Of a stretch of 64,000 nt of DNA, positions 1 through 64,000 are shown piece by piece. The translations under genes and the position numbers were made by a program. The stretch covers positions 992,001 through 1,056,000 of the forward strand of contig NZ_CP018888.1 in the NCBI RefSeq assembly GCF_001936335.1. The letters are read 5' to 3'. This DNA is from Amylolactobacillus amylophilus DSM 20533 = JCM 1125 (GTDB lineage: Bacteria > Bacillota > Bacilli > Lactobacillales > Lactobacillaceae). Position 1 is the stretch's first letter, and each line of letters opens with the position of its first letter. The notes beneath the pieces were generated by a model, which saw only the letters and a list, made by a program, of their open reading frames with translations, ran no database searches and was not told the DNA's origin.

Positions 1-1
1 T

Positions 2-829
2 GAAATTTATGGTTTGAAAAAGAAACAAATTTTTTATAGGAATTTGCTGCCCCTTGATCTAGATGAAATGCTATCAAAAAATGTTAAGGGAAAGTTATCT
101 ATTAAGTTTGACAAGCTGAGTGGAAATCTAGAAAATATAGTTTATCAATTCTTAAAGCATTCAAAGAAGCAAGCTTCATGGAATACTCTAGAGGAGTCAA
201 AGTCAGAAAGCCTGACTATTTTTGGTAATTGGGATTCAGGTAAGACAATTTATGAAAATTGGAAGCAAATTCTTGAAGAGAAAAATTATGTTTATGGATC
301 GGCTTCCGGAATTAAGGACTTACCAATTAAACGAGGTTATATTTTACCTGATTTTCTTGAAGATGGAGAAATTTCAAGTATTGGTACTGAGGCAGCCTTA
401 GATGAACTAACAATTGTTTACCATCAATTGAATTCTAATGGTCAAGTTATAAGTGACTATAGGTCCTTCCTAACTAGAAGATTCGAATCAAGTATGGGGA
501 AAGGAGAAAAATTCTTATTAGGTGTTGAGCAATTGTACTTAGTTGATGATTTGAAGGAAGTTCAGACTTACGATAAAAACGGGGACACATCTATAATAGT
601 GATAGACGATGGAATGACGTTAAAAGTTACTAAAAACAAGTTGAATATAGCAATTGCACCAGGACCTGTTTCACCCGCGAGAATTTTTCTTAAGGAGTTG
701 TCTGAGCTGCTCAGTAACTGTAAAATTATGAAAATCATAATCAAGATCCATCGAGTATTACCAGACAAGGAGCAAGGTAACCTTATGCTTGATTTTCTGA
801 CTCAAGAATTAGACTTAGCACTGAAATAA
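2..829 (+). CDS. Unrecognised protein, 5' end outside the window
   Basis: The reading frame is open to the left edge; the first usable start in the window is TTG at 14, and no ribosome-binding site precedes it, so the gene probably begins upstream. The visible part is about 275 residues, lysine-rich and soluble, with no signal peptide or membrane segment. I recognise no domain. It lies at the edge of an island of defence and mobile-element remnants, so a defence or element role is possible, but nothing in the protein itself shows this. About 480 bases of non-coding DNA follow it. Confidence 0.6.
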   Translation, partial: EIYGLKKKQIFYRNLLPLDLDEMLSKNVKGKLSIKFDKLSGNLENIVYQFLKHSKKQASWNTLEESKSESLTIFGNWDSGKTIYENWKQILEEKNYVYGSASGIKDLPIKRGYILPDFLEDGEISSIGTEAALDELTIVYHQLNSNGQVISDYRSFLTRRFESSMGKGEKFLLGVEQLYLVDDLKEVQTYDKNGDTSIIVIDDGMTLKVTKNKLNIAIAPGPVSPARIFLKELSELLSNCKIMKIIIKIHRVLPDKEQGNLMLDFLTQELDLALK

Positions 830-1315
830 GTTGGACGGTGTCAAACGAGAGTAAAAATGTTCAATATGGAAGATACTGACGAATCCCGACAGAAGTTTTT
901 GAATATGTAATCCAAATCGATGTATGAAGTAGAATCATTTCTAAATTGACGATATTGATAAATGTCTGAATATAAGAGTCTTTAAAATGATAAACATAGA
1001 ATTTGTTTTTTGTATTTCCATTCTCTGACGTGTTGTTTATGAAACTGGAGATCATTTTTATTATGTGAAACAGCAGAAACTGATAATGTCAACTAATAAA
1101 AATATATTTAACCAAGACTAAATGTTGCAGAATAGTTTTGGCGGAATAGATAAACATTCGTAGCATAAGATATAATGCAGTGAAAAACAAATTTTATTTT
1201 CGATATATACCACACGTGATAAAATGAAAGCGATACGAATTGATTTACAATTTATAGAAATAAGATTATGAGGGCAATGTGTATAGAATTCCGAAAAAAG
1301 TAATAGATAAGGACT
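830..1315. other. AT-rich intergenic stretch without a supportable gene
   Basis: Only short frames on both strands, none with a ribosome-binding site or recognisable motif. It leads into the HsdM remnant and may be the more decayed 5' part of the same gene, but I could not recover any conserved motif here. Confidence 0.5.
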
Positions 1316-1557
1316 TAAACAAATGAAGCAAAAGACTTGTCTGGTCGTACTTACGAATACTTTATAGAATAATTTGCAGCCTATAAAGGAAAAGGTGGTG
1401 GGGGGAATTCTATACGCTAACATCTATCGAAAAACTGATTGTTGCGATACTGAAACCATTTAAAGGACGAGTATATGATAGAATGACAATCACTATGATA
1501 CAAATACAAACTGCCGATAAACGGCTTAAACTGGGAGTTCTTGAGCGAGTGGCTTGA
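1316..1557 (+). pseudogene. Remnant of a type I restriction-modification methylase (HsdM)
   Basis: Joining two frames gives a recognisable piece of an N6-adenine methylase subunit. KDLSGRTYEYFIE is at 1331-1369, a TAA stop follows, then FAAYKGKGG. After a one-base slip in the G-run at 1400-1405 comes GEFYTLTSIEKLIVAILKPF and then KGRVYD. This matches the HsdM pattern D-L-x-G-R-x-Y-E-Y-F ... G-G-E-F-Y-T-P ... G-R-V-Y-D, which normally leads into the SAM-binding D-P-A-C-G-S-G-G motif. That motif is absent here: the sequence diverges right after YD. With a stop, a frameshift and a lost catalytic core, this is a dead fragment. No hsdR or hsdS was seen nearby. Confidence 0.75.
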
Positions 1558-1636
1558 GGGCTATTTTTTGTTTTGAGTATGAAATCCATCAGACGTTGGC
1601 AGCAAGATACAAGCAAGGGGGTCGCTTTTCAAAAAT

Positions 1637-1742
1637 AAGGGTGTCGGTATTTCTGGTGGAGGGGGTCGACCCCCTTAGAGCTAGAAAACCGAAACCCCTA
1701 TTTTGGTTCTCAGACACAATTTGTGATAGTGCGACACCCCTT
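1637..1742. repeat. Palindrome-rich block, possible element end or oriT-like structure
   Basis: A perfect 14-base palindrome, GGGGGTCGACCCCC, sits at 1661-1674. Around it, AAGGGTGTCG (1637-1646) faces CGACACCCCTT (1732-1742) as an imperfect inverted repeat. The block lies just upstream of the mobile-element genes. Function is not shown; similar GC palindromes occur at nick regions and at the ends of mobile elements. Confidence 0.35.
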
Positions 1743-1811
1743 AAAACACTTGACTTTATAGGCTTTTAGAGTGATGTATGTGTCTAGCCAAAGATAAAGG
1801 AGGACACGAAA

Positions 1812-1991
1812 ATGGACACCCCTACGAAATAAAAAGTCATTGATTTACGCAACGAAGGTGTCGGCTACAAACGTATCGCCGACCAACTTGGCGTGTCAAT
1901 CAACTCTGTCAAATCATTCTGCCGTTCAAATGGCTGACAGGCAACCGCACTAACTGGAGTGCCAAACAAGCACTTGAGGCTGCAGAGGTGA
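1812..1991 (+). pseudogene. Broken helix-turn-helix gene of an integrative element
   Basis: From ATG 1812 the frame reads a short start, a TAA at codon 7, then KVIDLRNEGVGYKRIADQLG followed by VSINSVKSFC, a sigma-region-4-like helix-turn-helix. A TGA follows at 1935-1937. The frame ends at TGA 1989-1991, which overlaps the GTG start of the next gene. HTH genes like this occur directly upstream of a small protein and a serine recombinase in Firmicutes integrative elements, and the same order is kept here. Two in-frame stops make it inactive. Confidence 0.6.
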
Positions 1992-2158
1992 CCCAAATCA
2001 AGAAATCTGAAATGGACTACCGACTATCAAAGATGATGGTCGATTATTTGCATTCATCTGGTGTGATAGGCAAACGTGAACACAAGGCAGCCATCAATCG
2101 CTTGTTGAAGGTCTATGAGCCCATCATTGGCACGTTGGAGGCAGAACATGGCAAATAA
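1988..2158 (+). CDS. Small recombinase-associated protein (SHOCT-like), 56 aa
   Basis: The frame from GTG 1988 (GAGG a few bases upstream) is intact and reads MTQIKKSEMDYRLSKMMVDY, then about 36 residues ending EAEHGK. The pattern (charged N-terminus, D-Y-R-L-x-K, a short second helix with G-x-I-G-x-x-E) resembles the small SHOCT-like proteins encoded just before serine recombinases in Gram-positive integrative elements. It overlaps the HTH remnant by 4 bases and the recombinase start by 11 bases, which implies coupled translation in the ancestor. It is the only undamaged gene of this module. Confidence 0.55.
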   Translation: MTQIKKSEMDYRLSKMMVDYLHSSGVIGKREHKAAINRLLKVYEPIIGTLEAEHGK

Positions 2159-3503
2159 GGAAATCATCAAAATAGAGCCAACGCTCTACCCCAAAATCAA
2201 ATCAGCAACCAAGAAACATGGGAAATTAATGGTTGCAGCCTATGCACGAGTGTCGACAGAAAAGGACAATCAGACTCACAGCCTCATTGCCCAGAAAGAA
2301 CATTAAACTAAGGTCATTCAAGCCAATGAGGACTGGGAGTTTGCTGGACTGTTCGTGGATGAGGGGATTAGTGGGACATCCTTCAAAAAGCGTGTTGCTT
2401 TTCAAGAGATGATTGAGAAGGCAAAGTCGGGTGAGGTAGAGTACATCATCACCAAGTCCATCAGTCGCTTTGCTCGGAACACGGTGGACACGCTCACAAC
2501 CATTCGGATGCTGAAATCCATCGGTGTTGGGGTTTGGTTTTAAAAGGAGGGCATCGACACGCTTGATTCCAAAGGCGAATTTGTTATCACGCTGATGTCT
2601 AGCCTTGCTCAAGAGGAAAGCCGTAGCATTTCTGAGAACTGTACGTGGGGCGTGAGAAAGCAATTCGCCAAGGGAGTGGCACGAATGCCCTTCTCAAGTG
2701 TTCTGGGCTTTAAGCGGGGTCTGAATGGTGAGTTCTTAGTGGATGTGAAAGAAGCTAAGGTTATCAAAGCCATGTTTGCGATGGCGGTCATCGGGATGAC
2801 AACGGCTGAGATTAAGAAGAAATTGAATGACCTGGGCATTACCACGGCTTATGGCAACAAGTGGGAAACGACATCGACCATTAAGGATATGTTTACGAAC
2901 GAGAAGTATATCGGGGATGCCTTGCTCCAGAAAACGTTCACGGCTGACTTCCTGACCAAGCAGAAAAAGAAGAACGAAGGTGAGTTGCCTCAATATTATG
3001 TGGAGGACCATCACGAGGCGATTGTTTCAAAAGAGGTCTTTGATCATGTTGGAAAGAAACTACAGAGCCAGACCATTCGGAGAGCATCCGTCCCACTCTC
3101 GGGTAAGATATTCTGTGGCGTTTGTGGTGAGCGTTTTGGTCCACGACCATGGCACGCATACAAGGGGAGTCCTCATAAGGAGACCGTATGGCAATGTAAG
3201 AAACGGACGGCTTGTGGCGTGCCACACATCTATGATGAACAGTTGGGCTTACTACTGGATGAGGTGGTTCGTCAAGTATTTAAGGAGAGGGTTGACTTGG
3301 CTGAATAATTATCGGTAATTCTCGAAATGGACATGACACCATATCTTATGGATTTCCATCTTGTCGAGAGAGCAGCTGTTGCGATAATTGTTAAGAAAGA
3401 CAAAGAGCTAGATTTTACTTTTATGGATGGAAGTAAGGTAAGATTGACCGTGGGTGTTTGGACACCAAATATGGAGAATGGGGTGATGGGAATTGCCAGA
3501 TAA
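2148..3503 (+). pseudogene. Large serine recombinase with three premature stops
   Basis: One continuous frame from ATG 2148 to TAA 3501-3503 encodes a large serine recombinase (about 450 codons) interrupted by TAA at 2304, 2541 and 3306. Visible parts are AAYARVSTEKD with the catalytic serine, DEGISGTSF, ITKSISRFARNTVDT and SSLAQEESRSISEN of the resolvase domain. The recombinase domain with FTNEKYIGDALLQKT follows, then the zinc-ribbon part with FCGVCG and QCKKRTACG. The frame itself has not shifted, so the damage is only nonsense changes, for example a glutamate codon turned to TAA in VWF-stop-KEGIDTLDS. It would have excised or inserted an integrative element; as it stands it cannot make full-length protein. 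Confidence 0.85.
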
Positions 3504-3669
3504 ATCTGAAGAAGAAAAGCCACGAATTAAACAGATTGTTGAAAAATACAGGAAGAGCATTTCTCGGCTTTCAGAAGAAGGTTCACCTGAAGAAATTGTT
3601 GCAGTGTTTAAGCATGCTGCTGATTATTCGAACTACCTCCAAAGAAAGATAGTTGGGCTGGAAGAATAG
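3493..3669 (+). CDS. Small hypothetical protein after the recombinase, 58 aa
   Basis: The frame starts at TTG 3493 (GGGGTGATGGG just upstream) and overlaps the recombinase end by 11 bases. It reads LPDKSEEEKPRIKQIVEKYR and continues to KIVGLEE. It is charged and probably helical, with no recognised domain. The overlap suggests it was translated after the recombinase in the same element. With the upstream gene broken, expression is doubtful. Confidence 0.4.
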   Translation: MPDKSEEEKPRIKQIVEKYRKSISRLSEEGSPEEIVAVFKHAADYSNYLQRKIVGLEE

Positions 3670-3719
3670 TTTTTTCTTAGTTTGACGTTTTGAATGCGCC
3701 AGAAAAAGAAGTTAAGAAA

Positions 3720-3754
3720 GATGGCGCGATTTTTACCGCGCCATCGTTTTTTTA
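3720..3754 (+). terminator. Intrinsic terminator
   Basis: Perfect 9-bp stem GATGGCGCG / CGCGCCATC (3720-3728 / 3737-3745), an 8-base loop, then a run of seven T. It closes the recombinase-module transcript and faces the end of the restriction endonuclease gene. Confidence 0.85.
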
Positions 3755-3777
3755 TGCTATAATGATGTCTAAGATGA

Positions 3778-4824
3778 TTAAAGTAGATTAGATAGCTTTT
3801 GAATTCTTGACTCCTGAAGTTCGGGGTAAAAGTTCACTCTTCCTATCAAATCAACGACTTTACAGTAATCATCAAAGAATGAGGTTTTATTTAAAGGTAG
3901 CTCTAGAGTGTTCCAACTTTCATAAGCGAGTTTTTGGAACTCTGAATTTGAGTTATTGAGAATATATCTTATTTCTGGACCTAGGCTATGGAAAGTACCA
4001 ACACTTTGAGGAAACTCGACATTATTTTTTTCCCATTTTCCACCAGCAGAAAAAAAGTCTCTAAATGAGCTACTGTAGTAGAAATGGTTTGTGATAATGA
4101 ATTCGTGAGCACGAGCGTAGTTTGCTTTCTTAGATGTGATTAAATCCTGTGGGAACAACACGAGCACTTCCGCTTTTACTTGATTTTGAATGTTTTGAGG
4201 TAATAGGTTTAGCGAAGTTGGCTTGATTGATTCGGAAGAAGAATCTTGTGGAACAAACCATTTTGTGCCTGTTGTGTGTTCTTTAAGGTAATTTTGCAAG
4301 AAGGCAACTTTCTCCATCTCGGTTTTATCACGAAGTTGGTAGTATTCTTGAGCATCCTTAAACACGCTCTCATTTGTGTCCATATTGATTTTAAATCGTG
4401 GACTATGTGTAACGTTGATTGCAGAAGTAACTTTCCAATAGTAGTCAAATCTAACTAGGAGATGGTCTTTTCCTGGCTCTTTACTGCCAAATAGCAAGAA
4501 GATATCCTGGTAATCTTCGTCAGTGATGCTCTCAAATACAGAGTTGCCGTTAGTATCCCAGGAACCATTACTCCGACTTTTCAATTCGAGACCGAAGCAG
4601 TCACCATTTACGATGAGATCCATGTCAGGAAAGTGGTGACCTAAGTGGACTTTATAATCAAAAATAGTAGTGTCTGATATTTCGGTTTTAATTGTTTCGG
4701 CGATTTCTGGTACAAGGTCTTCAAAACCATTTTGATTCCCTCTACTGATAAGATATTTCTTATTGATGGGATTCAAGTCTTCGATTTTAGATTTAAACAG
4801 GTTTAGTACATCAAATATGTTCAT
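3778..4824 (-). CDS. Type II restriction endonuclease, PD-(D/E)XK type
   Basis: A 348-residue protein beside a C5-cytosine methyltransferase. Around residues 65-85 it has FPDMDLIVNGDCFGLELKSR, whose D...E-L-K arrangement fits the PD-(D/E)XK nuclease core (metal-binding D, then E-x-K). No helicase or methylase motifs are present, which fits a stand-alone type II enzyme. The start is supported by GGAGG on the minus strand a few bases upstream. It is divergent from the methylase with only 32 bp between start codons, so both promoters must lie inside the opposite genes. Recognition sequence is unknown. Confidence 0.8.
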   Translation of the reverse strand: MNIFDVLNLFKSKIEDLNPINKKYLISRGNQNGFEDLVPEIAETIKTEISDTTIFDYKVHLGHHFPDMDLIVNGDCFGLELKSRSNGSWDTNGNSVFESITDEDYQDIFLLFGSKEPGKDHLLVRFDYYWKVTSAINVTHSPRFKINMDTNESVFKDAQEYYQLRDKTEMEKVAFLQNYLKEHTTGTKWFVPQDSSSESIKPTSLNLLPQNIQNQVKAEVLVLFPQDLITSKKANYARAHEFIITNHFYYSSSFRDFFSAGGKWEKNNVEFPQSVGTFHSLGPEIRYILNNSNSEFQKLAYESWNTLELPLNKTSFFDDYCKVVDLIGRVNFYPELQESRIQKLSNLL

Positions 4825-4856
4825 TTCGTTACCTCCATTAGGAAAGGATTAATATT

Positions 4857-5990
4857 ATGCCAAATAATTACTTTAACCTTAATTATAATACGGTTGACAC
4901 AAGAAAAATAGAGGTTGATGAGACAACCAAACCACTGAATGTTGTTAGCTTATTCTCTGGAGCTGGAGGTATGGATTTGGGTTTCCGAGGAGGCTTTGAG
5001 TATCTCGGAGAAGAATATGACAAGAATCCATTTAACATTGTTTTTGCTAATGATATTTTTCAACAGGCGGCGGATGTCTATGAAGCAAACTTTGGACATG
5101 AAGTTGAGCGTCGAAGCATTGCTGATTTAGATATGAAAAAGGATATGCCCGATGTTGATGTAGATATTGTATTAGGAGGGTTTCCCTGCCAAACATTTTC
5201 ATATTCAGGGAAAAGGGCAGGCTTAAGTGATGAGAGAGGTCAACTCTATCTTCAAATGATCAGGGTAATCGACCATTATAAGCCAAAGATGTTTATTGCT
5301 GAAAATGTAGACGGAATTAGAAATTCTAGAAAAAATATAGAAGGGGAAGATGTTGATAAGTCAGCACTGAGCGTCATTCTTGATGATTTTGAAAAGCACG
5401 GATATGATGTTCAGTATCGAGTGTTAACAGCGGCCGACTATGGTGTTCCACAAATGAGAAGACGTGTTATTATCATGGGGATTCGCAAAGACTTGGGAAG
5501 TGTAGATAATGAATTCTACCCACAACAAATATTTGATGAAACTGGCGAATTAACTGGTCGACCTTGGAGAACTTCAAAAGACGGAATTGATGATTTGTGG
5601 GATAAGGTAAATAATCCCAATATTCCTAACCATACACTTAAAGATATTTCCAGAGCAAAATTCTATCCTGGTAAGAAGATGCAAGGTAATAATAGAATAG
5701 CTGAAAATCGCCCAGCACCAACTATTCGGGCCGAACATCATGGAAATATTGAAGCACATTATCGTACAACAGTAGAAGATGCAACAGATATGAGCGGTTG
5801 GCGCAGACTAAGTGTTCGAGAATGTGCTCGTTTGCAGTCATTCCCTGATTCATTTAATTTTGTTACAAGTGCATCTTCAGCATACAAAGCTGTAGGTAAC
5901 GCAGTTCCTCCAGTAATGGCTTGGCACATTGCACGTAGCGTATTCTTCACTTTAAAACAGTTGGAACAAATCGAATTTGAAAAAAAATAA
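4857..5990 (+). CDS. DNA (cytosine-5) methyltransferase
   Basis: 377 residues with the full C5-methylase motif set: motif I VVSLFSGAGGMDLGF (residues ~29-43), motif IV GGFPCQTFSYSGKR with the catalytic cysteine, motif VI FIAENVDG, motif VIII PQMRRRVIIMGI, motif IX RLSVRECARLQSFPDSF and motif X YKAVGNAVPPVMAWHIA. It protects the host DNA from the neighbouring endonuclease by methylating C5 of cytosine in the shared site. The length is usual for a type II enzyme. GGAAAGG precedes the ATG. It appears intact, and the pair is probably functional. Confidence 0.95.
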   Translation: MPNNYFNLNYNTVDTRKIEVDETTKPLNVVSLFSGAGGMDLGFRGGFEYLGEEYDKNPFNIVFANDIFQQAADVYEANFGHEVERRSIADLDMKKDMPDVDVDIVLGGFPCQTFSYSGKRAGLSDERGQLYLQMIRVIDHYKPKMFIAENVDGIRNSRKNIEGEDVDKSALSVILDDFEKHGYDVQYRVLTAADYGVPQMRRRVIIMGIRKDLGSVDNEFYPQQIFDETGELTGRPWRTSKDGIDDLWDKVNNPNIPNHTLKDISRAKFYPGKKMQGNNRIAENRPAPTIRAEHHGNIEAHYRTTVEDATDMSGWRRLSVRECARLQSFPDSFNFVTSASSAYKAVGNAVPPVMAWHIARSVFFTLKQLEQIEFEKK

Positions 5991-6028
5991 TGAGCAAGAA
6001 CTTGTTGCAGTAAAATAGTAATAACCTG

Positions 6029-6069
6029 AAAAGCCATCAAACCTGATACAAAAAGGTTTGATGGCTTTT
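6029..6069. terminator. Bidirectional terminator between methylase and ATPase remnant
   Basis: Perfect 15-bp inverted repeat (6029-6043 / 6055-6069, core AGCCATCAAACC) flanked by A- and T-runs, so it can end transcription from both converging genes. Confidence 0.85.
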
Positions 6070-6070
6070 T

Positions 6071-7759
6071 CTATTCATTTCCCATCATCATGGCATAGTG
6101 CTGATCTTGTTCCATGATTTCGAAGATTTCTTTAAATGCTCGTAGGCAAGTTTGTGCATCCATTGCTTCATCGATAAAGTGCCCATCAACGATGGTGTTC
6201 TTTGTGGCTGCTAGATATGACAACATTGATTGAATCAGATAGTATCGTTCGTCAACCGCATCATTGCCATCAGCATCCACAATTTGGAATTTGTGTTTAT
6301 TCTCAACCAAAATCTTATCCCGAATGGAGTTTCCATCGTAACAGCACATCTGGATGAAGTAATGGTCCAGTATCTGGTGGATGACGTGTGTGACTGAGAC
6401 AGATGAAACATTTTGCAATTTGCTCAAATCCCTCAATTCAGCCCACAAGGCGTGGTAGCCATTTTGAACAGGGTCAACATTGTAAGCTTTTGATTTTCCT
6501 TGCAGGTCAGTTTCTTCTCGATAGTAGAGTTTGACGTGAGAATTATTGTCAACTTTACTGATAAGGAAGAAGGATACGGAATCCCAGTATCTTGTCATGT
6601 TGCTAGTGACTTCATTGTGGAAGTAGGTATTATGGGTCAAGATAAAAATCTGTTTGATGTAATTGTCTTGAGATATGCTGTTCTGCCTGTTAAGGCTACC
6701 ATTATTCCGGCAAATATCTACCATACCACGAACCAGAGCGCTGACGATGAATAATGCACCACTGTCCATACTTGAAACCGGGTCATCAATCACGACAATT
6801 TTATCTTCCCTTGTGCCATCATCCTTCTGGCTACCATGAACTAACTGGTAGAAGTAGAGGAAGGAAATGAAATTTCGCTCGCCTTCGCTAAGGTTTTCAG
6901 CGACTTGTCCATTATGGCGGACAACCTCATAAACGTTTGTGACGCCTTCTTTTGGTCGGATTGAGAAGCCTTGAAAGCCAGAATCACGGAGCAAGGCATT
7001 CATGCTATCTACTGCATCAGTCGTGTTAATACTTTGCTTGTTGAGTTCAGCAAGTTTTGCTTTGACTTTGTTCCCTTGAGCAACGATTCCAGTTAATTCC
7101 TCGTTGAAAGAATTAATCTCTGCATCAAATGTTGCCATGTTCTCATGGTAGGCATCGACCTGTGGCTTGAGAGTGGCATAAATCAATTCCCAAATTTTTA
7201 TGGTGCACTCTTTTTTCTTGGCAGTCTTCCCAGCAACAATCTCATTGTTATTCTTGATTTGTTGGTTGGAGCTTGTTATCAGACCGTTAATTTCATCAAT
7301 GATTGAATCAGTATCAGTTAAAGTGACGGTCGAGCTAGGCTCTTTAATCTTGTCATTAATTTTGATGAGATTGTCATTGGCTAAGGATTTAAGAAGTTCT
7401 AGCTTGTCCTTATATTCAGTAAGGTCTAGTTTCGAATAACTCGTTAAAGCATTTGAATCCAAAATACCAATCATTGTTGAAAGACCATGTTGATATTGAG
7501 TCTTGAAATTCTTCACGGCATTCAAGTCAGATTGGTACTGGTCATCAAATATGGATGAGATTTGTTCTTCAAAATCATCTGGAAGTGCTTGCTGGCAATA
7601 CGGGCATTGACCATCAGTGCTCTTAAAGTGCTCATGTCCGTGTCGAACCCAGTCGTTTGTTTGATATCTCTTCACAAATTCAGCAAAAGTAGAGTTACTG
7701 CTACTGACAATTGATTTTTCAAGTAAAGGTGATGTGGCGGCCAACATTGAAAAGACCAA
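6071..7759 (-). pseudogene. 5'-truncated AAA_13-type ATPase
   Basis: About 560 residues of a large SMC/RloC-like ATPase. Visible are CPYCQQ (a zinc-hook-like Cys pair, residues ~50), a long coiled-coil stretch, the signature LSEGERNFISFLYF and Walker B IVVIDDPVSSMDS. The N-terminal Walker A region that every such ATPase needs is missing. The coding match stops near 7735, where a truncated gene on the other strand begins, so the front of the gene was lost in a rearrangement. Anticodon-nuclease motifs of PrrC/RloC were not evident in the C-terminus. It was probably a defence gene once and should be inactive now. Confidence 0.75.
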
Positions 7760-8024
7760 ACGTTGCTGCCGTTATGCAGTTGACAATAATTGTATGCCAA
7801 TTGCTCCGCACCTGATGTACCCGCAGTTTGTGGACGAAGCCACTGAGCGTCAATTGGCTATTCATATGGACTTAGTCCTCCTTGGCAAATGCGAGGAGGT
7901 CTGGGTCATTGGTAATAAGCTCTCCAAGGGCATGGCGATTGAGTTGGAACAAGCTAAGTGGTGGGGCAAGCATATCCGTTACTTTGACGATGACGATGAG
8001 ATGAAGGAGGTTTCCCATGATTAA
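7734..8024 (+). pseudogene. DUF4406-type protein, N-terminus missing
   Basis: The sequence reads IEKTKRCCRYAVDNNCMPIA, then PHLMYPQFVDE and EEVWVIGNKLSKGMAIELEQA, ending in KHIRYFDDD. This is the body of the DUF4406 (nucleoside-2-deoxyribosyltransferase-like) fold common in phages and integrative elements. The family's first ~15 residues, V-F-I-C-S-P-Y-x-G, are absent. The gene is cut at the same place where the opposing ATPase is cut, so both ends meet at one recombination junction near 7735. Confidence 0.7.
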
Positions 8025-8145
8025 TTTCACGCTTTATACGGCTAAATCAGTCGGAAACTCCAAGACCAGTGTGTTCCCTAATAAGTACGTGGTCTCCGAC
8101 AAGGCGAGTTTCCAACAAGCCGTCCAGTTCGACCACGTCATGTAA
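8017..8145 (+). pseudogene. N-terminal fragment of an element primase-like protein
   Basis: Overlaps the preceding gene by 8 bases. The 42 codons read MINFTLYTAKSVGNSKTSVF, then PNKYVVSDKASF and DHVM, followed by stop. The opening M-I-x-F-T-L-Y-T-A ... Y-P-N-x-x-x-V-x-D ... D-H-V resembles the start of primase/replication proteins that follow DUF4406 genes in integrative elements. The expected continuation with the D-N-D motif is gone, so this is a truncated leftover. Confidence 0.5.
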
Positions 8146-8188
8146 ATTATCAACATAAAAATTCGGCTATCATCTTATTAATATCATG

Positions 8189-8224
8189 TATAATCAAAGA
8201 TATTAAATATAAAGGAGAAACATC
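8189..8224 (+). promoter_or_regulatory. Possible promoter and ribosome-binding site for the next small gene
   Basis: TATAAT at 8189-8194 and AAAGGAGAAA at 8211-8220 precede the GTG start at 8225. No good -35 hexamer was seen. Confidence 0.4.
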
Positions 8225-8455
8225 GTGAAGCAAACCAATAAAGAGCAAGAAGAGGTATCGTTAGAACCACCAACACTCAATAATAAGAAAGGTTTCCATG
8301 ATGACTTTCTCGATAACTACTACGCCGAGTATTCTCGCTGTTACATCATCAAGGGAAATGTTGTTCCTAAAAAACGTTCAGACTGGTGGAAACATGACCA
8401 AGTTACAACAACCGAATCAGTTACGAAAGAAAGATCGTACGACTGGCCTGAGTAA
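8225..8455 (+). CDS. Small hypothetical protein, 76 aa
   Basis: GTG start with AAAGGAG at good spacing. The product is hydrophilic, with a basic middle (VVPKKRSDWWKHDQ) and an acidic, tryptophan-containing end. No domain recognised. It stands alone between the element remnant and the LysR gene. The clear ribosome-binding site makes expression plausible; nothing more can be said. Confidence 0.45.
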   Translation: MKQTNKEQEEVSLEPPTLNNKKGFHDDFLDNYYAEYSRCYIIKGNVVPKKRSDWWKHDQVTTTESVTKERSYDWPE

Positions 8456-8622
8456 CTTAAATATAAGTTCAGCGGACCAAGTTTAACGTTTCTAAACTAT
8501 TTACATCGAGATCACTTTAGTGGCCACCTGTCGTACCTCACCACCATTTAGTTATCGATTTAGGAAATACCAAAACACTCACGACCTGCCGCACTCCCTT
8601 GACTACTAGCTAGTTGAAGATT

Positions 8623-9513
8623 TTAACTCAACTTATTCTGCTCAATCCAATTAATAAAAGTCGTGGTTGCTGGATTGATGGCTTTTCCTTTAGTAACCAC
8701 ACCATAGCCAATCTCGCTACTTTCCCTAATTGGCAGAGCACTAACTAGCTCATCCTTTTGCGGAAATCCTGCTAGTTTAATGAACGGTAGGATACAGATA
8801 CCAAGGGCGGTCTTCGCCATCGCCAATTCTTCTAAATAATTGTTTGCATAATAAATCGTGGAGTTTGAACAAAGCTCCGCGATTTTTTGTTGCAATTCTT
8901 TTTGTTGCGGTGAGCATTGACTCTCGAGCAGGAAGATCAGATTGTGATAATCAAGGCTTCTGATGGAAAGCTCTGTTCTAATCGCCAGAGGTTCGTTATT
9001 AGCAATAATTGCCGCAAATTTGCCTTCAGCAAATAGATGGAAGTAGGCGTTCGTAGCAACATCATCGGCAGTCTGAATAGCTGCATCAATAACTTTATTT
9101 GCAAGCGCATGTTCCAGTTCATCGTGGGTGAAGTACCGAATTGAGATTTTAATTTCGGGGTACAGTCGGTTGAAGTCCCTAATCACCCATGGCATCACCG
9201 TATTATCTAATGGTGTGCCAAGCATTCCAAGGACCAAATTGGTTTTCTCAGCTGTATCTAAATTCTTCACCGTCTGCAGCATATCCTCGAAATTAATGAG
9301 TAGTTTGATGCTTGAACCGTAGAATGATTGCCCCGGTCGTGTTAGGACAACGCGGTGTGTATCGCGTGTGAATAATTTAATACCGAGTTCGTTCTCGAGT
9401 GAGTTAACCGACTGCGAGACTGCCGACTGTGATAAGTGCATGTCTTTGGCCGTTCTGCTGAAGTTGAGCGTTTCTGCTGTGTGGATAAATATCTTTAACT
9501 GTTCCAGATTCAT
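8623..9513 (-). CDS. LysR-family transcriptional regulator
   Basis: 296 residues. The N-terminal winged HTH is typical: MNLEQLKIFIHTAETLNFSR ... AKDMHLSQSAVSQSVNSLE ... LGIKLFTRDTHRVVLTRPG. A substrate-binding-protein-like effector domain follows (residues ~90-296). It is divergent from two flavoprotein reductase genes with about 110 bp between, the usual arrangement for a LysR activator and its target operon. The ligand is unknown but is likely the substrate of the reductases or a related acid. Confidence 0.93.
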   Translation of the reverse strand: MNLEQLKIFIHTAETLNFSRTAKDMHLSQSAVSQSVNSLENELGIKLFTRDTHRVVLTRPGQSFYGSSIKLLINFEDMLQTVKNLDTAEKTNLVLGMLGTPLDNTVMPWVIRDFNRLYPEIKISIRYFTHDELEHALANKVIDAAIQTADDVATNAYFHLFAEGKFAAIIANNEPLAIRTELSIRSLDYHNLIFLLESQCSPQQKELQQKIAELCSNSTIYYANNYLEELAMAKTALGICILPFIKLAGFPQKDELVSALPIRESSEIGYGVVTKGKAINPATTTFINWIEQNKLS

Positions 9514-9624
9514 ACTCTACCTGCCTGTAATAAGTTTATCTGATAAGCAATGCTGATTTCAGTTTACCACGAACCTGTGAAAATAGTAACATGAACAATG
9601 TAAGCGATATCAGGAGGTGGAATG
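9514..9624. promoter_or_regulatory. Divergent control region between lysR and the flavoprotein genes
   Basis: Contains the inverted repeat TTATC-T-GATAA at 9536-9546 inside ATAAGTTTATCTGATAAGC, a plausible LysR-type site (T-N11-A geometry). GGAGG at 9613-9617 serves the downstream gene; its spacing favours ATG 9625 over ATG 9622. Confidence 0.5.
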
Positions 9625-11454
9625 ATGCAAATTTCAGCAATAAAAGATTTCGTTTGGCATGGTGTATTCGATGTCATTGTAATTGGCTTTGGTGGAGCTG
9701 GCGCAACTTCCGCCAGATTTGCTGCCGATCAAGGCAGTAAAGTCCTTCTCTTAGATGTAGCGCCTGCAGGACATGAGGGTGGTAACACACGATACTGTGG
9801 GCAGTTGATTGGTGGTACAAAGGACGCAGCCAATTTTCAATGCTATTACGAACACTTAGCTGCACCTTTTAAACTCGATCAGGAATTAATCACGACTTTT
9901 ACCAAAGGTGTTAGTGAGATGGAGAACTACCTAAGTCGTTACCTCTCCGTTACACCGTTTAGTTTCCAGGCACATCGGAACCATGAGACAGTTCAATCGG
10001 TTGCCGCAGACTTCCCGGATTATCCTGAATACCCCGGCGCCGACGCCTATGACCTCTTCACGGTTCATGCAGGTAGAACAATTGAAGATGGCGCCTTTTG
10101 GACACAGCTACGTGCCAAAGTGTTGGAGCGACTCGACCGGATTACGATTTGGTATTCATCCCGTGCTATCCACTTGATGCAAGATGAGACAGGTGCAGTT
10201 GCGGGTGTTCAGGTTGAGCGCAGTGGTCGCCGCCTTAATTTATTTGCGCGGCAGGGTGTCGTCTTGACAGCTGGTGGGTTTGAGAATGATCAGACCAAGA
10301 TTCAAGATAACTTAGGTATCCCACAAATTGTTCCAATGGGAACTCTCTATAATCGTGGAGATAGTATTCGACTGAGCCAGGAAGTGGGTGCCGATCAATG
10401 GCATAACACTATCTATAATTCCGGTGGTATTTATCATGGACTGACTTATGCGGTATCCGGAGGTGAACGGGGAAGGTTGACTTATACCTGGCCCGAGTTG
10501 TATACAGGCAGTGTCTTCGTAATTGGTGCCGATGGAACAAGATACTTTAACGAGGCAGAGCATTCGCGTGCTGGATACCTCTTCCGTCATGGTGCAGGAC
10601 GCCATCCCACACAAACTACCCACTCATGGATTATCTTTGATGAGCACCAATTGGCAAAAATAAATACAGTTGATGATGAACAACTACACGATGCATTGAG
10701 TAGTGCTAAGGTAGCTGAGTCTGCCGCAAAGCTCGCAGAACAGCTGGGAATTGATCCGATAACATTGAGTCAGACAATCCGGGAGTTCAATGAACAGGCC
10801 ACACTTGGTCATGATTATGCCTATGGTCGGTCGAACGATACAATGGCACCACTTTCTGGGCAACTTCATGCAGTTAAATTACAACCAGCAATTCTGAACA
10901 CCCAGGGTGGTCCAAGAAGAAATGAACAGGCTCAGATTCTTAATAGCCATAATCAACCAATTCCACGCCTATATGGCGCAGGAGAAGCAGGCTCTATCAC
11001 AGTAAACCAGTATCAAGCTGGTCAGGATTTAGCCGAACTGCTGATTTTTGGCAAAATTGCCGGTGATAATGTCGCCCAACTATCAAGGAGAGAAATCAAT
11101 GAGCCAGTACGGGATGCTGGTGGCCTACTAGAAAGCGATGAGGTTGAGAAACAGTATGAGACGGGGCCGAATCAATACTTAGGAGTAAGTACCAACGGTA
11201 TGGGCAATAAATTGGTGGTACGCGTCACGGTTGAACCGGTATCAAGCAGAATTATGGACGTCGAGGTTCTTGAGCAGTCGGAAACTGAAAATATTGGTCA
11301 ATCAGCCTTGCAGATATTACCCAAGGAGGTCGTTGCCAAGAATAGCGCGGACGTTGACGGTGTGACTGGAGCAAGTACAACAGTGACAGCCTTCAAGGAG
11401 GCCGTTGGGGCAGCATTAGAACAGGTAGTTCAAAAGACAGAAAAGGAGAATTGA
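9625..11454 (+). CDS. FAD-binding reductase with C-terminal FMN-attachment domain
   Basis: 609 residues. The N-terminal Rossmann motif DVIVIGFGGAGATSARFAAD and the C-terminal FAD motif RLYGAGEAGSITVNQYQAG mark the FAD_binding_2 family (fumarate, urocanate and acrylate reductases). The last ~110 residues form an FMN_bind domain ending in DVDGVTGAST (motif coded at 11356-11376), where the threonine before GAS would receive FMN from the flavin transferase ApbE. No signal peptide is present, so a cytoplasmic soluble reductase of an unsaturated carboxylate is likely; the substrate is not deducible. It is followed after 3 bp by a second reductase with the FMN domain at the opposite end. No ApbE gene lies in the window. 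Confidence 0.85.
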   Translation: MQISAIKDFVWHGVFDVIVIGFGGAGATSARFAADQGSKVLLLDVAPAGHEGGNTRYCGQLIGGTKDAANFQCYYEHLAAPFKLDQELITTFTKGVSEMENYLSRYLSVTPFSFQAHRNHETVQSVAADFPDYPEYPGADAYDLFTVHAGRTIEDGAFWTQLRAKVLERLDRITIWYSSRAIHLMQDETGAVAGVQVERSGRRLNLFARQGVVLTAGGFENDQTKIQDNLGIPQIVPMGTLYNRGDSIRLSQEVGADQWHNTIYNSGGIYHGLTYAVSGGERGRLTYTWPELYTGSVFVIGADGTRYFNEAEHSRAGYLFRHGAGRHPTQTTHSWIIFDEHQLAKINTVDDEQLHDALSSAKVAESAAKLAEQLGIDPITLSQTIREFNEQATLGHDYAYGRSNDTMAPLSGQLHAVKLQPAILNTQGGPRRNEQAQILNSHNQPIPRLYGAGEAGSITVNQYQAGQDLAELLIFGKIAGDNVAQLSRREINEPVRDAGGLLESDEVEKQYETGPNQYLGVSTNGMGNKLVVRVTVEPVSSRIMDVEVLEQSETENIGQSALQILPKEVVAKNSADVDGVTGASTTVTAFKEAVGAALEQVVQKTEKEN

Positions 11455-11457
11455 AAA

Positions 11458-13236
11458 ATGACTGAATATCGAGCAACATCAAAAGGTTTTCATAATGAAA
11501 TTACTGCAGTTGTAAATGTTGAAGACGGAAAACTTACATCGGTTCGGGCTGAAAATGTGTCAGATAGGACAATTGGTGCGGTTGGAATCGAAACGTGGTT
11601 GAACAAAGCTAACGCGGAAGGCTCTGTTGAAGTAGATGCGATTTCTGGTGCAAGTATCTCAACCGGTGCATTGCGTAGTGCTGCTCAGGCTGCTTTTGCC
11701 AGTGCAACTGGGCAAGAGACCGATGCGGTGAGTGGTGCCAGCCAGCAACAAGTTGGTACAAAAACCGGGCGTCCGGCTCCCGCTAACTATCCGTTGCTGA
11801 AGAGTAGAGTTTATAGTAAAGATGTTAACTATATCGGTTCATATGATGTGATTGTGGTTGGTTCTGGAGGTGCGGGACTAGCTGCCGCAGCGACCGCTGC
11901 AGAGAATAACGCGCAAGTGTTAGTCATTGAGAAAGCGGGAATTGCTGGTGGGACCACAAATTACTCCGGTGGTGTCCTGCAGGCCGCAGGTACTAAATGG
12001 CAGAAGGAGTTCACGAAGGACGAATCCGATACTCCCGAACGACACGAAGCTGAATACATGAAGACGGGTGAAGGCAGGCTATACCGTGACCTTGTACATG
12101 ATTTCACACAAAATGCGCCAGCAAATATGGAATGGCTAGCTAAGATGGGTGTGCAATGGACTGGCGTTTATGGTCACACAACAATTCCATATGCGACTGA
12201 AGATTTTGCCGAGAGAATTCATATCTCGGATAATGGTGGTGGCGCAGGTGATGGCATTATGCTGACGCAGCATCTACTTAAGTATGCCCTAAGTTTAGGT
12301 GCACAAATTCGCTATAATACTGCTGTTATTGGTTTAATTGAAGCAGATGAGCATAATCATGCTGTCACGGGAGTTGTGGTTTCAGATGGTCGAAACTTGG
12401 AGTATCTTGAGGCTAGACGAGGCGTTGTACTCGCCACTGCCTCGGTTGATCAAAACGTTGAGCTTGCTAAAGATTTAAGTCCTCAGCACTATGCTGATGT
12501 CAGTGCGCATCGTTGTTGGAGTGTGAAAACCGATCGCGGTGACGGAATCGTTCTTGGCATGAAGTTAGGTGCTGCTGTAACTGGCTTCGGTGGAACTATC
12601 GACTTCGATGCACGCACTGGTAACGGGACAAATAATCAGATACCGACGATTCCTTCAATCTTCGTCAACGGGAATGGCCTTCGATTTGTTAATGAAGAAG
12701 CTACTTATGCTTACGTTTTCCGTGAGATTTTTAACGAAGAGAAGAAATTGAATAAGCCGACTTACCAAATATTCGGTCGCAATGCGTTGGAGGAACCCGC
12801 TAGCCCGTTTAAGAGCGATACGATTGATGCGGATATCGAAAAAGGTCTAGTTGTTCAAGCTGAGAGTGTTGAAGATTTGGCTGAAAAGATTGGTATTCCT
12901 GCTACGAATCTAAAACGTAGTATTGATAACTGGAATGAAAATGTGGCGAACGGTCGTGATGGAGAATATCAACGTACCGTTGGTTTGGCGTCTATTTCTG
13001 GCCCATACTATGCCTACCGCAATACACCGGGCAACCTCGGCGCAATTGGTGGATTGAAGATTAATGTGAACTGTAATGTACTAGATTTATTTAACCAGCC
13101 AATCACAGGACTGTATGCTGCTGGCCTCAATGCGGGTGGTTGGATAGGTTCATATTACCCCGGCTCAGGCACGGCTATTGGCGGTATTATTCATCAAGGT
13201 CGAAGAGCGGCTAAATCCATCCTTGGTCTAAACTAA
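11458..13236 (+). CDS. FMN_bind / FAD-binding reductase (fumarate reductase-like)
   Basis: 592 residues, second gene of the LysR-linked pair, with AAAGGAG before the ATG. Residues ~1-80 are an FMN_bind domain with the attachment motif DAISGAS (11635-11655). About 22 residues later a linker carries a second copy, DAVSGAS (11722-11742), outside any complete domain. The FAD_binding_2 domain follows: YDVIVVGSGGAGLAAAATAA and the C-terminal GLYAAGLNAGGWIGSYYPGS. Electrons would pass from FMN to FAD to substrate. There is no secretion signal. Active-site residues that define fumarate or urocanate specificity are not obvious, so the substrate stays open. Confidence 0.85.
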   Translation: MTEYRATSKGFHNEITAVVNVEDGKLTSVRAENVSDRTIGAVGIETWLNKANAEGSVEVDAISGASISTGALRSAAQAAFASATGQETDAVSGASQQQVGTKTGRPAPANYPLLKSRVYSKDVNYIGSYDVIVVGSGGAGLAAAATAAENNAQVLVIEKAGIAGGTTNYSGGVLQAAGTKWQKEFTKDESDTPERHEAEYMKTGEGRLYRDLVHDFTQNAPANMEWLAKMGVQWTGVYGHTTIPYATEDFAERIHISDNGGGAGDGIMLTQHLLKYALSLGAQIRYNTAVIGLIEADEHNHAVTGVVVSDGRNLEYLEARRGVVLATASVDQNVELAKDLSPQHYADVSAHRCWSVKTDRGDGIVLGMKLGAAVTGFGGTIDFDARTGNGTNNQIPTIPSIFVNGNGLRFVNEEATYAYVFREIFNEEKKLNKPTYQIFGRNALEEPASPFKSDTIDADIEKGLVVQAESVEDLAEKIGIPATNLKRSIDNWNENVANGRDGEYQRTVGLASISGPYYAYRNTPGNLGAIGGLKINVNCNVLDLFNQPITGLYAAGLNAGGWIGSYYPGSGTAIGGIIHQGRRAAKSILGLN

Positions 13237-13243
13237 GTTAAAG

Positions 13244-13271
13244 AAACTGGCAAAATTTGTCAGTTTTTTTT
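13244..13271 (+). terminator. Terminator of the flavoprotein operon
   Basis: Stem AAACTGGCAAA / TTTGTCAGTTT followed by a run of eight T at 13264-13271. Confidence 0.8.
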
Positions 13272-13318
13272 GTTTTCCCACTAATCCAACACTTCCTCTC
13301 ATCCCAACGACCAAACAA
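13264..13318. repeat. Left copy of a ~55-bp direct repeat flanking the CRISPR-Cas locus
   Basis: Begins in the terminator T-run and continues GTTTTCCCACTAATCCAACA, then CTTCC, a variable hexamer, CCAACGACCAAACAA. The second copy is at 26829-26882 with about four mismatches, on the far side of the cas genes and array. No third copy was seen in the window. Confidence 0.8.
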
Positions 13319-13339
13319 CTCTTTATTCGTAATCTGTAT

Positions 13340-13750
13340 TTGCCTCATGATAATAACCAACAGCAAAATATTGAATATTTAAAGTGGAATAAGTTGATGC
13401 CAATTACTTCGGCTTCATTGAAGTATACATTTGACATTGATAATATCGACAAGCCGAGTGCAAGCAGTGAGATTGGGATGCTGATTGAAGAAGAGTATTT
13501 CTATCGGTTTGGTCTTGAAACGAGCAATCGGGTAAGTGAGATTTATTATTCAAAATGTCTGCATTCAGTGATCCTCGGTGATGGCGATTCTATTGGTAAG
13601 CTAGATTGGGCAAAACCGCTCTTTGCTTATGCCAATAAACATCATTTGCGGCCTACCGGTAAGTTACTCACATCGTTAATTTTTGTTAACATTGATCAAG
13701 TTACGGGTAAGACAGTTTGTTGTGATGAGGTTTGGTTGCCGTTAAAATAA
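13340..13750 (+). pseudogene. GyrI-like effector-binding domain, DNA-binding part missing
   Basis: About 136 residues from TTG 13340. The pattern YSKCLHSVILGDGDSIGKLD, then PLFAYANKHHLRPTGKLL and DEVWLPLK, fits the GyrI-like small-molecule-binding domain that forms the C-terminal half of MerR- or AraC-type regulators. No HTH precedes it and there is no ribosome-binding site. The sequence before it is the direct repeat, so this looks like a regulator cut off at its N-terminus where the flanking repeat sits. It might still be a stand-alone binding protein. Confidence 0.45.
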
Positions 13751-13765
13751 GTTAATAGTTAAGTT

Positions 13766-13804
13766 GGTTCTAAGACACTAAATGAATGTTTTAGAACCGT
13801 TTTT
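13766..13804 (+). terminator. Terminator upstream of the cas promoter
   Basis: GGTTCTAA (13766-13773) pairs with TTAGAACC (13791-13798), followed by GTTTTT. It insulates the cas promoter from upstream transcription. Confidence 0.75.
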
Positions 13805-13815
13805 GTAGGTATATA

Positions 13816-13843
13816 TTTACAAAATTTTATATGCAAATATAAC
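13816..13843 (+). promoter_or_regulatory. Promoter of the cas operon
   Basis: TTTACA (13816-13821) and TATAAC (13838-13843) are each one base off consensus and are 16 bp apart. A start near 13850 would give a short leader to the cas3 ribosome-binding site at 13901-13910. It is the only good promoter between the upstream terminator and cas3, and the eight cas genes follow without gaps. The -10 hexamer lies inside the sequence matched by the crRNA-like RNA at 26744-26836. Confidence 0.65.
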
Positions 13844-13846
13844 GTT
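13833..13846 (-). promoter_or_regulatory. Predicted Cascade target (PAM plus seed) in the cas promoter
   Basis: On the minus strand the sequence reads AAC followed by GTTATATTTGC. The pseudo-spacer of the crRNA-like RNA reads GTTATGTTTGC from base 26776, so 10 of 11 bases match and the mismatch is at position 6. Extending to 20 bases gives 15 matches, then pairing ends. A bound Cascade would cover the -35 and -10 elements. Confidence 0.65.
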
Positions 13847-13915
13847 CAAAAAAACGCTTGCAAATTAATGGGGAAGAAGTATACTGAATTCATAAAGAAA
13901 TTAGGGGGTGTTTTA

Positions 13916-16687
13916 TTGAACTGTGATAATTTAGATCCAAAAGTCGCCGCTTTGTGGGCAAAAAAAGGAACGTCTTCAACTGGTGAACCCGTGTGGCTCC
14001 CCCTGCTTGCTCATCTCATCGATACTGCCAATGTCATCAACGCACTCTATAATCATTGTCTTAGTGATGGGCAACGTGCATTACTTGTATCTGACGGTCA
14101 GGATGAGGAATCCGTACGGCAGACAATCCAATTCATCGGTTTTATACATGACTTAGGAAAGGCTACCGCCGTTTTTGAGCGAAAACAATCATACGACCAC
14201 AATGCTGAATTAGACCAAGCTGTATTGGAGCATTTAATCAGAGCTGGTTTTACTGGACTAGATACTGCGGTAATTGCTCATAAGAACGAATCACCTCATG
14301 CACGTGCTGGCGAAGCGCTATTAGAAAAATTTGGCGTATCCAGCACTATTGGCGCAATTATTGGCGGTCATCACGGGAAACCTGAAAAAGGACCACCTAA
14401 AAATGACATTTGTGATTTCACAGCTAATTATTTTCAAGATGATGGCAATAAATTGATTCAACAAAAGTGGCAAGATGTTCAGAAAGAGATCTTGGAGTTT
14501 GGTTTGAATTATGTTGGACTGAATAGTGTGCAGGAATTGGCTGATTTTTCGCAGAAGCAATCCGTTATCGTTGAGGGACTGCTTATTATGGCTGACTGGT
14601 TGGCCTCAAGTGAGTATTTGGAAAATAATCGCTCTGACCATCCACTATTTCCGCTAATCGCTGTGGATGAAACTATTGCCAATATCGACTTTGATACTCG
14701 ATTCAAGAATGCTTGGTTAGCCTGGACCACAACTGATGAACCAATCTTACAACAGATAAAAACGAGCAATGATCCATATTTTGATTTTTGGCACTTCCAT
14801 GCTCGTAAATTCCAGACTCTTGTTACGGAAGCAATTGATAAAGCTGTTGATCCGAGTCTTGTAATTATCGAGGCACCGATGGGAGCTGGGAAAACAGAAA
14901 TTTCTCTGGTTGCTGCACAACAGTTGGCATTTCGTCAAGGCGAAATGGGCTTATATTATGGATTACCTACCCAAGCTACGTCCAATGCGATGTTTGAGCG
15001 AATAAAGGATTGGCTTGACCAGCAGAGTAAAAAAAGCGGTCTGAAAAATTCAATTAAGTTAATGCATGGGCGAGCTGAGTTTAATGAATCATATCGTGCA
15101 CTACCTAATGCGACCGGTGTTGATAATCAATCTGGAGCGGTGGTTAATAGTTGGTTCAGCGGAAAGAAGTCAATTCTTGATGAATATGTTGTTGGAACAA
15201 TTGATAACCTGCTTCTTTTTGCACTCAAGCAAAAGCACCTTGCACTGCGTCACCTGGGTATGAGCAGAAAGGTGGTGGTAATTGATGAAGTCCATGCTTA
15301 TGATACCTACATGAATGTTTACCTTGACAGAGCACTTGAGTGGCTTGGTGCCTATCACGTCCCTGTTGTGATGCTTTCTGCTACGCTACCCGCAGCAAGA
15401 AGAAGAGACTTGGTTTTGAAGTATTACAAAGGAAGATTTGGTGCCAAAAAATATCTTGAGGAGAAAGAAGCTACCAATAGCTGGCAAAAAAATATTGCTT
15501 ATCCCTTGGTCACGTTGCTTGATGGTGATAGAGTTCAACAATTTAGCGAAACGCCTACACCGGAACAGCGAAAGCAAGTTGAAGTTGAGTTGATGAGTGA
15601 TGAGCTGGCAGATTTAGTATCCTCCGTTCTTGAAAAGACAGCGGATGGCGGAGTTGTGGGTGTGATTGTCAATACCGTTGCAAGAGCACAAGCAATAGGA
15701 TATGAACTAGATGGTAAGGCCCCAACTTTGGTTCTCCATTCAGCATTTGTTGCGACCGAACGGACAAAAATTGAAAATGAACTGCTGGAAAAGATTGGCA
15801 AAAATGGTCAAAGACCTGAAAAGCTCGTAATCATTGGGACTCAGGTGCTGGAGCAGTCTTTGGACATAGACTTTGACATTCTGTACACCGACTTGGCGCC
15901 AATGGATCTAATTCTTCAACGCGTTGGCCGCCTACAGAGACATCAAAATAAACGTCCTAAACAACTAAGCACACCACAATTAGTTGTGATGGATGGAAGC
16001 TTTAGTCACTTAGGAGAATTTAATGAGGGATCTGAGGCTATCTATGGACGATATCTATTAATGAAAACAAGGTATTATCTGCCACAGGTCCTTAATATAC
16101 CTGCGGATATTCCGCGGTTAACACAGCTAGTTTACGATGAAGTGGATGATGCATTGAATGGGGAGATTGATGGCCTACAGGAAGCTAAGAAAAAAGAGGC
16201 TCAGGTGTCAGCCGAATTAGAAAAAAAGGCCGGGGTATATCCAATTGATCCACCTAGTTATGTTAGAAATAAATCTATTCACGGCTGGCTTGATAATCCT
16301 AAAGCTATCTTTGATGATGAAATGGCTAGCCGGTCGGTGAGAAATATCGTGCAAGATTCAATTGAAGTTTTAGTTCTCAAGAAAGATAGTGAGGGTCAAA
16401 TTTTCTTGTTGGATGGGACAAAGATTGTGAATGAAAACTTGCATATCCAAGCCAAAGCTATTGCCATGCAGATTCTTCGTCTCACGGTTTCTTCATATAA
16501 AATAATTGATACTATCAAAATTTTAGAGAAATTCACGAGAAGCCAGTTTCCTGATTGGGCGGATAATAAATGGCTACGTGGAGCATTAGCTATTGTTTTA
16601 GATGAACAAAACGAAGTCGAAGTGGGGGGGGTTAGGTATCGTTATTCAACAAAGTTTGGCTTAACAAAGGAGAGAATAAATGGATAG
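13916..16687 (+). CDS. cas3: Cas3 helicase-nuclease (type I-E)
   Basis: 923 residues if translation starts at TTG 13916, which has GGGGGTG at correct distance; ATG 13868 in the same frame lacks any such site. The HD nuclease part shows FIHDLGKATAVFE and GGHHGKPEKGPP. The helicase part shows Walker A EAPMGAGKTEIS, motif II VVIDEVHAYD, motif III MLSATLPAARR and motif VI LILQRVGRLQRH. It is recruited by target-bound Cascade, nicks and then shreds the displaced strand. First gene of the operon, overlapping cse1 by 8 bases. Eight consecutive G at 16624-16631 near the 3' end are a possible slippage site. Confidence 0.95.
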   Translation: MNCDNLDPKVAALWAKKGTSSTGEPVWLPLLAHLIDTANVINALYNHCLSDGQRALLVSDGQDEESVRQTIQFIGFIHDLGKATAVFERKQSYDHNAELDQAVLEHLIRAGFTGLDTAVIAHKNESPHARAGEALLEKFGVSSTIGAIIGGHHGKPEKGPPKNDICDFTANYFQDDGNKLIQQKWQDVQKEILEFGLNYVGLNSVQELADFSQKQSVIVEGLLIMADWLASSEYLENNRSDHPLFPLIAVDETIANIDFDTRFKNAWLAWTTTDEPILQQIKTSNDPYFDFWHFHARKFQTLVTEAIDKAVDPSLVIIEAPMGAGKTEISLVAAQQLAFRQGEMGLYYGLPTQATSNAMFERIKDWLDQQSKKSGLKNSIKLMHGRAEFNESYRALPNATGVDNQSGAVVNSWFSGKKSILDEYVVGTIDNLLLFALKQKHLALRHLGMSRKVVVIDEVHAYDTYMNVYLDRALEWLGAYHVPVVMLSATLPAARRRDLVLKYYKGRFGAKKYLEEKEATNSWQKNIAYPLVTLLDGDRVQQFSETPTPEQRKQVEVELMSDELADLVSSVLEKTADGGVVGVIVNTVARAQAIGYELDGKAPTLVLHSAFVATERTKIENELLEKIGKNGQRPEKLVIIGTQVLEQSLDIDFDILYTDLAPMDLILQRVGRLQRHQNKRPKQLSTPQLVVMDGSFSHLGEFNEGSEAIYGRYLLMKTRYYLPQVLNIPADIPRLTQLVYDEVDDALNGEIDGLQEAKKKEAQVSAELEKKAGVYPIDPPSYVRNKSIHGWLDNPKAIFDDEMASRSVRNIVQDSIEVLVLKKDSEGQIFLLDGTKIVNENLHIQAKAIAMQILRLTVSSYKIIDTIKILEKFTRSQFPDWADNKWLRGALAIVLDEQNEVEVGGVRYRYSTKFGLTKERING

Positions 16688-18395
16688 GAAATCATATAAT
16701 CTTTTAACCGAGCCATGGATTAAGGTGTTAGCAAAAGATTCAGGCGACACGGTTAGTGTCTCGTTGATTGATGTATTACAAAACGCACGTCAGTACGAGA
16801 GGCTCGCTGGTGAAATGCGGGTACAAGATTTTGCCATCATGCGAATTTTACTTGCTATATTGACAACAGTGTATTCGCGGTTTGATGCACAAGGAGAGGG
16901 CTACAACTGGCTTGACTACGATTCGAATGGTTATCAAGTTACTAGGGTGAAAATCTTTGAGGACGATCAACGTCAAGAACTACTTGATTCCTGGAACCAG
17001 ACGTTTACCAGCGGTAGTTTTAGCCGAAAAGTATTTGATTATCTGAATGAATACAGTAATCGTTTTGACTTCTTGGGCGAACATCCTTTTATGCAGGTAA
17101 CACATGATGAATATAATAGTCTTGTTTCTGCTGACAAGAAGATAGAAAAAGGTAGTGGACAAGTTTTAATTAAACAAATCAATCGTTCTATTTCCGAAAG
17201 TGGTAATACATCATTCGTCTTCTCCCCAAAAAGTAATGATGAAAAGGATAAAATCGATTTGCCAGAGTTGGTTAGATGGGTGATTACTTATCAAGGCTTA
17301 ACGGGAGTGACAGACAAAACGAAGGTCCAGTCTAAGGAAAAATATTCAATCAGCCCTGGCTGGCTGTTTCAAATCAGTCCGGTTTTTATTCGCGGATCAG
17401 ACTTATTTCAAACTCTTATGCTTAATTTGCTTTTGTTTAACCCAAACCACCAAGGTGAATTTAATTTACAAAAACCGATTTGGGAAGAAACGAATTTACT
17501 CAGTTACGCAGAGTTGCGCTTATCAAATATTTTTCCAAATGATATTGCTGGACTATATACTTCTCTTTCGCGAATGCTACACATTAGTTGGAAAGATGAA
17601 GGTCCACAAATCTTTAGTGCTGGACTACCTAAGCTTGATATCGAACAAAATCCATTTGAGCCAATGACGACCTGGAAGAAAAACAAGGATAAGAAAAGGA
17701 ACATCGATTTTGTGCCAGCAGTCAAGAGTAAGTGGTCAATCAGCAAGGCTATGTGGAGAGATTTTGGTCAATATGTTGGAACTGACTACAGCGGAAATGA
17801 GGTAGAGCCGGGTATAATTGCTTGGTTACGACAATTAAAAAATAACGGTTATATCGATGATTCGTTTCACGTCAATGTTAGTTCGGTTTCGTTTATTAAT
17901 GACGGAAACGCAACTTCACAATTACCGGTGGAAGAGATTCATGGAGAATTATCTCTTTATGCGGATGTTTTGTTCGATGATGATATTGCTGGAAGGTGGA
18001 CTGTACGCATCGAAAAAATAGTTGAACAGATTGAAAATGTCGGCAAAATGTACTATGGATTTTTGTCCAATATTAATGGACTCGAGGGCGGCAAGGGACA
18101 AGCTTCAGACCATGAAATGGGTCAATTCTACGATCTTCTGAACCAACCCTTTGAAAGTTGGTTGAACAATATTCATGCTGATGATAATCGAGATATGAAA
18201 GAACTAGAGTGGCGCAAAACACTCTGGGAGCTTGTCCAAAACTTGGCAAAATCACAAATGGATTCTGCTACATCAAAGGTTATCAGAGGAAAAGTGGAAG
18301 ATCAGGTTCAAACAAATATTTTTACTATATACAACTCTTTTATGCGAAGAGTATGGAATTCGTTAGAATTGGAGGTGTTTAAGAATGCCAAATAA
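16680..18395 (+). CDS. casA: Cascade large subunit Cse1 (Cas8e)
   Basis: 571 residues, N-terminus MDRKSYNLLTEPWIKVLAKD typical of Cse1/CasA. The family's length (500-570) and its place directly after cas3 agree. In Cascade it recognises the PAM and recruits Cas3. It overlaps cas3 and cse2 by 8 and 11 bases, indicating coupled translation. Because the array suggests an AAY motif, this subunit may have PAM preferences different from the E. coli AAG type. Confidence 0.93.
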   Translation: MDRKSYNLLTEPWIKVLAKDSGDTVSVSLIDVLQNARQYERLAGEMRVQDFAIMRILLAILTTVYSRFDAQGEGYNWLDYDSNGYQVTRVKIFEDDQRQELLDSWNQTFTSGSFSRKVFDYLNEYSNRFDFLGEHPFMQVTHDEYNSLVSADKKIEKGSGQVLIKQINRSISESGNTSFVFSPKSNDEKDKIDLPELVRWVITYQGLTGVTDKTKVQSKEKYSISPGWLFQISPVFIRGSDLFQTLMLNLLLFNPNHQGEFNLQKPIWEETNLLSYAELRLSNIFPNDIAGLYTSLSRMLHISWKDEGPQIFSAGLPKLDIEQNPFEPMTTWKKNKDKKRNIDFVPAVKSKWSISKAMWRDFGQYVGTDYSGNEVEPGIIAWLRQLKNNGYIDDSFHVNVSSVSFINDGNATSQLPVEEIHGELSLYADVLFDDDIAGRWTVRIEKIVEQIENVGKMYYGFLSNINGLEGGKGQASDHEMGQFYDLLNQPFESWLNNIHADDNRDMKELEWRKTLWELVQNLAKSQMDSATSKVIRGKVEDQVQTNIFTIYNSFMRRVWNSLELEVFKNAK

Positions 18396-19008
18396 GATTA
18401 GAAATAAAGCAGATAGGATTATCACGGCAATTCAAGCCGACGCAAAACCAGACAAGGGGGCGCTTGCGGCGCTCAGGACGTCAAAATCAATTACTGATCC
18501 TGGAGCTACAGTTGTCTGGCCTTACATTCTTGCAAACCTTGACGAACAAGATTTGAGCAGAACAGGCACGCCTACACGAGAAGAAATAGCTGTTTATACC
18601 GCGATTCGTCTCTATGCTATTTACCAACAAGGTGTAGAACAGTTACTCTATACTCCTTATTACAAACGTAATGATGGGGACAAAACACTAACGTTGTTTC
18701 AGGCAATGGCAGGAATTCAGAATGCTGGAGATGATTCTACAGCTTTGAGACGGCAAATTACTCAGGTCCTAGCTACGACGAATTTTGAAACAACAATCAA
18801 TTCTTTGACACGACTTGTAGGTGTGTTGAAGGGTAAAAAAACGGGTGCTGTTGTAGATTTTGCACAATTAGCGGAAGATATATTTTGGTATCAAACAGGC
18901 TATAAATCTGCAAATAAAGTCCGTTTGCAGTGGGGGCAAGATTTTTATCGTAGTTTTGATCAGCTAGAAAAGATGACAAATCAGGAGGAAAATAACAATG
19001 CAAAATAA
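18385..19008 (+). CDS. casB: Cascade small subunit Cse2
   Basis: 207 residues, basic and helical, with the Cse2 pattern near residues 45-75 (VVWPYILANLDEQDLSRTGT, then EEIAVYTAIRLYAIYQQG). Two copies normally line the belly of Cascade and stabilise the R-loop. It overlaps both neighbours by 11 bases. Confidence 0.9.
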   Translation: MPNKIRNKADRIITAIQADAKPDKGALAALRTSKSITDPGATVVWPYILANLDEQDLSRTGTPTREEIAVYTAIRLYAIYQQGVEQLLYTPYYKRNDGDKTLTLFQAMAGIQNAGDDSTALRRQITQVLATTNFETTINSLTRLVGVLKGKKTGAVVDFAQLAEDIFWYQTGYKSANKVRLQWGQDFYRSFDQLEKMTNQEENNNAK

Positions 19009-20074
19009 GAATCTTTATATCGATATTCACGTGCTACAAAGCGTACCTGCAGCAAACATTAACCGTGACGACGCAGGATCGCCAAAGACAGTTTATTATG
19101 GTGGAACATTACGATCACGAGTATCTTCTCAGAGTTGGAAGAACGCGATGCGAGCAGATTTTAATCTAAATCCGTTAAGCGATAACCTGGGAATTAGATC
19201 AAAAAAGGTTCTGGCAAGACTAGCTAAGTTACTTGTGGATCAAAAAGCGGATATTTCGTTAGAAGATGCTCAAAAAATGGCCGAAAAGGCATTGGACACC
19301 ATTGGAGTTAAAAAATCAACTGACACACTTTTGTTCATTAGCCAGTGGCAGTTGAACAACTTGGTCAAACTGATCTTGAGTGAAGAGGGATTAGAGCAAT
19401 TTGACAAGAAGGAATTGAAGAAAGCCTTCATGGAAAATAATTCATTGGATTTGGCTCTTTTTGGGAGAATGGTTGCAACAAACCCAGAATTAAATGTCGA
19501 AGGTGCATCTCAGGTAGCCCATGCCTTTTCGACACACGAAATAGTACCGGAGTTTGATTTTTATACTGGTAGAGACGATCTGCAGGAAGAAAACAACGCC
19601 GGAGCTGGTATGATGGGGACAATTGAGTATAATTCTTCGACTCTTTATCGCTATGCTAATGTAAACGTCAGAGAACTGAGTGAAAATCTTCAAGGAGAAC
19701 AACTTACGGAGAGTATTGAAAAATTCGTGCAGAGCTTCATATTGTCGATGCCAACCGGTAAACAAAATAGTTATGCCAATAAAACTCTTCCTAATTACGT
19801 GTTGGTCACTATTCGTGATGATACACCTGTTAATCTTGCCTCAGCATTTGAAGAACCTGTTAAATCAAAATCTGGTTATCTGACTCAATCAATTAAAAAA
19901 TTGGAGCAAGAGTTTACTGAGACTGAAGCTTTTGTGGATAAACCAGTTAAAACCCTTGTGTTAACGACAAAGGAATCTTCAATTTCGCAAAGAACTAATA
20001 GTTTAAATGAGTTATTGAATCAAGTAGCTCAAACGATTGTAGAGGTAGGTAGCTATGAAGACAGTAACAATTAG
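18998..20074 (+). CDS. casC: Cascade backbone subunit Cas7e
   Basis: 358 residues. It opens IDIHVLQSVPAANINRDDAG and continues GTLRSRVSSQSWKNAMR, the RAMP signature of Cas7e, and has the central GMMGTIEYNSSTLYRYANVN. Six copies form the crRNA-holding backbone; the thumbs flip out every sixth guide base, which is the structural reason a mismatch at guide position 6 is tolerated. AGGAGG precedes the ATG. Confidence 0.95.
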   Translation: MQNKNLYIDIHVLQSVPAANINRDDAGSPKTVYYGGTLRSRVSSQSWKNAMRADFNLNPLSDNLGIRSKKVLARLAKLLVDQKADISLEDAQKMAEKALDTIGVKKSTDTLLFISQWQLNNLVKLILSEEGLEQFDKKELKKAFMENNSLDLALFGRMVATNPELNVEGASQVAHAFSTHEIVPEFDFYTGRDDLQEENNAGAGMMGTIEYNSSTLYRYANVNVRELSENLQGEQLTESIEKFVQSFILSMPTGKQNSYANKTLPNYVLVTIRDDTPVNLASAFEEPVKSKSGYLTQSIKKLEQEFTETEAFVDKPVKTLVLTTKESSISQRTNSLNELLNQVAQTIVEVGSYEDSNN

Positions 20075-20774
20075 GTTGGCTGGTCTTTTACAATCATATG
20101 GTAGTGAAGCAAATTTCAATTACAGAACGACACTCGGTTATCCGTCTAAAAGTGCGGTAATTGGAATGATTGCAGCTGCTTTTGGCTATGAGCGCGATAA
20201 TCCGGCTATTAATAGATTAAATAATCTGGCTTTTGCCGTTAGAATAGATCAGCCAGGACGAGCATTACAGGACTTTCAGATGGTTCATATGCAAAAAGGT
20301 AAGCAAATTCAATCAAAAATAACTTATCGAGACTATCTACAAGATGCTGTTTTCGTGGTGGCTATTGGTAGTGAAGATTCTGAATTGATTGAAAAAATCC
20401 AATATTCGTTGAGACATCCAAGATTCTCGTTATTTCTTGGCCGACGGGCGAACGTTCCTGGTGGTATGTTGCAAACCAAAGTGTATGAAGATACAACACC
20501 AATTAATATACTTGATAGTCTTCAATGGCAGGCTGCCAAGTGGTTTCAAAAAAAGCAAAAAAAGCAAGATAAAGTTCAAGTTGATATCGTCGCTGATGCG
20601 AACCTTTTACCGGATCAAAGATACTATCTTCAAAAGGATAAAGTTGTTTCTTTTTCTCAAAAGAGTCGCCAATTTGAGTTTCGGAGAATTGCGGAGAAGT
20701 CGATTGAGTTGATAAATCCTCAATTTGAGAAGCTGGGTTGGGATACGGAACACGACATCATGAATTTTTTATAG
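20055..20774 (+). CDS. casD: Cascade subunit Cas5e
   Basis: 239 residues starting MKTVTIRLAGLLQSYGSEAN with TTLGYPSKSAVIGMIAAAFG, characteristic of Cas5e. It caps the 5' handle of the crRNA. It overlaps the end of cas7e by 20 bases. Confidence 0.93.
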   Translation: MKTVTIRLAGLLQSYGSEANFNYRTTLGYPSKSAVIGMIAAAFGYERDNPAINRLNNLAFAVRIDQPGRALQDFQMVHMQKGKQIQSKITYRDYLQDAVFVVAIGSEDSELIEKIQYSLRHPRFSLFLGRRANVPGGMLQTKVYEDTTPINILDSLQWQAAKWFQKKQKKQDKVQVDIVADANLLPDQRYYLQKDKVVSFSQKSRQFEFRRIAEKSIELINPQFEKLGWDTEHDIMNFL

Positions 20775-20789
20775 TAGGAGGTGAAATAG

Positions 20790-22387
<1,598 letters not shown>

Positions 22388-22390
22388 TTG

Positions 22391-23275
22391 ATGATTGTTA
22401 TTACGTTAACGAGCGTTCCTCCGGCCTTGCGTGGTGAGTTATCTAAGTGGTGTCAAGAAATCCAGGTAGGAATTTTTGTTGGCAATCCTAGTGCGAGAAT
22501 TCGTGATTTATTGTGGGACAAAATAGTAGATAATGTAGGACAGGGACGAGCGACAATGGCATTTAATGCACGCAATGAATTTGGTTATCAATTCCGAACT
22601 ACCAATCGCTACTATGAAGTTAGAGATTATGATGGGATTCCATTACTTGTCAAGGTTAAAGATGCTACCCCTCTTATCAAAGTGGGCTATAGTGATGCCG
22701 CAAAATTTAGGCGTGCAGCAAAGTTTTCAAAGCAAAAACAACGTAGTGAGCCACCAGACGTTTCGTTTGTGGCAATTGATATTGAGACAACTGGTCTAGA
22801 ACCTGATACTGATAAGATTATTGCTATTGGTATGGTCAAGATTAATCACGGTGTTGCTGACAATCCAAAACAAATTCTAATTAAAATTGACGAGCCACTC
22901 TCAGATGAAATAATTAAATTAACTGGATATACAAACAAATGGTTGGAGACTGAAGGAGTTGATATTGTTAGCGCATTAAGTAGATTTGTAGATACTGTTG
23001 AAAATTTACCAATTATCGGATTCAATGTAAACTTCGATATCAATTTTATCAACAAAAATTTGATTGAAAATGGTATGTTGAAAGTAGAAAATGAAATTAC
23101 TGATTTGAGAACAGTGGTGAAGAAAAATGAACTGTTTTTGAATAATTATCGGTTAGAGACAGTTCTGGCAAAATATGGTATTGAAAATATTAACCCACAT
23201 CATGCGGAATCAGATGCGCTGGCAACGGCAAAGCTTGCGGATCAACTCATAAAAAATAGTTTACTATATTTTTAG
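22391..23275 (+). CDS. cas2: Cas2 fused to a DnaQ-like (DEDDh) exonuclease
   Basis: 294 residues. ATG 22391 is preferred to TTG 22388 because GGAGG at 22378-22382 lies 8 bases upstream. Residues ~1-95 are type I-E Cas2 (MMIVITLTSVPPALRGELSK). A linker leads to a DnaQ exonuclease from ~125: FVAIDIETTGLEPDTDKIIA (D-x-E) and the C-terminal HHAESDALATAKLAD (H-x5-D). Fusions like this are known in some Streptococcus and Lactobacillus type I-E loci, where the nuclease trims prespacer 3' ends before integration. The gene ends 28 bp before the first repeat, so the CRISPR leader must overlap its 3' end. Confidence 0.94.
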   Translation: MIVITLTSVPPALRGELSKWCQEIQVGIFVGNPSARIRDLLWDKIVDNVGQGRATMAFNARNEFGYQFRTTNRYYEVRDYDGIPLLVKVKDATPLIKVGYSDAAKFRRAAKFSKQKQRSEPPDVSFVAIDIETTGLEPDTDKIIAIGMVKINHGVADNPKQILIKIDEPLSDEIIKLTGYTNKWLETEGVDIVSALSRFVDTVENLPIIGFNVNFDINFINKNLIENGMLKVENEITDLRTVVKKNELFLNNYRLETVLAKYGIENINPHHAESDALATAKLADQLIKNSLLYF

Positions 23276-23303
23276 AATGTTGATTTATAAGGGATCTTTT
23301 AGT

Positions 23304-26300
23304 GTTTTCCCCGCACAGGCGGGGGTGATCCTATTGCAAAGACCGCTACTGAAGCGCGGCCGGTGTTTTCCCCGCACAGGCGGGGGTGATCCTGTTGTAA
23401 AAGCTAACGCCGTTAATAGGTTAGAGTTTTCCCCGCACAGGCGGGGGTGATCCCGGCGCCGGCTACTATGTATACTTTGAACCGTTGTTTTCCCCGCACA
23501 GGCGGGGGTGATCCCGGTAGACCAAGTTATTATTTTGGTGAAAAAGGGTTTTCCCCGCACAGGCGGGGGTGATCCCGCGGTAGGCCGTGCTAGGTATGAC
23601 AACGGCGCGTTTTCCCCGCACAGGCGGGGGTGATCCTCTCATAGTGCCCGTTTTTCTTATATATTGCTTGTTTTCCCCGCACAGGCGGGGGTGATCCTCT
23701 CCACCACTCGCTTAAACTTCGTCTCATCACGTTTTCCCCGCACAGGCGGGGGTGATCCCACTAAAAGCAGTCCCGGTACCATAAGATATTGGTTTTCCCC
23801 GCACAGGCGGGGGTGATCCTTGTATTATATAAATATAGAAGAGAGCAGGAGAGTTTTCCCCGCACAGGCGGGGGTGATCCCCATTCCTCCAAAACGAAAA
23901 ATGGTCGGAGTTCGTTTTCCCCGCACAGGCGGGGGTGATCCTACATGGTTTTCACAAACTCATACATTGTTCTCGTTTTCCCCGCACAGGCGGGGGTGAT
24001 CCTATGTTACGCCATCATCAATATCATCAGGGAACGTTTTCCCCGCACAGGCGGGGGTGATCCTAGTAAGGGCATCGTCAGAGCTCGCAAAGATGGGTTT
24101 TCCCCGCACAGGCGGGGGTGATCCTCTTTTTAGCCAATTGCACTTGCGTAATGCGTTGTTTTCCCCGCACAGGCGGGGGTGATCCTCAACATTAACCTTA
24201 ATCTTTGTCATTTAAAGCGTTTTCCCCGCACAGGCGGGGGTGATCCCACTCAGGAGTACCTAATAAAACAGATTAGTCCGTTTTCCCCGCACAGGCGGGG
24301 GTGATCCTTATCCACGGGCGTTGCGTTGTCATCAGGATTAGTTTTCCCCGCACAGGCGGGGGTGATCCCAGGCTTGTTATTTAAGGGGGTTGGTTGGCTA
24401 TGTTTTCCCCGCACAGGCGGGGGTGATCCTACTGATTTGTCTTGTGGCGTTATCAGCGTTGCGTTTTCCCCGCACAGGCGGGGGTGATCCTTTATCAAAG
24501 AGGTACCCACAAAGAGAGGATGAGTTTTCCCCGCACAGGCGGGGGTGATCCTTAAAAAGGCAAACCTCAATCTGGAGGTTAAAAGTTTTCCCCGCACAGG
24601 CGGGGGTGATCCTAATTTCTGTCAAACAATTTATATTAGTTGTTGGTTTTCCCCGCACAGGCGGGGGTGATCCTTCATGAGGGTGTAGACCGTTCGACAG
24701 TCAATGGTTTTCCCCGCACAGGCGGGGGTGATCCTCATTTCATCTTGGCAGGCTCTGCAGGCTTGATGTTTTCCCCGCACAGGCGGGGGTGATCCTTGTC
24801 TTCCCCCCTTGGCGTAATTTTGAAGTTTGTTTTCCCCGCACAGGCGGGGGTGATCCTGCCGCATCGACATCTACCTTGTTTTGCGTAATGTTTTCCCCGC
24901 ACAGGCGGGGGTGATCCCACTAGTGGTTCTTGTAATGGTAGCTTGACCGAGTTTTCCCCGCACAGGCGGGGGTGATCCTAAATAATTTCCTCTACTCTAT
25001 CAGACGTCTGTGTTTTCCCCGCACAGGCGGGGGTGATCCCCATCGCTTCCTATTATACTTTTAACACCATCGGTTTTCCCCGCACAGGCGGGGGTGATCC
25101 TGATACATTGAACCCGTCTGATTTAATGAAACAGTTTTCCCCGCACAGGCGGGGGTGATCCCATGGTCGTTTTAACGGCGGACGCCGTTATCGAGTTTTC
25201 CCCGCACAGGCGGGGGTGATCCTAATTCCTTTAAATCGTTATAGCCCGTGTAGTCGTTTTCCCCGCACAGGCGGGGGTGATCCTTGCTAATCCATGGCAT
25301 ATCAATACCGACAATTGTTTTCCCCGCACAGGCGGGGGTGATCCCTAGTATCTAAACCATAGTAGTTTAGTGTTTTCGTTTTCCCCGCACAGGCGGGGGT
25401 GATCCTAGATATTGTAAGAGAGATAGAGAGAGGGAGAAGTTTTCCCCGCACAGGCGGGGGTGATCCCGTAGCTTAAAACCTGCTGAATAGTGCCAGACCG
25501 TTTTCCCCGCACAGGCGGGGGTGATCCTCAAGTTAAAAGCTGATGGTTCAAAGGTGGATAGTTTTCCCCGCACAGGCGGGGGTGATCCTCCGCGCAATGA
25601 TTTAACAGGTGCAGAGGTTAAGTTTTCCCCGCACAGGCGGGGGTGATCCTCATACGGGCCGGCGTGTGTGTAGTCGCGCGGGGTTTTCCCCGCACAGGCG
25701 GGGGTGATCCTCATGATAATTCAAAAGTTTTTGAAATGTTTACGTTTTCCCCGCACAGGCGGGGGTGATCCCTCCAACTAAAAATTGGATTATCGGAGTT
25801 AAAAGTTTTCCCCGCACAGGCGGGGGTGATCCTCAGGGGTCTAGCAGCAAAGCCACGGCTCAGTAGTTTTCCCCGCACAGGCGGGGGTGATCCTCGCCAG
25901 AGCATTTCTAATTTTCGTGTTGGCAGGTTTTCCCCGCACAGGCGGGGGTGATCCCAGCAAGCAAGGCTATTATCGACTATGCGTTTAGTTTTCCCCGCAC
26001 AGGCGGGGGTGATCCTTACAACCGCTTTTACGGCATTTATGCATAATCGTTTTCCCCGCACAGGCGGGGGTGATCCTAAGTGTTCGATAAATTTACCTAG
26101 ATTTTCAAAGTTTTCCCCGCACAGGCGGGGGTGATCCTTGTGCTAGGCTGGTTGCAGATATTTGTAAGCGGTTTTCCCCGCACAGGCGGGGGTGATCCTA
26201 CCGCCCACTTGATGATGTGATATGCCTTGTCGTTTTCCCCGCACAGGCGGGGGTGATCCTCCACTCAACACCACCAATTCTGCCTTGCACGAGTTTTCCC

Positions 26301-26561
26301 CGCACAGGCGGGGGTGATCCTATTCATTATCTTGCCATGTGTAATATGCATCAGTTTTCCCCGCACAGGCGGGGGTGATCCTAGCACAGTATAAATAATT
26401 AGGAGGTCATTCAAGTTTTCCCCGCACAGGCGGGGGTGACTGATCAAGTTGAGTGATAAATTTGCGGTTTTCAATGTTTTCCCCGTACAGGCGGGGGTGA
26501 TCCTTGGTGCCGGAATATTTCAAATCTGATTTTTTAGTTCCCTGTATATACGGGGTGATTC
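23304..26561 (+). CRISPR. Type I-E CRISPR array, 54 repeats, 53 spacers
   Basis: 28-bp repeats beginning GTTTTCCCCGCACAGG and ending GGGGGTGATCC recur at an exact 61-bp period from 23304, so every spacer is 33 nt. Orientation is that of the cas genes. The repeat hairpin is CCCCGC-ACAG-GCGGGG. Repeats 1-51 appear uniform; repeat 52 (26415) has an altered 3' end (CTG), repeat 53 (26476) one substitution, and repeat 54 (26537) is strongly degenerate, marking the old, leader-distal end. The base after each repeat is T (38) or C (14) in 52 of 53 cases, the exception following damaged repeat 52. So the real repeat is best described as 29 bp with a PAM-derived pyrimidine at its end. Confidence 0.99.
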
Positions 26562-26728
26562 ATACACCGATAGCTTATATCAGTCAGCAATTACAACTTA
26601 TGAACGTTCTAAGCATGAAGTTCAGTCCTGGCAAGTTTAATTAGTCAAAGAAATATTTGCGATTATACTTTAATATACAGTCATTATGCATATTAGGGTA
26701 TTTGTTCTCACTAGGAAATGTGTATTAA
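26562..26728. other. AT-rich spacer between the array and the crRNA-like gene
   Basis: No convincing gene. TATACT at 26664 could be a -10 for a transcript running into the mini-gene. A 16-codon frame from ATG 26689 has AGG at codons 4 and 10, but lacks a ribosome-binding site. Confidence 0.4.
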
Positions 26729-26737
26729 TGCTATAAT
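26729..26737 (+). promoter_or_regulatory. Extended -10 promoter of the crRNA-like RNA
   Basis: TGCTATAAT is a consensus extended -10 element. No good -35 hexamer is seen at 16-18 bp, which extended -10 promoters can do without. The predicted start near 26744 is only about 3 bases before the degenerate repeat. Confidence 0.75.
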
Positions 26738-26743
26738 ACTAGG

Positions 26744-26836
26744 GTGGTTTTCCCCGCATACGCGGGTGTGATCCTGTTATGTTTGCTAATTTAATACATA
26801 TCCAGGTTGTATTCCCCGCATTTGCGGGTTTTTTTG
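26744..26836 (+). ncRNA. crRNA-like RNA: degenerate repeat, pseudo-spacer, repeat-derived terminator
   Basis: The first degenerate repeat, 26747-26774, differs from the array repeat at only three positions: two in the hairpin loop (13 C to T, 15 G to C) and one at the stem base (21 G to T). The 8-nt 5' handle GTGATCCT is kept exactly. The pseudo-spacer is 26775-26808 (34 nt, or 33 counting the T as repeat base 29). The second degenerate repeat, 26809-26836, keeps the hairpin CCCGC-ATTT-GCGGG, but the handle is replaced by seven T, making it an intrinsic terminator. The ~90-nt product is shaped like a crRNA and should load into Cascade. Its guide start matches the cas promoter -10 region. Confidence 0.75.
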
Positions 26837-26882
26837 TTTTCCCACTAATCCAACACTTCCCCCAATTCCAACGACCAAACAA
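26829..26882. repeat. Right copy of the ~55-bp direct repeat flanking the CRISPR-Cas locus
   Basis: Same sequence as 13264-13318 with about four differences, all in the variable hexamer and next to it. As on the left side, it starts in the T-run of a terminator, here the one ending the crRNA-like RNA. Confidence 0.8.
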
Positions 26883-26908
26883 AAAAACACTAATCTAACC
26901 GATTAGTG
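26881..26908 (-). terminator. Terminator of the methyltransferase gene
   Basis: CACTAATC / GATTAGTG (26888-26895 / 26901-26908), followed on the minus strand by seven T. Confidence 0.75.
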
Positions 26909-26959
26909 CCCCAAAGTCCTCAAAATATTTAGCAAGGTGAAAATTTTAACAACGTGACG

Positions 26960-27697
26960 TTAAGCCGCTTTCGTCGCTGACACAAGAAGCATCATTGGTC
27001 GGCGCAACTCATCGCGCATCCCCGGAACAGTATCCAGCAACTCCGCGCCCGGCTCCGGCTCGACAATTCCCGTAATCGTAAAGCCCGTTTGCAACAGTGT
27101 ATTCAGGTATGTCGTCAGTGTCTTGTGATATTTCACCACGGATTCCCCTAAAAACACGGCGTTACGCTTACCATCGGTGAAGTAATGATCGACCGGCCAA
27201 TATTTTGGCTTACCATCTTCATCATAGATCCAGTCCTGCGTGCCAAACGCTGTGAACACGGGATGCTCTACGGAAAAGATAAGCTGGCCGCCAACTGTGA
27301 GGCAGTGACTAATCCTCTCACAGATGGCACGAAAGTCCGGCGTGTAGTGAAAGGCCAGAGAACTCATGACCACATCGAAACTGTTAGGGGCGAAGTCAAT
27401 ATCTTCCATCGCAATCTGCTGGTAGTGCACATTGTCAAACGTGTTTTTCTCATTCACCACCGCCAGCATCTTACTCGAAATATCAGTCCCAAGTACAGTT
27501 TCTGCGCCATTCTCGGCGGCGTACATGCAGTGCCAGCCGAAGCCACAACCTATGTCTAGCACCCGCTTGCCGTGGAAATCAGGCAGGAGTTTCTTTAGTT
27601 CGTGCCATTCCCCCGCCGCAGAGAGACCCGCGACCGACCGCGGGAAGTGACTGTACTTCTCAAAGAATTGCTCGTTATCGTAAATGTTCTCTTTCAT
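26960..27697 (-). CDS. Class I SAM-dependent methyltransferase
   Basis: 245 residues. Motif I is VLDIGCGFGWHCMYAAENGA (residues ~45-64), followed by LGTDIS and VVMSSLAFHYTPDF. This is the small-molecule Methyltransf_11 type. Substrate unknown. High GC and codon use like the housekeeping part mark it as outside the CRISPR-Cas segment. It is followed upstream (3 bp) by a broken membrane-protein gene. Confidence 0.85.
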   Translation of the reverse strand: MKENIYDNEQFFEKYSHFPRSVAGLSAAGEWHELKKLLPDFHGKRVLDIGCGFGWHCMYAAENGAETVLGTDISSKMLAVVNEKNTFDNVHYQQIAMEDIDFAPNSFDVVMSSLAFHYTPDFRAICERISHCLTVGGQLIFSVEHPVFTAFGTQDWIYDEDGKPKYWPVDHYFTDGKRNAVFLGESVVKYHKTLTTYLNTLLQTGFTITGIVEPEPGAELLDTVPGMRDELRRPMMLLVSATKAA

Positions 27698-27699
27698 GA

Positions 27700-27906
27700 T
27701 TACTCTCCATTATTATTTCTCGTTGACATCTTCGAAAAGCTGGGCCAGTGCTTGCTGCATATCGGCCTGCCAATTGACTTACCAAACTGGAGGTAAGCGG
27801 CGGCCGTATTGCTGGTAGGCAGGGTCAGCTCCAAGACCATAATCGTGATGATGATGGCCATTACTGCGTCACTGAAGAAATCCATCCGTTCTTTTAACTT
27901 TTCCAC
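27700..27906 (-). pseudogene. TMEM175/DUF1211 N-terminus joined to an unrelated tail
   Basis: The first ~46 residues, MEKLKERMDFFSDAVMAIII, then TIMVLELTLPTSN and AAAYLQFGKSIG, are the first transmembrane segment of a TMEM175-family potassium channel (F-S-D motif). The normal continuation is lost. In another frame the remaining bases encode QADMQQALAQLFEDVNEK and stop, which looks like the C-terminus of a different protein. A deletion seems to have fused two genes out of frame. Confidence 0.65.
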
Positions 27907-28051
27907 AATTAATGTCCTTCAGAGATTATTTTCGATTACTAGATTATAGCACTGTGATGCAATTGTGCGTTTTTTCCCGGAAAATTAAGCCATGAAGCTA
28001 GCGGAGGAAAGTGGTAATCTAAGGTCATTCGAATAAGGAGAGGGCAAGTGA

Positions 28052-28480
28052 ATGATTATTAGACCAGTGAAACCTGAAGATGTGCGTGCGATTACCAAAC
28101 TGAATTATGACGAACTGCATTACGATTACACGGTGGAGCATACGGCACAGATGCTTGAAGAAGTCCTGGCGCGGCCATGGCTCAAGATTAATGTTGCCGA
28201 GGTTGATGGCCAGTTTGCAGGCTATATTCAACTGGCTGAATACATCAGCCTAATTAACGAGAAGTTGGTCAACGTGATGGAGCTGGCGGTTGTCCACGAG
28301 TTTCAAGGGCAGGGTGTTGGGAGCCAGTTAGTCAAGACGGCAGAGGAGTGGTCGCATGAGCTGGGATTCGCCGGCGTGCGGCTCAATTCCGGTGCTGAGA
28401 GAACATCCGCCCACGAGTTCTATGAGCATAACGGCTTCACTAAAGTGAAGTATCAGGCCAAGTTTGAGAAGAAGTTTTAA
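28052..28480 (+). CDS. GNAT-family N-acetyltransferase
   Basis: 142 residues, with AAGGAGAGGG before the ATG. The acetyl-CoA loop is VVHEFQGQGVGSQLVKTAEE (residues ~83-102), followed by RLNSGAERTSAHEFYEHNGF, the usual end of the fold. Substrate unknown. Monocistronic, closed by a terminator. Confidence 0.85.
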   Translation: MIIRPVKPEDVRAITKLNYDELHYDYTVEHTAQMLEEVLARPWLKINVAEVDGQFAGYIQLAEYISLINEKLVNVMELAVVHEFQGQGVGSQLVKTAEEWSHELGFAGVRLNSGAERTSAHEFYEHNGFTKVKYQAKFEKKF

Positions 28481-28483
28481 CAG

Positions 28484-28524
28484 CAAAATACCAGCCCCGA
28501 ATAGTGAGGGCGGGTATTTGTTTT
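28484..28524 (+). terminator. Terminator after the acetyltransferase
   Basis: CAAAATACC-A-GCCC pairs with GGGC-G-GGTATTTG, followed by TTTT. A closely related terminator occurs at 29192-29230. Confidence 0.75.
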
Positions 28525-28554
28525 GGCTAGTTTTCCAGGCTGCAATATTTGTGC

Positions 28555-28605
28555 TTGACAGTAAAGTTATAACTGATGTTATAATCTGCCTACGAGGTGA
28601 GGATA
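28555..28605 (+). promoter_or_regulatory. Promoter and likely operator of a toxin-antitoxin operon
   Basis: TTGACA (28555-28560) and TATAAT (28580-28585), spacing 19. Two GTTATAA copies (28566-28573, itself palindromic, and 28578-28585) overlap the promoter 12 bp apart, as expected for autorepression by the AbrB-fold antitoxin that follows. Confidence 0.6.
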
Positions 28606-28863
28606 ATGGCAAAGAGAAATCAATTGAAAGTACGTAAAGTTGGTAACAGCCTAGGTGCGATTATTCCAAAGAATTGGGAAGTTTCAGAAGGCGATATACT
28701 ACACTATGAAGTCTCACAAAATAAAATAATTATTGATCGTTATGAATCTGATTTGGAACACGATAGACGGGTGATTGACGAGGGTTTCAAAGATTTTGAA
28801 AAGGGATTAATTGTTGACAATGAGAGATTAAAAAAAGAATTTGGTAAGTATGGCTGGAAATAG
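28606..28863 (+). CDS. AbrB/MazE-fold antitoxin
   Basis: 85 residues from ATG 28606 (GAGGTGAGG upstream; GTG 28597 is less likely). The N-terminus MAKRNQLKVRKVGNSLGAII is a classic swapped-hairpin AbrB DNA-binding domain. The acidic C-terminal half would bind and block the toxin. It overlaps the toxin gene, so the two are made together, and it probably represses its own promoter through the GTTATAA repeats. Confidence 0.8.
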   Translation: MAKRNQLKVRKVGNSLGAIIPKNWEVSEGDILHYEVSQNKIIIDRYESDLEHDRRVIDEGFKDFEKGLIVDNERLKKEFGKYGWK

Positions 28864-29188
28864 AGGAATGGAAGAGGAAAAACTCGAACTTGTGATGACT
28901 GATGGATTCTTGACGTCCCTCCAAAGCTTAGTTCAAGATTGGGAAGAAGTTGGCCTGACAGAGGAAAAAATTAGTGAGTACGTAGTACTAATTCAAAGTT
29001 CTTTGGAATCATTGAAATGTTTTCCGAGACGATTTGCTGATGTTTCTGGGACCTTTGGCTTTTCCATGGAAACACGAAGGATTCAAATTGGGCGATTGTA
29101 TGCAATTTTCTATCGAATAGATCAAGAAAAGGAATATCTTCTAATTGGTCCTATTTATCACCAAAGGCAGTTACGCCAGAAGTTTTAG
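28850..29188 (+). CDS. RelE/ParE-like toxin
   Basis: 112 residues from ATG 28850 (ATG 28868 also possible). The C-terminal half, FGFSMETRRIQIGRLYAIFY then LLIGPIYHQRQLRQKF, has the beta-sheet pattern of the RelE/ParE fold. It overlaps the antitoxin by 14 bases. RelE types cut mRNA on the ribosome and ParE types act on gyrase; the sequence does not decide between them. Confidence 0.65.
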   Translation: MAGNRGMEEEKLELVMTDGFLTSLQSLVQDWEEVGLTEEKISEYVVLIQSSLESLKCFPRRFADVSGTFGFSMETRRIQIGRLYAIFYRIDQEKEYLLIGPIYHQRQLRQKF

Positions 29189-29191
29189 CAA

Positions 29192-29230
29192 CAAAATACC
29201 ACCTCCGAATGGTGAGGGGTGGTATTTGTT
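29192..29230 (+). terminator. Terminator of the toxin-antitoxin operon
   Basis: CAAAATACCACC pairs with GGTGGTATTTG, followed by a short T-run. Confidence 0.7.
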
Positions 29231-29328
29231 TGGTTAGCGGATTTTGCTGGCAGCTTCTTTATCGATAGTTAAGGCGAAGTATCAGCGAGAAGAAGTTTTT
29301 ATTAACAAGTAGGTAAAGAAAAGAACGC

Positions 29329-29730
29329 CTAGGATTTAATCCCCAGGCGCTCTTTTAGTGCGGCGGTTAGTACTGCTGAAAAGTTGATTCCCTGCTTCTC
29401 TGCTTCTCGAGCTAGGTCTGCTGGTATTGTAGTATTCTTTTTGACCAGCGGAACGTGTACTTCTTTCTTTGCTTGTTCAAGGTCTGTTGTGATGTATGAA
29501 ACCGTAGCATTTGAATGTTGAGCTTGAATATCCTTGATATCTGTAGCGGCTGGCAAAGGATTCTGATCAAATAGCATTAGTCCTAACACTTCCTCCGCGT
29601 TATTGAGCGCTTCTGAGAGGCCTTGACCATCGGTGATTGCACCTGGAATATCCGGGAAAGTCACTGTGTATTCGTTAGGCTTATTCTCAGAGTCGTCTAG
29701 TACAGCTGCGTACGTCACTAAGCGTTTCAT
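29329..29730 (-). CDS. hicB: HicB-type antitoxin
   Basis: 133 residues. The N-terminal partly degraded RNase-H-like fold is visible in YTVTFPDIPGAITDGQGLSE then ALNNAEEVLGLML. The C-terminal ribbon-helix-helix is VPLVKKNTTIPADLAREAEK followed by QGINFSAVLTAALKERLGI. It neutralises HicA and represses the operon. It lies downstream of hicA, 46 bp apart, in the usual hicA-hicB order. Confidence 0.88.
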   Translation of the reverse strand: MKRLVTYAAVLDDSENKPNEYTVTFPDIPGAITDGQGLSEALNNAEEVLGLMLFDQNPLPAATDIKDIQAQHSNATVSYITTDLEQAKKEVHVPLVKKNTTIPADLAREAEKQGINFSAVLTAALKERLGIKS

Positions 29731-29776
29731 ATTTATGTCCTTTCTGATTTGTCTAAATGAATTTATTAGGGATATT

Positions 29777-29968
29777 TTACTTGATACCGGCTTGCCGTAA
29801 AATACTGTTGTAGGTTTTGATTGGTATTGTCTTGCCAGGCTTATCGTATGCTACGCTCACATAATGACCATGTGAGTATTTGAATCTATGGTGACTACCT
29901 CTAATTCTATCCTCCGTGAAACCAGCGTTCTGCAATATCTTGAGCACCTCTGTTACTTTATGTTCCAC
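29777..29968 (-). CDS. hicA: HicA-type mRNA interferase toxin
   Basis: 63 residues, the standard HicA length. The catalytic histidine lies in RIRGSHHRFKYSHGHYVSVA, and the C-terminus is TYNSILRQAGIK. It cleaves mRNA until bound by HicB. Its start sits directly against a truncated fumarate-reductase fragment on the other strand, which suggests the pair arrived by insertion there. Confidence 0.88.
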   Translation of the reverse strand: MEHKVTEVLKILQNAGFTEDRIRGSHHRFKYSHGHYVSVAYDKPGKTIPIKTYNSILRQAGIK

Positions 29969-29985
29969 TGGATAGCTCCTTTGGG

Positions 29986-30246
29986 ATGGACCAAAAGCTT
30001 GACCATGGTCCTTACTACGCCATTAAGATTGCCCCAGGTATTCACCACACGATGGGTGGCGTCAAGATTAACACGGAGACCCAAGTTTTAGATAAATCGG
30101 GCACCGCAATCAAGGGATTGTTCGCTGCCGGGGAAGTTACTGGCGGTTTGCATGGTAACAACCGTATCGGTGGGAACGCAGTTGCTGATATTGTTATTTT
30201 TGGACGCCAAGCAGGCACCCAGTCTGCTGCTTTTGTAGCGCAATAA
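29986..30246 (+). pseudogene. C-terminal fragment of a fumarate reductase-type flavoprotein
   Basis: 86 codons reading YYAIKIAPGIHHTMGGVKIN, then IKGLFAAGEVTGGLHGNNRI, GGNAVADIVIFGRQAG and stop. This is the last sixth of an FrdA/flavocytochrome-c-like FAD_binding_2 protein, including the G-N-R-I-G-G-N-A active-site loop. Everything upstream is missing and replaced by the hicAB pair. It is distinct from the two reductases at 9.6-13.2 kb. Confidence 0.8.
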
Positions 30247-30278
30247 GTGATATTTTTGTCAAAAATGTAAATGGCGAT

Positions 30279-30305
30279 AGACGGTTAAATAGACCGTCTT
30301 TTTTT
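30279..30305 (+). terminator. Terminator
   Basis: AGACGGT / ACCGTCT stem with seven T, closing the reductase fragment. Confidence 0.8.
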
Positions 30306-30455
30306 ATTTTGCTCGTGCCAAAGTGGTTAGACCAATTGGCCCCTTTAACTTCTGTTCACGATGCAATACAATATAGGTGTAATATGAAATCGCTTTCAAA
30401 AGAGCTAGACAGGGAAGTAATGTTGTTGACGTAGAATTGGTAGGAGGAAAATCTA

Positions 30456-32858
30456 ATGAGTAACCGTGATACCACAAATGTTTTATGGTTTGATGAACTA
30501 CACCGTGAAGATGTCAATCTTGTCGGTGGCAAGTCGTCTTCTTTAGGAGAGATGACTTCCGCCATGTCGGTTCCCGTACCATACGGGTTCGCGACAACTG
30601 CCCATGCTTACCGTTATTTTATGGAGCAAACTCACCTGAATGAGCGGGTGAATAGCTTACTGGCAGGTATTAAGGATTACGAGAATTCACTTGAGTTGCA
30701 CCTAGCGTGTGCAGAGATTCGGCGGCTGATTGTGACTGCCGAGATGCCGGCTGATTTAGCGGCCGAGATTACTGCTGCATACCAGGAGCTAGGTCAGAAG
30801 ATGAACCAAGACAACCCCTTTGTGGCAATTCGGTCCTCTGCAACAGCGGAGGATTTGCCGGATGCATCTTTTGCAGGTCAGCAGGAGTCTTACTTGAATA
30901 TTCGTGGTCAGGCAGATGTGGTTAATCGCGTCCAGCAGTGTTATGCCTCCTTATTTACAGATAGAGCGGCATATTATCGGCACAAGCAGAACTTTCCACA
31001 TGAGCGAGTCGCTCTTTCTGCGGCTATTCAGATGATGGTTTTCTCGAAAGCATCAGGCATCATGTTCTCGGTTGATGTCTCGAATGGCGATGACACCAAA
31101 ATTGTGATTGACGCAATCTATGGTTTGGGTGAGTACATTGTCCTGGGGAAAGTAACGCCGAATCATTATGTGGTTGCAAAAGACTCCATGCAAATTGTCG
31201 ATAAAAGTGTGATTAAACAAGATGTGCAACTAGTGCGGGAACCGGATGGTGGCGTTGTCGAGGTACCGGTACCGGACGAATTGCAGGAGCAGCAGGTCTT
31301 AACTGATGAACAAATTCTAGAGATTGCCGGCTATGTGAAGGCCATCGAGGAGCATTACGGCTCTTACATGGATATGGAATTCGCGCTCGACAGTAATACG
31401 AACCGAGTATGGGTGGTTCAGGCCCGTCCAGAGACAGTCTGGTCCAGGAGAAAGAAGGAGCAGGGAAAGGCAGGTACTGAACAGCACAGTGATTTCAATG
31501 AAAGTTATGCTGAAGCGTTGTTGCGTGGATTACCTGCAAGTCCTGGGGTCGTTAGTGGTGTGGTACATGTGATTGATGACGCGAAAGACATTGAGGAGTT
31601 TCAGCCCGGCGAGATTCTTGTGACCATCATGACCTCGCCCGACTGGGTTCCAGCGATGAAAAAGGCGGTGGCAATCATCACGGATAACGGCGGAATGACG
31701 TGTCACGCAGCGATTATCTCGCGTGAAATGCAGATTCCATGTATCGTTGGTACAAGTAGCAAGGGCACACCTGCCACGAAGCTCCTACAGACCGGAGACA
31801 CAGTCACAGTCGATGCTTCAAACGGTATTGTCTATCAGGGTGATGTGACTGCAATGTTTACTCAACCTCAACCAGTAGACCAAACTGGGACAGTGCAGGC
31901 TGTGGGTGAGACGTTTGCACCAACCGCAACACCCGTGATGATGAACCTGGGCGATCCTGACCTAATTGAACGTTATGCGGACTTGCCGGTTGATGGCATA
32001 GGCCTAATGCGTGAGGAGTTCATCTGGACATCCTATATCCATGAGCACCCGTTGTATCTGATTGAGGAGGGACAGCAGGGTAAAGCAATTCGAATGCTTG
32101 CAGCGGGTATTGCAAAGGTGGCACGTGCCATGAGCCCACGGCCGGTGGTCCTTAGACTCTCGGACTTTAAGTCGAGTGAGTACCGCCAGTTGAAGGGTGG
32201 TTCGAAGTATGAACCAAATGAACCTGCAGACTTGTTAGGATGGCGTGGTGCTTCACGGTATTATGATCCGAAATACATCGAGGCATTCAAACTAGAGTTA
32301 GCTGCGGTGAAGAAGGTTCGCCAAGAGTTTGGCCTGACCAATCTGAACGTGATGATTCCCTTTGTGAGAACCGTCGCCGAGGTAGAGAAGGTCACGGAGA
32401 TTATGCGTGTCGAGGGGCTAGAGCGGACTGCCGACTTTAAAGTCTATATGATGGCCGAAATCCCGTCCAACATCATTCTGGCGGACCAGTTCAACCAGTA
32501 TATCGATGGCTATTCGATTGGTTCGAATGACTTGACGATGCTCTTACTCGGGTGTGATCGGAACAACGATACGGTGGCCAGCCTCTTTGATGAGCGGAAC
32601 CTGGCGGTGAAACGCGCCATTCGCCATCTAATTAAGACTGCACATGCTGCTGGTAAAACAGTTTCGATTTGTGGTCAGGCGCCATCGGAATTTCCAGACT
32701 TTACGAACTTCTTGGTTCAAAGTGGTATTGACTATGTGTCGGTAAACCCGGACATGGTGAAGGAGACGAAGAGAAACGTGGCGCACTTCGAACAGCGAAT
32801 TCTCATCGATGCGGCTACGGGTCGTGGCTTAAAGGATCAGACGGACTACGAGTGGTAA
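30456..32858 (+). CDS. ppsA: Phosphoenolpyruvate synthase
   Basis: 800 residues with the three-domain PEP-synthase plan. The N-terminal ATP-grasp-like nucleotide domain has VGGKSSSLGEM and FVAIRSSATAEDLPDASFAG. The central swivelling phosphohistidine domain is ITDNGGMTCHAAIISREM with the catalytic histidine. The C-terminal TIM barrel has VVLRLSDFKSSEYR and SICGQAPSEFPDF. It makes PEP from pyruvate and ATP. GGAGGAAAA precedes the ATG; monocistronic, with its own terminator. Confidence 0.93.
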   Translation: MSNRDTTNVLWFDELHREDVNLVGGKSSSLGEMTSAMSVPVPYGFATTAHAYRYFMEQTHLNERVNSLLAGIKDYENSLELHLACAEIRRLIVTAEMPADLAAEITAAYQELGQKMNQDNPFVAIRSSATAEDLPDASFAGQQESYLNIRGQADVVNRVQQCYASLFTDRAAYYRHKQNFPHERVALSAAIQMMVFSKASGIMFSVDVSNGDDTKIVIDAIYGLGEYIVLGKVTPNHYVVAKDSMQIVDKSVIKQDVQLVREPDGGVVEVPVPDELQEQQVLTDEQILEIAGYVKAIEEHYGSYMDMEFALDSNTNRVWVVQARPETVWSRRKKEQGKAGTEQHSDFNESYAEALLRGLPASPGVVSGVVHVIDDAKDIEEFQPGEILVTIMTSPDWVPAMKKAVAIITDNGGMTCHAAIISREMQIPCIVGTSSKGTPATKLLQTGDTVTVDASNGIVYQGDVTAMFTQPQPVDQTGTVQAVGETFAPTATPVMMNLGDPDLIERYADLPVDGIGLMREEFIWTSYIHEHPLYLIEEGQQGKAIRMLAAGIAKVARAMSPRPVVLRLSDFKSSEYRQLKGGSKYEPNEPADLLGWRGASRYYDPKYIEAFKLELAAVKKVRQEFGLTNLNVMIPFVRTVAEVEKVTEIMRVEGLERTADFKVYMMAEIPSNIILADQFNQYIDGYSIGSNDLTMLLLGCDRNNDTVASLFDERNLAVKRAIRHLIKTAHAAGKTVSICGQAPSEFPDFTNFLVQSGIDYVSVNPDMVKETKRNVAHFEQRILIDAATGRGLKDQTDYEW

Positions 32859-32884
32859 TCTTTTTAGCGCGGTGGTGGAGCTCT

Positions 32885-32919
32885 AAAAGATCAACTTAGC
32901 AACAAGTTGGTCTTTTTTA
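32885..32919 (+). terminator. Terminator of ppsA
   Basis: AAAAGATCAACTT / AAGTTGGTCTTTT stem with one G-U pair and a T-run. Confidence 0.85.
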
Positions 32920-32998
32920 TTTAAATAATCATGTTATTGTTGCTTATTCTCTTAGAAAAGATTAATGTACATATCATAATCTAAAGTGAGGGATGCAG

Positions 32999-33562
32999 AT
33001 GACAGTTTATTTAAAACGCTTAAATCAAGCTGATGCGGCGGTAGAATATGAGTTTTTTCAAAAGATGCCTGAAATTAATGGCTTCGAAGTGCCATACCAG
33101 AATATTTCATTTGCGGAATTTCTGACAAACGCAATAGATGAGCGTGAAGATAGCAGCAATGGACTTAATCTCCCAGACGGTCACGTACCAGACACGTATT
33201 TCTTTCTCTGGGATAATGACAAAATTGTGGGCCTCTTCAAAATTAGGCACTACCTAAATGACTTTCTGCGTCAAGGTCCCGGTCACATTGGTTATGGCAT
33301 TCTCCCGGAATTTCAAGGGCGTGGGTATGGGACCGCGGGCTTAAAGTTAGCTTTGAGAAAAGCAGATAAGATCCTACCATCAAACGAACCGGAGATTTTC
33401 TTGGCGTGTGCAAAGACGAACCTCGCGTCGCTCCAGGTGATGAAGAAGAACGGTGGCCACGTGCGCCACGAGAACGAACACGAATATTTCGTCCGCGTTT
33501 TGCGCAAGGCGATTGATGAGCCGACTTCGCTGGTTGGCCGGGCGGCGAAATTTGAATATTAA
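32999..33562 (+). CDS. GNAT-family N-acetyltransferase
   Basis: 187 residues from ATG 32999 (GTGAGGG six bases upstream; ATG 32993 overlaps that site). The acetyl-CoA motif is GHIGYGILPEFQGRGYGTAG (residues ~97-116), followed by FLACAKTNLASLQVMKKNGG. It resembles the C-terminal region of predicted RimJ/YjcF-like acetyltransferases. Substrate unknown. Confidence 0.82.
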   Translation: MTVYLKRLNQADAAVEYEFFQKMPEINGFEVPYQNISFAEFLTNAIDEREDSSNGLNLPDGHVPDTYFFLWDNDKIVGLFKIRHYLNDFLRQGPGHIGYGILPEFQGRGYGTAGLKLALRKADKILPSNEPEIFLACAKTNLASLQVMKKNGGHVRHENEHEYFVRVLRKAIDEPTSLVGRAAKFEY

Positions 33563-33581
33563 GTGAAGTAATTGAATAAGT

Positions 33582-33609
33582 TCAACCGGAAATCGGTTGA
33601 GCTTTTTTT
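33582..33609 (+). terminator. Terminator
   Basis: TCAACCG-GAAAT-CGGTTGA stem, then GC and seven T. Confidence 0.85.
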
Positions 33610-33642
33610 GTTCAGAAACGGTTCTAGACCACAACTTACAAA

Positions 33643-33746
33643 TTGAACTATACCAATTAAAAATTATTTGACTTATATCGCACATTAAACATATAATATG
33701 CACTACACCTCTTTGTGATAAGTTCACAGATTAGTCTATACCAATT
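33643..33746 (+). promoter_or_regulatory. glmS promoter between two NagR-type operators
   Basis: The promoter is TTGACT (33668-33673) and TATAAT (33692-33697), spacing 18. On each side lies CTATACCAATT (33648-33658 and 33736-33746). The reverse complement of the second, AATTGGTATAGACTA, fits the GntR/NagR operator pattern ATTGGTATAGACAA; the first reads TTAATTGGTATAGTTCA. Together they suggest glmS is repressed by an amino-sugar-responsive NagR. Confidence 0.7.
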
Positions 33747-33763
33747 TAAGGAGTAAAAATTAT

Positions 33764-35575
33764 ATGTGTGGAATAGTTGGAACGATTGGCACGAGCCAAA
33801 GTAAAAATATTTTGTTGAAGGGGCTCGAGCGCCTGGAATATCGCGGTTATGATTCAGCCGGTATTTTCCTCAGTGAGGATGGGTCTGACGAGCTGGTGAA
33901 ATCTGTTGGTAAGATTGCGGACTTGGAGGAGCAAATTGCGCCTGAGATGAGCGGTACGATGGGAATTGCCCATACACGGTGGGCAACACATGGTCAGCCT
34001 AGCATTGAAAATGCTCACCCACAGTTCTCGACCAGCGAACGCTTCTATTTGGTGCACAATGGTGTGATCAGCAACTTCACCCAGTTAAAGGAACAGGAAC
34101 TTGCCGGCACTACCTTTGTCAGCCAGACCGATACAGAGGTGATTGTCCAGTTAATCGCCAAGTTTGTTGAGCAAGATGGGTTGACTACTCTGGCCGCTTT
34201 TCAGAAAACACTAGGCTTGCTCGAGGGCTCATACGCTCTGATGCTCGTTGATAAGGAGAACGAAGAGCAGCTCTACGTGGCTAAGAATAAGAGTCCGATG
34301 CTGATTGGCCTAGCTAATGGTTATAACATTGTCGCCTCAGACGCACTGGCGACCTTTGACGTGACAGACCAATACCTTGAATTGCATGATGGCGATTTTG
34401 CCGTTGTGACCAAGACGACTGTCTCTGTCTTTGATCAGGACGGCCAAGATGTGCACCGCGCTCCCATCACGATCAAGATCGACCATGCCGCTGCCACAAA
34501 AGGTACGTATGATACATTTATGCTCAAGGAGATTGATGAGCAACCTGCTGTCTTGCGACGGATCAGCCAGCATTATTTGGCTAACAATAGCAGTATTAAC
34601 GTTCCCGCTGAGCTCCTCCAGTTAATGGCCCAGGCTGATCGGTTCTACTTCGTGGCGGCCGGTACGAGTTACCACGCAAGTCTAGTTGGTAAACGACTAT
34701 TTGAAAAGTACACGAAGAAACCCGTTGAGGTCGGCGTAGCAAGCGAATTTGGTTATCACTGGCCGTTATTGTCGCAGAAGCCATTCTTTATTTTTCTCTC
34801 TCAAAGTGGGGAAACCGCAGATAGCCGTCAAGTCTTGGTTGAAGCGAAGAAGAGGGGGTTAAGCACGCTGGTCTTGACTAATGTGGTTAACTCGACGTTG
34901 GCCCGGGAAGCGGACTTTCACCTGCCGCTACTTGCGGGACCAGAAATTGCTGTGGCCTCAACTAAAGCATATACAGCACAGATTGCTGTCGAAGCGGTTT
35001 TGGCAAAAGCATTGGGAGTTCAGTTACAAGAACGTTTAGCAGTTGAGTGGGATCTACAGCAGCAATTGAGTTTGGCGGCGGTCGGAATTGATCGGGTGTT
35101 AGCCGAGAAGGATAAATTTGCTGCATTAACAAAAGAGTACCTGACGGACCAGGAACACGCATTTTACCTGGGCCGTGGCATCGACTACGATGTTAGTCTA
35201 GAGGCTGCACTCAAATTGAAGGAAATTTCGTACGTCCATACGGAGGGATTCGCCGCTGGCGAGTTGAAGCACGGCACCATTGCACTCATCGAGGACCGCG
35301 TCCCAGCCATTTTCTTCATTACCGAGAAATTGACGGCGTCTCATACCAGGGGTAATGTGCAAGAGGTTAAGGCACGCGGCGGCAACGTAGTGGTCGTTAG
35401 TACCGAGGAGACCAAGGGAAGCGGAGACCAATTCGTGCTGCCAACTTTGACGCCGGAGTTGATGCCGTTGTTGACTGGTGTTGTTGGGCAATTGATTGCA
35501 TACTTCTCGACACTGCAACGTGGTCTAAATGTCGACCAACCACGTAATTTGGCCAAAAGTGTAACAGTTGAATAA
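33764..35575 (+). CDS. glmS: Glutamine-fructose-6-phosphate aminotransferase
   Basis: 603 residues. The N-terminal class II glutamine amidotransferase begins MCGIVGTIGTSQSKNILLKG with the catalytic Cys2. Two SIS isomerase domains follow (FVAAGTSYHASLVGKRLFEK, FLSQSGETADSRQVL) and the end is DQPRNLAKSVTVE, identical to the GlmS consensus. It makes glucosamine-6-phosphate for peptidoglycan. AAGGAG precedes the ATG. No glmS ribozyme core was recognised upstream; control seems to be by NagR-type operators instead. Confidence 0.97.
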   Translation: MCGIVGTIGTSQSKNILLKGLERLEYRGYDSAGIFLSEDGSDELVKSVGKIADLEEQIAPEMSGTMGIAHTRWATHGQPSIENAHPQFSTSERFYLVHNGVISNFTQLKEQELAGTTFVSQTDTEVIVQLIAKFVEQDGLTTLAAFQKTLGLLEGSYALMLVDKENEEQLYVAKNKSPMLIGLANGYNIVASDALATFDVTDQYLELHDGDFAVVTKTTVSVFDQDGQDVHRAPITIKIDHAAATKGTYDTFMLKEIDEQPAVLRRISQHYLANNSSINVPAELLQLMAQADRFYFVAAGTSYHASLVGKRLFEKYTKKPVEVGVASEFGYHWPLLSQKPFFIFLSQSGETADSRQVLVEAKKRGLSTLVLTNVVNSTLAREADFHLPLLAGPEIAVASTKAYTAQIAVEAVLAKALGVQLQERLAVEWDLQQQLSLAAVGIDRVLAEKDKFAALTKEYLTDQEHAFYLGRGIDYDVSLEAALKLKEISYVHTEGFAAGELKHGTIALIEDRVPAIFFITEKLTASHTRGNVQEVKARGGNVVVVSTEETKGSGDQFVLPTLTPELMPLLTGVVGQLIAYFSTLQRGLNVDQPRNLAKSVTVE

Positions 35576-35585
35576 TCTGACAAAG

Positions 35586-35620
35586 AAATAAGGTACAGTC
35601 AACTCGACTGTACCTTATTT
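35586..35620. terminator. Bidirectional terminator between glmS and the OsmC gene
   Basis: Perfect 15-bp stem AAATAAGGTACAGTC / GACTGTACCTTATTT with A- and T-rich ends. Confidence 0.9.
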
Positions 35621-35629
35621 ACTTCTGGT

Positions 35630-36088
35630 TCATTTGGCATCGAGATTGACGCGCTCGATTTGCGTGGTAATCTCCGCACCATTTGTGATGGTATCGGCGA
35701 CGGGACAATAGTGATCAACAAATTTAATGAATTCGGCAATCTCTGCATCTGTGTTATTTGCGTCAATTTGGTAAGTACACCAGATCTTTGGTAATCCCGG
35801 ACGAATACTATCGTCTTGAGCGAGGTACCCTCTACGATCTAGCTCGCCGTCGACAGTGACGCTGATACCGTTTAACTTGATACCGAAACGGTGAGCGAAA
35901 CTTTTAGCCATGATGATTTTACAACCACCGACAGCCGAAAGTAAGGTTTCCACCGGCGTGATACCCGAATTGAGACCACCCGGGGTCTCCGTGGGTTCAT
36001 CGAGCATGAGCTCGTGGTCACGGACATTAATTCGAACTTGATAGCCGCGTACACTTGTTGCAACGGCCTTTGAGTGTGATATGGACAT
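35630..36088 (-). CDS. OsmC-family protein
   Basis: 152 residues from ATG 36088, chosen because GGAGG lies eight bases upstream on the minus strand; longer frames lack this. LNSGITPVETLLSAVGGCKI carries one of the two conserved OsmC cysteines and the second is in VDHYCPVADTITNGAEI. The family are thiol-dependent peroxidases or stress proteins. Monocistronic. Confidence 0.88.
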   Translation of the reverse strand: MSISHSKAVATSVRGYQVRINVRDHELMLDEPTETPGGLNSGITPVETLLSAVGGCKIIMAKSFAHRFGIKLNGISVTVDGELDRRGYLAQDDSIRPGLPKIWCTYQIDANNTDAEIAEFIKFVDHYCPVADTITNGAEITTQIERVNLDAK

Positions 36089-36175
36089 AACTATAACCTC
36101 CATTCTCTGTGCTGTAAGCTTATCATTTTTTAATAATGATGGGGTAATAATCAGACATGAAGATACCGCAGACAC

Positions 36176-36206
36176 AAAAAATAGGCCTAAAATTGGGCCT
36201 ATTTTT
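36176..36206 (-). terminator. Terminator of the nrd operon
   Basis: AAAAATAGGCC / GGCCTATTTTT inverted repeat directly after nrdF; it may work in both directions. Confidence 0.75.
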
Positions 36207-36227
36207 AAAATGGTTGAAGTTAACTAA

Positions 36228-37211
36228 TTATCTATCTAAACCGATATTATAATCTTCATCGCTCATTGCGGTTACGTGACCAAATAGATAGCCATTTCCG
36301 ACCTGCGAGAAGAAATCGTGGTTACTGGTACCAGTTGAGAGGCCATTCATGACAATTGGATTGACGTCGTCAGCGGTGTCTGGGAAGAGGGGATTCTGAC
36401 CGAGGTTCATGAGTGCCTTGTTGGCGTTATAACGCATGAAGGTTTTTACCTCTTCTGTCCAGCCAATCCCGTCGTATAACGTCTCGGCGTACTTCTCCTC
36501 GTTCTCATATAACCTGTAGAGGAGATCATACATCCAGTCCGCGATTTCGGTCTGCTTATCCTCGGATAACTCGTTGAAACCGAGTTGGAATTTGTAACCA
36601 ATATAGGTGCCGTGGACTGACTCATCACGGATAATCAACTTGATAATTTCTGCGACGTTCGCAAGTTTGTTGTTTCCAAGATAGTAGAGCGGCGTGTAGA
36701 AACCAGAGTAGAAGAGGAAGGTTTCTAGAAAGACGCTAGCAATTTTTTTCTGCAAAGGCTCGCCATTTTGATACAGGTCGTTGATAATCTCAGCTTTGGT
36801 CTGTAAGTATTCGTTATGGTCAGTCCAATCGAAGATTTCCTCGATTTCCGAGTCCGTATTTAACGTACTGAAGATTGAGGAATAACTTTTAGCATGGACC
36901 GATTCCATGAATTGAATATTATTAAAACACGCAATTTCGTGCTGTGTCCGTGCGTCCTTTCGCAGTTGGTCATTACCGTCCTGTGATTGAAGGGTGTCAA
37001 GGAGTGTCAAGCCACCGAAAACGTGGCCGACCAAGTTCTTCTCCTCTGGCGTTAAGGTGCGCCAATCGTCAAGGTCATTCGACAAGGGAATACGCGTGTC
37101 TAACCAGAATTGCTCGGTTAGCTTCTCCCAGGTCGCTTTATCAACTTGATCCTCAATCGCATTCCAGTTGATTGATTTATAGTAGGTTTCAACCATTTTA
37201 TTCGTCTCCAT
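36228..37211 (-). CDS. nrdF: Class Ib ribonucleotide reductase, small subunit
   Basis: 327 residues. Metal-ligand motifs include HEIACFNNIQFMESVHAKSY and LIIRDESVHGTYIGYKFQL, with the radical-bearing tyrosine in this fold. It pairs with NrdE to make deoxyribonucleotides aerobically through a manganese or iron tyrosyl radical. Last gene of nrdHIEF, 46 bp after nrdE. Confidence 0.96.
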   Translation of the reverse strand: METNKMVETYYKSINWNAIEDQVDKATWEKLTEQFWLDTRIPLSNDLDDWRTLTPEEKNLVGHVFGGLTLLDTLQSQDGNDQLRKDARTQHEIACFNNIQFMESVHAKSYSSIFSTLNTDSEIEEIFDWTDHNEYLQTKAEIINDLYQNGEPLQKKIASVFLETFLFYSGFYTPLYYLGNNKLANVAEIIKLIIRDESVHGTYIGYKFQLGFNELSEDKQTEIADWMYDLLYRLYENEEKYAETLYDGIGWTEEVKTFMRYNANKALMNLGQNPLFPDTADDVNPIVMNGLSTGTSNHDFFSQVGNGYLFGHVTAMSDEDYNIGLDR

Positions 37212-37257
37212 TTGCTTTATTGATGTGCCTAAGTTAAACGCAAGGTGTCACAACTTG

Positions 37258-39423
37258 TTAAATGCTGCAGCTCTCACATTCATTTGAGCCAATTTCTTCT
37301 GAATCATCTGTAAAAGTCCGCACATAGTAAATTGACTTAATACCCTTATAATAAGCGTAATTACGCAAAATTGATAGGTCTCTTGTCGTCTGTTCTTCCT
37401 CTTCCTTCCACTCGTATAAACCAGCAGGGATACTTGATCGAATGAAATAAGTCATGCTCATTCCTTGATCAATATGCTGCTGTGCTGCCGCGTAGGTATC
37501 CACTACCAGGCGCATATCAGTATCGTATGCAGACTTATAAAATGAAATTGTATCATTGCTGAGTCCTGGTGCTGGGAAGTATAGTTTACCGTTCTTCTTT
37601 TCAGTTCTTTCTTCAATCAAACGGGTGATTGGGTGCAAGCTTGCTGAAGTATCGTTGATGTATGAAATTGAACCTGTTGGCGCAACCGCTAAACGGTATG
37701 CGTTGTATAGCCCTGTGGTTTGGATTTTATTCTTTAATTCTACCCAATCTGCCTGAGTTGGCACAAAGATATCCTTAAAGAGTTCCTTGACACGCGCTCT
37801 AGTTGGGACAAAGCTGTTATTCAGATATTGGTCGAAGTATTCACCTGTTGCATAAGTTGATTTGGCAAAATTAGCGAACGTTTCATTGCGCTCCGTAGCA
37901 ATGTGGTTACTCTCGACGAGTGACCAGTAGTTTAAAAGCATGAAGTAAACACTGGTAAACTCAATTGCATCCTTTGAGCCATAATCGATCTGGTGGGTTG
38001 CGAGAAACGTGTGGAGTCCCATTGCACCTAGTCCAATTGAGTGGCTGAGCTCGTTACCACGGGCGATTGATGGAACGGCGGTAATGTTTGATGTGTCTGA
38101 GACAAATGTTAGTGCGTCTACCATTGCACGGACAGAAACACCAAAGTCTGGGCTTTTCATCAAGTTACCAATGTTAGTTGAACCGAGATTGCAACTAACA
38201 TCCGTACCCATCTGGGTATAGTTCTGTGCGTCATCCAGGCTTGATGGGACTTGAACCTGTTGAATTTCTGAACAAAGATTACTCATGATAATCTTACCGT
38301 CGATTGGGTTAACACGATTAACGGTGTCGATGTTTAAAATATAAGGGTAACCTGATTCCTGCTGCAGCTTGGAAATTTCATTTTCTAGCTCGCGCGCCTT
38401 AATTGGGTATTTTTTGATTTCGGGGTTCTGCACCATGTTGTCATATTCAGCTGTAATATCTACGTATGAGAATGGTGTGCCGTAGATGCGCTCAACGTCG
38501 TAAGGGGAGAAGAGGTACATCGTATCGTTATTCCGAACTAACTCGTAGTATTTATCAGGCACGACAACGCCAAGAGATAACGTCTTTACGCGGATCTTCT
38601 CATCGGCATTTTCCTTCTTTGCAGATAGGAAGTTGATGATGTCTGGGTGGAAAACATTGAGGTAAACAGCCCCGGCACCTTGCCTTTGGCCCAATTGATT
38701 TGAGTAGGAGAAGGAGTCTTCCAGCAGCTTCATCACTGGTAAGACGCCGCTTGACGCACCCACAATTCCCTTAATTGGTGCTCCAGCTTCACGCAGGTTC
38801 GAGAGTGTAATGCCGACACCACCGCCAATTCGTGACAGTTGCAGCGCCGAGTTGATGCCACGACCGATTGAGTTCATGTCATCGGTAATTTGAATGAGGA
38901 AACAGGACACAAATTCGCCCCGCCGTTTCTTGCCCGCATTCAAAAAACTCGGTGTCGCCGGCTGGTATCTTTGGTTGATCATTTCATCGGCTAACTGAGT
39001 TGCCAGCTGCTCGTTCCCATTAGCATAATAAAGGGCATTGAAAAATACCCGGTCTTCGAAAGTCTCTAGATATTCGGACTTGTCGTCACTCTTCAGGGCG
39101 TACTGGTTGAAAAACTTGTAGGCCGCCATAAATGATTTGAAGTGGAAATTGAAGTCCCGCAGGCGTTTGTACAGTTGTTCCAGGAACTCTGATGTGTATT
39201 TCTGCAGAAACTCTGCTTCGATATAGTTGTTGTCGACCAAATAAGTTAGGCGTTCCTGCAGGTTGGCGAATTGTTTGAGGTTTGGCTCGACGTTCTCTTT
39301 GAAAAAGGCTGCCAGTGCCTCGCGGTCTTTCTCCAATGGGATTTTCCCATCAATAGGTCGGTTTAATTCGTTGTTTAATTTAAAATATGTTACATCTTGA
39401 ATGTTAAGCTTCTGTAGACTCAT
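37258..39423 (-). CDS. nrdE: Class Ib ribonucleotide reductase, large subunit
   Basis: 721 residues. Visible are PATPSFLNAGKKRRGEFVSC, the catalytic loop NLCSEIQQVQ and the C-terminal redox pair ECESCSI (C-x-x-C). Full length, no intein. It overlaps nrdI by 20 bases. The C-terminal cysteines are re-reduced by NrdH, encoded in the same operon. Confidence 0.97.
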   Translation of the reverse strand: MSLQKLNIQDVTYFKLNNELNRPIDGKIPLEKDREALAAFFKENVEPNLKQFANLQERLTYLVDNNYIEAEFLQKYTSEFLEQLYKRLRDFNFHFKSFMAAYKFFNQYALKSDDKSEYLETFEDRVFFNALYYANGNEQLATQLADEMINQRYQPATPSFLNAGKKRRGEFVSCFLIQITDDMNSIGRGINSALQLSRIGGGVGITLSNLREAGAPIKGIVGASSGVLPVMKLLEDSFSYSNQLGQRQGAGAVYLNVFHPDIINFLSAKKENADEKIRVKTLSLGVVVPDKYYELVRNNDTMYLFSPYDVERIYGTPFSYVDITAEYDNMVQNPEIKKYPIKARELENEISKLQQESGYPYILNIDTVNRVNPIDGKIIMSNLCSEIQQVQVPSSLDDAQNYTQMGTDVSCNLGSTNIGNLMKSPDFGVSVRAMVDALTFVSDTSNITAVPSIARGNELSHSIGLGAMGLHTFLATHQIDYGSKDAIEFTSVYFMLLNYWSLVESNHIATERNETFANFAKSTYATGEYFDQYLNNSFVPTRARVKELFKDIFVPTQADWVELKNKIQTTGLYNAYRLAVAPTGSISYINDTSASLHPITRLIEERTEKKNGKLYFPAPGLSNDTISFYKSAYDTDMRLVVDTYAAAQQHIDQGMSMTYFIRSSIPAGLYEWKEEEEQTTRDLSILRNYAYYKGIKSIYYVRTFTDDSEEIGSNECESCSI

Positions 39424-39784
39424 AGTTCGCCACTATCTCCTTTACGCGCGCCACATCAGTCGGCGTGCCATTGAATTCGAAATCATAAAGAATTGGTGCT
39501 TTTAAGCTGTTGGCAATGTCTTTTGCCGTGTGGATGTATAACTGATTGAAGTTTCTATTACCCGTGCCAATCACGCCAACGAGGTTCTCCTTGTTCGAAC
39601 CGAAATTGAGGAAGTCGATGACGGAGTCCATCATGTTGTCGTCGTATGCGGGGACAATTAAAATAAAAGGCTGGTCCATGTCGTGATATGGATCAGCATC
39701 GTCTATCTCGTAAGCATCAAGTTCAGTCTTCTTGATGAACCGTCTGGTTTGCCCAGTAACCGTGTAGTACGCAATTTCAACCAT
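39404..39784 (-). CDS. nrdI: Flavodoxin-like NrdI
   Basis: 126 residues: YYTVTGQTRRFIKKT (FMN phosphate loop) and VGVIGTGNRNFNQLYIHTAK, typical of NrdI. It supplies the oxidant needed to assemble the NrdF manganese cofactor. Its start codon overlaps the nrdH stop (TAATG). Confidence 0.93.
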   Translation of the reverse strand: MVEIAYYTVTGQTRRFIKKTELDAYEIDDADPYHDMDQPFILIVPAYDDNMMDSVIDFLNFGSNKENLVGVIGTGNRNFNQLYIHTAKDIANSLKAPILYDFEFNGTPTDVARVKEIVANYESTEA

Positions 39785-40014
39785 TATTTTACAAGACCCT
39801 TAAGCTGTTCTGGTCTGAAACCGACAATTGGGTTTTCATCTTTAGGGAAAACAACAGGAACACTCTTGAAGCCGAGGCTCTTTAAATACGTAATTGCGTC
39901 TGGGTCAGAGTTGATATTCTTCTCTTCGTAGTTGATATGGTGTTCTTTTAAGAAGCGTTTAGTCATTTTGCACTGAACACAATCATTCTTAGTATATACA
40001 GTAATATTACCCAT
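39784..40014 (-). CDS. nrdH: Glutaredoxin-like NrdH
   Basis: 76 residues from ATG 40014 with GGAGG just upstream. It opens MGNITVYTKNDCVQCKMTKR with the C-x-x-C site and has VPVVFPKDENPIVGFRPEQL. It passes electrons to NrdE. First gene of the operon. Confidence 0.93.
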   Translation of the reverse strand: MGNITVYTKNDCVQCKMTKRFLKEHHINYEEKNINSDPDAITYLKSLGFKSVPVVFPKDENPIVGFRPEQLKGLVK

Positions 40015-40085
40015 AATGTCCTCCACTCACAATTTTAAAAAGTCAATCCTTTTTGTGAGATTTTTTGTATTTTTTTGGCATCCAG

Positions 40086-40133
40086 ACACAAGATGTTGTA
40101 TGGAATTGAATGTCTGAATACTAGTTAATGTGA
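40086..40133 (-). promoter_or_regulatory. Two NrdR-box-like sites upstream of nrdH
   Basis: ACACAAGATGTTGTAT (40086-40101) and ATACTAGTTAATGTGA (40118-40133) both approximate the NrdR consensus (acaCwAtATaTwGtgt). Their starts are 32 bp apart, about three helical turns, as in known paired NrdR boxes. They lie 70-120 bp ahead of nrdH, where a promoter would be. Confidence 0.55.
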
Positions 40134-40329
40134 TTGTCTGATTTTTTGCCTTGATTGTCAATAGTAAATCCTTGGATTTGTTATTTTATTAATTGGTTTA
40201 TCTAAATATAGTACGTGGAATAGGATATTTGCTCAACTGCATAAAATTTTGGTCTATTTTTGATTTCTTTTTGGTGACCTTGCATCTTTTTTCCCTTATA
40301 CTCATAATTGAAGTAATTGGAGGGATTCT

Positions 40330-40962
40330 ATGAAATCTGCTTATAACTATATCGGTGTTTTTGCCTGGATAATTGTTTTTCTGTTGCTCGTATTTATTAT
40401 CCAGAATATTCGTAAACGTCATATCAAGATGATTGTCATGGACCATGTGCGTTTCTCTGTCAAAAATCTGGTACTTGATGTCCTGGAAATTGTGGTTTGG
40501 GGCGGACTCCTGGTTTCGATGAGTATCGTAACATTCTTTGATAATCCATCATTAAATGACCATGCGCGCATCACGGATAGTGTTAAGTTCCGCCCGTTAA
40601 TTATGACGGTTGACCAAGATAAATCCTTCTATGTTAAGGTGAACACCGTACAAAGCAGGGACTCAAAGGTCGAATATACTCTCCTTAGCGACGGCAACAA
40701 AATCACGATTAACGGAGCAAACTCCTCTATCTCAGACGGCGCGAGCCCATTATCGCCGGCCGCAAGTGCCTATCCGTTTGACGAAAAGGTATTGGTTAAG
40801 ATGGATCAAAATTACCAAAAGGCCTATCTGGCAACCTATGTTGCCAGGTATAAAAAAAATTGGCGTAACGGCTTAGGACTAAGTGCTGGCAGGGTAGCAA
40901 CTGAATATTATCTGATTCGGATACCTGATCAGACGTTTGTGAAAGATCAACAGACCAAATAA
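40330..40962 (+). CDS. LVIS_2131-like membrane-anchored protein
   Basis: 210 residues, with GGAGGG before the ATG. It has two transmembrane segments (residues ~8-26, YNYIGVFAWIIVFLLLVFII; and ~52-73, VLEIVVWGGLLVSMSIVTFF) and an extracytoplasmic C-terminal domain rich in beta-strand pattern. The layout and motifs (SISDGASPLSPAASAYPF) resemble the LVIS_2131 family restricted to lactic acid bacteria. Function unknown. Confidence 0.7.
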   Translation: MKSAYNYIGVFAWIIVFLLLVFIIQNIRKRHIKMIVMDHVRFSVKNLVLDVLEIVVWGGLLVSMSIVTFFDNPSLNDHARITDSVKFRPLIMTVDQDKSFYVKVNTVQSRDSKVEYTLLSDGNKITINGANSSISDGASPLSPAASAYPFDEKVLVKMDQNYQKAYLATYVARYKKNWRNGLGLSAGRVATEYYLIRIPDQTFVKDQQTK

Positions 40963-40999
40963 ATAAAGGCTTACTCATCTGAATGAGCAAGCCTTTATT
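40962..40999. terminator. Bidirectional terminator
   Basis: AATAAAGGCTTACTCAT pairs with ATGAGCAAGCCTTTATT, with one internal mismatch, between two converging genes. Confidence 0.85.
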
Positions 41000-41023
41000 C
41001 ATGTTTTGTAGTGAAGTTGAGTG

Positions 41024-41233
41024 CTACTTTGCTTTCTTAATCGAGCTCAGGTTGACCACGATTTTATTATTTAATTCGGAAACTGCTGTGTTATCTTCGG
41101 CTTCATTTGAGACGATTTCCAGTAATACCGAATTTTCATAGATTTTTTCAACTTTACCAGTGAATGGCTTCTTAATATCTTCTTTAACAGTTGCACTTAC
41201 GGTTTGACCAACTTCGAGTTCTTCTTTTTTCAT
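41024..41233 (-). CDS. DUF2187-like small protein
   Basis: 69 residues from ATG 41233 (GAGGGCGG upstream). It has the KOW/DUF2187 pattern: VGQTVSATVKEDIKKPFTGK then VEKIYENSVLLEI and NNKIVVNLSSIKK. Function unknown in this family; the small beta-barrel may bind nucleic acid. Divergent from the guanylate kinase gene. Confidence 0.65.
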   Translation of the reverse strand: MKKEELEVGQTVSATVKEDIKKPFTGKVEKIYENSVLLEIVSNEAEDNTAVSELNNKIVVNLSSIKKAK

Positions 41234-41313
41234 GAAACAACCGCCCTCTTTAATTTTTTGCAATAGGAAAATAGTATTATATCTTGCACCATTTTTCAAG
41301 TAGGAGAATCAAT

Positions 41314-41871
41314 ATGAAGAAATTAATTATTATTGCCGGCCCAAGTGGTGTTGGGAAAACCACCATTAGTCGGTATCTCACCCAAAAATACAACATACCA
41401 CGGGTAATCACTCATACCACGCGACCACTGCGTTCTGGGGAACAGGACGGCGTTGATTATTATTTCGAGAGTGCCGACAGCTTTCGCCAACTGCACTTCT
41501 TTGAACACGTTAAATACGGTAGCTATCAATATGGTTCTTCAAGGGAATCATTGCAGAAATCCTTTGAAAAGAGCGATATCGTCTCACTAATAGTTGAAAC
41601 GGCAGGCGTTCACACCTACCTGCAGGAGCTACCAGCGCAGGCTGTGTTCGTCTATTTGACTGTCTCAGAACCTGCCGAGTTAGCGCAACGGCTTGAGGAG
41701 CGGGGCGACACGAAAAGTCAGATTGAGAAGAGGCTGCACAGTCCGGAATTCAAGCGTGATTTAGCACTTGACGATGATCTTTTACAGCGGGCGCACATCA
41801 TCAAGAACGACAGTTTAGATGCTGCTAAAGCAGCGATTGATCAACTGATTGAGTCGCTAACTAATGTTTAA
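41314..41871 (+). CDS. Guanylate kinase-like protein
   Basis: 185 residues from ATG 41314 (GTAGGAGAA upstream). Walker A is IIIAGPSGVGKTTISRY; the GMP-binding region is ITHTTRPLRSGEQDGVDYYF. Converts GMP to GDP if active. It is shorter and more diverged than the housekeeping Gmk, which usually sits beside rpoZ, so this may be a second copy or a related kinase. Confidence 0.82.
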   Translation: MKKLIIIAGPSGVGKTTISRYLTQKYNIPRVITHTTRPLRSGEQDGVDYYFESADSFRQLHFFEHVKYGSYQYGSSRESLQKSFEKSDIVSLIVETAGVHTYLQELPAQAVFVYLTVSEPAELAQRLEERGDTKSQIEKRLHSPEFKRDLALDDDLLQRAHIIKNDSLDAAKAAIDQLIESLTNV

Positions 41872-42016
41872 ATAATCAAAAAAACACTTAAGAAAGAAAT
41901 AAAGTGTAACCAAAGGGCTTTTATTCTGTAACAGTCTCGAAATATCACGAGGTTACAATAATCTTCGTTAGTAAGAAAAGGTCTAGACACCTGGACGTAA
42001 AAACGGGGGAAATAAA

Positions 42017-43168
42017 TTGAATAAATTTAAATCTAATGTGACGAAGATTTCTGCTGCAGCATTACTGGGTACTTTTGGCCTGGTAGCAGCACAACAAGTA
42101 AACTCAAATATTACATCAAATACTGTAGAAGCAGCAACAGAAGTTGGTAAAATTAACTATAAACCTGGTTACAGCCTGGCTGTTAGAAAGTCACCTAGCG
42201 TTGGTAATAACCTTACTGGTCAATATCTAAAACACGGTACTAGGTGGAAGATTATCCGCTATACAACGGATACTAATGGTGTTAAGTGGGCGGATTTAGG
42301 AAAGAATGACTGGGTTGAAGCGAAGTACCTAGTAGCATCATCAACTGCTCTTTCAAGTGCAAGTACAGTTCCAGCAGTTGCAAAGACTAGTACTCAAGTA
42401 CAAGTTTATCGTGATGCTGACAAAACAAGAGCTGCACAAACACTTAATGCAAACACAAGGTGGAAAGTTATTCGCGCTACTGTAAACACTCAGGGTGTTA
42501 CAATGTATGACCTTGGGAACAATGATTGGGTTGAAGCCAGTGCATTGACTGCAAATAATACTCTGAATATTTATTCAACCTCAGTTAAGGTTGTTCAGAT
42601 TAAGACTGGCTACACTGCTTCAATTTACAGTAATCCTAATAATCCACAATTAACTGGTCAAAAGCTTACTTCAGGTTCTAAATGGAAGGTGATTCGTGCT
42701 GCTCAAAGTGTTAATGGAGAGGTCTGGTATGATCTTGGTAACAACGATTGGGTTCAATCTAGTTATGTTTCTGATGTTACTTCAGCATCACAAAGTTCGG
42801 ACAGAAATGTTAAAATCCAAGCAGTAATCAACTTAGCTAAGCAACAACTTGGTAAGCCGTATGTATGGGGTGGTAAGGGACCAAGCGCATTTGATTGCTC
42901 TGGCTTTACACAATATGTATTTTTAAATGCTGTTGGTAAGAACATTGGTGGCTGGACTGTCCCACAAGAGTCAGCTGGTCGGCAAGTAGCAGTCTCTCAA
43001 TTACAAGCAGGAGACCTGGTCTTCTGGGGTTCACACGGAAACACTTACCATGTAGGTATCTACCTTGGTAATAACCGGTACATTAACGCACCAAGACCAG
43101 GTCAAAATGTACAAATTGCAACATTGTCATCATATAATCCTGCATCATTTGGTGTTCGCGTACTTTAA
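42017..43168 (+). CDS. Secreted NlpC/P60 peptidoglycan hydrolase with three SH3-like repeats
   Basis: 383 residues. The signal peptide (residues ~1-41) ends near NTVEAA. Three cell-wall-binding repeats each end in a version of L-G-x-N-D-W-V (near residues 90, 170 and 250, for example WYDLGNNDWVQSSYV). The catalytic NlpC/P60 domain has the nucleophile in GPSAFDCSGFTQYVF and the histidine in HVGIYLGNNRYINAP. It cuts stem peptides of the cell wall. Codon use is strongly biased, suggesting high expression. Confidence 0.93.
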   Translation: MNKFKSNVTKISAAALLGTFGLVAAQQVNSNITSNTVEAATEVGKINYKPGYSLAVRKSPSVGNNLTGQYLKHGTRWKIIRYTTDTNGVKWADLGKNDWVEAKYLVASSTALSSASTVPAVAKTSTQVQVYRDADKTRAAQTLNANTRWKVIRATVNTQGVTMYDLGNNDWVEASALTANNTLNIYSTSVKVVQIKTGYTASIYSNPNNPQLTGQKLTSGSKWKVIRAAQSVNGEVWYDLGNNDWVQSSYVSDVTSASQSSDRNVKIQAVINLAKQQLGKPYVWGGKGPSAFDCSGFTQYVFLNAVGKNIGGWTVPQESAGRQVAVSQLQAGDLVFWGSHGNTYHVGIYLGNNRYINAPRPGQNVQIATLSSYNPASFGVRVL

Positions 43169-43189
43169 TCAAACTAACGATTAACTTGG

Positions 43190-43221
43190 TACCCCTAGTA
43201 AATTACTGGAGGTATTTTTTT
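43190..43221 (+). terminator. Terminator of the P60 gene
   Basis: Imperfect 12-bp hairpin TACCCCTAGTAA / TTACTGGAGGTA, then seven T. Confidence 0.75.
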
Positions 43222-43357
43222 GTACTCTCGTAGAAATTAGGTACATTTCACGGCGAAAAATGTCAATTGTTTGGAAAAATCGTGTTATTTAAGACAAATG
43301 GCCTGTTTTTTGGTAAAGTTAAAGCAGATTTACTTTTTGGAGAAGGATGTGGTCTAT

Positions 43358-44095
43358 ATGGCAATGATTGAATTCGAACATGTCAACAAGTTTTACGGAC
43401 AATTTGAGGCCTTGAAGGATATTAACTTGAAGGTCGAACGGGGAGAGGTCGTCTCCATCATCGGGCCATCTGGGTCGGGAAAGTCGACGCTACTACGGAC
43501 GATCAACGGTTTGGAATCAATTGAGGATGGGAAGCTGATCGTGAATGGCTTTGACCTCGCAGACAAGAAGACCGATTTAAATAAAATTCGGCGTGATGTC
43601 GGCATGGTGTTCCAGCACTTTAACCTCTATGCTAACAAGACCGTATTGGAGAATATCACGCTCGCGCCAAAGATTGTGCTGAAGAAAGATCCGGCAAAGC
43701 TCAGGGTACGGGCGATGGAGTTGCTCAAAATGGTTGGACTGGCTGATAAAGCCAACAGCTATCCTAAACAGCTATCCGGCGGTCAGAAACAGCGGATTGC
43801 GATTGCTCGCTCGCTTGCGATGGAGCCTAAAGCAATACTTTTCGATGAGCCGACCAGTGCGCTTGATCCCGAGATGATTGGCGACGTGCTCGAGGTAATG
43901 CGAAAGGTCGCAGAACAGGGAATAACTATGGTTGTTGTGACCCACGAGATGGGCTTTGCCCGTTCGGTGGCTGATCGGGTCGTATTTATGGATTCCGGTC
44001 AAATACTCGAAGTATCGGATAATCCGGAGAAGTTCTTTGCCAGCCCAGAAGATGAACGTGCTCGTGAATTTTTGAGTAAGGTCATCTCCCATTAG
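43358..44095 (+). CDS. glnQ: Polar amino-acid ABC transporter, ATP-binding protein
   Basis: 245 residues from ATG 43358 (GGAGAAGGA upstream). Walker A IIGPSGSGKSTLLRTING, signature QLSGGQKQRIAIARSLA, Walker B AILFDEPTSALDPE, H-loop VVVTHEMGFARSVADR. It drives uptake of glutamine or another polar amino acid. First of a four-gene operon: ATPase, binding protein, two permeases. Confidence 0.93.
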   Translation: MAMIEFEHVNKFYGQFEALKDINLKVERGEVVSIIGPSGSGKSTLLRTINGLESIEDGKLIVNGFDLADKKTDLNKIRRDVGMVFQHFNLYANKTVLENITLAPKIVLKKDPAKLRVRAMELLKMVGLADKANSYPKQLSGGQKQRIAIARSLAMEPKAILFDEPTSALDPEMIGDVLEVMRKVAEQGITMVVVTHEMGFARSVADRVVFMDSGQILEVSDNPEKFFASPEDERAREFLSKVISH

Positions 44096-44109
44096 AGGAG
44101 GAATAGATT

Positions 44110-44934
44110 ATGAAAAAGAAGCATTTTTTCATTGCACTCATGGGCATCTTGGCGCTAGCATTCTTGACTACCGCTTGCTCTGGTCAAAGTGTGGCATCAA
44201 GGAATATTGTCCAGCAAGTTAAGAAAACAAAAAAAATTACCTGGGGTGTGAAATCCGACTTGCGCTTGGTCGGCATTCTGAGCATTAAGGATAACCAGCT
44301 CGAGGGCTTCGAGGTCGACTTAGCGAAGAAACTATCTACCGAAATTTTCGGTAAGGATGTCCAAGTGAACTTCGTACCAGTCACCAGTAATACACGGATG
44401 GCTCTACTAAAGAATGGGAATATTGACGCGCTCGTGGCAACCATGACGATTACCCCAGATAGGCAAAAGGTCGTGGATTTTTCTCAGCCTTATTTCAAAG
44501 CGGGTCAAACCATTATGGTAAAGCGCGACAGCAAAATTAAATCTGTGACTGACTTGAAACAGGGAACAAAGGTAATCGGTCTGCAAGGTTCTAACTCAGT
44601 ACAGAACATCAAAAAGGTCGCACCATTCACCAAAATTTTACAGCTCCCTGACGCGGCGCAGGCGTTTTCGGCGCTCCAATCAGGCCAGGCTGACGCCATG
44701 ACGTCAGATAATGTGATGCTGTATGGCTTACTTTCGGACAATCAGAATTATCGCTTAGCCGGTAAAAACTTTACGGTTGAAGACTACGGAATTGCTGTGA
44801 ATAAAGGGCAACGACCTTTGTTGAAGAAGATTAATCGGGCCCTAGCAGAAATGAAGGCTGACGGGACCTATAATCAACTACTTCTGAAATGGTTCGGTCA
44901 GATTCCGGGATTTAAGGTAGGTGACGTACAATGA
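44110..44934 (+). CDS. Amino-acid ABC transporter, substrate-binding lipoprotein
   Basis: 274 residues. Lipoprotein signal with lipobox LTTAC (Cys ~23). The family 3 solute-binding pattern is present: LEGFEVDLAKKLSTEIFGKD, VATMTITPDRQKVVDFSQPY and a C-terminal GTYNQLLLKWFG. Anchored outside the membrane. Its stop overlaps the next start (ATGA). Confidence 0.92.
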   Translation: MKKKHFFIALMGILALAFLTTACSGQSVASRNIVQQVKKTKKITWGVKSDLRLVGILSIKDNQLEGFEVDLAKKLSTEIFGKDVQVNFVPVTSNTRMALLKNGNIDALVATMTITPDRQKVVDFSQPYFKAGQTIMVKRDSKIKSVTDLKQGTKVIGLQGSNSVQNIKKVAPFTKILQLPDAAQAFSALQSGQADAMTSDNVMLYGLLSDNQNYRLAGKNFTVEDYGIAVNKGQRPLLKKINRALAEMKADGTYNQLLLKWFGQIPGFKVGDVQ

Positions 44935-45572
44935 TCGAGATTTTTCAAACTTACATGAACGACTTCATCTCAGGCCTTGGAATGACTATTTTCTCTAGTA
45001 TTCTAGCCTTCACTGGTAGTCTGTTCTTAGGGATTATCTTCGCCTTATTTGAGATTAATCCAAACAAAATTCTGCGGATTTTTGGTTCGATTTATGTCGA
45101 GATTTTCCGGAACATTCCGTTACTCGTAGTCACGATGTTCTTTTACATAGTGATTCCGAAGTACGTAACGAGTATCGATGGTTTCACGGCGGGTACGATC
45201 GGCTTGTTGATTTATACCTCAGCCTTCTTCGCCGAGGTGGTCAAGGCGGGTATTCAAAGCGTGCCAACCGGTCAGTGGGAGGCGGCGCGCGCGAACGGCA
45301 TGACCTACATGCAAGGGATGATTCACGTGATTTTCCCGCAAGCAATCAAAATCGTGATTCCACCGCTTGGTAATCAAACGATTACTCTCGTGAAAAACTC
45401 TAGCGTCTTGGCCTTTGTTGCGGGATTTGACTTGATGTACCAGGCAAACCAGATTTCAAGTATTACGTTCCAGCAGGTACCCACATACTTTATTGTCGGT
45501 ATCCTGTACCTGATTGTGACAATGCCGCTTAGTTATTTAATGCGATATCTAGAGCGCCGCTGGGAAGGATAG
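44931..45572 (+). CDS. Amino-acid ABC transporter permease
   Basis: 213 residues, five predicted membrane segments. The EAA loop is WEAARANGMTYMQGMIHVIFP, followed by PQAIKIVIPPLGNQTITLVK. It belongs to the HisM/GlnP family and pairs with the next permease. Confidence 0.92.
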   Translation: MIEIFQTYMNDFISGLGMTIFSSILAFTGSLFLGIIFALFEINPNKILRIFGSIYVEIFRNIPLLVVTMFFYIVIPKYVTSIDGFTAGTIGLLIYTSAFFAEVVKAGIQSVPTGQWEAARANGMTYMQGMIHVIFPQAIKIVIPPLGNQTITLVKNSSVLAFVAGFDLMYQANQISSITFQQVPTYFIVGILYLIVTMPLSYLMRYLERRWEG

Positions 45573-45582
45573 GAGGTAGATT

Positions 45583-46239
45583 ATGGATTGGGCAGGAGCA
45601 TATTCGTGGATTAACATCCGTTATCTGTTACAGGGCCTTTTGACCACAATTGAGGTCTCTGTAATTGCAATTATTCTTAGTTTCATCCTTGGGGCAATTC
45701 TGGGAATAATCCGTTACACCAAAATCAAGTATGTCTCGGCGATCATCGGCTTTTTCATCGATATTATCCGAAATCTACCGTTGTTGCTGATTATTTTCTT
45801 CACCTATTTCGGCCTGCCAACATTTGGCATCAGGCTGGATATCATGCCGGCGGCAATCACCGCCTTGACCGTCTTTGAATCGGCGATGTGTTCGGAAATC
45901 TTCCGGTCAGGAATTAATGCTGTCGCAGTTGGTCAAATGGAGGCTGCCCGGGCAAACGGCATGACTTACGTTCAGGCAATGTACCATGTTGTCTTTCCCC
46001 AGGCACTCAAAATGATGATTCCACCACTACTGAGTCAATTTGTCTCACTCGTTAAGGATACTAGCCTGGCTACCATTATCGTGCTGCCAGACCTGTTGTA
46101 TCACGCGCAGAACGTCTACGGTCAGAACACGAACTACTTGATTCCGATTTTTGTTGCACTTGCCGGGATGTATTTCGTCGTTTGCTTCTCGTTGTCGTTA
46201 CTAGCGAAGTTCTTCGATAGAAGGTTACGAGGTGCATAA
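45583..46239 (+). CDS. Amino-acid ABC transporter permease
   Basis: 218 residues, same family as its neighbour. The EAA loop is MEAARANGMTYVQAMYHVVF, then PQALKMMIPPLLSQFVSLVK. The two form the heterodimeric channel. GGAGG precedes the ATG. Last gene of the operon. Confidence 0.92.
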   Translation: MDWAGAYSWINIRYLLQGLLTTIEVSVIAIILSFILGAILGIIRYTKIKYVSAIIGFFIDIIRNLPLLLIIFFTYFGLPTFGIRLDIMPAAITALTVFESAMCSEIFRSGINAVAVGQMEAARANGMTYVQAMYHVVFPQALKMMIPPLLSQFVSLVKDTSLATIIVLPDLLYHAQNVYGQNTNYLIPIFVALAGMYFVVCFSLSLLAKFFDRRLRGA

Positions 46240-46255
46240 GCGCACATAATTGCCA

Positions 46256-46306
46256 AAAAAGCTCACTTGAATCAACTAATTCTAGTTAATTCCAAGTGAG
46301 CTTTTT
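46256..46306. terminator. Bidirectional terminator
   Basis: AAAAAGCTCACTTG / CAAGTGAGCTTTTT, 14 bp perfect, with an inner AACTA/TAGTT hairpin. Confidence 0.9.
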
Positions 46307-46335
46307 GTTTGCAAACGATTTGTTTAGATTCGCCG

Positions 46336-47655
46336 TTATTCCTGCACATTCACCGTGAAGGACTCCAAGCGCTTCTGGTCGGTTGGACTTAGTCTGGCTT
46401 CGACGGTCACCCCGTCTGAGGTGTAGTCTTCAGTCAGTATTTCAGCCTTTGCATGGAGGTAAGCTAGGTCTTTACCGGCCGTTAGGGGAAGTCTCAGCGT
46501 GCGGACTTGATAATCGGCAAAGAGTTTTTTCGTAATCAGCTGACTAAGTAGCTGCATTGACTGCTCGTCTTTTGCAGAATAGAAGAGGTCGTCGCCGTCC
46601 ATGCTGGGGTATTCCCTAACGGTTTCATCAGCCTTGTTGTATGCAATGATCGTGGGCGTCTCTAAGACACCTAACTCCTTTAGAACGGCGTTAGTGGTTT
46701 CAACCATCTCCTTGTGATTCTCATCTGAGACGTCAACAACGTGAATGAGTAAGTCTGCATCTCGAACCTCTTGTAGTGTGGCCTTAAACGACTCCACGAG
46801 TTTGTGTGGTAACTTACTGATGAAACCGACGGTATCGCTGAGAAGAAATGAGAAGTTACTTGCGAGGTCGATGCGTCTTACACTTGTATCAAGTGTGGCG
46901 AAGAGCATGTCTTTCTCGAAAACCTGTTTCTTGGCTTTCTTCTCATGGTCTTCACCCTGTCCGAATAGTTGTAGCAAGCTATTCATCGTCGTTGACTTGC
47001 CGGCGTTCGTGTAACCAACCAAGGCGACTTGCGGCAGTGCACTCTCGTTTCTTTCTTTTCTTCTGGTGGCCTCACTTCTACTGATTTCCTGCAATTCTTC
47101 CTTGATCATGGCAATCTGTTTGCCAAGTGTTCGCCGGTTTAATTCGAGTTTAGTCTCACCAGAACCACGGTTAGCGAGTCCGCCACCACCTGAACCACCG
47201 GTTCCCGAACCCCGCTGTTGGTCTAGGCCACTATTCTCTGCGGTGTGCAGCCGCGGTAATTCGTACTGTAACCTGGCCAGTGCTACCTGAAGTTTGGCCT
47301 GCTTGGTCTTTGCGCGATTGGAGAAAATCTCGAGGATTAGCTCCGTCCGATCAACGACGTGAAGCTTTGTTTCCCGCTCCAGGTTTCTGATCTGGGTGGG
47401 ACTTAGTTCATCGTTTAGAACAAGGTGGGTGGCGCCACTCTCTTGTGCGAGTGTGCCAATTTCGGCTACTTTGCCGCTCCCAAAGTAGGTAGCTGCCACA
47501 AGTCGTTCCAAGTTCTGATCGACCCGACCGACAACTTCCATGTTATTGGCTGCGCTCAACTGGGCGAGCTCCCGCATGTAGTAGTCGAAGTTTGGTTCCC
47601 CTTTGTTCACACCGCCGATAATCACTTTTGTTTGTGATATTTTATTGTCTATCAA
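46336..47655 (-). CDS. hflX: Ribosome-associated GTPase HflX
   Basis: 439 residues. An N-terminal HflX domain, then a glycine-rich turn (residues ~150-170, GSGTGGSGGGGLANRGSGET), a coiled linker and a G domain with VALVGYTNAGKSTTMNSL (G1), LFATLDTSVRRID, DTVGFISKLPHKLVESFKAT (G3) and AYNKAD (G4). It splits stalled ribosomes, and HflX homologues can confer macrolide/lincosamide tolerance. A leader peptide and terminator lie just upstream, which suggests translation-sensing control. Confidence 0.95.
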   Translation of the reverse strand: MIDNKISQTKVIIGGVNKGEPNFDYYMRELAQLSAANNMEVVGRVDQNLERLVAATYFGSGKVAEIGTLAQESGATHLVLNDELSPTQIRNLERETKLHVVDRTELILEIFSNRAKTKQAKLQVALARLQYELPRLHTAENSGLDQQRGSGTGGSGGGGLANRGSGETKLELNRRTLGKQIAMIKEELQEISRSEATRRKERNESALPQVALVGYTNAGKSTTMNSLLQLFGQGEDHEKKAKKQVFEKDMLFATLDTSVRRIDLASNFSFLLSDTVGFISKLPHKLVESFKATLQEVRDADLLIHVVDVSDENHKEMVETTNAVLKELGVLETPTIIAYNKADETVREYPSMDGDDLFYSAKDEQSMQLLSQLITKKLFADYQVRTLRLPLTAGKDLAYLHAKAEILTEDYTSDGVTVEARLSPTDQKRLESFTVNVQE

Positions 47656-47699
47656 ATATTTGACCTTTCTGTCTTCAAAAGAGGATTGTTTTTCGGCGC

Positions 47700-47725
47700 A
47701 AAAAAAGCCGGAGTGATCCGGCTTT
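47700..47725 (-). terminator. Intrinsic terminator in the hflX leader
   Basis: GCCGGA-TCAC-TCCGGC stem followed on the minus strand by seven T, between the leader peptide and hflX. Upstream AGTGAT can pair with ATCACT in the loop region, so an alternative fold is possible. Confidence 0.8.
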
Positions 47726-47782
47726 CAGCACTAATTGACGACAGTGAAACAGTCGCTAACTTGATCAATCCTCATCACTAAT

Positions 47783-47833
47783 TCAATTTTCATTGTCATT
47801 GTTTGGTACAATTACGAAATTTAAAATACGCAT
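47783..47833 (-). CDS. Leader peptide of the hflX attenuator, 16 aa
   Basis: AAGGAGA followed by ATG CGT ... reads MRILNFVIVPNNDNEN and stop. The strong ribosome-binding site, very short length and position between a promoter and a terminator ahead of hflX are typical of antibiotic-sensing attenuators. Ribosomes stalled on it would favour antitermination. Pausing residues are unproven. Confidence 0.6.
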   Translation of the reverse strand: MRILNFVIVPNNDNEN

Positions 47834-47863
47834 GATTGGATTCTCCTTCAATAAGATAATCTG

Positions 47864-47893
47864 AGTATACCACAGATTGAAAGTGACTGTCAC
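47864..47893 (-). promoter_or_regulatory. Promoter of the hflX leader transcript
   Basis: Minus-strand GTGACA (47888-47893) and TATACT (47864-47869) with 18 bp spacing and a TGG before the -10. Confidence 0.65.
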
Positions 47894-47924
47894 TTATGGC
47901 GTTCAATTTGGTCATGGGCATTGC

Positions 47925-49005
47925 TTAATGTAGTCTGGCAATAGGTGTTTGTTCCTTAGCCTTTTGCCGTTGGTGTGCGGCGATTAGAGGCAAGATAGCG
48001 CCGATACCTAACATGATTAATGGTTCGACTAAATTCAGAGTAATGACGTGCCAGTAAGCTTTAGAGCCAAACTGCTCGTCGACTTGGAAGATGGAGCCCG
48101 TTGCCGCCGTAAAGGTCAGGATGAGACACCACCAGCCGACGACAAGGGCCCACTTGCGATTCTTGGTTCTTGCGCACCCAGACTTACGATGTAAAGAGGA
48201 AGCACGTTGCAAAGGGTGAGACAATTCCGTTCAGGTTTAATAGTTGGTTGAAGATGGAGTTCATGTTCGGAAGCGTTGCGCTCAGCACCATAATTACCAT
48301 ACAAATTCCGGTCGTGAGCCAGTAACCATTAATAGGCAGGCCACGATCATCTAGTTTGGTAAGTTGCTGCGGCAGATATTTTTTGGCGGTATCCGAGAGG
48401 AACATTCTGGTGCCGGCATCGATTAGGACCGCTAGCTGTGCCATCATGTAGATGGCCTGTGTGATGGCGAAGGCGTACAGGAAGAAGTTCCCCATGCTAA
48501 ACTCATTTCCCATGTATTGGAATGCATAATATGAGCCGTTCATCTTCAAACCGTTTGGGAGATGGTGTGCATTAAAGAAGATTCCAAGGGAGAATGAACC
48601 TAGTACGGTCAGGAAGCCAGTCATAATGGCGAGCATCCAAATTGCTTTTGGAAAATCTCTTGGCCCGTTTTTCATCTCGGTCACGTAAGGCGCAATGTAC
48701 TCGGAACCGTTCATGGCGAAGATAAACAGACCGAGCGTTGTCAGGTAAGTGAGATTAAAGTTTGGAATCATTGACTTCCAGGTAAAGGGCTCGGTGTGGG
48801 GCATGTTGCCCTGACCAAGGTAGGTGCCCGACCATCATTTCGTACGGAATCACGAATAAGAATAGCATCAGAATCCAGGTGGTAATGGTCCCGAGGCCCT
48901 GATTCTGAAAGTTGTAGATGATGTCTTCAAAGCCGATGACTGTGACAAAGTCCATCAAGGCAATGACGGGCCAACTAATGTATTTTTTTGTTCAAGATCT
49001 TGCAT
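47925..49005 (-). pseudogene. Amino-acid permease (APC family), multiply damaged
   Basis: Fragments in different frames: MQDLEQKNTLVG at the start, then FVTVIGFEDIIYNFQNQGLG then TITTWILMLFLFVIPYEMMV, then SMIPNFNLTYLTTLGLFIFA then MNGSEYIAPYVTEMKNGP, and a C-terminal membrane part ending at 47925. The first several membrane helices are missing, and at least two frameshifts separate the rest. It would have been an antiporter-like amino-acid permease; it cannot be functional. Confidence 0.8.
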
Positions 49006-49194
49006 AGTTTTTCCCCTTTACTTTGTTTCATTCATACATATATTTAGACACAATTGACTATTATAATTATTTAGCGGGTTAAATTAAAGTTTTGTTTCAG
49101 AGAAACTTACAATTTTGTTAGTAGAAAGTAAGGTCAAACGCAGTAAATTTATCCGATTATTCGCTAAGATATGTTCTATCGGAGGAATAAAACT

Positions 49195-49953
49195 ATGCAA
49201 AATATGAATGTCGTCGATGTAAAAGGTCTCGGCAAAATCTATGGGAAAAAAAATGAGAAGCAGTACCAAGCGCTAAACGATGTCAACTTCTCTGTGAAGA
49301 ATGGCGAGTTCGTCGGAATCATGGGGGCTTCGGGCTCTGGTAAGACGACGCTCCTGAATATTCTGTCTACACTTGATCAGCCAACTTTTGGTAGTGTGAC
49401 CATCAATAAGCAGGATATTACGAAGTTATCGAAGGACAAATTGGCAGATTTCCGGGGCCAGGAGATTGGCTTTATCTTCCAAGACTTCAACCTGTTAGAG
49501 AACTTGACGAACAGCGAGAATATCGCGTTGCCACTCTCGCTTCAGGGTGTGAATAGTAAGAAAATTGATGCGGCTGTCCAAAAGATTGCCACCCGTTTGG
49601 GCATTGCTGCGATCCTCGATAAGTATCCTGCGGAAATTTCCGGTGGGCAGAAGCAACGTGTTGCCGCAGCCCGCGCTTTGGTGCACGAGCCTGCAATCCT
49701 ATTCGGTGACGAGCCAACGGGAGCGTTAGATTCGAAGAGTGCAAAGGAGTTACTAGACACGATGGAGGACATCAATACGAACGATCAAGTGTCGATCTTA
49801 CTCGTGACCCATGATTCGTTCTCGGCTAGCTATGCACAACGAATTCTCTTTATCAAGGACGGTAAAATTGGGCAGGAATTGGTGCGTGGCACGAAGACCC
49901 GGCATGAATTTCACCAGGAGATTATTGATAACTTAGGGACATACGGACAGTAG
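49195..49953 (+). CDS. Bce-type ABC transporter, ATP-binding protein
   Basis: 252 residues from ATG 49195, chosen for CGGAGGA upstream. Walker A IMGASGSGKTTLLNILSTLD, signature ISGGQKQRVAAARAL, Walker B ILFGDEPTGALDSKSAK. It belongs to the MacB/BceA group that removes peptide antibiotics such as bacitracin from the membrane. Followed after 10 bp by its permease. No sensor kinase is adjacent. Confidence 0.9.
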   Translation: MQNMNVVDVKGLGKIYGKKNEKQYQALNDVNFSVKNGEFVGIMGASGSGKTTLLNILSTLDQPTFGSVTINKQDITKLSKDKLADFRGQEIGFIFQDFNLLENLTNSENIALPLSLQGVNSKKIDAAVQKIATRLGIAAILDKYPAEISGGQKQRVAAARALVHEPAILFGDEPTGALDSKSAKELLDTMEDINTNDQVSILLVTHDSFSASYAQRILFIKDGKIGQELVRGTKTRHEFHQEIIDNLGTYGQ

Positions 49954-49963
49954 GAGGAGAGTC

Positions 49964-51778
49964 ATGTTATTTAAATTAGCATTATCAGGCGCCAAAAGCC
50001 GGCTCAAAGACTACGTTGTTTTGTTCTCGGGACTCACAATCTCCAGTGCGATTTTCTACATGTTCTTGAGCCTGGCGCTGAACAATAAATTCTTGTCGAA
50101 CAACTCGATGCTGAGCTCTGGCAATACAACGTTTGTCTTTGCCTTCGGTGTCGTCTTGCTCGCAATTATCACCTTGGTCTACATCGTTTATGCGAATAGC
50201 TTCTTGCTCAGTATGCGGCAACGGGACTACGGTATGTTCCTCATGCTGGGGGCCAAAACCGGTAAGATTGGCACGCTAATCTTCCTCGAGACGATGTTGA
50301 TGGGCACAATTGCGACCATCATTGGTGTTCTCCTCGGCGTCGGGCTGACGCAGGTGGTATCAGGCCTCCTCATTAGTCAGCTCGATCTGACATTGCCGGG
50401 TTTTGTCGGCCTGTACATTCCCGCGGTGATTGCCACGATTTTGTTCTTCGTGGTCTTGTTCTTCATCGCCGCACTCTTTAACAGAAGAAACTTAGTCAAG
50501 ACACCTGTTCTGGAATTGTTGCACGGACAGAATAAACCCGTTAAATACCGGAAGAATAGCTTCCGAATTACGGTTCAGGCTGTGCTTGGTGTCATATCGC
50601 TCGCGGTCGGTTACTGGTCCATGGCGAATGTCCAGAACTTAGTTCTGATGTCAATTCCCATCGCACTGGTGACGATTGTGCTCGGATCATACCTCGTCTT
50701 CAACTCGTTATTCATCGCGGTTATCAACCTAATCAGAAAGAATCACCGCGTCCTTTATCGGGGATTACGGAGCTTCACACTGAACCAATTACGCTTTAGA
50801 ATCACTGATTACACCAGGATTTTATCTGTAATTTCTATTCTGTTCGCCTTAGCTCTTGGAGCCATCACAGTCGGTCTTGGGTTCGACCGGATGGCAGAGC
50901 AGATGGCTAATTCGCGTTACTTTGATGCGCAAATTTTTACAAACGACAAAGCGGTCAAGGATGAGCTGAAGGACGTTGCCGTCAAGTCGACCACCACGTA
51001 CCACTACAAGGAGGACGCCCAGAACGTTTATTTGAACAAGTCCGAGTTTGAACGCCAACCGTTGAAGTATATGAAGGGCATCTACAATCCCAAAAATAAC
51101 AGCTTTAAAACGCAACTGAGCACGTATAGCGTGGCGCAACTGGAAGATGCAGATGGGGCCGCCCACTATGAGTTAACTGGCATCATCCCAAATTACGGCG
51201 GTAAGAAGTACGTCTTCCTCACTGATGCTGCTTATAGCAGTGAGAGTGCACAAGAACAGCGGGTTCAGCTTTTAAAAGTGGTGAACTTCCAAAAAGATGT
51301 CAAGCAATTGACGAAGATCCAAACGCTGCAAGTTGCGGCCAATCCCAAGTTAAAGGATATTTCACAAAATACCAAGCCCATAACGTATCAGGCGATGCAT
51401 CAGGTGTTTTCGGGCTTTGAATTCATGGGCTTCTTCCTTGGAATTGCCTTTCTCACGATGTTGGCAAGTACTTTGATGTTTAAGATATTGAGTGGTGCTC
51501 AAAGCGACGTTGCACGCTACGAGATGCTCAGCAAGATTGGTGTGAAAGAACGTGTGTTGAAGAATTCGATTACGAAGGAAATTGCGGTCTTGTTCGCACT
51601 CCCAGGAATACTCGGAATTGTCCACGTCTTGTTTGGCCTTCAATTCTTCAAGGCATTCCTGCTTACACCTTACCAGGGAATCTGGCTGCCATTTACGATC
51701 TTTATCGCCCTCTACGGCATCTATTATCTCTTGACAACATACCTGTATCGGTCCATTGTCTTGAAGAAGACAGTTTAA
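49964..51778 (+). CDS. Bce-type ABC transporter permease (FtsX-like)
   Basis: 604 residues with about ten predicted membrane segments. The FtsX-like domain near residues 60-180 contains RQRDYGMFLMLGAKTGKIGT, a large extracytoplasmic loop (~310-470) fits BceB, and a second FtsX-like domain ends the protein. Works with the preceding ATPase. Confidence 0.88.
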   Translation: MLFKLALSGAKSRLKDYVVLFSGLTISSAIFYMFLSLALNNKFLSNNSMLSSGNTTFVFAFGVVLLAIITLVYIVYANSFLLSMRQRDYGMFLMLGAKTGKIGTLIFLETMLMGTIATIIGVLLGVGLTQVVSGLLISQLDLTLPGFVGLYIPAVIATILFFVVLFFIAALFNRRNLVKTPVLELLHGQNKPVKYRKNSFRITVQAVLGVISLAVGYWSMANVQNLVLMSIPIALVTIVLGSYLVFNSLFIAVINLIRKNHRVLYRGLRSFTLNQLRFRITDYTRILSVISILFALALGAITVGLGFDRMAEQMANSRYFDAQIFTNDKAVKDELKDVAVKSTTTYHYKEDAQNVYLNKSEFERQPLKYMKGIYNPKNNSFKTQLSTYSVAQLEDADGAAHYELTGIIPNYGGKKYVFLTDAAYSSESAQEQRVQLLKVVNFQKDVKQLTKIQTLQVAANPKLKDISQNTKPITYQAMHQVFSGFEFMGFFLGIAFLTMLASTLMFKILSGAQSDVARYEMLSKIGVKERVLKNSITKEIAVLFALPGILGIVHVLFGLQFFKAFLLTPYQGIWLPFTIFIALYGIYYLLTTYLYRSIVLKKTV

Positions 51779-51793
51779 GGAGGAACACAAACA

Positions 51794-51895
51794 ATGATGG
51801 AGACTGGATTAACCATTTTTATCGTGGGCTCTTGCTGCTTGTTGTCGGACTCGTGATCGTCGTGCTTGCCGGCAAGGCGCGTGGCCAATTCTAGT
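51794..51895 (+). pseudogene. Possible frameshifted small membrane protein
   Basis: After GGAGG at 51779-51783, ATG 51794 opens only 20 codons. In another frame the same bases read DWINHFYRGLLLLVVGLVIV then VLAGKARGQF and stop, a plausible single-span membrane peptide without its own start codon. It may be a small gene broken by a frameshift, or chance. Confidence 0.3.
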
Positions 51896-51906
51896 TTGCT
51901 TTCCCA

Positions 51907-51955
51907 GAAAAAAATAAGCAGCGGTGTCCGTGAATGGACCCGTTGCTTATTTAAT
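51907..51955. terminator. Bidirectional terminator
   Basis: AAATAAGCA-G-CGG-T-GTCC pairs with GGAC-C-CG-T-TGCTTATTT, between converging genes. Confidence 0.85.
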
Positions 51956-51961
51956 TGGTGC

Positions 51962-52618
51962 TCAGAGCGTAAGTTTGTTGAAGCTGACGAGCTTAAATTT
52001 GTCGTGTGCTAGTTCCAGAATCGAGATGCTGGAATTTCTGGCTCCGCGAGCGAGCGCGAACTCGCCTGGCTGACTGAATCGTTCTGCAATACTCGAGATG
52101 GTGTTACTATGCGTTACCAATAATACGTTCTCGACGGAATCGGGAAGTGCCTTGATTAGTTCCAGTCCTTGATCAACCCTGGCCCAGTATTCTGCGGCGT
52201 TCTCAGCGTCATGGAATGGATCTGCTTCCTTCATGAAGTCCTTGGCTACGTCATAGTTGTTCTGGTTAATTATCTCTGCCTTATTCTTGAAACCGTGGGG
52301 CATTCCTGCAAGGAACCAGGCTTCCGGGCTTCCCATGCCTTCGAAGTAGCCGTAGAAGGCCTCCCGAAAGTGGGGTGACTCAACTAGTTCCAGTGTAGCC
52401 GCGTTTTTGTTCGCCTGGAGAATTATTTTAGCCGTGTCGCTTGCTCGCTTCAGATCAGATGAGAATGCCGCACCAAAGTCGACGTCCCGCAAAACCTGAG
52501 CTACCTCCTGCGCACCAGCTAGGCCGTCTTTCGTTAGTGGTGAATCGCACCAGCCCTGCATTTTATCGTACTTGTTCAGAAAAGTTCTGCCGTGTCTAAT
52601 AATATAAATTTTCTTCAT
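51962..52618 (-). CDS. Histidine phosphatase (phosphoglycerate mutase-like)
   Basis: 218 residues. The catalytic RHG motif is IYIIRHGRTFLNKYDKMQGW; SSDLKRASDTAKII and VLLVTHSNTISSIA carry the second arginine and histidine. It dephosphorylates small molecules; the substrate is unknown. Monocistronic. Confidence 0.9.
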   Translation of the reverse strand: MKKIYIIRHGRTFLNKYDKMQGWCDSPLTKDGLAGAQEVAQVLRDVDFGAAFSSDLKRASDTAKIILQANKNAATLELVESPHFREAFYGYFEGMGSPEAWFLAGMPHGFKNKAEIINQNNYDVAKDFMKEADPFHDAENAAEYWARVDQGLELIKALPDSVENVLLVTHSNTISSIAERFSQPGEFALARGARNSSISILELAHDKFKLVSFNKLTL

Positions 52619-52710
52619 TTGGACTACTCCTTTATGATTGCCTCATTTTCTATGATAAAGTAAAGGTAGCAATTTATAAAGAATTATAGCGAATAAAGAG
52701 GGAACATCTG

Positions 52711-52878
52711 ATGAACAATCGTAGTACAATCTTGGGATTATTTACTTTGGCTGGCCTGATTCTCGGTTGGTTCTTGCACCAGATTATGGTCTGGACTTTC
52801 GTCGGGATGGCAATGGGCTATGTGGTCACTTATTGGATTCCATATTTGGTCCAGCGGAGACGCCAGAATAGAAAGTAA
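52711..52878 (+). CDS. Small membrane protein, 55 aa
   Basis: ATG 52711 with GAGGGAA upstream. The product has two membrane segments (ILGLFTLAGLILGWFLHQIM, VWTFVGMAMGYVVTYWI) and a basic tail, RRRQNRK. Not recognised. It is followed by a terminator, so it is an independent unit. Confidence 0.65.
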   Translation: MNNRSTILGLFTLAGLILGWFLHQIMVWTFVGMAMGYVVTYWIPYLVQRRRQNRK

Positions 52879-52912
52879 TATCAACATTAAAAATTGCGCT
52901 TTGTACCTCACG

Positions 52913-52953
52913 TGTGTTAGACTATTAGTCCGACTTTTCGTGAGGTTTTTTTG
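52913..52953 (+). terminator. Terminator after the small membrane protein
   Basis: CCTCACG ... CGTGAGG with a long loop, followed by seven T. Confidence 0.65.
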
Positions 52954-53023
52954 TGATTAAATTTTGATTAAAAGGTGTAGGTGTGGTATTATATTATGTA
53001 ACTTTTTAGGATGGAGTGAGTGA

Positions 53024-55333
53024 ATGGACAAACATGAGTTAGTGAATCAAGCCGCTGAGCAAGCACGTCTCGACCATGTCTTGGCTGAAATAACGCAACA
53101 AAAATCCAAGTTGTCTGGCGACATCGCCCGGGTGAAATCAGAGGAGAAGCATCTGAATGAGCACTTCTATGATGACGTCCGGTTGAACTATGGGGATGCA
53201 TCTGCCACGATGGAGACGGCGCTCTCAATCAGGCAACAGCAACAACTGCTCCAAGAACGGAATAATACATGGCAACACTCAACTCACGAATTGGCCACCC
53301 TGCAGCGCTTAGAACAAAAGCCCTATTTTGCACGCGTGGACTTTCATGAGCAGGGTGAACCAAAGGCCGAAACCATCTACATCGGTCTGGGCTCGCTGAG
53401 TGACCGTGATGATAATTTCCTCATTTATGATTGGCGAGCACCCATTTCGTCAATCTATTATGACGGTAAGCTGGGTGAGGTAACTTATGAATCACCTGAT
53501 GGCCCTCAGAAGGTCGACCTGACCCTAAAGCGTCAATTCATCATTGAACAGGGTAAAATCAAGGCAATGTTTGATACCCAGGAAACCATTGGTGATCAGA
53601 TGCTCCTTGAGGTGTTGAACGAGAAGTCATCGACGCAGATGAAGTCCATCGTGACCACTATTCAAAGGGAGCAGAACAAGATTATTCGGGACACCAAGTC
53701 CGACCTGCTTTTTGTTCAAGGTGCAGCTGGCTCAGGTAAAACCAGTGCAATCTTGCAGCGGATAGCCTATTTGCTCTACCGCTACCGTGGTAATTTAACC
53801 AGTGACCAGGTAATCATGTTTAGTCCGAACCAATTATTTAACGACTACATCGAGAATGTCCTACCGGAGCTCGGTGAACAGAACATGGTCCAGATGACAT
53901 ACTGGCAATTCCTCTCCAGAAGAATTCCTGGCTTGTCTGTTCAGAATCTGTTTCAGCAGTTTGAAGAGACCCAGACGAATCAACAGTCTAACCTTGAAAA
54001 GCTGAAAAATGACGTGCTCTTTTTCAGAGCGACTAAGCGATATGCTAGTCACCTGGAGAAAGCGGGTGTGCAGTTCAAGGACATCTTCTTCAAGAACCAG
54101 ACTGAGCCCTATTTCAGCAAGGAACAGATTAAGGAAATTTACTACAGCTTTAACGAGAACTACCATTTGCGTAATCGGATTGAGTCAACGAAGGAAGCTC
54201 TGCTGAAGTTATTGAACCAACGAGTTGACGCGGAGACGCGCAAACCCTGGGTACAAGACTTGATTGAGCACATGAGTGCAGAGGAATTGCGCGAGCTCTA
54301 CGACCGGCCCGACCAAGAGTTTGAATCCAGTGCGAAGGAGACAGGCTTTCTCGCCCGCAAAATTGTTTTGCAGCAATTAAAGACAGTTAGTCGGAAGATT
54401 CATCACAACCAATTCCTGAATATTCGTGGTCAATACGTGCATTTCCTAAAGCGTGTGCCGCAATTGATTGAGTTGAGCGAATTTGGTTTAACCGAGACTG
54501 ATTGGGCGGATTCTATTGAGCAGCTGAAGAATGACTTCAGGCAGCGCCAGGTGAAGATGGCTGACGCGTCCGCTTACCTCTACCTGTATGATTTGGTTAC
54601 GGGACGCCGCGGAGAAACTTCGATGCGTTACGTCTTTATCGATGAGATTCAGGATTACACGCCGTTCCAATTGGCCTACCTCAAGTATAATTTTCCACGC
54701 GCCAAGTTCACCATGCTGGGTGATTTGAATCAGGCAATTCTGATCAAAGAGGATAGCAGCTCGCTTCTGAGTGAAATATCAGGCTTGTTTGACGAAGAGA
54801 AGACGAAAGTTGTGCAACTAACGACCTCTTACCGTTCCACGGCACAGGTGACGAATTACACGAAGGAAATTCTGAGTTCCGGGCAGCAGATTGAAGCGTT
54901 TGACCGAGTGGGACCATTGCCGGTTGTTTACGGGCGTAAAAACGTGACAGAGCTGATCCAGGTCGTCGCAACAATGCTGCAAAAGCCGGAGAACGAAAAG
55001 GTGGCCACAGCCATAATCACGAAGACGCTGGAAGAAGCACAACAGGTATTTGAACTGTTGAAAGCAAATGGGCTCAAAACGACTTTGATTGGGTCCCAGA
55101 ATCAGCGACTCGTTCCCGGAGCCATCGTGGTGCCGGCATACTTGGCCAAAGGATTGGAATTCGATGCGGTCATCATGTGGGATGCCTCGAGCAAGAATTA
55201 TCAAGGTGACTTTGAACGCCAACTGGTCTACACGATTGCCTCACGGGCAATGCACACGTTGACCATTTTGTATCAGGGAGAATTTAGTCCGCTACTCGCG
55301 CACATCTCACCCGATTTATATGAAGTTCGCTAG
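53024..55333 (+). CDS. helD: HelD-like UvrD-family helicase
   Basis: 769 residues. An N-terminal antiparallel coiled coil (~1-100), then a split superfamily 1 helicase: Walker A FVQGAAGSGKTSAILQRIAY (~230), DEIQDYTPFQ (motif II), GDLNQAI (motif III), TTSYRSTAQV (motif IV), and AYLAKGLEFDAVI near the C-terminus. HelD pries stalled or inactive RNA polymerase from nucleic acid and recycles it. Full length. Confidence 0.9.
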   Translation: MDKHELVNQAAEQARLDHVLAEITQQKSKLSGDIARVKSEEKHLNEHFYDDVRLNYGDASATMETALSIRQQQQLLQERNNTWQHSTHELATLQRLEQKPYFARVDFHEQGEPKAETIYIGLGSLSDRDDNFLIYDWRAPISSIYYDGKLGEVTYESPDGPQKVDLTLKRQFIIEQGKIKAMFDTQETIGDQMLLEVLNEKSSTQMKSIVTTIQREQNKIIRDTKSDLLFVQGAAGSGKTSAILQRIAYLLYRYRGNLTSDQVIMFSPNQLFNDYIENVLPELGEQNMVQMTYWQFLSRRIPGLSVQNLFQQFEETQTNQQSNLEKLKNDVLFFRATKRYASHLEKAGVQFKDIFFKNQTEPYFSKEQIKEIYYSFNENYHLRNRIESTKEALLKLLNQRVDAETRKPWVQDLIEHMSAEELRELYDRPDQEFESSAKETGFLARKIVLQQLKTVSRKIHHNQFLNIRGQYVHFLKRVPQLIELSEFGLTETDWADSIEQLKNDFRQRQVKMADASAYLYLYDLVTGRRGETSMRYVFIDEIQDYTPFQLAYLKYNFPRAKFTMLGDLNQAILIKEDSSSLLSEISGLFDEEKTKVVQLTTSYRSTAQVTNYTKEILSSGQQIEAFDRVGPLPVVYGRKNVTELIQVVATMLQKPENEKVATAIITKTLEEAQQVFELLKANGLKTTLIGSQNQRLVPGAIVVPAYLAKGLEFDAVIMWDASSKNYQGDFERQLVYTIASRAMHTLTILYQGEFSPLLAHISPDLYEVR

Positions 55334-55346
55334 TGGAATATTTGAG

Positions 55347-55378
55347 CCTCCAGAAAACTGGAGGCTCTTTTTTATATT
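55347..55378 (+). terminator. Terminator of helD
   Basis: GAGCCTCCAG-AAAA-CTGGAGGCTC stem with six T. Confidence 0.9.
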
Positions 55379-55429
55379 GTTTTGGAATATTTTCCCAAGA
55401 AAATATGTAAAAAAGTTCACAGAAAGCTC

Positions 55430-55458
55430 TTGTTTTTATCTCTGAAAGCCCTTACAAT
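55430..55458 (+). promoter_or_regulatory. Promoter of the FMN reductase pair
   Basis: TTGTTT (55430-55435) and TACAAT (55453-55458), spacing 17, followed by AAAGGAGA and the ATG at 55504. Confidence 0.6.
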
Positions 55459-55503
55459 AAATTGTGAAAGATGTAGCAAATAATGTTCAAAGGAGATTTT
55501 CAG

Positions 55504-56115
55504 ATGAATAAATTTATCGCTATCGTAGGAAGTAATGCCGACAAGTCGACTAACCGGACCTTGCTTCAGTTTATCAAACGTCATTTTGCCGATCAGGCGG
55601 AGATTGAACTGGTTGAGATCAAAGACCTACCGGTTTTCGCAAAGAACAGCGAACGCACGATTCCGTTGTATGCAACGCAGTTAGCGAACAAGATCGCAGA
55701 GTCTGATGGCGTGATTATCAGCACACCGGAATATGATCACTCCGTCCCCGCCGCATTGTTGAACGCACTGGCCTGGTTGTCCTATGGCGTACATCCATTT
55801 GTTAATAAGCCGGTCATGATTACTGGTGCTTCTTATGGCTCACTTGGTTCAAGCCGTGCCCAAGCGCACTTGAGACAAGTACTCGACTCACCGGAGCTGA
55901 TGGCACGGGTAATGCCTAGTTCAGAATATCTGCTGGGTCATTCACTCGAGGCCTTTGACGATGAAGGGAATCTGAAGGATCCGGAGAAGGTGAAGTTGCT
56001 TGAAGGCTTATTTGCCGACTTCGAGGCCTTTGTCAGAATTACCGCCCAACTGAACAACACCCAAACGCAGGATGAGGCCATTGCTAATGATTTCTCGTGG
56101 GAAGAAAATAAATAA
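55504..56115 (+). CDS. NADPH-dependent FMN reductase
   Basis: 203 residues from ATG 55504 (AAAGGAGA upstream). It has the flavodoxin-like fold: [38 protein letters not shown], and [20 protein letters not shown]. It reduces free or bound flavin with NAD(P)H. About 40 residues of acidic tail follow the fold. It starts a two-gene unit with a longer paralogue. Confidence 0.92.
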
Positions 56116-56135
56116 TTGAAATGGAGTCTACCAAA

Positions 56136-57437
56136 ATGAAATTAGTCGGAATCGTCGGCTCTGTGGCCGAACAATCATATAACAAATTATTGATGCGTTT
56201 TATCGCTGAGCATTTTAGTAATCTGGTTGACGTCGAGGTGTTAGACATCACCGATGTACCCATGTTTAACCAAAGTAATGACCAATCAAATAGTCCAACA
56301 ATTCAGTACCTGAACCGGAAAATCATGGCTGCTGACGGTGTAATTATTGCGACACCAGAGCACAACCACACCATCCCAGCAGCGCTCAAGAGTGTCATCG
56401 AATGGCTGTCATGTAACCTGCACCCATTTGCAGATAAACCCGTGATGATTGTGGGGGCTTCATACCACAATCAAGGCTCGAGTCGGGCGCAATTGAACCT
56501 GCGTCAGATTTTGGAATCACCAGGTGTGAATGCAATTACGATGCCAGGTAACGAGTTCTTACTGGCGAACGTTAAGGAGGCCTTCAATGACGAAGGTAAC
56601 TTGAAGGACGAACGGACTGTTGAGTTCTTGCGGACGACGTTAACTAAATTCCTCGACTTTGTCCAGGTGATCAACAAGTTAAACGGGCGTGCAGACAATC
56701 CTGGCGCTGCAGAGGATATGTGGTCCACTGGCAAATGTGATACCACGATTGATGGCGTTGACATGAAAGCCGAGGACTGGGTGGAGCAGGCAGCGGCCAA
56801 AGTTAATGCGGTTGCAGGCAAGACCTATGTGAAGCTCGATCGCGGAATTTTAACGGTGGATCAACTGAACTGGTTCCTGAACTCGATGCCAATCGAACTG
56901 ACCTATGCAGACGAGAATAACCAATTCATCTACTACAACCGCATGGGCGAGGATCCAAAGGCAATGTTAGCACCAAGACGTCCCGGGCAAGTGGGCGATC
57001 CACTAGCCGACGTTCATCCAACGCGGGCACTGAAAGGTGCCGCAAACGTGGTTAACCAACTCAGGACTGGCAAAACCGACTTGGTCAAGATGTCTGTGCC
57101 CGGAAATGGCCCAACACGGCACTGGATGCATTACTACAAGGCAATGCATGATGAGGCAGGGAACTACCGGGGAATTAATGAGTGGGTCGTTGATTTGTGG
57201 CCAATCGTGAAGTACTACCTAGAGACTACTGGTCAGAAATTAATTCCGGATCCAGATAATCAGGTTAGCGCGGTCACCGGTGCTTCTAGTGCGGGCCCGG
57301 TAATTACCACTGTACCCGGACCAAGTGCAGCAAAGGTTGACGATACGAGTGGTGCATCGGCGACAGAGCAGCCTGCCGAAGTAGTGGCACCAAAGGTACC
57401 AGCAGTGGACAGTACCTCGGGTGCTTCTGAAAGTTAG
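56136..57437 (+). CDS. FMN reductase fused to a PAS-like domain and a flavinylation-motif tail
   Basis: 433 residues from ATG 56136 (GGAG nine bases upstream; ATG 56121 lacks a site). Residues ~1-190 are an NADPH:FMN reductase like its neighbour ([40 protein letters not shown]). Residues ~245-365 resemble the DUF438-type PAS domain ([38 protein letters not shown]). The last ~60 residues are Pro/Ala-rich with three near-identical motifs: SAVTGAS, DDTSGAS and DSTSGAS (57267-57287, 57339-57359, 57408-57428). The last two fit the ApbE target D-x-x-S/T-G-A-S/T. This could be an NADPH-driven carrier with covalently bound FMN on a flexible arm. Confidence 0.85.
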
Positions 57438-57476
57438 CCAGAACTCATTCGTGGGTCATCCATGATATGTGATTAA

Positions 57477-57509
57477 AAAAAGAGTAGCCAAAATTTTGGC
57501 TACTCTTTT
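57477..57509. terminator. Bidirectional terminator
   Basis: AAAAGAGTAGCCAAAA / TTTTGGCTACTCTTTT, a perfect 16-bp inverted repeat between converging genes. Confidence 0.9.
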
Positions 57510-58069
57510 GTGGTGAGTTTGGTTCTAATGAGTGGAATCAGGTGATCTACTAGGAGTTTAATACCCTGATTGTTTAAATGGACGCCATCTGACTGCAAGA
57601 GGGTCAATGGATTTTGTTGTTGCTGCATTAAGGCAGCAAGGTCCAGAAACGGTAACTGGTAGTGTTTGGCGACATGTTCAGTAACCAACTCGAACTGCAG
57701 GATGCGGGTCCACGATTGATCGCGGTCCACGCGCCAATTTGTGAAACTGGGTGAAATTAAGATCACCTTTTTCGCCCCGATTTTTTCAACTAGCATGTTT
57801 AAATTGTTATTGTAACGGCCGGCACTCATTGCAAGTGCCAGTCCCGCATCATTGACGCCGAAGTTGACGACGACAACGGTAGGATGTTCTCGGATGACTC
57901 TCTTGTTGACATTTGCCAAGGCTTGCTCGGTAGTAGCACCGGCCATTGAGTTATTGATGATTTTATCGGTGGGGAAAGCCTGTCTGAGCTGATTGGTGAC
58001 CTTATTCGTCATCTGCCCATCTGTAAACCCGCCGAGGATGGAGTCTCCAAAAAGTATAATTTTTGCCAT
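57500..58069 (-). CDS. SGNH/GDSL-family hydrolase
   Basis: 189 residues. Block I is IILFGDSILGGF with the serine, block III VNFGVNDAG, and block V SDGVHLNNQG with Asp and His. No signal peptide, so intracellular. Esterase or lipase activity on an unknown substrate. Confidence 0.9.
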   Translation of the reverse strand: MAKIILFGDSILGGFTDGQMTNKVTNQLRQAFPTDKIINNSMAGATTEQALANVNKRVIREHPTVVVVNFGVNDAGLALAMSAGRYNNNLNMLVEKIGAKKVILISPSFTNWRVDRDQSWTRILQFELVTEHVAKHYQLPFLDLAALMQQQQNPLTLLQSDGVHLNNQGIKLLVDHLIPLIRTKLTTKE

Positions 58070-58148
58070 AATTGCCTCTAAATCCTTTTTATATTCTTTA
58101 TATTAAATTAGAATAGCCGTAAGTACAAATTTAGTTAGGAATCTGTTC

Positions 58149-58622
58149 ATGAGAGTTAAAGATACAATTGACATTCACCACTTCAAGGTGGAACAAGCGG
58201 ATTTGAACCACCTGGGTATTTTGTTTGGCGGAAAGCTGCTTGCTAAGATTGATAGTTCCTTGGCTGGCTCGGTCAAGAAAATGACGAACGAGCGCGCGGT
58301 GACGGGATCGGTCGATAAGGTGCGCTTTATCAAGGCGCTGGCACTCGGTGAAGAGGTCACAATCAAGTCCATGGTGAGCGGGCATTCAGACCGAGTAATC
58401 GAGGTACTTGGATTAATCTACAACGGCGAACACGAACTGGCGGCCTACGCTATGCTGACGTTCGTGGTACTAAACAAGCAGGTTAAACTACCAGAACTGG
58501 TGCCGGAGACGGAATTTGAGGCAAACCTCATTGCAGGATTTTTGAAACGGGCAGAGCTCAGCCAAGCGCTGCACAACGAAATAAAAACGGAGCTAACTAC
58601 GAGAGATGAAAGAGATATTTAA
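58149..58622 (+). CDS. Acyl-CoA thioesterase, hotdog fold
   Basis: 157 residues. The pattern DLNHLGILFGGKLLAKIDSS (a G-G-x-x-x-x-x-D hotdog helix) and SVDKVRFIKALALGEEVTIK fits the YciA/BACH acyl-CoA thioesterases. It overlaps coaA by 17 bases, so it links CoA synthesis and acyl-CoA turnover in one transcript. Confidence 0.85.
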   Translation: MRVKDTIDIHHFKVEQADLNHLGILFGGKLLAKIDSSLAGSVKKMTNERAVTGSVDKVRFIKALALGEEVTIKSMVSGHSDRVIEVLGLIYNGEHELAAYAMLTFVVLNKQVKLPELVPETEFEANLIAGFLKRAELSQALHNEIKTELTTRDERDI

Positions 58623-59526
58623 GAAGTATTCACGTGCAAGCTGGAGCGCCTTTGCGCAATCAAAAAAGGAGAGTCCCGTCACGGAACGTGATTTGGTGGA
58701 TCTGACCTCTTTGGGGGATCGGGTCAACCTGCAGGATGTCGACCAAATATACTTACCACTGGTCGATTATCTCCACCTGTTCTACACCAAGAAGAAGGAG
58801 CTGGAGGAGAAACGCGCGCACTTCCTGCAGACGGAGCAGGTCAAGATACCGTTTATCATTGGAATCTCGGGTAGCGTGGCAGTCGGTAAGAGTACGAGTG
58901 CGAGGTTGATCACCTTGATGCTTAAACGCCTTTACCCCGAGCTGCAGGCTCAACTAATTACAACGGACGGCTTCCTCTACAGTACGGCGGAGTTAAATAG
59001 ACGTAATTTGTTAGAACGAAAAGGGTTCCCCGATAGTTACAACATGAACCTGTTGTACGATTTCTTAAATGACGTCTCTAGTGGTAAGCCTGATGTGACA
59101 TACCCTATCTATTCGCACAACATCTACGACATCGTGCCGGGAGAGTATGGACATGTGACACAGCCGGATATTCTGATCGTCGAGGGAATTAACGTGCTCC
59201 AACTACCGGCGAATCAGGAGCTATATATTAGTGATTTCTTTGATTTCTCGCTCTATCTAGATGCGGATGAGGACCAGATTGAGGAGTGGTACCTCAGCCG
59301 ATTTAAACGCATCCTTGAGTTGGCGCAGAATGATCCGGAGAACTATTACTATAAATACGCGCACCGCTCGATGGATGATGCAATTCAGATGGCTAAGGAT
59401 GTGTGGCAGGAGGTTAATCTCACGAATTTACGCGAGTATATTGCGCCGACGAAGCCGCGAGCCAACCTGATTTTGCATAAAACCAAGCACCATTTAATCG
59501 ACTCTGTTTGGTTACGAAAGTATTAA
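58606..59526 (+). CDS. coaA: Pantothenate kinase (type I)
   Basis: 306 residues. Walker A is IIGISGSVAVGKSTSARLIT, followed by LITTDGFLYSTAELNRRNLL and KGFPDSYNMNLLYDFLND, all CoaA signatures. It performs the first step of CoA synthesis. Its start lies inside the thioesterase gene. Confidence 0.96.
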   Translation: MKEIFKKYSRASWSAFAQSKKESPVTERDLVDLTSLGDRVNLQDVDQIYLPLVDYLHLFYTKKKELEEKRAHFLQTEQVKIPFIIGISGSVAVGKSTSARLITLMLKRLYPELQAQLITTDGFLYSTAELNRRNLLERKGFPDSYNMNLLYDFLNDVSSGKPDVTYPIYSHNIYDIVPGEYGHVTQPDILIVEGINVLQLPANQELYISDFFDFSLYLDADEDQIEEWYLSRFKRILELAQNDPENYYYKYAHRSMDDAIQMAKDVWQEVNLTNLREYIAPTKPRANLILHKTKHHLIDSVWLRKY

Positions 59527-59613
59527 TAGGTAGTTTTTATTGAATGTTGCGTCAAAAGTCGCTATTATTAATAGAGTTATTGTTAGGATTATTGTGGAGA
59601 ACGGAGTAGCCTT

Positions 59614-61179
59614 TTGACTAATTTATTTGAAAACATTGAAAATATCGCTGCCGACAAGATTATTGTGCTTGATTACGGTAGTCAATATAACCAATTGATT
59701 ACACGCCGCATCCGCGATTTGGGCGTTTATTCTGAGTTATTCCCAAACACGATTACAGCTGATGAGGTTAAACACATCGCGCCTAAAGGTATCATCCTTT
59801 CTGGTGGACCCAATAGTGTATACGACGATGGGGCATTTACGATTGACCAAGAAATTTTCAACCTGGGAATCCCAGTGTTGGGCATTTGTTATGGGATGCA
59901 ACTGATTACTTATACAAATGGCGGAACTGTCGAGGCTTCGACGGAGCGGGAGTATGGTAAGGCAGACATCGAAGTGACCGATGCAGACTCTGAGCTCTTC
60001 TCTGGCCTACCAAAGAACCAGTTCGTCTGGATGAGTCATGGTGACAAGGTGACGAAGATACCTGATGGGTTCGTTACTGTGGTTGAGAGTGCCAACACAC
60101 CTTTTGCAGCAATCGAGAACCGCGAACGTAGAATTTACGGTATTCAATTCCATACTGAGGTGCGCAACACTGAATATGGCATGGACATCTTGAAGAACTT
60201 CACGTTCAACATTTCAGGTGCTGAAGCTAACTGGACGATGGATGATTTCATCGAACTACAAATCAACAAGATTCGTGAGACCGTTGGTGACAAAAAAGTG
60301 TTGCTTGGTCTTTCGGGTGGTGTTGACTCATCAGTTGTCGGTGTGCTTTTGCATAAGGCAATTGGCGACCAATTGACCTCAATCTTTGTTGACCATGGCT
60401 TGCTCAGAAAGAATGAAGCTGACCAAGTTATGGAAAGTCTAGAAGGCAAGTTCGGCTTGAACATCATCAAGGTTGATGCTCAGAAGCGTTTCTTGGATAA
60501 ACTTGCTGGTGTGAGTGATCCAGAAGCCAAGAGAAAGATTATCGGTAAGGAATTCATCGAGGTCTTCGACGATGAGGCAACGAAGCTGAATGGCATCGAT
60601 TTCTTGGCCCAGGGAACCTTGTATACGGATATCATTGAGTCAGGAACCAGTACCGCAGCAACTATCAAGTCACACCATAACGTGGGTGGCCTACCTGAGG
60701 ACATGCAATTTAAGTTAATTGAGCCACTGAATACTTTGTTCAAGGACGAGGTGCGTGAACTTGGCGAGCGTATGGGGATGCCACATGATTTGGTTTGGCG
60801 TCAGCCATTCCCCGGACCAGGACTGGGTATCCGCGTCATCGGCGAGGTGACTGAGGATAAACTCGAAATCGTACGTGATTCTGATTTGATTCTACGTGAG
60901 GAAATCAAGAACGCGGGGCTTGAGAGCGAGGTATGGCAATACTTTACTGTCTTACCAGGCATTAGAAGTGTCGGCGTGATGGGTGACGGTCGGACATACG
61001 ATTACACAATCGGTATCCGTGCTGTGACATCCGTTGATGGAATGACCGCCGACTTTGCACAGATTCCGTGGGATGTGTTGCAGAAGATTTCGGTGCGCAT
61101 CGTTAATGAGGTCGCACACGTTAATCGCGTAGTGTACGATATCACGAGTAAGCCACCGGCAACGATTGAGTGGGAGTAG
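59614..61179 (+). CDS. guaA: GMP synthase, glutamine-hydrolysing
   Basis: 521 residues from TTG 59614 with GGAG upstream. The class I amidotransferase part has [13 protein letters not shown] with the catalytic Cys, the ATP-pyrophosphatase part has [20 protein letters not shown], and the C-terminal dimerisation part ends KPPATIEWE. It turns XMP into GMP. Its last codons form the attachment site of the adjacent Tn916-family element, and the stop is preserved. Confidence 0.97.
61168..61179 (+). other. Attachment site of the integrative element at the guaA 3' end
   Basis: GAGTGGGAGTAG covers the last guaA codons. Tn5801-like elements use an ~11-bp core, GAGTGGGAATA, at this exact place; here one base differs. 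The integrase gene starts its converging frame 68 bp away. The other copy should lie beyond the window. Confidence 0.75.
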
Positions 61180-61246
61180 TTGTAGGAGAGCTAGAAATCC
61201 TCTTATACCAAGGGTTTCTGGCTCTTCTTATCTTTTTACTGCACTT

Positions 61247-62440
61247 TTATTGCACTTTTTTCATTTCTTTGTTTCGCAAGTAGTCTACAGTAAATTGATT
61301 CTTTGGTGAAGTATCATAATTTTGTTTTGCTTCTTTAAAGGAAATGGCTCCATTTAATTTGTTAGCTACCTCGAAATTACTGTTAGGATAAAGATGTCCA
61401 TACGTTCCTAAAGTCGTCTCAATATCTTCGTGTCCTAGACGATCTTTAATGATAAGTGGATTTTCTCCCATACTGATTAACAAGGAAGCATGAGAATGCC
61501 GTAACCCATGGATTCTGATTCGATGGATACCAGCCAGCTTAGCATAGCGTTCAATAGCATATGATAGTGTATGTTTTTGGGTAGGAATACCGTTATAGCT
61601 CATTACAAAGTCTGTCTGAATTAGATTTTGTTGTACTTCCTTCCATTCGGATAAATAAGTTAATGTGCATTTATCTAATACAATATGACGAACGCTCGCC
61701 TTTGTTTTTGGTTCAACAAATCTATAATTCGATTGATTCTTGTAATAGAGTGTTTTGTTGATGGTTAGTACTCCTGAGTCAAAATCAATATCTTCCCATT
61801 GAATGGCAGTAGCTTCACCAATTCGCATTCCAGTCATAAATAAAAACCACAGAGAGATAAATAAAAAGTGTTGATAGTAATCTTCTTTGTAAATTAGAGA
61901 GATTACTTTTTCAAATTCTTCTTTTGTCCAAAATTCAATTTTAGACTTTTGCTTTTTCACATTGCCAATAATCTTAGATGGATTTGTGGTGGTTATCCCA
62001 AGGACAATTGCTCGATCCATAGCAACTGAAAATAGTCCTTGAACAGCTCTTACATAAGAAGACTTACACTTCTTTGATAATTTTAGTTGCCAATTTTGCA
62101 CATCAATAGGCTCAATATCGGAAACAGCCATTTTATCAAAATAAGAGAAATGCTTCTTAATAGTTGGTAAGCGATTTTCATATGTTCTGAGCTTTACCTG
62201 TGTCTTATACCATGGAAGGAAAATTTCAAAGATATAATGTTTAAACGTCATTTTATCCTTATTCTCACTTAATTCTTCTGGTTTCATCAATAGCAGTTTC
62301 GAATATTCTTCTCTTGCTTCTTTTTTAGTAGTGAATCCACTACGATATTTTTGAATTTTTTTCCCTTTAGAATCATAACCTAGATTTGCACGAAAATAAT
62401 AGGTTCCATTCTTTGCTTTTTTTATTGGGTCTTTAACCAT
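61247..62440 (-). CDS. int: Tyrosine integrase of the element
   Basis: 397 residues. An N-terminal arm-binding domain (GTYYFRANLGYDSKGKKIQK), a SAM-like core-binding domain, and the catalytic domain with R in MTGMRIGEATAIQWEDIDFD, H-x-x-R in IHGLRHSHASLLISMGENPL, and the nucleophile in LGTYGHLYPN. It inserts and excises the element at guaA. Different from the Tn916 integrase in sequence, which fits the site-specific guaA branch. Confidence 0.93.
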   Translation of the reverse strand: MVKDPIKKAKNGTYYFRANLGYDSKGKKIQKYRSGFTTKKEAREEYSKLLLMKPEELSENKDKMTFKHYIFEIFLPWYKTQVKLRTYENRLPTIKKHFSYFDKMAVSDIEPIDVQNWQLKLSKKCKSSYVRAVQGLFSVAMDRAIVLGITTTNPSKIIGNVKKQKSKIEFWTKEEFEKVISLIYKEDYYQHFLFISLWFLFMTGMRIGEATAIQWEDIDFDSGVLTINKTLYYKNQSNYRFVEPKTKASVRHIVLDKCTLTYLSEWKEVQQNLIQTDFVMSYNGIPTQKHTLSYAIERYAKLAGIHRIRIHGLRHSHASLLISMGENPLIIKDRLGHEDIETTLGTYGHLYPNSNFEVANKLNGAISFKEAKQNYDTSPKNQFTVDYLRNKEMKKVQ

Positions 62441-62466
62441 AGTTTTTACTCCTTACTGTGCAAAAA

Positions 62467-62667
62467 CTACTCAGACCTGTTTTCATTTGAAAACCGAATT
62501 CCTAGAATTTCTTCAACAGCTTCACGAGGGACTCTATCTAGCTTTCGAGATTGATAGTAGATATGCCCTTTTGTAATCATCAATTCTTTTGCTTTTTTTA
62601 TGATGTCTGCTGAAAAAGAAGTTCCATATCCTAGCTCAACTAAATCCTTTTTTGTGACCGTTATCAT
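62467..62667 (-). CDS. xis: Excisionase
   Basis: 66 residues, basic, with a winged-helix pattern: LVELGYGTSFSADIIKKAKE then LMITKGHIYYQSRKLDRVPR. Located 26 bp before int on the same strand, the fixed place of xis in Tn916-family elements. It steers the integrase toward excision. AAAGGAG precedes the ATG. Confidence 0.85.
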   Translation of the reverse strand: MITVTKKDLVELGYGTSFSADIIKKAKELMITKGHIYYQSRKLDRVPREAVEEILGIRFSNENRSE

Positions 62668-63164
62668 TATTACTCCTTTCCCAATTATAGGCTAGGAAAA
62701 CTCCAATATTCACCTATAATTATATCAAATAGTTTTATAATAATACACTGACAAGAGAAGAATATCTTAGCAATCGAACAGCTCTAGCAAAGCTCACAGG
62801 AATTTCACTTCTGCATGGTTCTCATGTAGCCGTACCCATTGCCTGTGACGCTTCTAACGCTCGGACTATGGCTATACGGGAGTATCATTATCACGATAAG
62901 AAAGTCATGGCAGCAATCCTGCTAAAGATTACTTTCGAATTACTAACATGAATCGCTCACTAATTTTGTAGGTCATGGCGTGTTAGTTCATCAGCTCTTT
63001 TCTTACCGAAACGTATTCGATTGCCTTTATTTGGTTGTCAAAGAACGTTTGGCTTGTTAGCCTATCAAAACCTACTGAACACACAATATGCTTTGATGGA
63101 ATAACAAACCTCCCAAATTGGGAAGCGTGGATACGATTCGACACGCTTCCACGAAAAAATGGGA
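62668..63164. other. Non-coding stretch inside the element
   Basis: No gene with a start and ribosome-binding site. A plus-strand frame at about 62745-62951 is open for ~65 codons but has no start codon; it may be a leftover gene fragment. The Tn916 counterpart region carries only small, poorly conserved frames. Confidence 0.45.
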
Positions 63165-63395
63165 CTATTTAATTTCGAACGATAAAATCTTAGAGATGAG
63201 TTTCGTTTCCATTCTGCCACGTAGGGTTTCATCAATAACCATATGAGAATTTCCATATTCGTCTGTCATGCGACGTAATGAACGTTTTGAGGTATACCCT
63301 CGATAATGTTTAACAATCTGATTAATTGCTTCCACGTCGCCATCTGTCGCCTTTACAATGAGGGGGAAGGGAACCCTTGGATAGGCTGTTTTCAT
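63165..63395 (-). CDS. Tn916 Orf8-like regulator, 76 aa
   Basis: Reads YPRVPFPLIVKATDGDVEAI then NQIVKHYRGYTSKRSLRRMT and LRGRMETKLISKILSFEIK. This is the helix-turn-helix family known from Tn916 orf8. It overlaps the sigma-like gene by 4 bases, so both are translated together. In Tn916 this pair activates excision and transfer transcription. Confidence 0.88.
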   Translation of the reverse strand: MKTAYPRVPFPLIVKATDGDVEAINQIVKHYRGYTSKRSLRRMTDEYGNSHMVIDETLRGRMETKLISKILSFEIK

Positions 63396-63814
63396 TCTTT
63401 ACACTCCTTCATGAATTCTTTAATCATGGCTAGTCCACTTATTCGATGACGATAAACAGTCGAACGATTCAAATTTAGTAACTCCGCAATCTCCACATCA
63501 CTCATATCCATAAAGTAATGAAGTAAAATAATGTTCCGTTTTTTCTCTGAAAGATGACGCAGGGCTTCACTTAATAAATCACTTTCAACATTGATTCTTA
63601 ATCCAAATAATTTAAATAGTTGGAAATCAGTGACGTACGTATCAACAGTAGAAAAAGAGTTGACAAGGTAGTTATCTATATCAGAAAACGAGACTTCTTT
63701 TGCTGATAGTCTGTCTAGATGTTTGAAGTAATCTTTTCGTTCATCTTCAATAACTTGTTTGCAGATATAGTCAAACTGATTTTCTATGGTTTCTTGAAAA
63801 GAAGATGGTTTCAT
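63392..63814 (-). CDS. Tn916 Orf7-like sigma-70-type regulator, 140 aa
   Basis: From ATG 63814, preceded by GGGGGTG, the protein is 140 residues, the Tn916 Orf7 length. Region 4 is LHYFMDMSDVEIAELLNLNR then STVYRHRISGLAMI. A longer frame upstream lacks a better site. The ribosome-binding site lies in one arm of a hairpin (63823-63898), so translation may be controlled. Confidence 0.88.
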   Translation of the reverse strand: MKPSSFQETIENQFDYICKQVIEDERKDYFKHLDRLSAKEVSFSDIDNYLVNSFSTVDTYVTDFQLFKLFGLRINVESDLLSEALRHLSEKKRNIILLHYFMDMSDVEIAELLNLNRSTVYRHRISGLAMIKEFMKECKE

Positions 63815-63822
63815 GCTTTTCA

Positions 63823-63898
63823 CCCCCTTTCTGTCGTGAAAGGGAGTGGCATGTGCTTCTTTATCTCCCTTCATACTAAGCCCCGACACGAAAGGGGG
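63823..63898 (-). promoter_or_regulatory. Hairpin that can mask the orf7-like ribosome-binding site
   Basis: In the minus-strand RNA, CCCCCTTTC-GT-GTCG (63884-63898) can pair with CGAC-A-GAAAGGGGG (63823-63836): 13 base pairs with a small internal loop. The second arm contains the GGGGG ribosome-binding site. Between the arms is a small frame from an ATG at 63873 that reads into the orf7 start region. Confidence 0.55.
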
Positions 63899-64000
63899 AT
63901 TTGTTGCATAAATGAAGAGAAATCCTAAAAGATATTTATTAAGTGACCAAAAAAGCACATAAACAGATTGTTTTCTCTGTTCATATGCTTTGATTTTTCT

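Follow-up and report, generated by a model that had tools for sequence, protein, structure and literature searches.

A lone crRNA-like unit at 26747-26836 of the stretch analysed here (the window, 64,000 nucleotides of the Amylolactobacillus amylophilus DSM 20533 genome) is, judging by its sequence, very probably a gene of the CreR type, which would act as a self-limiting switch on the cas genes. The first-pass annotation had proposed a self-repression loop at this locus, and that interpretation is supported by the sequence comparisons described here. As described in the excerpts of the sources cited, CreR resembles a crRNA and, through partial complementarity, brings the effector to a cas promoter, in systems of types I-B, I-E, and V-A, generally without a toxin gene (PMC13131331; PMC12737573; PMC12948488).

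The CRISPR-Cas system of the window is of type I-E, with Cse1, Cse2, Cas7e, Cas5e, Cas6e, Cas1e, Cas2e, and Cas3 all recognized by profile models, thus a complete set. Each of these proteins but Cas3 passes the curated cut-off of its type I-E model, while Cas3 is called via the models of its Cas3' and Cas3'' domains, above cut-off, with the full-length model PRK09694 scoring below its own. On the plus strand, the order is cas3 (13916-16687, with a TTG start deduced from AGGGGG (13903-13908), the listed open reading frame beginning at 13868), the Cascade genes cse1, cse2, cas7, cas5, and cas6 (16680-21440), cas1 and cas2 (21443-23275), and the CRISPR array (23304-26503), which has 53 regular repeats of 28+1 nt at a spacing of 61. 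Cas2 (22388-23275) carries a fused DnaQ-like 3'-5' exonuclease domain. At base 29, the array repeats have T in 38 cases, C in 14, and A in one; with a pyrimidine in 52 of the 53, the repeat is best taken as 28+1 bases, and an array motif of AAY fits. After the array, a degenerate repeat is present at 26534-26561, about 58 nt from the start of the last regular repeat and nearly in step. The whole CRISPR-Cas region, along with the guide unit, is bracketed by a 54-bp direct repeat (13265-13318 and 26829-26882, 93% identical), and a 76-bp query around this repeat recovers only two copies in the genome, both flanking the CRISPR-Cas region; recombination between the copies would delete the entire system. 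An open reading frame of 136 amino acids (13340-13750) sits in the interval that separates the flanking repeat from the cas promoter, and neither Pfam nor NCBIfam yielded a match for it under the limits applied.

The unit itself, as is the case for CreR, lies outside the array and consists of degenerate repeats around a guide, all on the plus strand. The first repeat, psi-R1 (GTTTTCCCCGCATACGCGGGTGTGATCC, 26747-26774), begins 243 nt beyond the last regular repeat, is identical to the array repeat at 25 of 28 positions, keeps the handle GTGATCC, and has a T as base 29. The guide (26776-26808) is 33 nt long (32+1), and its first 11 bases, GTTATGTTTGC (26776-26786), are found nowhere else in the window. 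The second repeat, psi-R2 (26809-26836), matches at 18 of 28 positions, keeping the hairpin and carrying a T run in place of the handle, and it is also scored as terminator-like by the scanner, with a stem at 26815-26828. A putative promoter is recognized by eye in the extended -10 element TGCTATAAT (26729-26737), with no good -35 element and a predicted start near 26744, at the repeat; this element is absent from the output of the consensus promoter scanner. For the 95-nt RNA of the unit, the predicted fold is better than those of all 200 shuffles, but in it the two repeats pair with each other, in place of a crRNA-like hairpin for each, a point against the reading. The 33-base guide has no match in the phage collection searched, nor does the 151-base unit in the plasmid collection, and thus these collections provide no evidence of an ordinary immune target.

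The target of the guide lies upstream of cas3, on the minus strand (13812-13843, 32 nt). Guide positions 1-11 match GTTATATTTGC (13843-13833) at 10 of 11 positions, the sole mismatch being at position 6, exactly as previously noted, and the three bases that precede the site, 13846-13844, read AAC, a PAM-like motif compatible with the AAY of the array. Partial complementarity to the cas promoter next to a PAM is what CreR guides display, and here it is seen for the cas3 upstream region. The pairing was said to fade after some 20 bases; recomputed, it amounts to 15 of 20 over positions 1-20 and to none of 12 over positions 21-32. With position 6 ignored, this is the only 10/10 match in the 64 kb besides the guide itself, and the combined pattern of AAY and seed, AAYGTTATNTTTGC, is found once in the window (shuffle mean 0.00) and once in the genome of 1,610,352 bases. 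The guide and the promoter region are both AT-rich, thus a resemblance by chance has to be considered, and ordinary array spacers do at times reach such a score at their own cas3 upstream regions (10/10 with an AA motif in 2 of 2047). Against it, a 10/10 match with AAY arises in just one of 6000 dinucleotide shuffles of 13526-13945, where composition predicts 9e-5, the site is unique in the genome, and guide-target pairs are found in 14 of 72 usable type I-E loci versus 0.5 expected. We consider chance extremely unlikely, and this reading is strongly disfavoured. The shuffle test is stricter than the earlier rough estimate of 0.002, made before the PAM was required. The 53 array spacers of the window itself score at best 8/10 against 13526-13945.

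Another possibility is accidental self-targeting, by an old trailing spacer that derives from the cas promoter and has decayed since, and the position of the unit, behind the old array end, in the same orientation and after the degenerate repeat at 26534-26561, fits such an origin. However, a decayed 32-base spacer would be expected to keep scattered similarity throughout, while positions 21-32 match at none of 12; the unit carries a terminator and an extended -10 element; the start of psi-R1 is 271 nt from the start of the last regular repeat, which is no multiple of 61; and 13 relatives display a similar seed-only pattern. We find this origin very improbable. An equally improbable proposal places the unit in a CreTA module, as the CreA antitoxin that keeps a small toxin RNA, CreT, in check. 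The anatomy is certainly alike, with a lone unit and two degenerate repeats, and in the excerpt of the CreTA source CreA likewise has degenerate repeats and a guide that sends Cascade to a promoter (PMC9458426). Repeat degeneration is described there as common to ectopic repeats. The promoter that CreA represses is that of a small toxin RNA (PMC9458426, in excerpt), while no such target was revealed here by the seed searches made: the sole 10/10 AAY target in the genome is the one upstream of cas3, and none of the six 9/10 sites in the window is within 3 kb of the unit. These searches, at 10/10 with AAY genome-wide and at 9/10 within 3 kb, thus detected no adjacent toxin-RNA promoter target.

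If the unit is of the CreR type, guide and cas3 upstream region should co-vary in relatives, and a lack of such co-variation had been named as grounds for rejecting the loop. Loci were fetched by Cas1, the best 80 of 132 relatives being taken, 81 loci with the window. A usable cas3 upstream stretch is present in 72 of these, the window included; in the other nine (L002, L041, L042, L054, L056, L057, L059, L063, and L071) the best cas3 match is absent or starts after residue 40. A hit was defined by a guide placed after 29 repeat bases, an exact seed with position 6 free, AAY, a handle, and a hairpin. Under this strict rule, 15 of the 72 loci have a lone guide that fits the stretch upstream of their own cas3, and 14 of these are counted, the window and 13 relatives, compared to a mean of 0.5 of 72 over 10 rounds of shuffled upstream regions (these shuffles preserve base composition only). 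The fifteenth, L051, was rejected as a pair, its guide lying behind a standard array repeat and being probably an ordinary spacer, most likely a chance match. Co-variation is thus observed, in 14 of 72 loci. The remaining 58 loci, 57 without a hit plus L051, have no usable pair, and most relatives therefore neither back nor contradict the proposed loop. The 14 pairs have 14 distinct seeds. Of the 13 counted relatives, 11 are named as Lactobacillaceae, while L045 and L062 are named as Faecalicatena and Kineothrix. The anatomy of the unit, the match, its rarity, and this co-variation in some relatives are all read directly in the DNA.

One telling example is presented by the sister loci L069 and L081, with Cas1 proteins 99% identical, whose guides differ at positions 1, 7, and 10, and whose targets are changed at the same positions 1, 7, and 10, to the same letters, amounting to three paired changes. 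In both (L069:2223-2272; L081:2234-2285), the target is just downstream of a TATAAT that is itself upstream of the guide unit, and, as their layout suggests, the RNA in these two loci may repress the very transcript that carries it, which cas3 possibly shares. Another example, from outside the 72, is L112, found via DNA similarity to the unit of L022, with a further distinct seed: its guide fits its own cas3 upstream region over positions 1-16, with mismatches at 6 and 12 only, some 680 nt from the guide. Swapping points the same way. Among 209 repeat-like candidates outside arrays, 12 reach 10/10 with AAY at their own locus, versus one of 14,839 pairings when the same candidates are swapped to other loci. 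Matches at 9 or 10 positions that failed the strict rule (L006, L007, L015, L018, L019, L036, L040, L052, and L065) were left uncounted, as were second candidates in L069 and L081; L006, L036, and L040 may be real. A 28-nt repeat with the guide directly after it, one base early, was also tried and discarded: with it the signal is mostly hidden, and it appears with the 29-base reading, the guide starting one base later because the base after the 28-nt repeat is the PAM-derived T or C. The guides fall into two length classes: one of just 20-22 nt before the second repeat, in L010, L020, L022, L024, L073, L076, and L112, and one of about 32-33 nt, to which the window and several other loci belong. 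Among 397 genomes of the family, DNA similar to the unit is matched in at least 37, mostly, by query range, on the repeats or the terminator end. The short loci retained from these matches, L085-L091 (about 3 kb), show no guide-target pair, and most probably stop short of the cas3 promoter. The nearest genome of the same genus, G001 (65% complete), has no match to Cse1 or to either flank of the CRISPR region, and thus provides no close sister of the window's locus for comparison.

The 14 pairs also carry a signature of type I guides. In a type I-E guide every sixth base is flipped out. Under the exact-seed rule positions 1-5 and 7-11 match by selection, and the informative positions are the unscored ones: a match is present at position 6 in 2 of the 14 pairs and at position 12 likewise in 2 of 14, compared to 12 at position 13, 10 at position 14, and 9 at position 15. 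The first two flipped-out positions, 6 and 12, are thus revealed by natural sequences alone. Position 18, the third base expected to be flipped out, departs from this pattern, with matches in 9 of 14 pairs compared to only 3 at position 17, and this counts against the reading.

As to the promoter that would be controlled, there are two candidates. P1 (13816-13843, plus strand), read directly, consists of TTTACA (13816-13821), a 16-nt spacer, and TATAAC (13838-13843), and is missing from the output of the scanner, which demands a T at position 6 of the -10 box. P2 (13858-13885, plus strand), which the scanner did report, consists of TTGCAA, 16 nt, and TATACT; it is outside the target, between it and the probable cas3 start (TTG 13916), and nearer than P1 to the cas3 ribosome site. 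An R-loop was predicted to span TTTACA and TATAAC, and both are indeed fully within 13812-13843. The claim that the guide hits the -10 box of its own cas promoter stands in part: the site does cover TATAAC, but P2 supplies a second candidate -10 box. Should P2 be the main promoter, only weak or indirect repression would be expected. The positions of targets in relatives vary widely: across the 14 loci the target starts 3-33 nt before the estimated cas3 start in 4 (L010, L045, L068, and L073, therefore too close for promoter occlusion), 61-81 nt in 5, including the window at 73 nt, and 188-277 nt in 5. Promoter occlusion and roadblock may both occur among the loci. Between P1 and P2, the target positions of relatives do not decide.

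These observations bear on a variant compatible with a CreR-type guide, in which an upstream or partial block at P2 results in weak tuning instead of a switch, an outcome that we regard as possible, though doubtful. It draws on the closer position of P2 (13858-13885) to the cas3 ribosome site, on the spread of target positions in relatives, and on the excerpted data from Escherichia coli, where off-target Cascade binding at partial matches left the expression of local genes unchanged (PMC5904413), and thus a 15/20 match need not repress, which also counts against the switch. On the other hand, the -35 and -10 boxes of P1 both lie within the target, and the targets of L020, L024, and L112 likewise extend to a TGCTATA(A/C)T element.

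For the self-limiting switch we infer the following course of transcription, processing, binding, repression, and relief. From its own extended -10 promoter, the unit would produce a short RNA that Cas6 and Cascade would handle like a crRNA. Loaded Cascade would recognize AAC and the 11-base seed upstream of cas3, opening an R-loop within 13812-13843, and with the pairing stopping near position 20, Cas3 would have no licence to cut. In E. coli, as far as the excerpt of the source goes, Cascade binding is not reduced by mismatches at positions 19-32, with priming then at background, and interference and priming require more than 18 bp (PMC5904413), in support of binding without cutting for this guide. 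Bound Cascade would then hinder transcription of the cas operon, and the promoter would be released when Cascade is scarce, occupied by array crRNAs, or disabled by anti-CRISPRs. As the guide gene is located behind the array, in the same orientation, read-through from the array might also produce the guide, although we think this unlikely; the level of the repressor would then rise with array transcription. If true, read-through and crRNA competition would together make up a controller with two inputs, coupled to the size of the array, in contrast to promoter-side CreRs. One relative, L073, also has its guide unit downstream of the array.

The published CreR loop, as excerpted, is the one proposed here, including relief by crRNA load and anti-CRISPRs (PMC13131331; PMC12737573). 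No second 10/10 AAY seed target is present in the genome, toxin coupling having been looked at by seed searches alone. The class being already known, this unit is, by its sequence, probably a further CreR case. It differs from CreR, as the latter is given in excerpts of reviews, by its place past the end of the array, at a distance of 12,933 nt from its target. In the counted relatives the guide is within 240 nt of the target in 12 of 13, with L073 at 13,882 nt, and all 13 guides read the cas3 strand, while the guide of the window reads the minus strand; the distal position and the minus-strand reading are thus what is unusual about it among the counted relatives. A search of the literature that did not include the text of what is reportedly the primary CreR paper (Liu et al., 2023, Cell Host Microbe) found no published report of this particular unit. 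A further case of autoregulation is that of SpyCas9, which is guided by a long-form tracrRNA. There, too, the effector represses its own expression, with relief by anti-CRISPRs (PMC13131331, in excerpt), but it is a single-protein effector of type II.

Overall, the locus presents a concrete, testable candidate for autoregulation in a type I-E system, in a bacterium whose nearest Cas1 relatives point to the Lactobacillaceae. Guides and cas upstream regions drift together in 14 of 72 loci, every seed being different, and the position of the unit beyond the array suggests that a regulator of this kind can be separated from the promoter it would control.
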